DNA of 24,841 bases from a virus, in IMG/VR virus record IMGVR_UViG_3300002503_000027, positions 1-24,841 of that record, one strand, 5' to 3'. Position numbers and translations under genes: made by a program. Under the pieces are notes generated by a model that made no database searches, was not told the DNA's origin, and was given only the letters and a program-made list of their open reading frames with translations. This document shows, piece after piece, positions 1 through 24,841 of this stretch; position 1 is the stretch's first letter; every line of letters begins with the position of its first letter.

Positions 1-91
1 CGGTCATGATCATGGTCACCACGTTAGCGTGGATGAGCGGTGGAACACCGATGTATTCCTGATCGTGGGTCAGATCACCTGCTCCGTTCAT
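1..91 (-). CDS. Hypothetical protein, 5' part only (runs off left edge)
   Basis: The ATG at 91-89 overlaps the TGA of the upstream HNH gene (88-90) as ATGA, the junction type used throughout this cluster. The frame stays open to the window edge and gives 30 residues starting MNGAGDLTHDQEYIG. No motif can be recognised in this fragment. It continues the leftward operon; its function is unknown. Confidence 0.6.
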   Translation of the reverse strand, partial: MNGAGDLTHDQEYIGVPPLIHANVVTMIMT

Positions 92-528
92 TTCGCTACC
101 ACAGTACCCGCAGCGATGATCTGCATGTCCCTCACCCATTTGTTGGTGGCCTTCTTGATTTGCCAATCGAATCCTCCTCGCCCATCGGCACGGATGAGCA
201 ATCGACCACGTGAAAACTCCCAGTTTTTTTGCTCATGGTGAAATCGGCAGAGAAATATTACGTTCTCCATCCGGTCGGCTCCGCCAGCGCTCCGTGGTAC
301 CACGTGGTCTGGATCATCACCTCGATGCACCCACCCGCCCACCTCACATAATCCATGTGCTCGTGCTTTCACTGCCCCCACAATCGCCCGCCACGCGATC
401 AGCGATACAGACTCCCGCCCTACGGCCAGCTTTCCGCCCGCTCGGACACGCTCAATCGCGGCTTGGCCGAGACGACGTGTGCCGCGATGCATAGGACTAC
501 GACGAAGCACGCCAAATCCGCTCCACAT
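88..528 (-). CDS. HNH endonuclease
   Basis: The product is up to 146 aa. Residues 45-100 match the HNH (beta-beta-alpha metal) fold: a helix around WRAIVGAVKARAHGLCE, then DH at 74-75, GG, N89 and LCRFHH at 93-98. Established knowledge: HNH domains are Mg-dependent DNA nickases or nucleases, in phages either homing enzymes or helpers of terminase and packaging. The usual second Cys of the zinc knuckles is missing: the first knuckle reads CEVGG and the last CRFHH instead of CxxC and CxxCH, so the structural zinc may be lost or held by other ligands. The start is uncertain. The ATG at 528 overlaps the preceding 57-aa ORF by 32 bp and has its purine run touching the start; a GTG at 510 or the ATG at 492 would reduce or remove the overlap. 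Homing and packaging roles cannot be separated here. Confidence 0.8.
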   Translation of the reverse strand: MWSGFGVLRRSPMHRGTRRLGQAAIERVRAGGKLAVGRESVSLIAWRAIVGAVKARAHGLCEVGGWVHRGDDPDHVVPRSAGGADRMENVIFLCRFHHEQKNWEFSRGRLLIRADGRGGFDWQIKKATNKWVRDMQIIAAGTVVAK

Positions 529-670
529 CCCCCTTCAATCGGCGAAACAATCGCTGCGCATCTCCTTGGGGAAGCTTAATCTTCGCGGCATCTATTCGCC
601 TGACCAGCCTTGAATCTCGACAGGCGTATAGATGCACTTCTATCTCTAGTTCATGATCAAACACAGCCAT
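497..670 (-). CDS. Small hypothetical protein (57 aa)
   Basis: The ATG at 670 lies two bases beyond the TAG of the 134-aa gene (673-675), with a GGAG Shine-Dalgarno about 7 bases upstream in that gene's last codons. The frame ends in TAG at 497-499 and fills the gap between its neighbours exactly. The protein begins MAVFDHELEIEVHLYACRDS, a strand-like charged/hydrophobic alternation, and ends in an Arg/Lys-rich helix (QRLFRRLKGDVERIWRASS). I do not recognise the family. The good ribosome-binding site and exact fit support a real gene. Confidence 0.6.
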   Translation of the reverse strand: MAVFDHELEIEVHLYACRDSRLVRRIDAAKIKLPQGDAQRLFRRLKGDVERIWRASS

Positions 671-672
671 TG

Positions 673-1077
673 CTACTCTCCAATCGCACTAGTCGTATCA
701 GGCTCCACCAGCCCAATCTTCGGCAACTGCATCTGCTTCTCCCGATCCGTTGCTGCGCGTTCTCGCAGTACTTCCCCCGTGTCCCTACGTACTTCGTTCA
801 CACGCCACTCACCCGCATCCACAATGTCCACCGCCACCATCCGCAGCTCCCGCCGCTGGCGCACCGTCTCCGATAGCTTGTGCAACGACAACGTGAGTTC
901 CTCGATGTCCGCGCGTTTTTGCTTGGCGTAGGATTTCAGAGCTTCGTCCTCTTGCATGATGCAGAGGTCCAGGTGTGCGAGTTCTTCTCCCTTCACGCGC
1001 ACGTCGTCGGCCGTCAGGTCGACGTAGCATTCGCGCTCGACTGTTTCGATGATATTGGTGGGCTTGGACTTGGGCAT
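673..1077 (-). CDS. Phage coiled-coil hypothetical protein (134 aa)
   Basis: The ATG at 1077 is preceded by a strong AGGAGG (about 1082-1087), and the gene follows the primase-helicase with only an 11-base gap. Residues 28-80 form a long charged helix that could be a coiled coil (EELAHLDL..ALKSYAKQKRADIEELTLSLHKLSETV). It is followed by a short beta-rich stretch (RMVAVDIVDAGEWRVNEV) and the motif RRDTGEVLRERA. Helix plus 'R.DTGEV..RA' is a layout I associate with conserved small phage proteins near replication genes, but no biochemical role is known to me. A replication accessory role is inferred only from position. Confidence 0.75.
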   Translation of the reverse strand: MPKSKPTNIIETVERECYVDLTADDVRVKGEELAHLDLCIMQEDEALKSYAKQKRADIEELTLSLHKLSETVRQRRELRMVAVDIVDAGEWRVNEVRRDTGEVLRERAATDREKQMQLPKIGLVEPDTTSAIGE

Positions 1078-1088
1078 TGGGCCTCCTG

Positions 1089-2738
1089 TTATTCTGTTTC
1101 TGAGAAACGCAGCGATGCGCCATCAAAATTCAGCTTGATGATCCCCGGACTTCCTTCGCGATTCTTTGCCAGAATACATTCCATGTCCGGCTCCATCATA
1201 TCTCTATGCAACAGAATAACCACGTCGGCATCGTGTTCCAGCTCCCCCGTCTCACGAAGATCCGAGAGCGTCGGACGCCGTGACGTGCCCTTTTCCATGC
1301 GTGCAAGGGACGAAAGGCACACAACCGGAAGTTTCTGCTCCATGGCCAGCAATTTTAATCCGGAGCTCACAGCTTCCACCTGTAACCGGCGATCACGGAT
1401 CTCTTTCGGTGCTCGCACGAGTTGCAGATAGTCCACGATAAGCAATCCCATGGGCACGCGAGCTTGCATCGCTGTCGTCAGCGCAGCTATTTCGTCGATA
1501 GATACCACCTCGTCAGATAGCCAGATGGGCAGTGGGCGCAACTTGATAAGCGCATCCGTCAGAGACGCAGCATCTTCGAGAGGCAACGGATCCGCTCGCT
1601 TCAGGAGCACCGTTGCAATACCGGATTCCTGCGTCACCATACGACGCGCGAGTGCAATATTCGTCATTTCTCGGCTGATGATCAATACCGCCTGCTCATC
1701 ACTCGCCGCACTCCGTGCCATCGCGAGTGCCAGCGCGCTTTTGCCCACGCCGGGCCTGGCTCCAATGTAGATCAAATCCCCAGCGGAATACCCTCCACCA
1801 AGATACGTATTGAGTTTGTAAAACGGTGTCCGCACAATAGCCGCTGGCTCGAGCCGTGATTCTTGCCATGCGTCAAGCGCTTGGGCCAGCGATTGTGCCG
1901 CGATTGGACGCTCTGGTTCCAGTACAGCTGTCCCGCGACGTTCACGCTGTCCGACGGAGCGCACACACTTGCGTACCATTGCAAGGTCCGCCGGCGGAGT
2001 ACAGCCAGGAGCGAACGTCCGCATGAGAATCGTCTCGACGGTTCCCTCCGGCAGATCTTTGCCGAGAAAATAGCCCGCCAAACGCGTACACGCATAGTCT
2101 CGCCGCCCCTCAGGTACACCGGCCATGTATTCGGATACCCACCCTGATCCTCCCACCCCAACGCTAATTTCTTCCTCATCGGAATCATTTCCTGTTCCGA
2201 TTAAGGCTAGGAGTCCGAGCGGGGCTGGTGGCAACTGATTCGGTGATACCAGCGGTATCTCCCAGATGTACCTCTGCCCATGCGGATGTATACTCGGTGG
2301 AACGACCACGTACCCCACACCTTTTATATCTACTTGCGGCTTTACACCTCCGGTGGTCATCAATCCAACTCGATCCCCGACAGATCCAGAGAGAAACACA
2401 TGCCCACCATGTCCGGTCTTACTTCTCGGTGCACCGTCCGGTAAAACAATAAATCGAGAATTCAATAACTTCTCTGCTTCGTCTCCGTTCTCTGCGTCAT
2501 TTCCACCGTCGAGATCAACGGCAAACGTCCCGCGACCGAGAACAAGCGCCACATTCGCATTAGGATTTTCACCCCACCAGGTTTCTATCTCATCAGGGAG
2601 TGGTTGCAAGACCTGATATGGCTCCCAGTGCAACCTCTTACCGTCAATTAGCAGTGGACGTTTATCACGAGGATCACACGGAATCGGGTGATACCCCAAT
2701 GCGTGATACGCCCGTGCGGCCTCGAGAAATTCACTCAC
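1089..2738 (-). CDS. PrimPol (AEP) primase - DnaB-type replicative helicase fusion
   Basis: 549 aa, GTG start whose GTGA overlaps the stop of the upstream HNH-like gene. N-terminal bifunctional primase/polymerase (prim-pol) domain, residues about 1-180: catalytic VDLDGG (D75, D77), SKTGHGGHV (106-114) with the catalytic His, and a third acidic site at VDIKG (D137). Residues about 200-265 look like a helical primase C-terminal (PriCT-like) linker. Residues 300-549 are a RecA-fold DnaB C-terminal (SF4) helicase: Walker A GARPGVGKS (326-334), Walker B LLIVDYLQL (D436), a sensor-like LSSLAR and the terminal KNREG loop. The DnaB N-terminal domain is absent; the prim-pol domain takes its place. One polypeptide could unwind the fork and make primers, as T7 gp4 does with an unrelated TOPRIM primase. 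It sits two genes after the replication initiator. A short internal segment may also bind ssDNA. Confidence 0.92.
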   Translation of the reverse strand: MSEFLEAARAYHALGYHPIPCDPRDKRPLLIDGKRLHWEPYQVLQPLPDEIETWWGENPNANVALVLGRGTFAVDLDGGNDAENGDEAEKLLNSRFIVLPDGAPRSKTGHGGHVFLSGSVGDRVGLMTTGGVKPQVDIKGVGYVVVPPSIHPHGQRYIWEIPLVSPNQLPPAPLGLLALIGTGNDSDEEEISVGVGGSGWVSEYMAGVPEGRRDYACTRLAGYFLGKDLPEGTVETILMRTFAPGCTPPADLAMVRKCVRSVGQRERRGTAVLEPERPIAAQSLAQALDAWQESRLEPAAIVRTPFYKLNTYLGGGYSAGDLIYIGARPGVGKSALALAMARSAASDEQAVLIISREMTNIALARRMVTQESGIATVLLKRADPLPLEDAASLTDALIKLRPLPIWLSDEVVSIDEIAALTTAMQARVPMGLLIVDYLQLVRAPKEIRDRRLQVEAVSSGLKLLAMEQKLPVVCLSSLARMEKGTSRRPTLSDLRETGELEHDADVVILLHRDMMEPDMECILAKNREGSPGIIKLNFDGASLRFSETE

Positions 2739-3205
2739 GCTGGCTCGCCGAATTTCTTTCGTAGTCTATCCAACGTTTGGGCCAGCGCTTCTATATCTCG
2801 AGCTTCCATGATTGCTGCTCGGCTACTCTCCTGACAACGTGCGCAGAACGGAATTACCAGTCCTTCTTCACTCCCGCCAAACATAATAGGCCAGACATGC
2901 TGCTTCGTTCTGGTGATGTTCAAAATCACACATAAATCCCAAGACTTTCCGCAAAAACTACAATGATCGCCGGCAGTCGCCCATACTTCTCGTACATCGC
3001 GACCACCTCGTTTTCTCGCAATATGATCGGCTGATCCGCCCTGACTCAGCCACTGCACGCCGGCCAATGGCGCTTTACTTTGACACGCTGGACATCGAGC
3101 TCCTACGTGATTGCCATTCTCAGGGCGGTACACTGCCAGCCCTTCGTGCCCACACCGTTGACACTCTAAAGTCGCACGCGCGGCCTCGAACTCGGTCACG
3201 GTCAT
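2735..3205 (-). CDS. HNH-like zinc protein
   Basis: 156 aa from the ATG at 3205, preceded by AGGAG with 7-8 bases spacing. A GTG six bases earlier (3211) would give a 4-bp overlap with the initiator gene but sits right against the Shine-Dalgarno. There are two zinc units. An N-terminal ribbon has Cys pairs at 15/18 and 38/41. A C-terminal treble-clef has HCSFCGK (82/85), H103 in QHVWP, GG, then PFCARCQE (121/124). The spacing fits an HNH nuclease, but the last motif residue is Gln instead of His and the HH motif has a single His, so activity may be weakened or lost. It lies between initiator and primase-helicase and overlaps the latter by 4 bp. It could alternatively be a DNA-binding zinc protein. 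Confidence 0.7.
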   Translation of the reverse strand: MTVTEFEAARATLECQRCGHEGLAVYRPENGNHVGARCPACQSKAPLAGVQWLSQGGSADHIARKRGGRDVREVWATAGDHCSFCGKSWDLCVILNITRTKQHVWPIMFGGSEEGLVIPFCARCQESSRAAIMEARDIEALAQTLDRLRKKFGEPA

Positions 3206-3207
3206 AC

Positions 3208-4089
3208 TCACGCTCCTGGAAATTTCGCATAGGGATCACTCGACGGCACCAGCGACGACAACTTCACCAGTAACTTCGCCAGTTGAGAGTGGAAGATCGC
3301 AAATCCATACCCGCTGTCACGAATCCACGCGTCGTCCAATTCAAAGAATGCGTCGATCAAGCGTGCGACCTTTTCGACCCCGAACGACTTCAGCATCCGT
3401 TCGGCTAACTTAGCATCTTTCCCGCTGAACGGCGGATGCCGGTCCCCGACCTTGGCTAGAAACGCCAAGTCGAAACGTGTCAGCACGTAGCGGATGGGGT
3501 GAATAACTCGGTCGCTGTCTTGAAGTGTCGGGGTAGGGTGGAAGTCCAGCACCTTGGCCCTGCGCTTTGCCCCTCGTTCGCTGGTTGTTGTGTAACCAGC
3601 AAGATTTAAGTCTTTATCTGCAACTGCAACTGCAACTGCAGGACCACTTCCGTTCATAGTATGCCCAATGGTTGCTAGACGGTCGGCCGACCATTGGCTA
3701 TATAGTGGATATTTCAAGGAAAACGAATTGAGGATAGGTACAGATGAGCAGGAATCGATGTCTGCCTTGACGCCGCGCAGCAAATTCTGCTGTTTTGGCT
3801 GTCGGGCTAGGTAACCACGAACAAATATCCACGCACCATCACGCACTATCCGAACACGATTGGAGAGGTCAATGAGGTACTTCCGAACGCGGTCCACCGG
3901 CAGCCTTGAGCAAGCCATCAGCTGGTCATCCGAAGCCCGATAAATGCCGCTCGGTCGGATGAAATCATTGGACCAGAGGAAGACGAAAAAAGCGATCTCT
4001 TCGAACGGTGCGCCCTCAAGGTCCTCATGATTCCAGATGCCTCGGTATACAGGGGAGTAGGCCATCTGTTCAGAAGCGGCGGTCGGCAT
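3208..4089 (-). CDS. Phage replication initiator (winged-helix, O/DnaD-like)
   Basis: 293 aa. The N-terminal part (about 8-105) reads as a winged helix-turn-helix of phage initiators: YSPVYRGIWNHEDLEG, an FFVFLWSN helix, SGIYRASDDQLMACS, VDRVRKYLIDLSN and a beta hairpin IVRDGAWIFVRGYLARQ. Residues about 140-205 are a low-complexity linker containing AVAVAVA. A helical C-terminal domain (about 215-285; FSGKDAKLAERMLKSFG, HSQLAKLLVKL) resembles DnaD or helicase-loader domains. In lambda-type phages such proteins bind the origin and recruit the helicase; the PrimPol-helicase encoded just downstream would be the partner. An internal ATG at residue 9 is a possible alternative start; neither start has a clear Shine-Dalgarno. 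The linker DNA carries a CTGCAA repeat, reported separately. Confidence 0.75.
   Translation of the reverse strand: MPTAASEQMAYSPVYRGIWNHEDLEGAPFEEIAFFVFLWSNDFIRPSGIYRASDDQLMACSRLPVDRVRKYLIDLSNRVRIVRDGAWIFVRGYLARQPKQQNLLRGVKADIDSCSSVPILNSFSLKYPLYSQWSADRLATIGHTMNGSGPAVAVAVADKDLNLAGYTTTSERGAKRRAKVLDFHPTPTLQDSDRVIHPIRYVLTRFDLAFLAKVGDRHPPFSGKDAKLAERMLKSFGVEKVARLIDAFFELDDAWIRDSGYGFAIFHSQLAKLLVKLSSLVPSSDPYAKFPGA
3618..3640. repeat. CTGCAA hexamer repeat in the initiator linker
   Basis: Three full CTGCAA units plus CTGCA lie in tandem, encoding alternating Ala-Val on the minus strand. They fall between the DNA-binding and C-terminal halves of the initiator, next to AT-richer sequence (about 3590-3617). 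Lambda-like phages keep origin iterons at the equivalent place in gene O. Whether this is an origin or only a coding microsatellite cannot be decided from sequence. Confidence 0.5.
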
Positions 4090-4097
4090 AAGTCATA

Positions 4098-4319
4098 CTA
4101 AGAAGTCCGCGGAAAGAACGTCATCAGCAAGCCCGGCAAGGTCTCGGCAGCCGGCGCATAGGTACACGCAGTCAGGGCCGCGTAGGAAGGTTCCAAGAAC
4201 GCCCGGCAGGATGAACATCGCCGCAGTTTGGAGTAGCCAGACGTGACCCACCAGCGAACATCTGCCGGCCCAAAAAACGTCCGCATGGTCTCGGAGGTCA
4301 GGGAGTGGTGGCCTGGCAT
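4098..4319 (-). CDS. Small hypothetical protein (73 aa)
   Basis: From the ATG at 4319 the frame overlaps the end of the upstream 83-aa gene by 22 bp; an ATG at 4286 would start just after that stop, so the start is unsure. The protein has a CSSC pair in KLRRCSSCRAFL and another Cys in TACTYAP, suggesting a small metal site. I recognise no family. It sits directly before the replication initiator with an 8-base gap. Confidence 0.5.
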   Translation of the reverse strand: MPGHHSLTSETMRTFFGPADVRWWVTSGYSKLRRCSSCRAFLEPSYAALTACTYAPAAETLPGLLMTFFPRTS

Positions 4320-4549
4320 GCCTTGGAGTTCCCGATTATTTCTGTGTCTGTCTCCTGAAGAGCACGAAAACTTGCTTGCCAAGACTGGAGGAAGGCAAGG
4401 CGTCCGGTGACTTTAAGAATCTCTCGGTTGAGATCCCGTTGGAGTTCAAAAAGACTGGTAGCATTGTGCTTTGGTACGATGCGGCCGGCAGAGTCTTTGT
4501 CAGACCAAATACGAAGCGAGGCGTGAATATCTACTGCACCCTGTTTCAT
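4298..4549 (-). CDS. Small hypothetical protein (83 aa)
   Basis: I chose the ATG at 4549 because a GGGAG lies 9 bases upstream; a longer frame back to a GTG at 4642 would run through the inverted-repeat region and is less likely. The sequence MKQGAVDIHASLRIWSDKD begins with a strand-like segment, followed by a helix (LFELQRDLNREILKVTGRLAFLQSWQASFRALQ). I do not recognise a family. It is the first gene after the non-coding leader, so it would be the promoter-proximal gene of the replication block if a promoter lies there. Confidence 0.55.
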   Translation of the reverse strand: MKQGAVDIHASLRIWSDKDSAGRIVPKHNATSLFELQRDLNREILKVTGRLAFLQSWQASFRALQETDTEIIGNSKACQATTP

Positions 4550-4715
4550 CGTGGGTACTCCCGCGGTTCCACGGGTTGAGAGTTTGGCCGTGACCCTAGA
4601 GAGGGAACCCCAGCCAGGGTGTGACTGGCTCTCTAAGGTCACGGGTTGACCAAGTCCGAAACCCTCTCGTAGAGAGTCACCCTAGTTTATCGCGCTAGAT
4701 TAGTCAAGAAAAAAG
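4550..4715 (-). promoter_or_regulatory. Non-coding leader with direct and inverted repeats
   Basis: This is the longest stretch between convincing genes in the window. It holds a near-perfect 16-bp inverted repeat (4588-4603 with 4629-4644, one mismatch), an exact 10-bp direct repeat CACGGGTTGA at 4570-4579 and 4640-4649 (70 bases apart), and CTCTCGTAGAGAG with 5-bp arms (4664-4676). GTGAC plus a CTCTC/GAGAG run recurs at least three times. Reading the minus strand there is a T-run and TTGACT near 4698-4706, but no convincing -10 at 17 bases. An operator/promoter, an attenuator or an origin are all possible; a regulatory role is inferred from position ahead of the replication block. Confidence 0.5.
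4588..4644. repeat. 16-bp inverted repeat (CCGTGACCcTAGAGAG)
   Basis: The left arm is 4588-4603 and the right arm 4629-4644. The arms are complementary at 15 of 16 positions and enclose a 25-base loop. In RNA this would be a long hairpin without a following U-run, which argues against a simple terminator and for a protein-binding site, attenuator or origin element. Confidence 0.7.
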
Positions 4716-4955
4716 TTAAAGTGTTCCAGCCCGTTGATGTTGTTCAACCAGCACCTGCATTTCCTCAACGTACACGCGGTGCCAGTCGTCTCTACTTGTC
4801 CCTCGTTTGTGTGCACGGATCACAGCAAGCCCAACGAGGAGATTCCGTTTCCGCACGTAGTCACAGCTATGATGTGCCGGGATTGGGGGTTTTATTGACG
4901 GCGCACTGTTCGTCGAGCGAAAGAAACTAGTTTCTTCGCAGAGACACACGTTCAT
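4716..4955 (-). CDS. Small hypothetical protein (79 aa)
   Basis: The ATG at 4955 shares ATGA with the stop of the preceding small membrane frame. A GTG two codons later (4949) has GGAGGA at ideal spacing and may be the true start. The N-terminus has CLC and a further Cys around HHSC. The C-terminal half is a charged helical region (RNLLVGLAVIRAHKRGTSRD, then WHRVYVEEMQVLVEQHQRAG). No family is recognised. It is the last gene before the repeat-rich leader. Confidence 0.55.
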   Translation of the reverse strand: MNVCLCEETSFFRSTNSAPSIKPPIPAHHSCDYVRKRNLLVGLAVIRAHKRGTSRDDWHRVYVEEMQVLVEQHQRAGTL

Positions 4956-5097
4956 TCCTCCGTAAGCATCCAACCAGCAAGCAATAGCACAAGGATGGAT
5001 CGGTGAAACTGATATTCAGAAACAAGTTCAATCATAGCGACAACAACGGTTACTATTAAAATGCTTTTTCTAATAATGTAGAATAGATAGACCTCAT
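4952..5097 (-). pseudogene. Small two-TM membrane protein split by a -1 frameshift
   Basis: An ATG at 5097 overlaps the stop of the zinc-finger gene (ATGA) and reads MRSIYSTLLEKAF before a stop at 5056. In the -1 frame, entered at the A5 run (T5 on the plus strand, near 5064-5068), the reading continues KSILIVTVVVAMIELVSEYQ, then a second hydrophobic stretch SILVLLLAGWML, and stops at 4952 in ATGA overlap with the next gene. Joined, this is a 48-aa protein with two membrane segments and both junctions intact. Without the shift, an ATG at 5035 gives only a 27-aa one-TM peptide. A natural frameshift, programmed slippage or a homopolymer error would each explain it. Confidence 0.4.
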
Positions 5098-5294
5098 TTC
5101 TCCCACTTGAGTTTATGATGATTCTTCTTCCGCACCTTCTTCTCCACTTTCCGTTTCATGCGCGCATTATCTCGAGCCACGAATCGCGCTCGCTCGGCAG
5201 CGATCGGCGCTGGGAGACCGTGGGCGTCGATCAGGTGTGTGGCGAGTGAGAGTTCACCAGACCAGGTTCGGATACAGGAGGGGCAGGTGATCAT
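5094..5294 (-). CDS. C2H2 zinc-finger small basic protein (66 aa)
   Basis: The ATG at 5294 shares ATGA with the stop of the 31-aa membrane ORF; a GTG at 5336 is in frame but would cover that ORF. MITCPSCIRTWSGELSLATH contains C4 and C7, followed by H20 and H25: a classic C-x2-C-x12-H-x4-H finger. The C-terminus is very basic (Arg/Lys-rich helix ending KKNHHKLKWEK). Such a fold suits DNA or RNA binding. A regulatory role is possible but not shown; the next gene but one is followed by the repeat-rich leader. Confidence 0.7.
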   Translation of the reverse strand: MITCPSCIRTWSGELSLATHLIDAHGLPAPIAAERARFVARDNARMKRKVEKKVRKKNHHKLKWEK

Positions 5295-5386
5295 CGGTGA
5301 AATGCTGCCCAGAAAAAGATGGCAATGACACCGCACACCGCGACAATTTGGATAGTACTCGTTAAATTCGGGCCGATTTCAATCAT
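5291..5386 (-). CDS. Single-TM micro-protein (31 aa)
   Basis: The ATG at 5386 has a strong GGAGGA 8 bases upstream, and the stop overlaps the next start as ATGA. The peptide begins MIEIGPNLTSTIQIVAVCGV and continues with a hydrophobic stretch ending FFWAAFHR, one membrane segment with a positive C-terminal end. Very short membrane ORFs of this form occur in many phage and bacterial genomes; the function is unknown to me. A holin role is unlikely at this length and position. Confidence 0.65.
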   Translation of the reverse strand: MIEIGPNLTSTIQIVAVCGVIAIFFWAAFHR

Positions 5387-5389
5387 AGG

Positions 5390-5755
5390 TCATTCCTCCG
5401 TCCAGCCTTTCGCGCGCCAGATATCCTTGAGCACATCCCGCACTTGCGTTTCCACGTGTTGCCGTCCCGGTCCAGCGAGACCGAAGCCTGTTATCATGCC
5501 GTAAAAATATACGAGATCAAACGCCTCAGAGACGTCAAGGCCCATGGAGTCATAGATACCGATACCGGATTGCTTCATGCCCCAGCCGCTGACTTTGAAC
5601 TGGCCGCCATTCCGATATACCAATTCTGCCAGGCGATCCTTGATAAGTGGCGCTGAAATCTCGGGCGTGACTATTTTGGCTCGTTTACCCTTGCCGATGA
5701 AGACGGCTGGTGTAGGTTCGCCAAATGACATATTGAGCCAGTCAGTTACGGTCAT
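5390..5755 (-). CDS. Hypothetical protein (121 aa)
   Basis: ATG at 5755 overlaps the HNH stop by 4 bp. The sequence is a soluble mixed alpha/beta protein: MTVTDWLNMSFGEPTPAVFI at the start, a middle rich in Gly (YRNGGQFKVSGWGMKQSGIG), and a C-terminal helix VETQVRDVLKDIWRAKGW. I do not recognise the family and see no catalytic motif. Its overlap with the upstream gene and the good Shine-Dalgarno for its follower place it firmly in the operon. Confidence 0.7.
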   Translation of the reverse strand: MTVTDWLNMSFGEPTPAVFIGKGKRAKIVTPEISAPLIKDRLAELVYRNGGQFKVSGWGMKQSGIGIYDSMGLDVSEAFDLVYFYGMITGFGLAGPGRQHVETQVRDVLKDIWRAKGWTEE

Positions 5756-6282
5756 CGGAGCCCTGAGTATTCTTCTAGCTTAGCGTAGCGTCTTCTCCAC
5801 CATAGTAGCTTTCTGTGTTTTTCGCAGAACGATGAAATCCTGCCTTGAAATGTAGCTTTACAGCCATCAAATTTACAAGTACGGAATTCTATATGGCGAT
5901 GTTTTGCAGAACAACTACGACATCTAATGACTTTAAGATGACGTGATAACAACTTCACACTGCAATCAATGCAATACCGTTTCTTGCGCTGACTTGGCCG
6001 TCCATTGAGGCCGTTATGATGTTGCTGATGTTGTTGTCTCGTAAGCACATCAAGATTCTCTGGCCGATTATCCGCGCGTTGTTTATTGCGGTGGTGAACG
6101 ACTTCGTGCGGAAGAATAGCACGCCCAACCTTTTTCTCCGCAACGAGCACATGCTCCAAAACATAGCCATCTTTTGTTGCTCGCGGATGCTCTGGCAGAT
6201 GAATGTAGACATACCCATTACAAAGATAACGCCAGCCTTTCCAATTCCAATGTTGATCTCTGGATCGGCCACGTGGGCTCAT
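5752..6282 (-). CDS. HNH homing-type endonuclease with C-terminal zinc ribbons
   Basis: 176 aa, ATG at 6282 in 4-bp overlap with the SbcC-like gene. The HNH core spans residues 38-90: GYVLEHVLVAEKKVGR, then VVHH (61-64), NRPENL (72-77) and H85/H88, the usual layout of phage freestanding HNH nucleases. The C-terminus carries CxxC at 104/107 and 121/124, then C136, C141, C153 and H156, probably two zinc-binding units that help target DNA. The DNA is visibly more AT-rich than the SbcC-like gene before it, which fits recent arrival of a mobile homing gene between older neighbours. The established activity is site-specific nicking or cutting of DNA; the target cannot be told. Confidence 0.88.
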   Translation of the reverse strand: MSPRGRSRDQHWNWKGWRYLCNGYVYIHLPEHPRATKDGYVLEHVLVAEKKVGRAILPHEVVHHRNKQRADNRPENLDVLTRQQHQQHHNGLNGRPSQRKKRYCIDCSVKLLSRHLKVIRCRSCSAKHRHIEFRTCKFDGCKATFQGRISSFCEKHRKLLWWRRRYAKLEEYSGLR

Positions 6283-8762
6283 GAAACTGTTATAATACCG
6301 TTGGAAAATTCGAGTCTTGCATCGGCAAGTTCTACGCTTTCCTTATTATGTGAAACAAATAAAATTTTGTCAAAACCACCTATCCGTGCGGCGCGAGCAA
6401 GCAATCGTGTAAACGCGGGAGCGCGTGCAGCATCTAAGGCCGCGCCCACCTCGTCCCTGAATAACGTATAGGATCTCGCACCTGATCGTTCTGCATTGTA
6501 GAGCGCGATCGATAACGACAGCGCCTCAGAGACCAGTACACCTTCACCGCCGGATAAGAGTGCGGCGTCCATTGGCTTCCCATTGCGCAGGACGATAACG
6601 TCGAGCGTTTCGAGAAGTTTTTTCTCATCTGCGGACTGTTTTTGTGTGGTGAGCAAAATGGTAAAAATAGTCTCGCCCAGACATTCGCGTAATAACTCTG
6701 TCGCTCGCTCACCGATTTCCGGGATGGCGCGATCGACGCGCAGTGCAGGGATACCGGTAGGCCCCTGGCTCCGTGCAATCAGACTCCAATCTTCAAAGTC
6801 AGACTGAAGCGGCAGCATCTCCACCCTGAGGCGCTCGAGCCGTGCCGCAGTCTCCTCCAGCCGAGTCAGTTCTGCCTGGGCTGATCCAAGTTCTCGCTCG
6901 ATGGTGCCCAGGGTACTCTCGGCCTTCTGCAGTTCTATGCTGGACCATGACAGGGCGGTGTCGGCCTGTGTAACCGCAGCCTCGGCATCAGTCAGCCCGT
7001 CGAGATAGGCTGTGACCATATCTACCGCAATCCGCTTGTCGGCCAGCGTAAGGCCTATTTCGCCAAGTGTCAGGACAGCCTGTGCCTCAACCGCACGTGC
7101 TGGTCCGAGGGTAGCGGCCAGAATGACCTTGGGCTCGATCGCTCGAAGCGCGGCATTAACTACTGGAAGTACTGTGACCTGATCTGTCAGAGCATCTCGG
7201 GCCACGCGCTTGTCGTCCAATGTCACAGATACCCGGACCTTGCGGTCGCTTAAGCCGTCCACACGTGACCGTGCGGACGCAAGGTCTACCTGCTTGCTGA
7301 CCAGCGGTGCTAAATTATCCCTGTCAATGAGCATAGTTGCACGCTTAGCCTTAAGCGGAGGCGCTGCAGCGACCGGCGTTGTCCGTAACTCGCCCACCTG
7401 TTCCTTAAGCGCGATAACGTCCGCATGGACGCCTGGCAGGGTGCTCTGCGCCGCCGCGGCCTGGCTAAGAAACTTGCAGCCGGCAAACTCGTCGACCCCC
7501 TTACACGGGACTGAGTCCATCGTAGAGATCTGGAGCTGCAGGCGCTGTTCTTCTGCCATCTTTGCCGCAAGGTCATTTCTGATAGAAAGCCAATCCTGGT
7601 AGGCACTTAGAGCTGCTGAATCTGTAGCCATTTCGCGGTCAATTTCTGCGTCTAGAGCGGCAATTTCAGCCTGTACTGCAGTCATCCTGTCGACCGAAGC
7701 AAGTATGATATCTTCCTCGGCCAGTAAGTACTCGTTACGCTTGATGTTTTCAGCGATCTCGAGTAGCTCAATCTCAAGTCCGCTGATCTCCTTGTCCAAG
7801 TCGTCGACCTGCGTTTTAAGTGGCAGTAGGCTAGCACGCCTCGCAATCAATGCTTCCTTCTCGGCTGGTACCTCTTGGACCTCTGTCGCTGCGGCTATGT
7901 CCACGCGGGCGGCTACCAACGTCTTCTCAATGGCCGTTTGTTTGGCTATCAGAACGCCCACCTCAGCCGTCAGGGCGTCTTTCTGCGCCCGGAAGGGTAG
8001 GATAGCGGCTACCCGCGCTTTGGCGTCTGCTGCGGCTATCCTGAGCCCCTCCAAGCGGCTCCTGAGGTCATCGCGGGCTGTTTTGGCGGCTTCTAGCCTC
8101 GCCACGGTGTCCTGAACCCTCTCGGCTGCCGCTGGACGCTTCATAATGTCTTGCTCGAGCGCCCGGATCAGGCCCGCATTCCCGACGATCTGTGTATCCA
8201 GGGCCTTGAGTTTGTCCTTGGCCACTGCCTCGCGTATCTGGTAAGGCTTGAGCCCCAGGAGCTCGGCAAAGATCTCCCGGCGCTCGGCTCGGTCAGCGAG
8301 GAGAAAGCTAAAGAAGTTCTTGGCCGTTGTCGAACTCGGCTGGAGCGTGTAAGCTGTCGAGAGGAACACGTCAAGCGGTGGGATCCCTCGCTTTCGCATT
8401 TCAATTAGGTAGTCCCGTGCAAGCGGCCCGGCAATAGCTGAACCTCCTTCGGCGTTGAAGAGACTAGCTTCTACACGTTCTGCTACTGGATCAATATTGA
8501 GACGCGACCTGAATCGCGGACCACCGGGGACTGCGCTCCACGTCAAGTCAATATACCCTCGTGATGCGAAGTTTTTATACAAAGGCCCTGGCCGAAATGG
8601 CATCGTCAAGTAAAAGCAGCTTACGCAGAGTTCTAAAAATGTACTTTTGCCAGCACCGTTTTTCCCATGACACGCGATAACCGTAGGTAGAGCGTCGAAA
8701 TCCACAACAATTTCCTTTGGGAATGGAATGGTGCCAGCGCTCAAGAGACGGTGGAGAATCAT
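6279..8762 (-). CDS. sbcC: SbcC/Rad50-like ATPase subunit of recombination nuclease
   Basis: 827 aa from the ATG at 8762, which shares ATGA with the KOW gene; a 40-codon upstream extension is rejected. ABC-type ATPase head: Walker A GKNGAGKST (33-41), Q-loop Gln at TLQPS (141), signature LSGGEG (736-741), Walker B YTLFRDE (D770, E771) and H-loop SHN (804-806). Between the halves are long charged heptad segments (about 175-410 and 440-660) with a hook at the tip, C420-x8-C429 (VPCKGVDEFAGCKFL), a spaced form rather than Rad50's CxxC. Family role: with SbcD it forms an ATP-driven nuclease that opens hairpins and trims DNA ends; T4 gp46/47 are phage equivalents. SbcD lies upstream, separated by five small ORFs. 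Shorter than bacterial SbcC (about 1000 aa), as usual in phages. Confidence 0.93.
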   Translation of the reverse strand: MILHRLLSAGTIPFPKEIVVDFDALPTVIACHGKNGAGKSTFLELCVSCFYLTMPFRPGPLYKNFASRGYIDLTWSAVPGGPRFRSRLNIDPVAERVEASLFNAEGGSAIAGPLARDYLIEMRKRGIPPLDVFLSTAYTLQPSSTTAKNFFSFLLADRAERREIFAELLGLKPYQIREAVAKDKLKALDTQIVGNAGLIRALEQDIMKRPAAAERVQDTVARLEAAKTARDDLRSRLEGLRIAAADAKARVAAILPFRAQKDALTAEVGVLIAKQTAIEKTLVAARVDIAAATEVQEVPAEKEALIARRASLLPLKTQVDDLDKEISGLEIELLEIAENIKRNEYLLAEEDIILASVDRMTAVQAEIAALDAEIDREMATDSAALSAYQDWLSIRNDLAAKMAEEQRLQLQISTMDSVPCKGVDEFAGCKFLSQAAAAQSTLPGVHADVIALKEQVGELRTTPVAAAPPLKAKRATMLIDRDNLAPLVSKQVDLASARSRVDGLSDRKVRVSVTLDDKRVARDALTDQVTVLPVVNAALRAIEPKVILAATLGPARAVEAQAVLTLGEIGLTLADKRIAVDMVTAYLDGLTDAEAAVTQADTALSWSSIELQKAESTLGTIERELGSAQAELTRLEETAARLERLRVEMLPLQSDFEDWSLIARSQGPTGIPALRVDRAIPEIGERATELLRECLGETIFTILLTTQKQSADEKKLLETLDVIVLRNGKPMDAALLSGGEGVLVSEALSLSIALYNAERSGARSYTLFRDEVGAALDAARAPAFTRLLARAARIGGFDKILFVSHNKESVELADARLEFSNGIITVS

Positions 8763-8974
8763 CCGTGGCCTAAATGTGTAGGAAGCACCCACACATCTAA
8801 CTGTGAATTCGGGAAAATTTCCCGGTCCAACCGTACGCGATACTTTATGCCTCCTTGTACACCGTACATTGTTTCTTCCCACACGATGCCACGCTGGCCA
8901 GCATAGAAACCGTCGAGTATGAGCACTCGATCGCCGAACTTGATCTTTTCTCGCGGCAAATTCACGTCAGTCAC
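8759..8974 (-). CDS. Small KOW-motif-like protein (71 aa)
   Basis: The GTG at 8974 is preceded by AGGAGA at about 7 bases and overlaps the previous stop by 8 bp. An ATG at 9034 in the same frame would overlap 68 bp and is less likely. The core KFGDRVLILDGFYAGQRGIV followed by YRVRLD is a small beta-barrel like the KOW/SH3 domains of NusG and ribosomal proteins (GDxV...G...G..G.V). A nucleic-acid or protein contact is likely; its place directly before SbcC may be chance. Moderate confidence in the fold, none in the role. Confidence 0.65.
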   Translation of the reverse strand: MTDVNLPREKIKFGDRVLILDGFYAGQRGIVWEETMYGVQGGIKYRVRLDREIFPNSQLDVWVLPTHLGHG

Positions 8975-9386
8975 GTTTACTCTCCTGCCGTAACTGACCT
9001 TGCGCCAGTTGCAAGAGACAAATATATTCGTCAACCTCTTCTGTCGTCATCCAAAACTCCCGTAATATTGCATCGAAGACCGTTCCAATGTGGTTATCCT
9101 TGATCTTGATTTCCATACCAAGGCGTTTAGTCATGAGCCCAGCACCGAGTGCACGTTGTCCCAAAGAACTGGATCTGCGCACTGTGTCTCCTCTCCACCA
9201 GAACAGCTTCACCGCACAATACACAACGGACTCACAAGAAGTATCACGTTGGTTATGCGGCAAGCACCATAACCACCATACTTCTGGCGATATACTCACT
9301 TCGCCAGGCGCCGAGAAATCGCAGTAGCGATCAATGGAATAGCGACCAGAATCCTTCGGTACGAATCCGCCTAGTTGGCTCGCCAT
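8967..9386 (-). CDS. Hypothetical protein with Cys/Trp-rich N-terminus (139 aa)
   Basis: ATG at 9386 overlaps the end of the previous ORF by 16 bp. The N-terminal half holds Cys at 22, 41, 51 and 57 and His at 44, with an unusual aromatic run WWLWCLPHN, suggesting a zinc-binding module. The C-terminal part (MEIKIKDNHIGTVFDAILRE, then an acidic/hydrophobic helix) is soluble and helical. An in-frame GTG at about 9182 behind GGAGAGGAG could start a shorter second product. No family is recognised. Confidence 0.55.
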   Translation of the reverse strand: MASQLGGFVPKDSGRYSIDRYCDFSAPGEVSISPEVWWLWCLPHNQRDTSCESVVYCAVKLFWWRGDTVRRSSSLGQRALGAGLMTKRLGMEIKIKDNHIGTVFDAILREFWMTTEEVDEYICLLQLAQGQLRQESKRD

Positions 9387-9574
9387 GGCGTATTATCCTG
9401 TGGGGCTATCCCCACCGTAAACTCAAGCGCGCACGCTGAACATTTGTCCTTGCGCAACTTGATAATGTACTCAATCGGCACATGCTCATTTAGCCACGCT
9501 GCTCCGGCGTCACCGGCTGGGATATCTTGAGTCACCTTATATAGCACTACGCCATGTTCACACACGAGCTGCAT
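9371..9574 (-). CDS. Small hypothetical protein (67 aa)
   Basis: I chose the ATG at 9574, which overlaps the 59-aa ORF by 17 bp; the frame also opens at 9628 but would cover that ORF. MQLVCEHGVVLYKV starts a small beta-rich domain, and KDKCSACALEFTVG adds a CxxC, so C5, H7, C44 and C47 could hold one zinc. The function is unknown. The end overlaps the next gene by 16 bp. Confidence 0.55.
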   Translation of the reverse strand: MQLVCEHGVVLYKVTQDIPAGDAGAAWLNEHVPIEYIIKLRKDKCSACALEFTVGIAPQDNTPWRAN

Positions 9575-9737
9575 GTCTCGGGTATTCCTGTTCGGCTTGT
9601 AGTGCCAAGCTAACAAACATCGCAGCATAGCGAAGCTGTTCCACCGTTGGCACTATGCTTTCAGGTCGCAATTCAAGGAAGACTTCTCTGAGTGGCGGTT
9701 GATTGAGACCCTCATAAATGGATACGCGGATGTACAT
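9558..9737 (-). CDS. Small hypothetical protein (59 aa)
   Basis: The ATG at 9737 directly abuts the TGA of the 53-aa ORF (TGAATG). The frame is open for 59 codons and ends inside the next gene's 5' end. The sequence begins MYIRVSIYEGLNQPPLREVF and continues with ELRPESIVPTVEQLRYAAMF and a helical end. I do not recognise it. Together with its neighbour it fills what would otherwise be a 270-base gap after SbcD. Confidence 0.55.
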   Translation of the reverse strand: MYIRVSIYEGLNQPPLREVFLELRPESIVPTVEQLRYAAMFVSLALQAEQEYPRHAARV

Positions 9738-9899
9738 TCAATCACCAACTCGACGCGTAATGAATGCCACGGTCATGCGCATTGCTTCCGCTGGCGTAAA
9801 CTTCTGTTCGATGAGCGCGTCAAAGTATGCTCGCACCATCTTCGCTTGTGTCCGCATCATCTCCATCAGTCCGCGTTCCTCGTTATCGTCCATTTTCAT
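9738..9899 (-). CDS. Small helical protein (53 aa)
   Basis: The ATG at 9899 shares ATGA with the SbcD stop (9896-9898). The product is almost entirely helical: MKMDDNEERGLMEMMRTQAK, then VRAYFDALIEQKFTPAEAMR and a basic end. The 'FTPAEAMRM' helix-turn is common in tiny phage ORFs. The second ATG two codons in is an alternative start. The role is unknown; translational coupling to SbcD is likely. Confidence 0.6.
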   Translation of the reverse strand: MKMDDNEERGLMEMMRTQAKMVRAYFDALIEQKFTPAEAMRMTVAFITRRVGD

Positions 9900-11002
9900 T
9901 CTAGCTCTCTTAGTTTCTCACCAATGCTCGGCATACGCTCGGCCGCGATCTCAGTTCCAATAGCTTGCGTCCACGCAAAGAATTCCTCGGTCAGGTTCAT
10001 ATTGGGCTGTAACGCCGGTGCTCGGACACGTTGCACAGGCCGCACGTCTTTCTCCAGCACAAACAGTGGCGCGGTCGCTTTCACCTTGTCGAAGACCGTG
10101 GGATCATAGCGTGAAACTTCGGTCGATGCCATGCTAAGCACGACCTTGATTTCAATGCCCTGCGCAGCGACGTCCTCGATCTCACGAAGCGTAGTACTGG
10201 TGAGGTCATCAAGTTCAAGAGCAAACTCGCGCATGCCGCGACATCCAGTTGGGATATCTTCGGTCGTTATCGTGCCATCGTCAGCTACGGTAATGAGGCA
10301 GAAGATCTTCGGATCATCGATTTCGGCAAAACTTGTTCGGTATAACGAACCGACGCTTCCGGTTTTATCTGTGAGTTGCTGAGCTCTGTGAATGTGGCCA
10401 ACGCGCGTGAGAGCTGTCGGCTCGAATGCCTCAAGAGGCACTACGACCTCATTTGGAGAATGACGCTCGAAATCTGTGTCTCTCGTAGTAAGGCCCTCAA
10501 TAGAAAAATGTCCAAAGACGAACAAGGACTTAGCATCAAGGGCCGCAACCTCTCGTATTTTGTCAGCTATGAGATTAACCGATGCTCGCATACTTCCTGA
10601 GATCGTCTCCTGGTAAACGGCGTGAAACGGTGGCCGATAGCGGACGGGATACGGCATGAGAAGTACTCGGCATGCGTCGAATTCCTGCCAAAGGAACGCA
10701 TCCCACGCCACCCGGATCATGGGGTTTAGGAGTTCGAAAAAACTATAGGCCTCGTAGGCCTCGTGATTGCCACGTACAACGCAGACCATTCCACCATGTT
10801 CGATGATCCGGTACACGCGTTGTAGGAACGCGTGATACTCGCCAGGGGTCGGCTTCCCTTCGAATACGTCACCGCAAAATACCCAGATCTTCGCGTTACG
10901 CTGGACGCCGACATCAATACAGTGATCGAGGACCTCAAGCGCGTGGGCGTAGCGCGGACTTTGTTCTGATAAGTGAAGATCGCCAAGTACGCTGATCTTC
11001 AT
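9896..11002 (-). CDS. sbcD: SbcD/Mre11-like nuclease subunit
   Basis: 368 aa, ATG at 11002 in 4-bp overlap with the preceding ORF. Calcineurin-type metallophosphoesterase with the full Mre11 ligand set: GDLH (D8, H10), GDVF (D45), GNHE (N79, H80), GHFS (H165) and GHIH (H203, H205). Two Mn ions would sit here. The domain covers residues 1-240; the rest (240-368) would be the capping and SbcC-binding part. The family role is exo- and endonuclease cutting of DNA ends and hairpins with SbcC. Length is typical of SbcD (about 340-400 aa). All catalytic residues are present, so it is probably active. SbcC follows about 1.1 kb downstream after five small ORFs. Confidence 0.93.
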   Translation of the reverse strand: MKISVLGDLHLSEQSPRYAHALEVLDHCIDVGVQRNAKIWVFCGDVFEGKPTPGEYHAFLQRVYRIIEHGGMVCVVRGNHEAYEAYSFFELLNPMIRVAWDAFLWQEFDACRVLLMPYPVRYRPPFHAVYQETISGSMRASVNLIADKIREVAALDAKSLFVFGHFSIEGLTTRDTDFERHSPNEVVVPLEAFEPTALTRVGHIHRAQQLTDKTGSVGSLYRTSFAEIDDPKIFCLITVADDGTITTEDIPTGCRGMREFALELDDLTSTTLREIEDVAAQGIEIKVVLSMASTEVSRYDPTVFDKVKATAPLFVLEKDVRPVQRVRAPALQPNMNLTEEFFAWTQAIGTEIAAERMPSIGEKLRELE

Positions 11003-11280
11003 TCCTCCACCTTCGCAATACAGTATTTAATTCCAGGGATCTTAGTAAAGTTTGGATTGCCCGCAGTAATCTGATCGTCGATGTACTTTTCAGTAACATT
11101 GATAGCAGTTTGTGCGGCTTCTCGAGATGTAAATTCTGCTGCGGCACACATAGGCGTGCTAATCCAGCTAAATACACCATGGCGTGGAACCGGAATATTC
11201 CATACCACCTTGGGTTCTGATAAATGCCCAAGGGTTTGCCATTTCCTGACGCCACCCTTGAGTAATACGAGGTAGATCAT
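10999..11280 (-). CDS. Hypothetical protein (93 aa)
   Basis: ATG at 11280 shares ATGA with the stop of the zinc ORF; a longer frame to 11331 is rejected because it covers that ORF. MIYLVLLKGGVRKWQTLGHL starts a beta-rich domain, and FTSREAAQTAINVTEKYIDD is an amphipathic helix. This is the layout of small alpha/beta domains, but I cannot name one. It directly precedes SbcD. Confidence 0.6.
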   Translation of the reverse strand: MIYLVLLKGGVRKWQTLGHLSEPKVVWNIPVPRHGVFSWISTPMCAAAEFTSREAAQTAINVTEKYIDDQITAGNPNFTKIPGIKYCIAKVEE

Positions 11281-11444
11281 GGATGCCAGCCCCGGCTTCC
11301 GCCGCTTTTCATCCACTCCAGCACGCCACATGGACAGGAGTAATCAGTCAGGTCTCCGCCTGTCACGTAGCGTTGACAGATTACACAGTACGGTGAATCG
11401 CTGGTAGCTGGATTCTCGCAATAGGTATGTCGGCACGTTGTCAT
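11277..11444 (-). CDS. Small zinc-binding protein (55 aa)
   Basis: ATG at 11444 shares ATGA with the preceding 65-aa gene; the frame opens earlier at 11468 but the overlap favours 11444. The Cys pattern is C4, C9, C20-x2-C23 and C37-x-C39, enough for a zinc knuckle (CRHTYCENP, then YCVICQ). The size and pattern match the tiny zinc proteins common in phage recombination and replication regions. The role is unknown. Confidence 0.65.
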   Translation of the reverse strand: MTTCRHTYCENPATSDSPYCVICQRYVTGGDLTDYSCPCGVLEWMKSGGSRGWHP

Positions 11445-11638
11445 GCTTTCTCCGTCTTCTCCACACACCGCGTATGCTGCTTTTCAAATACCTCCGCCAT
11501 CGCACAGAAGATATCCACCGCCACAGGAATGGTCGGCGAATAAGTGGCAAAGCACCGCCGGCACTCCAGCGTGTACGGTGGCTTCTTGTGCAGGCCGGTG
11601 GCATCGTAGGCGATGATCCATGGGCGCGGATTAGGCAT
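11441..11638 (-). CDS. CCHC zinc-finger small protein (65 aa)
   Basis: ATG at 11638 overlaps the DUF5131 gene's stop (ATGCCTAA, 8 bp). The motif LECRRCFATYSP then FEKQHTRC gives C26-x2-C29 and H55-x2-C58, a complete CCHC zinc site around a helix. It is a conserved kind of tiny phage protein. I infer nucleic-acid or protein binding. Confidence 0.65.
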   Translation of the reverse strand: MPNPRPWIIAYDATGLHKKPPYTLECRRCFATYSPTIPVAVDIFCAMAEVFEKQHTRCVEKTEKA

Positions 11639-12530
11639 CTGGAAATTCTCGTACGCGGAGATCTTCTGGCCATTCGTCCAAATCGCCGCCCTTGCGGTCT
11701 ATGAGATGTATCTTCTCTGTGCCATTAACAGGCGTACTTCCAAGCTGTTTTATGAACGCCGGAATACCTGCCTCAGTACACTGAATGATGGTCTGCCGAG
11801 CCCATGTGAGGTCAAAAGGCCGTGCACCAGAACCGCTCTCACCGCCACATACGATCCAGTCGAGCCGTGGAATTGGTGGTTCTGTCTCAGTAATCTTCAA
11901 CCAGTTGTGATACCAGCCTTCTTCCATCGGCCTAGAAGAGAAATCTACGACTCCTAATGCGGGTTCGTAACTTATCCACCGTATCGCCGCTGGCGTTTCG
12001 AGTAACAACGGAATCCGTTCATCGGCCGTTGCTTGATTTTCGACGGATACACCTAACCAGAGACCTGGAATTGGCCACGTGTTATTCATACGCTCTGGTC
12101 GCCAACCAAGTTGAGCAGCAACTCTATTGCGTGTATGCGGGTCGGCGAAGTATGCCAGCATGTTGTCGGCCCGCTTCGTCAGCCAGAGATACTTATGTTG
12201 CGGTGCCTGAATCATCACAGCAAGCATTTGGTCCCGCCACGAGTTAGGAACTTTTTCGTGATTCGGATCGGACATACTTGCGACAAATATTCTTCGCGGC
12301 GCTTTCCATTTGATCGGATCAAATAGATGCTTTTCAATGAATTGGACTTTGCCGGTCCACCGTGGGCCTATTGAGGTACGCGTAGCGAGGTCTTCATATG
12401 GCATCCCGGAGTCAGAGAAACGAGCTGCGATGATTTCTGCGTAACAAAAACGGCATCCTTCGGATACACGAGAACATCCGCGAACGGGATTCCAAACATC
12501 GGTTGCCCACTCGATATTGGTTTTACCCAT
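11631..12530 (-). CDS. DUF5131 / phage Gp37-Gp68 family protein
   Basis: 299 aa, ATG at 12530 overlapping the RusA-like stop by 8 bp. The start KTNIEWATDVWNPVRGCSRV then EGCRFCYAE is the hallmark of this family, with C19-x6-C26-x2-C29 in the radical-SAM-like position. Other family blocks are ASMSDPNHEKVP, LWLTKRA, LGVSVEN, WISYEPALG, WIVCGGESG and, near the end, FIKQLG. The three-cysteine arrangement suggests a 4Fe-4S cluster and a radical-SAM barrel, but the reaction is not known to me. The family occurs in many phages and mobile islands. All family hallmarks are present and the length (about 240-300 aa) is normal. Confidence 0.92.
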   Translation of the reverse strand: MGKTNIEWATDVWNPVRGCSRVSEGCRFCYAEIIAARFSDSGMPYEDLATRTSIGPRWTGKVQFIEKHLFDPIKWKAPRRIFVASMSDPNHEKVPNSWRDQMLAVMIQAPQHKYLWLTKRADNMLAYFADPHTRNRVAAQLGWRPERMNNTWPIPGLWLGVSVENQATADERIPLLLETPAAIRWISYEPALGVVDFSSRPMEEGWYHNWLKITETEPPIPRLDWIVCGGESGSGARPFDLTWARQTIIQCTEAGIPAFIKQLGSTPVNGTEKIHLIDRKGGDLDEWPEDLRVREFPDA

Positions 12531-12921
12531 TGCTAAGTTCTTGTATCGTCACTAGCACGCCCTCTTCCTTCCGTGTCTTGACTTTGATCTGCGTTGGTTC
12601 ACGCCAAACGTACGGTGTTCCATGCCCATCGCCAAGTGGGAGGATAGCAAGGCAAATTCCATCCTGTGTGGCCTTTAGTGCCCCCCCTACTTGCAAACGA
12701 TCTTTCAGCGTACGACTTGTATAGATTTCAAAGTCGATAGTTGTCGGCCCAGTCCACGTGTCATCCCCACTCCGATACTTCTCCCGTACAGCCTTGAGCG
12801 CGCATGCCTTGGCTCTGTCCCGCTCCATCTTGATGGTTGCCATGCGATCCCTGGTGCCGCGACGCCGGAACGTGTTTACGCTAACCACGACACCTGGGAT
12901 CCAGACTTCTAATACTCGCAT
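12523..12921 (-). CDS. RusA-like Holliday-junction resolvase (putative)
   Basis: 132 aa. It begins with the strand VLEVWIPGVVVSVN, where RusA-type resolvases carry '.IPG.p...N', then a basic helix (DRMATIKMERDRAKACALKA). After the strand TIDFEIYTSR comes LKDRLQVGGALKATQDGI, matching the position of RusA 'D.DN..K...D.l'. D74, D87 and D98 are candidate metal ligands. The match is by layout rather than strong identity, and the DxDN motif is degenerate. If active it would cut four-way junctions before packaging. Its position before DUF5131 in a recombination block is consistent. Confidence 0.5.
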   Translation of the reverse strand: MRVLEVWIPGVVVSVNTFRRRGTRDRMATIKMERDRAKACALKAVREKYRSGDDTWTGPTTIDFEIYTSRTLKDRLQVGGALKATQDGICLAILPLGDGHGTPYVWREPTQIKVKTRKEEGVLVTIQELSNG

Positions 12922-12927
12922 TCGCAG

Positions 12928-13830
12928 CTAGCTTGGGAACGTGGGTTCCTCTTCAGCATCCTCAGGCACAAAGCCACGCCGACTGAACTGATCCGCAAAG
13001 CTATCGGAGATTTTCCGACACGTCTGCATTTGTTCATAGGTGAGCTTTTTCCCTGTCGACAGGACGAGCGCCTTGAATTCCGTCCCGCGCTTGTTCTTGT
13101 CATCTTTGAGACCGAACGTCGTAGTCCAGGCGAGCAGCGAGCCCGTGGAACTTTTCCTGACCTGGACGGCGTATTCACTGAATGCCTTGAGCTGACTAGG
13201 TGGAACGGAGATCAGCGTAGGGATTTCCTCAAGTTGAAGAGGCTGTTTGACGTCGTGCCCATTCTGATCCATGAGATTAAATGTGTTGATCCTGGCCTTA
13301 CAAGCCTGCCCTTCACCCTCCTTGCCTGTCCCAAATACTGAGCGTGGGCAGGCTGCGCAGGTATCGGCTTGTCGACCACCGATTGGATTGATCGGTCCAG
13401 GCGTATCAGGTTTCCGTCCGTCTGGCGATGAGCACATGGGTGGATCATTCGACAGTGGTTTGTCGATTGGCCAATATGCCCTCACGGGCTGTTTGAACAG
13501 AATCACTCCGCCGATAGTCGGACGATATTGCGGCGTGCCTGTGGCATCCGGTACAACCCAGACGCCGGCCTGCGCGGTGGGATACTTGATCTGCGGAAAC
13601 GTGATGATGAGGCCTTTGGTCGTCTCCGCTTGCTCCGCTGCGAAGAACGCGAGCGCTTCCATGCGATCTGGGACCGCCATCGCGCCCCAATCGGTCTCCG
13701 TAAAGTGTTCCCGGAGAATTGGCGGCACGGTCTTGGATTCGGCCATCTCGAGCATCGGATCGCGCTTCTTGGCGAGGCCGGTGTGGCTAGGAATTACGCT
13801 GGTCGTGGTACCAGTAACTGGGTCAGTCAT
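12928..13830 (-). CDS. Four-cysteine phage protein, possible DNA-metabolism role (300 aa)
   Basis: ATG at 13830 has GGAGGG at 5-6 bases. Residues 75-115 are beta-rich (GLIITFPQIKYP, GGVILFKQ). A cysteine cluster follows: C133 in PMCSSPDG, C158-x2-C161 (DTCAACPRSVFG) and C177 (QACKAR), fitting one zinc or iron-sulphur site. Then come a strand region with ISVPPSQLKAFSEYAVQVRK, an LLAWTTTFGL strand, and an acidic tail (EDAEEEP). Acidic tails and an OB-like beta core are features of phage ssDNA-binding proteins, but I cannot confirm that family. The neighbouring RusA-like gene supports a recombination or replication link; otherwise unknown. Confidence 0.65.
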   Translation of the reverse strand: MTDPVTGTTTSVIPSHTGLAKKRDPMLEMAESKTVPPILREHFTETDWGAMAVPDRMEALAFFAAEQAETTKGLIITFPQIKYPTAQAGVWVVPDATGTPQYRPTIGGVILFKQPVRAYWPIDKPLSNDPPMCSSPDGRKPDTPGPINPIGGRQADTCAACPRSVFGTGKEGEGQACKARINTFNLMDQNGHDVKQPLQLEEIPTLISVPPSQLKAFSEYAVQVRKSSTGSLLAWTTTFGLKDDKNKRGTEFKALVLSTGKKLTYEQMQTCRKISDSFADQFSRRGFVPEDAEEEPTFPS

Positions 13831-13855
13831 GATGCCCTCCGTACAACCTTGGTTG

Positions 13856-14092
13856 TTAGTGAGACACCGAACGCGGTTCTACCAACGCTGTCCACGCACG
13901 CACTTCATCAAAGCGCCCTGAGAAATAATGAGTCCAGAGCGCTAGACATTTGAAACCACAAAACGCCATGAAGTTACGATCAGAGAAGCTTACTTGCACA
14001 CATTCACTGTAATTCAGGTCTGCTCCACAGCCGCAGCATGGAAGACCGTCAGCGCTCGGCCACCCTCCTTGTGGAGACAATGTGGGCATCAT
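13856..14092 (-). CDS. FCS/TRASH-like zinc protein (78 aa)
   Basis: ATG at 14092 lies one base after the previous stop; a second ATG directly follows. CCGCGADL (C19, C20, C22) then FMAFCGFKCLALW (C45, C49) is the layout of FCS/TRASH-type treble-clef zinc fingers (CxC...FC.xxC). The role is unknown; such proteins usually bind protein or nucleic acid. A 25-base gap with a good Shine-Dalgarno separates it from the next gene. Confidence 0.65.
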   Translation of the reverse strand: MMPTLSPQGGWPSADGLPCCGCGADLNYSECVQVSFSDRNFMAFCGFKCLALWTHYFSGRFDEVRAWTALVEPRSVSH

Positions 14093-14093
14093 A

Positions 14094-14585
14094 TTACTTG
14101 TCCGTTAGTCGCCGTGCTTCAACAGAGACAAAGTCTACGAGAGCTTGCCGAAGCAACTGGACAGTTTCTGCGCGTAAGGATGCTGCGACAGCCTCAAGTT
14201 GACGATCAATGAGCCGATCTTCATCCTGTAGCTTCGCTAGCTGAATCTCGACGTCCGACTTTTGCCGCTGTGCATTCTGTTCTTCACCTACGAGAAATTT
14301 ATAGGTCACATCCTCAGCCAAACGCTGTCGTACCTCTGCCTCACGGGATTCCTTGTTTGAAAACGCAGGCTTGGCGCTGTCTGGTAACGTTTCAGCCGAT
14401 ACCAGTGACAACGTTTCAGCCTCACGATCCTTTACAAGACTAGAGGCTGACTCGAGATCAGCACGGAGATTGCTTAGGATGGCTCTCGTCTGGGCCAACC
14501 GATCAGGCATGGTGGACGCGACGAGACCGATGCGCTTCAACTCGGCAATCTGTTCAGCTACTGTATTCATCGCTACTGTATTCAT
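14094..14585 (-). CDS. Coiled-coil hypothetical protein (163 aa)
   Basis: The first ATG (14585) shares ATGA with the 46-aa ORF and has GGAG 9 bases upstream. It is followed by an exact tandem copy of its first codons (MNTVAMNTVA), so a second ATG lies 15 bases on without its own Shine-Dalgarno. The protein is nearly all helical and charged: residues 20-60 and 95-150 form likely coiled coils separated by a Ser/Pro stretch, with FSNKESREAEVRQRLAEDVT in the middle. Similar helical proteins lie next to recombination genes in other phages, but I know no function. Confidence 0.7.
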   Translation of the reverse strand: MNTVAMNTVAEQIAELKRIGLVASTMPDRLAQTRAILSNLRADLESASSLVKDREAETLSLVSAETLPDSAKPAFSNKESREAEVRQRLAEDVTYKFLVGEEQNAQRQKSDVEIQLAKLQDEDRLIDRQLEAVAASLRAETVQLLRQALVDFVSVEARRLTDK

Positions 14586-14722
14586 CTACCTCTGCTCCAA
14601 AAAAGAAGGCCCGGCGTGGTCGCAATGACCATCGCTTTCCTCTGCGAGAGGCGCACGATTTGTCCTATGGAGCTCGCAGCTGCACAGGTTTTGTCGTGCC
14701 TATAACGGGCCAAGGCCTTCAC
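14582..14722 (-). CDS. Small hypothetical protein (46 aa)
   Basis: The GTG at 14722 shares GTGA with the stop of the repeat protein, and the TGA at 14582-14584 shares ATGA with the next start, so it fills the gap exactly. The sequence begins MKALARYRHDKTCAAASSIG and ends VIATTPGLLFWSRGR, basic with a short hydrophobic run. No family is known to me. The exact double junction is the main evidence; an internal ATG with GAGGAAAG upstream would give only 16 residues. Confidence 0.5.
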   Translation of the reverse strand: MKALARYRHDKTCAAASSIGQIVRLSQRKAMVIATTPGLLFWSRGR

Positions 14723-15222
14723 GGCTCAAAGACTTCGCCAGTTTCTAGTTTGCACGCATAGCTATCCTTGCCTTCGCGGTACACCCATTCCACGCGGATA
14801 TTCCCGTGGGCCTCAAGAATGCCCTCAGCCCAGAGCTTGCCGCCCTCGGCTCGGAGCTTGCCGCCCTCGGCCCAGAGCTTGGCGCCCTCGGCCCGGAGCT
14901 TGTCGCCCTCGGCCCAGAGCTTGTCGCCCTCGGCCCGGAGCTTGTCGCCCTCGGCCCAGAGCTTGGCGCCCTCGGCCCAGAGCTTGTCGCCCTCGGCCCG
15001 GAGCTTGTCGCCCTCGGCCCGGAGCTTGGCGCCCTCGGCCCGGAGCTTGGCGCCCTCGGCCCGGAGCTTGGCGCCCTCGGCCCAGAGCTTGGCGCCCTCG
15101 GCCCGGAGCTTGTCGCCCTCGGCCCAGAGCCTGAGACGGATACCCCACACAAATGCAAGGCTAATGCTGCCGGCATTCTTCATTGCGGTGGAGTTGCTAC
15201 GCAGGCCCGTAGCATTCTTCAT
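14719..15222 (-). CDS. Heptapeptide-repeat protein (167 aa, 15 repeats)
   Basis: ATG at 15222 shares ATGA with the DUF1508-like gene's stop; the frame opens earlier (15378) but would overlap that gene. Residues 1-29 are a short leader, residues 30-134 are fifteen 7-residue units of the form K-L-[W/R]-A-E-G-[D/A/G], and residues 135-167 a conserved-looking tail (NIRVEWVYREGKDSYACKLE, ending GEVFEP). The period of seven with Leu and Ala at fixed places suggests an extended helical or solenoid rod. Proteins with this repeat exist in some phages and bacteria to my memory, without known function. Repeat number probably varies between relatives. Confidence 0.8.
   Translation of the reverse strand: MKNATGLRSNSTAMKNAGSISLAFVWGIRLRLWAEGDKLRAEGAKLWAEGAKLRAEGAKLRAEGAKLRAEGDKLRAEGDKLWAEGAKLWAEGDKLRAEGDKLWAEGDKLRAEGAKLWAEGGKLRAEGGKLWAEGILEAHGNIRVEWVYREGKDSYACKLETGEVFEP
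14821..15135 (-). repeat. 21-bp tandem array, 15 units
   Basis: Fifteen 21-base units (plus-strand form CCCTCGGCCCAGAGCTTGTCG) lie head to tail without spacers. Units differ at few positions: C/T-AG versus CCGG (Trp versus Arg) and GTC/GCG/CCG (Asp, Ala, Gly). Because the period is a multiple of three, several frames on both strands stay open and create false ORFs here. A CRISPR is excluded by the lack of spacers. Confidence 0.95.
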
Positions 15223-15434
15223 ACGATCACCCAGGCTGCCGTCCGTGCGGACGCTAGACTCTTGGCGGCACGCTTGGCATGTGTGCGCGTCGGATAGGCT
15301 TCGCTGACCATCCGAATCTGCCGGTTGCGCGAGATAAGGCGGATATAGTACTGAGCATCCTGACCTTTCCGGATCCACAGAATATGGCCCGTGAAACCCT
15401 TCGGGACGCCTGGAACGTGAAGTGATTTCGCCAT
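15219..15434 (-). CDS. DUF1508 (YegP)-like small protein (71 aa)
   Basis: ATG at 15434 follows the zinc-ribbon ORF stop by one base with GGAGG about 6 bases upstream. QYYIRLISRNRQIRMVSEAY followed by TRTHAKRAAKSLA matches the beta-beta-beta-alpha pattern of DUF1508 ('...F.L....G.....S..Y.....A...I..') where a strand, a turn and a helix of Lys/Ala residues follow. It is one copy of the repeat. The family's function is unknown. Confidence 0.55.
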   Translation of the reverse strand: MAKSLHVPGVPKGFTGHILWIRKGQDAQYYIRLISRNRQIRMVSEAYPTRTHAKRAAKSLASARTAAWVIV

Positions 15435-15435
15435 G

Positions 15436-15597
15436 TTAGCCCTCCTTCGGTAGAAGAACCCAGCACCTTGGACACTTCACGGATGTAAGCTTGCGCGGTA
15501 CCCACGTAACACTACACTTGGGGCAGGTACGGGATTTCGGCAAGCCCTTTTTTAGCGTCACGGCGAGAATCGTACTGATGGTGGTGGCTTTTGTCAA
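15436..15597 (-). CDS. Zinc-ribbon micro-protein (53 aa)
   Basis: From a TTG at 15597, sharing TTGA with the preceding stop and with GGAAAAAGG upstream, the frame reaches TAA at 15436-15438. A GTG at 15561 would give 41 residues. SRTCPKCSVTWVPRKLTSVK then CPRCWVLLP is a complete zinc ribbon (C25-x2-C28, C42-x2-C45). The ribbon itself is convincing even though the start is uncertain. It probably binds nucleic acid or protein. Confidence 0.65.
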   Translation of the reverse strand: MTKATTISTILAVTLKKGLPKSRTCPKCSVTWVPRKLTSVKCPRCWVLLPKEG

Positions 15598-15950
15598 GCC
15601 CTTTTTCCGTTGCTCTTCCTTCTCTCTCGCTGTGACGCCGACCGAGGATCCCTATCCCGAGCCAGGGAAAGCTCGTAATTCGGCTGAACTTGACGCGGTG
15701 CGTGATTGAAGATCATTGCAGTGTCGGAAATGGGCAGGAGCCAGCCCTGTGGGGATAGCTTGGCTTCGACGGTCCCATTGAGCGTGCGGCGTTCGCGAGT
15801 AACGGGGTCAATGGTAGCGATCACACGGCCTTTGGCGTTGGCAACGATCACAAGGCCTGGTTGCTTGGCAATTTCGTTCGGAAAAAGCGCCCAAGTTGGC
15901 TTGGGGTCTTTCGGAGAACGAAATTCAAGGCGTTCGCGGGAATTAGCCAT
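15594..15950 (-). CDS. Hypothetical protein (118 aa)
   Basis: ATG at 15950, two bases past the previous stop. MANSRERLEFRSPKDPKPTW opens a protein with a beta-rich middle (PGLVIVANAKGRVIATIDPV) and a basic, disordered C-terminus (SLARDRDPRSASQRERRKSN). No known family. It is the first gene after the tail block and may mark the change of module. Confidence 0.65.
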   Translation of the reverse strand: MANSRERLEFRSPKDPKPTWALFPNEIAKQPGLVIVANAKGRVIATIDPVTRERRTLNGTVEAKLSPQGWLLPISDTAMIFNHAPRQVQPNYELSLARDRDPRSASQRERRKSNGKRA

Positions 15951-15952
15951 TC

Positions 15953-16612
15953 CTAAAACCTCACCTGTACGACCAAATCTGAACCACCTGACGCGATAAT
16001 ACTAACCGTTAGGTAGTCATTGGTTACGAGCGATGCTGCACACGGAACTTCAGCAGAATACTGGCCAACACCGATAGTTGGCCTTGCCGCCGAGTCAGTA
16101 AACACGGTGGACCCATTCTTCTTGACATCCACTGTGACGGGACTCGTAGCGGGCGATCCTACGGAAATGTGCACCGTCCGCGTGGTCATGCGAAGTGGAG
16201 AATACCACCGGAACGGCTTGTCTCCAATGGAGAGCGCACCGACAAATGAGAACTCAGCCCGCGCGGCAAAGGACAGGATACCATCGATCACGCGCATGGC
16301 TTCCGTGAAGACTTCCCGGATGGCAATGTCTCCAGGCGCCAGTTCTGGGATTTCGAAATTCGGGGTAAAATCCCTGACAATGAGATATGGGAGCAGCGTA
16401 TCGAATGCCTGGGCCGCGTTATACGGCCCCGTCAAATCGAAAATCGTGGCGCTGACGATGCTCGAGACTTCGAACCAAGCTGACGCGACGTCAGCACGGA
16501 ACCGGAAGAGATCCCCTGTGACGATATGATTTGTGGTCGTACCACCCACAAGCTCAATCCGTTGATGTGCAGCGCTGAGTGCCCGGGCAGTGCCTTCTTT
16601 ATATTGTGGCAT
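15953..16612 (-). CDS. Tail-associated beta-rich protein (219 aa)
   Basis: ATG at 16612 has AGGTGA 8 bases upstream. The C-terminal third (PVTVDVKKNGSTVFTDSAAR, then a run of strands to the end) has the strand pattern of an immunoglobulin-like or jelly-roll sandwich seen in phage tail accessory proteins. The N-terminal two-thirds (about 20-140) has mixed strands and one helix (IREVFTEAMRVIDGILSFA). No enzyme motif. Its place after the FN3 protein suggests a tail-tip or fibre role. Confidence 0.6.
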   Translation of the reverse strand: MPQYKEGTARALSAAHQRIELVGGTTTNHIVTGDLFRFRADVASAWFEVSSIVSATIFDLTGPYNAAQAFDTLLPYLIVRDFTPNFEIPELAPGDIAIREVFTEAMRVIDGILSFAARAEFSFVGALSIGDKPFRWYSPLRMTTRTVHISVGSPATSPVTVDVKKNGSTVFTDSAARPTIGVGQYSAEVPCAASLVTNDYLTVSIIASGGSDLVVQVRF

Positions 16613-16619
16613 AAGAGCT

Positions 16620-17276
16620 TCACCTCTCCTGGAGAAGATCGATGTAGGACGCGGTCAGTACGGTAGCCGGAACGGTACACTTGGCCATCAGTACGTATTC
16701 CCATGTGCCTGGATCCGGAGCGTCAGACAGGCTGATATGCCCAGTGACAGGGTCGTTCGTACTCGGGACATAGACTCCACTGGATCGGAGGTCCACGGTT
16801 ACCCCTCCACCGCCTGACACCCGTCGCTGGACGAGAAACCTGCCCACGCCGGCTGAAGTGTATGCAAAATCTCCGCCAGCCCAGAGGGATACGAACTGCC
16901 CCACCTGCGTGAGTACAGCCGTCACCGAAAGGATGTCTTGATAGTCGATAGTAAGTACACGAGACACAGTCTGGACGATCGATGTCTTGCCGGCGCGGCA
17001 CGGAGCGCAGTTTGTCGTATCCAGTGGAGTGCCTGACGCGATGCCACTACCCTGTCCACCACCAAAGCAATCGAAGGCAAAGACTTGCACGTAATAAGTA
17101 ACACCGGCCGTGAGACCACTAATGGTTATCTGCTGCGCAGTGGTATTGCCCCACACAATGGTGGGTGGATTGGTCAGTCCGTAGACCACTTTGTAGAATT
17201 CATGATCTGCCGATGGTGTGAAGTTGCTCCAATCAACGAGCAGAGCATTGGTAAGTGGAATAACGGTCGGGATCAT
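16620..17276 (-). CDS. FN3-domain tail protein (218 aa)
   Basis: ATG at 17276. Residues 5-85 form one fibronectin type III domain: ALLVDWSNFTPSADHEFYKV, ITISGLTAGVTYYVQVFAFD, the usual L.P.T.Y.v.V pattern, then GTPLDT. A CAPC pair at about 91-94 follows, then a second beta-rich half with SLWAGGDFAYTSAGVGRFLV and GHISLSDAPDPGTWEYVLMA. FN3 domains are common on phage tails and may bind cell-surface sugars. It sits between the Asp-box protein and another tail protein. The second half is not recognised. Confidence 0.75.
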   Translation of the reverse strand: MIPTVIPLTNALLVDWSNFTPSADHEFYKVVYGLTNPPTIVWGNTTAQQITISGLTAGVTYYVQVFAFDCFGGGQGSGIASGTPLDTTNCAPCRAGKTSIVQTVSRVLTIDYQDILSVTAVLTQVGQFVSLWAGGDFAYTSAGVGRFLVQRRVSGGGGVTVDLRSSGVYVPSTNDPVTGHISLSDAPDPGTWEYVLMAKCTVPATVLTASYIDLLQER

Positions 17277-17279
17277 GCC

Positions 17280-19082
17280 TTAGCCTCTTCCAAGTTCCTG
17301 CTCAGGGATCATGGACGATGGCGGACGTTGTTCGAGAAAGCCGACCGCACGATGTACATCCGTCTCTCCTGGTGGTGTCACCGGCGGCGTCCCTGGCGGT
17401 GTCCCTGGCGGTGGAGTCCCCGGCGGCGGGACCCCGGATGGGTTGGGTATAATCGGCTCTCCGGTGATCGTGCGACCTGTCAGGATGCCACCGGTCATCA
17501 TGCCGCGCCAGATTTCTACTTGGCCAACATTCCCAGGTCCCGCGTACAAGAGCGACACGATCGCGAGGATAGTTCCATCGTCGGCGAATGTTGTTTGGAC
17601 GACGGTCGGGTACACTGATGCATCGAGGGCAAACATACCGACTCGAGAGGTTGGCACAGACTTGACGAAATTCACCCCGTCCTTAGTCAAGAAAAACGGT
17701 GTCCATGTCGGGTCGACGAAATCGGTAGAGATATTACAACCTAAGAACGCAGCTTGACCACCGAGCGCAAGTAACGTACGTCCTTCATACCAATAATCAT
17801 TTGCGTCTGGCAACGGACTTGGCAATTCGTTGTTGAGACTAATATTTTCCCACGTCTCGGCCTTGTCTTCCGATCGCCAGATAACGGCATAATGGTATGC
17901 TGGACTGGTTTGATTGTTATTAGACACAGGATTCACAGCTGTCGGGGCACCGCCAGCACAGAGCACAGTTCCATCATCGAGCTCGCAGAAACAATGCGTC
18001 ATGACGTATAAACTGCTAAAGACAAACTGCCCCTTTTGGCCTTGCGGGATAAAGTTAAAGAAGTTTCCAGGCATGACAATCTCTTTAAACGTCCCTGGTG
18101 CTCCACGTGCGGTACTCTTGAAAATACACGGAGATAATCCCGTGACATTGACACCGAGGAGCAGTGTGTCATGGTCGCTGAGAAAGAACGCTTCACCACA
18201 GGAATTAATGCCGATGCCTTGCATACGTCCACTACCAATAACTTCCGACGTATCTCCGTACGGCCGCCAGATTACGCCGTCGTGTGACGCAATCATATAA
18301 AAATAGGAGTCTGCCATGAGCCCAGGGATAGTGCCGGAGAGAGTCGAACTTCCAATCAGGGGCGGTTCAGTGACCCATATCCAGCTGATACTTCCATCCG
18401 GATTGATACTTTGTGCATAGGCGGCTCCAGGTTCGAGTTCATTCAGTATGAATGCAGTCGTTAATGACGTTGCACCAGCTTGTGACAGTTGGAGAAGTAA
18501 TTGACCGTGGATCACTGGATCGGGGCCGAACATTTCATATTGGAACAACCCCGGCCAGACGGCAAATTTCCGCGTTGCCACATCCCTCCGTCCGTTCATG
18601 CTAGGCCGGCCAAATTGTGACCACCCGGTCAATAAGAAAATCGGCGTTCCAGGTCCGACGTCACGATTTTGATGAGCCCGAATGATACCGCCGGCATCGC
18701 CGGAAGAAGGACCTTTTCCGTCTTCAGCATGCAGCCAGTCACTTGGCTTGTAACACAGTAACCCAGCGCCCATACTAAACACATCCTCTCCGGAAACCCC
18801 AAGTTCCGAAAACATAGCTAAGCCTGAAGTGCGCTGCCAGGAGCCTGGTTTACCGTCATCATTGGAAGCCCAGACTTCACCGCGTTTTAAGGAAGAGAAC
18901 GGAAGGCTATACGTAGCGCCAACCACCGCAACCATACGTCCTCCACCGATATTACTGATTCCCGATGCGGTATCGTGTCCAGGAATCGTAGCAGCAAGTG
19001 CCCAATCAATGGCAAGCGGTGTTTGCAAAGCGATCGCCAACGCTTCACCGATTGCGGATACATCTGATACTACGATGGACAT
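17280..19082 (-). CDS. Asp-box beta-propeller-like tail protein (600 aa)
   Basis: ATG at 19082 with GAGGA upstream. Several Asp-box-like hairpins (S.D.G..W) appear: SNDDGKPGSW (73-82), SHDGVIW (266-272), SEDKAETW (404-411) and TKDGVNF (466-472). These mark sialidase/BNR-type beta-propellers and suggest a surface or sugar-binding blade structure of about 500 residues. No sialidase Arg triad or F/YRIP motif could be identified, so binding rather than cutting is my inference. Residues 548-574 form a proline/glycine linker (PPPGTPPPGTPPGT...) and a short basic/acidic tail follows. It lies after the tail hub and is a good candidate for a receptor-binding protein. Confidence 0.75.
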   Translation of the reverse strand: MSIVVSDVSAIGEALAIALQTPLAIDWALAATIPGHDTASGISNIGGGRMVAVVGATYSLPFSSLKRGEVWASNDDGKPGSWQRTSGLAMFSELGVSGEDVFSMGAGLLCYKPSDWLHAEDGKGPSSGDAGGIIRAHQNRDVGPGTPIFLLTGWSQFGRPSMNGRRDVATRKFAVWPGLFQYEMFGPDPVIHGQLLLQLSQAGATSLTTAFILNELEPGAAYAQSINPDGSISWIWVTEPPLIGSSTLSGTIPGLMADSYFYMIASHDGVIWRPYGDTSEVIGSGRMQGIGINSCGEAFFLSDHDTLLLGVNVTGLSPCIFKSTARGAPGTFKEIVMPGNFFNFIPQGQKGQFVFSSLYVMTHCFCELDDGTVLCAGGAPTAVNPVSNNNQTSPAYHYAVIWRSEDKAETWENISLNNELPSPLPDANDYWYEGRTLLALGGQAAFLGCNISTDFVDPTWTPFFLTKDGVNFVKSVPTSRVGMFALDASVYPTVVQTTFADDGTILAIVSLLYAGPGNVGQVEIWRGMMTGGILTGRTITGEPIIPNPSGVPPPGTPPPGTPPGTPPVTPPGETDVHRAVGFLEQRPPSSMIPEQELGRG

Positions 19083-19089
19083 TCGGTCC

Positions 19090-19389
19090 TCACAAAGTCG
19101 TCTTCGCGTGCGTAATCAGTTGGAGCGCAACCTCAACCAATGCACGGCTTTCGATGTGCACGAGATGGGCATTAGGATCTACCGTACGCATGGACCGTGG
19201 TATCTCTCGTTCGTGGAGCGACGTCAGGGCGGTTTCCATAGCGAGAAACAATGCGCGTGCGGCTGATATCTTCATCCGAAGTTTCTGAATTTCCGGCAAT
19301 TCTGCTGGAATGTCAGACAAGACGAGAGCCTTGAGGAAATTCATATTATCTTTCCGGTGTCTAAGTACGTCCATTCGTGGGTTGGACAT
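19090..19389 (-). CDS. Small helical protein (99 aa)
   Basis: ATG at 19389 has AGGGGG 8 bases upstream, in a 5-base gap after the hub gene. It is all helical, with DIPAELPEIQKLRMKISAAR, ALFLAMETALTSLHE and a final helix SRALVEVALQLITHA. A tail chaperone or a small adaptor for the next gene is possible, but only position suggests this. No family is recognised. Confidence 0.6.
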   Translation of the reverse strand: MSNPRMDVLRHRKDNMNFLKALVLSDIPAELPEIQKLRMKISAARALFLAMETALTSLHEREIPRSMRTVDPNAHLVHIESRALVEVALQLITHAKTTL

Positions 19390-19394
19390 GCTTA

Positions 19395-22300
19395 TTACCC
19401 CCTAACTATTGTAACCTTTTCAAATGTCTGTCCTTCTGGATTGAAAGTAAGGTTAATGTCGTCAGAAACAGTAATGACATTGCTACTGATCGCTGCAATA
19501 TCGTCCGACTGAATGTCTTCAGCGACAAAGATCGAAAGGCCGGTTGACTCAATGCGCTCAACCACGTCGTATTCCGCGATATAATCCGTGACGTTGATGA
19601 AGCACGCGTTGATCTGTACCGTGACGTAGTCCCAGACGTCTTGGTAGTCTCGTGCAATGGCTTGCCGCCCCTGGATTATCACATCGACGAGTTCGGTCAC
19701 CGGATTGTCATCGAACACATTTCCTGTTGCAAAGCCAAATGCGAAGGCGACACTATCCGTTACACTAAGATCGTCGTAGACCGCCGCCCACCGTGGCGTG
19801 AGATCTTCCTCGAGATTAAAGACCGTAATATAGTTCGGTTCGCCGAGGCGATTGGTGAGGGATTGAGTTTGAATCTTGAACGTGATTATGCGCGCACCAA
19901 ACGGTGGATTGTCAGTCATGTTCTTGAAAATCGTGTATTCGTACGCGGCAATCTTGACGAATTCCTCTCGCACGGTAACGTCGTTGACAATCACCGTGAC
20001 CCAGTACCCGGCAACCGTTGAACCAGTCAGGTTTTCCTCATCTTGACTAGTGAAAAAGAGTTCTGAGTTCGCGTGCCAGTGCAAGATAACATCGCAGCCG
20101 ACAAATTCCTGGTCAAGACGTTGCCCTGGAATTTCAAGGCCACCAGGACGTGGAATAGCGATGCTGCCGAATGGTGTACCTCCTGGCGGTGTCCCTCCTG
20201 GCGGCGGTGGAGGATTCCATGTACCTGGAGGTGGTCCAGTACCAGGCGGCGGTGCCGGCGGCGGACTGCCAGGTGGCGTACCAGGTGGTGTATCAATCGG
20301 GAGTACTCCTGGTGTATACACGTAGATCGATTGATCCCAGCCGACGACTACCACTTGGATGCTTTCTCGCCGTTTCTGTACCTGGCGAATCTCAACGATG
20401 TCGTTAGCATAGCCACACGGGGTATAGAATACGCGAACAAGATTTCCCTCAATGAGGCGGCGTGCTTCCTGAGTGACTTCAAAATCACATGTAACTTGGC
20501 CATAGAATTCGCGCTTCGCCAAGTAGTCTGTGACCTTATCCGCCGTGACGTGATCCCAAATAAATGGGGCGTCGAGAGATTTCTCTTTTCCAATGCCGGT
20601 GACCACGCGTGTCTGTTTGGAGAGATAGGTATCCTTTGTCCCATCAAGACGATAATTGACGATATAGGTCGAGATCGCATTCTTCGAATCAACGATAGCC
20701 TTTTTCCCGGCTTTCAGAATATTTCGCTCTCCATCACCAGTCCCGTCGCGGATCTGCATTGAAATGACGGCTGGTGCGGTATCTGCTGCCAGGGTAATGA
20801 GTCCGGAGGCATTGAATCCCAGACGCATTCCGCGTACAATCATAAGGCTATTCAGCACAGCTTGGGCTTGGAGTTTCGTATTCAGGAATCCATCACACAG
20901 TAATCCAAGATCTTCGAGCGCCTGCGCAACATCACCGAACGAAATAAGGTCAACGAGGTGATTGAGTCCCCATTCACTATTGGTAATGACTTCCTCAATG
21001 GCATCAGCAAAGTTCCGGCTACTCGAGGATGCGTCAGCATAGATCTGATGAAAGTTATTGCTAAAATCCCGTTGCCTGATCGGGAAACGCACACATGTAT
21101 TCCCGGGGTACCGATCCGTCGAGATCAGATATTCTGAGGTCTCTATCAGTTCAAGTGATCCGTCTGGTTTATTGCGGTAGAGCGCATTGATCGTTAGATT
21201 CCCAGCAAGGACATATTCATAAATGTTCTCTGTCACGCCGTCGTACACGTACACCATGGGAACCGCTTTCGCATCGCCAAAGACAACGGGAATCACTTTG
21301 CCGACGTCTGGACCGCCGACAGACCACGGGAAATCTCGGATGTTAACGTCTTTCTTTGGTATCTCCTGCTCGAAAAGTTCGAGCGCTGGACTTTCTGCGG
21401 TAATAATAATTTCACCGTCGCCCAACGCAACACTGCTAATCTTGGCCCAGAGAGCCTCAACCGTCACACCGGAGGCAATATCATATCGCTGGATGGTAAT
21501 CGGCTGGTCACGGAGATTGTGTGTAAACAGATTCGTGAGATATCCATCGGCATTCGCCAGCGAGAACGAGACGGTCGAGACCTGCGTGAACCCCCAAAAT
21601 GTATCCATGAGTTGACGATCAATGATCGGATCATCAAGGATGCGACCGTTATAGGGCGGATACTGTTCGATATCGACGTTGGAGAATTTGAGTTCAGCAG
21701 ACGTATACGGTGCTGGGATAATGGTGATTTGCGACATATCAATGAGCCAGACAGGTCGCCAGACTGCAGTGGGTGCTCCGCCACCTGTGCCGCCCTGTGT
21801 ATCCTGGAGCGTGAGGGCAAAGACTTGCCAGCTTTCAGTCGTGTTGGCATCATCAAACACATCAATCTGAAGATTGGAGAATGCCAGCGTTACTGAATCC
21901 GTGACATCAATAGTATCTAATGCGTAGGGTGTTCCTGGATTGAAGGCAAGAGCAACGGATTCCGTGATCGTCGGAACATCGATCAGGAGAACAGCTGGAC
22001 CTACAGGGACAGCCGGTAGTTGAACGGATGCGACATCTGTTATACTTGCTATATCGGCTGCAGTAATCGAGGTGCCGATAACGGCTGTTCCAAATGCCAC
22101 GGATTCTGTGGTAACAATATCGTCCGATGTAAACAACAATACCGTGGCTGTCGCTATTTGTACGTCATCTGTAGAGATATTCGAGTCCACTACCAATAGG
22201 GCGAGAGATACAGATACGTCCGCGTTGTCTACGACATCATCATCATCGTGAGTTTTTATCTCACCCTGAGCAGCCAATGTTAAACTGATGTCTTCCGTAC

Positions 22301-23084
22301 CAAGTACGTCATCAAATACAGATATGCCTGGTACTACAATATTCGGCGTGAAAAACCTTTTCGATAGAGATTTAGGAGCGCACAGCGTGTTGTATGGATC
22401 AAGCAGAATATCCTGTAAAACTTGTACCGGCATTTGTGAACGGTGGATCCAGACCCAATAATAATTTGCGAGATCACTGGTACTTCCAGTTGGGTGAATG
22501 CCCAACCGAAACGCTGAAGCTGAAGCCGTCCTCGTAGGATTACTGCTATTGGCTGCGCGGAGTATGCTATCCTGCCAGATTTCCATACCACGCGGCCCGC
22601 TGGTGAATGCCCAGGTATGATAATCAGAGGTAGTCAGTCCAGCGATACTCAGCCGCGTGGTACCTTCGACAACACCGCCGAAATCCCAATAGACCTTGCC
22701 ATCCGTATACGGAAGATGAACGCCACACCGTTCTGCATTGGTACTACCAGTACCGAACGCACCACTATTACGAAGCGTGGCATCTCGTTTTTCATAACCG
22801 AGACACACCGTAATCTCTTGCGTAGGAACGATACTCGCTGCAATAGCTGCAGCGAACAGATCAGATCGAGCAGTCGTTGCTGTGTGAGACAGCATTGTGC
22901 CGCGAGAACCTACGCCAGCGGTTCGTGTGCCTGTGACAGCCCCAAATTCCTCGCGTAGGATATTGCGAATACCAAGACCTTCATTCATGAGCCACAGGCC
23001 GAGTGTTCCCGCGGGAAGGCTGTGATTCAGCCCAATACCGAGTGGGGGTTTCTCAGTCCAACGCTTGCTTCCGATAACGAGCAC
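19395..23084 (-). CDS. Modular tail hub / tip protein (1229 aa)
   Basis: Starts with GTG at 23084. Domains in order: LamG/concanavalin-like jelly roll (20-245; LPAGTLGLWLMNEG, a concanavalin-like start, and YYWVWIHRS); a first block of about 30-residue repeats with T-E/D-S-V (255-425; DIVTTESVAFG, TITESVALAFN, DVTDSVTLAFS); a hub core (440-925) with the beta-rich start of gp27/gpJ-like tail hubs and a helical insertion (FADAIEEVI..LISFGDVAQALEDLGLL); a proline-rich linker (930-975); an FN3-like domain (985-1095); and a second repeat block (1098-1225; DDLSVTDSVAFAF). It is the third tail gene after the tape measure, the usual hub position. It likely closes the tail tip and displays sugar-binding parts. 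Hub assignment is good, individual outer domains moderate. Confidence 0.82.
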   Translation of the reverse strand: MLVIGSKRWTEKPPLGIGLNHSLPAGTLGLWLMNEGLGIRNILREEFGAVTGTRTAGVGSRGTMLSHTATTARSDLFAAAIAASIVPTQEITVCLGYEKRDATLRNSGAFGTGSTNAERCGVHLPYTDGKVYWDFGGVVEGTTRLSIAGLTTSDYHTWAFTSGPRGMEIWQDSILRAANSSNPTRTASASAFRLGIHPTGSTSDLANYYWVWIHRSQMPVQVLQDILLDPYNTLCAPKSLSKRFFTPNIVVPGISVFDDVLGTEDISLTLAAQGEIKTHDDDDVVDNADVSVSLALLVVDSNISTDDVQIATATVLLFTSDDIVTTESVAFGTAVIGTSITAADIASITDVASVQLPAVPVGPAVLLIDVPTITESVALAFNPGTPYALDTIDVTDSVTLAFSNLQIDVFDDANTTESWQVFALTLQDTQGGTGGGAPTAVWRPVWLIDMSQITIIPAPYTSAELKFSNVDIEQYPPYNGRILDDPIIDRQLMDTFWGFTQVSTVSFSLANADGYLTNLFTHNLRDQPITIQRYDIASGVTVEALWAKISSVALGDGEIIITAESPALELFEQEIPKKDVNIRDFPWSVGGPDVGKVIPVVFGDAKAVPMVYVYDGVTENIYEYVLAGNLTINALYRNKPDGSLELIETSEYLISTDRYPGNTCVRFPIRQRDFSNNFHQIYADASSSSRNFADAIEEVITNSEWGLNHLVDLISFGDVAQALEDLGLLCDGFLNTKLQAQAVLNSLMIVRGMRLGFNASGLITLAADTAPAVISMQIRDGTGDGERNILKAGKKAIVDSKNAISTYIVNYRLDGTKDTYLSKQTRVVTGIGKEKSLDAPFIWDHVTADKVTDYLAKREFYGQVTCDFEVTQEARRLIEGNLVRVFYTPCGYANDIVEIRQVQKRRESIQVVVVGWDQSIYVYTPGVLPIDTPPGTPPGSPPPAPPPGTGPPPGTWNPPPPPGGTPPGGTPFGSIAIPRPGGLEIPGQRLDQEFVGCDVILHWHANSELFFTSQDEENLTGSTVAGYWVTVIVNDVTVREEFVKIAAYEYTIFKNMTDNPPFGARIITFKIQTQSLTNRLGEPNYITVFNLEEDLTPRWAAVYDDLSVTDSVAFAFGFATGNVFDDNPVTELVDVIIQGRQAIARDYQDVWDYVTVQINACFINVTDYIAEYDVVERIESTGLSIFVAEDIQSDDIAAISSNVITVSDDINLTFNPEGQTFEKVTIVRG

Positions 23085-23104
23085 GGCTTAAGTCACCGGG
23101 TAAT

Positions 23105-23782
23105 CTAGATAATTGTCGTATAGAGTCCGCGATGTTTCACCGTATTACCGCTCCCTGCAAGGGCAGCGCCCGACCGGTTCATGATGGCTAGGCCCCAAAA
23201 CGGAGGCAATAAGCCTCCGAACGCAGCCGCAACGCTCATTGGCGAAGATTCAACGACTTCATCAGCCGTGGTATACGGCATCGTGCCAATCAGCCGAAGA
23301 TTCTGTGCATTGCTATCCACATCGACGAGCGTGAGCGCGCCTTCTGTCCCACTTGCCGGATTGCTGTATACCCCTGTTTCAATCCCTCCATAGGCAAAGA
23401 CAAACGCAGCCTTGGAATTCGCTGGAGCGGTGTTGGCAAAATCCAGCACGACCTGTACGAGGGATTCGAGAAATAAGTTCGAGGTATTATCAACCACAGC
23501 ACTCTGCCAACCTGCCGTAGCAGAATTGGCCAGCGAATGCAGATTTGTGACCGTCATGGTCTGCACGGCTTGCAAGGCAATCTTGACGTCACTGTTCCAC
23601 GCGACGCCGTACTGCGCATGGACGCCTGGCGGGGCAATGCGTCCAAAGGTGAGTGAATGCTCGAGATGACGGTCGGCGAAACCTTGTGCAGACGCAAGAC
23701 GCTGTCGAATCTCCACAGGTAAGGCGTGAGAGATCCCACACGACATGCAGGAGATGATCTCAGTATTAGGATTGACAAACAT
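23105..23782 (-). CDS. Tail-associated protein with N-terminal CxxC (225 aa)
   Basis: ATG at 23782 with GAGGAGG 7 bases upstream. The N-terminus is SCMSCGISHALP, a CxxC at 12/15, then a helix EIRQRLASAQGFADRH and His at 41. The rest is beta-rich and Ala-rich (KAAFVFAYGGIE, SMSVAAAFGGLLPPFWGLAI). It lies between the distal-tail-position protein and the hub, where phages carry tail-tip components. I do not recognise the family; residues 150-225 resemble a domain of structural, not enzymatic, kind. Confidence 0.65.
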   Translation of the reverse strand: MFVNPNTEIISCMSCGISHALPVEIRQRLASAQGFADRHLEHSLTFGRIAPPGVHAQYGVAWNSDVKIALQAVQTMTVTNLHSLANSATAGWQSAVVDNTSNLFLESLVQVVLDFANTAPANSKAAFVFAYGGIETGVYSNPASGTEGALTLVDVDSNAQNLRLIGTMPYTTADEVVESSPMSVAAAFGGLLPPFWGLAIMNRSGAALAGSGNTVKHRGLYTTII

Positions 23783-23806
23783 TAGTCAGCCTCCTCAAAT
23801 GGCATA

Positions 23807-24607
23807 TCATGGCCCAATAACTTCCTCGAGCGATATTTGATGCTCCGCCATCGTATATTTGTTCCGCCGCCACTTGTTATCTCCAGTGGGCCGGACGACG
23901 AAGGCCTGTGCAGGATCTTGCGTGGTCAGCAGAAGGGCGCAGATATCATTCTCACGGATCTGCCGATCGATATCCTTCCACGCGAGCAATTGATCCGCGT
24001 ACCCTGGCGTGAACTGATCGATCGTCGCAATCCTGGAAAACGTAAATCGCGCCATCGGTTCGCCCATGATGAGCCGTTGCCGCCAACCCTGGTGCGGTGG
24101 AATCATATCCACGAGCGGTTCCACCGTCTCAGCATCGTAGTCAAAGCGGAATTGTCGCGGGATACGGAGTTCATCGCCTGCCCACACTCCTCCAAGAAGG
24201 TATCCAGTACTCCCATCCGTAGTCGATTGGCTCGGGATAGAAATACGCATGTACTGATAGCTGAATCCGACCACTCGCATGCCCCATTGATAGCGATAAT
24301 TCCACGGGTTCCGGCTGATCGTAATGGCTTGATCAAACGCCGGGGCTCCCCAGGAATCGGATGGATGACCTTGAATATTCGCGGTTGTAAAGTTTGTCCG
24401 AACAAGGAGTAGCAGCTTGACAGACTTCGTACTGCCGAAATTGATCACGATGTTTTGCGCACCCAGCGCACCCGTTCGCCACGGAAGGAACGGACGCCCT
24501 GGAGATCGTATATAGTCTGCCGTCGCACTACCATTGGGATCAGTCGTGGTAATCGCAGCCGTCGCTACGTAATTGAGCAACGACAGATACGTCGGGTAGC
24601 TTCTCAT
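23807..24607 (-). CDS. Tail protein in distal-tail (Dit-like) position (266 aa)
   Basis: ATG at 24607 overlaps the tape-measure stop by 4 bp. The product is beta-rich with a jelly-roll-like middle (IVINFGSTKSVKLLLLVRTN, YQYMRISIPSQSTTDGSTGY, GGVWAGDELRIPRQFRFDYD) and a C-terminal segment LISL-like ending (HQISLEEVIGP). In siphophages the gene after the tape measure usually encodes the distal tail protein or a small tip adaptor. The assignment rests mainly on position; sequence alone does not name it. Confidence 0.7.
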   Translation of the reverse strand: MRSYPTYLSLLNYVATAAITTTDPNGSATADYIRSPGRPFLPWRTGALGAQNIVINFGSTKSVKLLLLVRTNFTTANIQGHPSDSWGAPAFDQAITISRNPWNYRYQWGMRVVGFSYQYMRISIPSQSTTDGSTGYLLGGVWAGDELRIPRQFRFDYDAETVEPLVDMIPPHQGWRQRLIMGEPMARFTFSRIATIDQFTPGYADQLLAWKDIDRQIRENDICALLLTTQDPAQAFVVRPTGDNKWRRNKYTMAEHQISLEEVIGP

Positions 24608-24841
24608 TTGCCTACTCGCTGCGCAATGACATGTCCCAAGCGCCCAGTACGAATGCTCGACTCGACTTCCTTGACGACTGACTTGCCTACTTCGATAGGA
24701 TCCGAGGTTCCGGTCACGACAATGGCCCCAGGGGAAATCATAAGTGTAATCCCTCCGCCCCCACCGCCACTCTGCCGTATGGATGCGGCCACAGCCGGAG
24801 GCAAGACCATTTCACCTTCGTGAAGTCGATACAGGCCCCCT
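24604..24841 (-). CDS. Tail tape-measure protein, C-terminal fragment
   Basis: The frame is open to the right edge; its last 78 residues are visible. They read GGLYRLHEGEMVLPPAVAAS, the 'Y..HEGE.VlP' box near the C-terminus of many tape-measure proteins, then a Gly run and a small beta unit (ITLMISPGAIVVTG). The family sets tail length and its C-terminus meets the tail tip, whose genes follow. The ATG at 24810 is internal and not the real start. Confidence 0.8.
   Translation of the reverse strand, partial: GGLYRLHEGEMVLPPAVAASIRQSGGGGGGITLMISPGAIVVTGTSDPIEVGKSVVKEVESSIRTGRLGHVIAQRVGK

Follow-up and report, generated by a model that had tools for sequence, protein, structure and literature searches.

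In TAL effectors, nearly identical DNA repeats encode units of about 34 residues that follow DNA and that differ at two variable residues per unit, and phages are known to diversify their proteins through retroelements and tail-fibre exchange. In fungal NOD-like receptors, such as HET-D and HET-E of Podospora with their WD40 repeats, the HIC repeats combine concerted evolution with a few hypervariable codons under diversifying selection, which mark the predicted ligand surface (PMC12222747). Among viral proteins, VP2 of SH1/HCIV-1, a virion vertex protein, carries many heptapeptide repeats between conserved flanks (PMC4958249), and Ea22 of phage lambda, encoded in the early/recombination region, has a short N-terminal domain, a coiled coil and a small C-terminal alpha-beta domain (PMC10834534). 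The window analysed here (the whole 24,841-nucleotide stretch of IMG/VR record IMGVR_UViG_3300002503_000027) encodes a protein built on a heptad array, for which the HIC WD40 repeats of Podospora NLRs are the closest evolutionary parallel and VP2 of SH1/HCIV-1 is the closest viral look-alike.

The HIC repeats and the phage array have in common that their units are maintained near-identical through concerted evolution while a few codons in each unit are hypervariable; polymorphism in length is a further possible likeness. They differ in that the HIC units are WD40 blades with four variable codons each, whereas those of the phage are 7-residue helical units with two, and in that the phage protein, unlike the HIC receptors, is small (167 aa) and without effector or nucleotide-binding domains, no effector, nucleotide-binding or WD40 Pfam match being found in it at E<=0.1, unlike in HNWD receptors. 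The phage protein resembles VP2 in having many heptapeptides between conserved flanks, but the VP2 consensus is DXAARGY and that of the phage family GxKLxAE (308 counted units), and the phage gene sits among DNA-metabolism genes. With Ea22 the likeness is one of genome region and architecture only, and Ea22 is not described as a homogenised 21-bp array. TAL effector repeats share with the phage array the two variable residues per unit, although a 7-residue helical unit could not track the groove likewise; to our knowledge, no unit shorter than 7 residues has been described for recognition-type repeats of this kind.

The heptad-array gene is complete (positions 14719..15222 of the window, minus strand) and its translation is 167 aa long, or 154 aa if the second ATG, at 15183, starts it. 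Its first part (15133..15222, minus strand) is an N-terminal cap with the conserved residues W26 and R29 (SLAFVWGIRL), supported by conservation in alignment A1, where both residues are conserved to at least 90%, and by pLDDT. This is followed by an array of 15 x 21 bp (14818..15132, minus strand), i.e., 15 in-frame heptads G-x2-K-L-x5-A-E spanning 315 bp, where x5 is W or R and x2 is D, A or G, predicted to be helical throughout, and by the C-terminal domain LEAHGNIRVEWVYREGKDSYACKLETGEVFEP with the stop codon (14719..14817, minus strand), predicted to form a helix end and a two-stranded beta hairpin and containing G, W, C and G residues that are invariant in alignment A2. An initial annotation of this DNA had described fifteen near-identical heptapeptides on a 21-bp array, which is borne out by the translation and by TRF, the latter giving a 21-bp period at 14821-15130 (14.8 copies, 93% matches, 0% indels, score 501), no other tandem repeat of the window being as strong. 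The short leader and GEVFEP tail that were said to frame the array are present, but as parts of conserved family end modules.

Position 5 of the heptads is W in seven units and R in eight, and position 2 is D in six, A in six and G in two; the earlier statement that units vary only at these places holds, save for the I in the last unit, which runs into the C-terminal domain, and two synonymous changes (one CGA, one GCT). Third-base diversity between the window units is 0.027, against 0.636 expected from the codon usage of the same phage, and the regularity of the array is far beyond chance. The order of W and R units had been described as non-random-looking and a possible record of duplication history, but in the window array 11 runs are observed vs 8.4 expected (P=0.13), which does not demonstrate a non-random order. 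Across the arrays of the family the autocorrelation of position 5 remains at |z|<1 at lags 1-6; unit order is random and a duplication history is not detectable in it.

IMG/VR was scanned with the window protein and with alignments built from its relatives, and the same architecture was found to be encoded on about 50 viral contigs, which means that the window array is no isolated case. A typical member has an N-cap ending in W..R.KL, then n heptads and then a C-terminal domain AIIEvYGNIkLEWknw…YeChLEnGEVykP, in which G, W and C are near-invariant across the family (GNIxxEW…CxLETGEVF in the short form). The comparison of repeat number among relatives, which had been proposed earlier, shows that it is not identical: members have from 0 to about 21 heptads (two in L095, three in L029 and about 21 in L008), these copy numbers being provisional and nearly all of the data coming from metagenome contigs. 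About ten contigs end inside the array, showing that assembly of arrays is difficult. The member with no heptads is a 62-aa ORF (L125:2935-3123) of a complete podovirus genome from Manatee Spring (MW202524), which keeps both family ends and overlaps each of its neighbours by 4 bp; like the members with two and three heptads, it shows that some role of the family can do without the array.

In several phages (L008, L010 and L013) a single genome has between two and five paralogues, their arrays unequal in length, and in the clusters of three to five paralogues at L010 4977-10108 and L008 4383-6922 the ends are near-identical and the arrays very different. In L021 and L038 the ends are intact and the internal heptads have diverged, constituting decayed arrays. 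A variant array, KL(R/W)DEGA, is found at L017 4995-5378, with Asp in most units at position 6, Ala in all of them at position 2 and still R or W at position 5. At L032 160-519 an N-cap with two heptads continues in frame into an unrelated C-terminal region, as a deletion or a misassembly would leave it. Dispersed EGxKL-type heptad proteins of a large phage (L097, L098 and L102, on the 121-kb contig 3300014884_000001) have a different C-terminus (EELIRLFGFIPDFM) and perhaps represent a sister family. Within a Patescibacteria MAG, the 6-kb contig L107 (LCET01000018.1, labelled Candidatus Woesebacteria) has at least two tandem copies of the family; it is possibly a phage contig and a pointer to the host group.

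Most of the other matches in genome contigs (L106 and L108-L124) were rejected as having the appearance of unrelated coiled coils or chance KLKAEG-type repeats, only L107 looking like the family, and plasmid matches were rejected as weak repeat matches. No Pfam or PHROG family describes the array protein, the matches listed being short coiled-coil or repeat matches; a match to Pfam TubC_N (PF18563) is spurious, its 35 bits being summed over the repeats, with a best stretch of 18 residues and no stretch passing alone. A sequence search of the PDB returned only generic coiled coils as relatives, and a literature search with motif strings of the heptad array found nothing.

Units were compared within and between arrays in a set of 44 arrays comprising 415 canonical units. 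At the third bases of the five fixed codons diversity is 0.085 within arrays and 0.491 between them, whereas at the first two bases of the two variable codons it is 0.410 within and 0.502 between, and variable-codon diversity exceeds synonymous diversity in 44/44 arrays. The per-base ratio of within- to between-array diversity is 0.07-0.14 for the third bases of the K, L, A and E codons, and 0.42 for that of G; the variable codons give 0.70-0.89 at their first two bases. When one array per contig is taken, position 5 lies above the synonymous value in 33/35 and position 2 in 34/35. Codon bias was rejected as the source of the homogeneous synonymous sites, their diversity being 0.083 vs 0.590 expected from the codon usage of the flanking genes of each phage, with 41/41 arrays below expectation. 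The phage units are thus more alike within than between genes, as in the HIC repeats, and raw diversity (0.41 vs 0.085) likewise has the HIC-type excess of nonsynonymous diversity at a few codons per unit.

Units of one array that agree in a residue use a different codon for it in only 5.8% (position 5) and 0.5% (position 2) of cases, whereas between arrays the figures are 65% and 38%; equal residues share a codon inside an array, which indicates that unit types were copied and not recurrently mutated. The units of an array are copied over each other as DNA, i.e., they undergo concerted evolution, and the suggestion of recent expansion or gene conversion made in the initial annotation agrees with this synonymous homogenisation within arrays but not between phages (41/41), and with the spread in copy number. 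Despite the homogenisation, diversity persists at two codons of each heptad, those of positions 2 and 5, and no unit type takes over, a point which the earlier description missed although it recognised the two variable places. Since neutral homogenisation should treat synonymous and variable codons alike, the simplest account of the sequences would be selection for diversity at positions 2 and 5. Because identical units collapse during assembly, arrays whose units differ are favoured, and this may inflate the generality of the heterogeneity, but it cannot create the contrast between synonymous and nonsynonymous sites. A DNA- or RNA-level element was considered and is unlikely, the fixed residues being kept through synonymous change between phages.

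Two other origins of the diversity have to be weighed against selection. Neutral expansion of a tolerant helix, with positions 2 and 5 merely unconstrained, would fit the free length, the zero- and few-unit members and the decayed arrays of L021 and L038, but unconstrained codons should homogenise like synonymous sites and are about five times more diverse, and position 5 is limited to few residue types, which makes this explanation improbable. Targeted mutagenesis of two codons per unit, by a diversity-generating retroelement or similar, is suggested by codons with a constant third base and changing first and second bases (NNT-like in L008); however, the PF00078 reverse-transcriptase domain was found in 0/26 records (linear and maybe incomplete), whereas control genomes gave matches to it, the position 5 codons are mainly C/T-first and not adenine-derived, and the sharing of codons by equal residues inside an array is the signature of copying. 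We consider this mechanism very improbable.

Contig 3300038462_000024 carries the gene at both ends (L005 and L018), with identical leader and C-terminal domain and arrays of 14 vs 9 units, and where the two arrays have units in common, most of the differences fall at positions 2 and 5. The pair could be two alleles of one population, an assembly fault also being possible.

AlphaFold2 run on alignment A1 gave a mean pLDDT of 89.7 (about 54 for residues 1-20 and about 95 from residue 21), with helices at 22-76 and 79-139 and strands at 144-148 and 155-159. The model of the two-heptad member L095 (pLDDT 90.8) has two helices and a beta hairpin, matching the C-terminal elements of the window protein; the core alignment used for folding was built without the row from a public phage record. 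With the whole model, Foldseek returned only generic helical structures and hairpins (Smc, iSH2), none of them significant (E>0.05), a comparison with viral structure models gave no significant fold match to the array protein, and the minimal member or core model (L095) had no clear PDB match (best Z 4.1), an absence which proves nothing. The protein may fold as a helical hairpin holding the N-cap near the C-terminal domain at any array length, though a monomer model of a repetitive sequence is weak evidence for a hairpin.

Position 5 is restricted to a few residue types. It is Arg (33%), Trp (29%) or Tyr (20%) in 83% of units, C accounting for 7% and H for 4%; there are essentially no acidic or small residues and, apart from one Leu, no aliphatic ones, and both cationic and aromatic residues occur there in 41/42 arrays. 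At position 2, D makes up 41%, S 15%, N 14%, A 7% and G 7%. Between the variable codons only weak linkage is seen, at distances of 9-12 bp. Arg, Trp and Tyr are classic interface hot-spot residues. On a helical wheel with a turn of 100 degrees from one residue to the next, position 5 falls at 40 degrees and position 2 at 100, in the sector bounded by Gly (0) and Ala (140), and away from Lys/Glu (200-240) and Leu (300), so each heptad would expose one large, variable side chain, with the neighbouring one beside it, above a platform of small residues.

The same composition could arise in a self-assembling coiled coil that needs a balanced mixture of residues and serves as a stalk, scaffold or oligomer organiser with no outside partner, which is the main rival explanation and one we hold to be possible though unlikely. 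Gly and Leu would then form the a/d core, with position 5 at e and position 2 at b, and the mixture would be selected because a homogeneous array, all Trp or all Arg, would aggregate or repel. The mixture of cationic and aromatic residues in nearly all arrays, the random unit order, the placing of position 5 at e with a fixed Glu at g, a weak excess of cation-acid pairs at i,i+4 (z=2.4) and the loose resemblance of the model helices to the Smc and iSH2 coiled-coil hairpins all speak for it. Yet position 2 is as variable as position 5 though solvent-exposed in such an arrangement, the array halves have no mirrored, antiparallel complementarity (|z|<2 at every shift), and c and f (K, A), usually free surface positions, are invariant, which a plain coiled coil does not need.

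Genes were called by a simple longest-ORF rule around 40-odd loci and 118 neighbours were scanned as a group. The commonest PHROG families among them are helicases, DNA methyltransferases, ParB-like proteins, RecT/Bet/Sak4 annealing proteins, exonuclease, DnaB, primase, NinB and RusA, with no virion protein in the 25 commonest, and many of the 118 are without a family match; a Pfam scan was concordant, except for one lysozyme match and one M23 peptidase match. Gene and adjacent gene share a strand in 79/93 cases. Neighbour families and strand together indicate that the gene sits in the early/recombination part of varied phages, and from this context we infer early expression of the array protein.

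This context also bears on whether the protein could be a virion fibre, ruler or tail-spike stalk, like the SH1-type heptapeptide proteins, an idea encouraged by the repeat layout of VP2 and by tblastn matches to tail spike and tail fibre proteins, which are weak (36-39% identity, E 3e-4 to 6e-4). The identifiable neighbours are, however, DNA-metabolism genes (0/25 of the commonest families virion), array length varies among relatives and the tail fibre matches are confined to the heptads, making a virion role improbable. The rod or ruler proposed earlier is, if of fixed length, similarly unlikely, the length going down to zero heptads among neighbours that are not tail genes. Tail-fibre identity itself was rejected on the heptad-only matches and the wrong gene context.

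The reading that we favour, and to which we give about an even chance, is that of a helical early protein whose heptads each bear a variable two-residue putative binding patch diversified by selection. Such a protein, encoded in the phage early region, would join an N-cap to a small C-terminal domain through an alpha-helical heptad array able to expand, in which positions 5 and 2 would be neighbours on the helix (i,i+3 inside a unit and i,i+4 across units), flanked by the fixed Gly and Ala. Each heptad would contribute one variable two-residue patch and the array a long interaction face, with side chains reshuffled and diversified by selection, probably because early in infection it binds a partner that itself changes, either a host protein or one of a rival element. 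A conserved pattern of variable residues was not found across arrays, which counts against this explanation because a fixed target would require one. The members with zero, two or three heptads likewise speak against it, as does L017 with its invariant Ala at position 2. A length-variable binding protein was among the functions suggested in the initial annotation, and of this the variable length is observed among relatives whereas the binding is predicted from sequence; as a whole, that earlier interpretation is supported as regards expansion or conversion and not as regards order history or a fixed ruler.

A more specific proposal, tentative and rather doubtful, is that of a modular recognition array, whose units would be copied, deleted and reshuffled by 21-bp recombination, allowing the specificity of an early anti-host or anti-defence protein to be rapidly rewritten without a reverse transcriptase. 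This widespread unnamed family bears the evolutionary mark of recognition repeats (a copied frame with two diverse codons) in an apparent early-region protein, and if the array binds host or defence proteins an arms race could be read from its sequences, and its seven-residue binding modules would make a simple scaffold supplied by nature. The existence of zero-unit and many-unit relatives makes the role of the array directly testable.

Within the window, the start of the array gene at 15222 overlaps the stop of an upstream 71-aa gene (15219..15434, minus strand; sub-threshold DUF1508/SPOR-like and phrog_1422 matches) by 4 bp as ATGA, an overlap which suggests that the two genes are probably translationally coupled. 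Initiation at the in-frame ATG at 15183 would make the N-terminus more like those of the relatives; the start is therefore either 15222 or 15183, the exact choice between them being uncertain, and the first 13 residues form a poorly conserved leader that is possibly not translated. The array gene begins MKNA...MKNA (15172-15222), with ATGAAGAATGC at both 15222 and 15183, and a duplicated start is also seen in the downstream gene (14094..14585, minus strand; 163 aa, without a convincing family match), which begins MNTVAMNTVA through a perfect 15-bp duplication (14557-14586). In the 24.8-kb window, DnaB-like helicase/primase, SbcC/SbcD-like and HNH genes lie on one side of the array gene, and large genes with few or no family matches, presumably structural, on the other. 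Two large minus-strand proteins (17280-19082 and 19395-23084) without PHROG matches both contain Pro/Gly-rich linker repeats of the PPGTPPG type, which correspond to 12-bp and 15-bp tandem repeats near 17368-17413 and 20173-20204.
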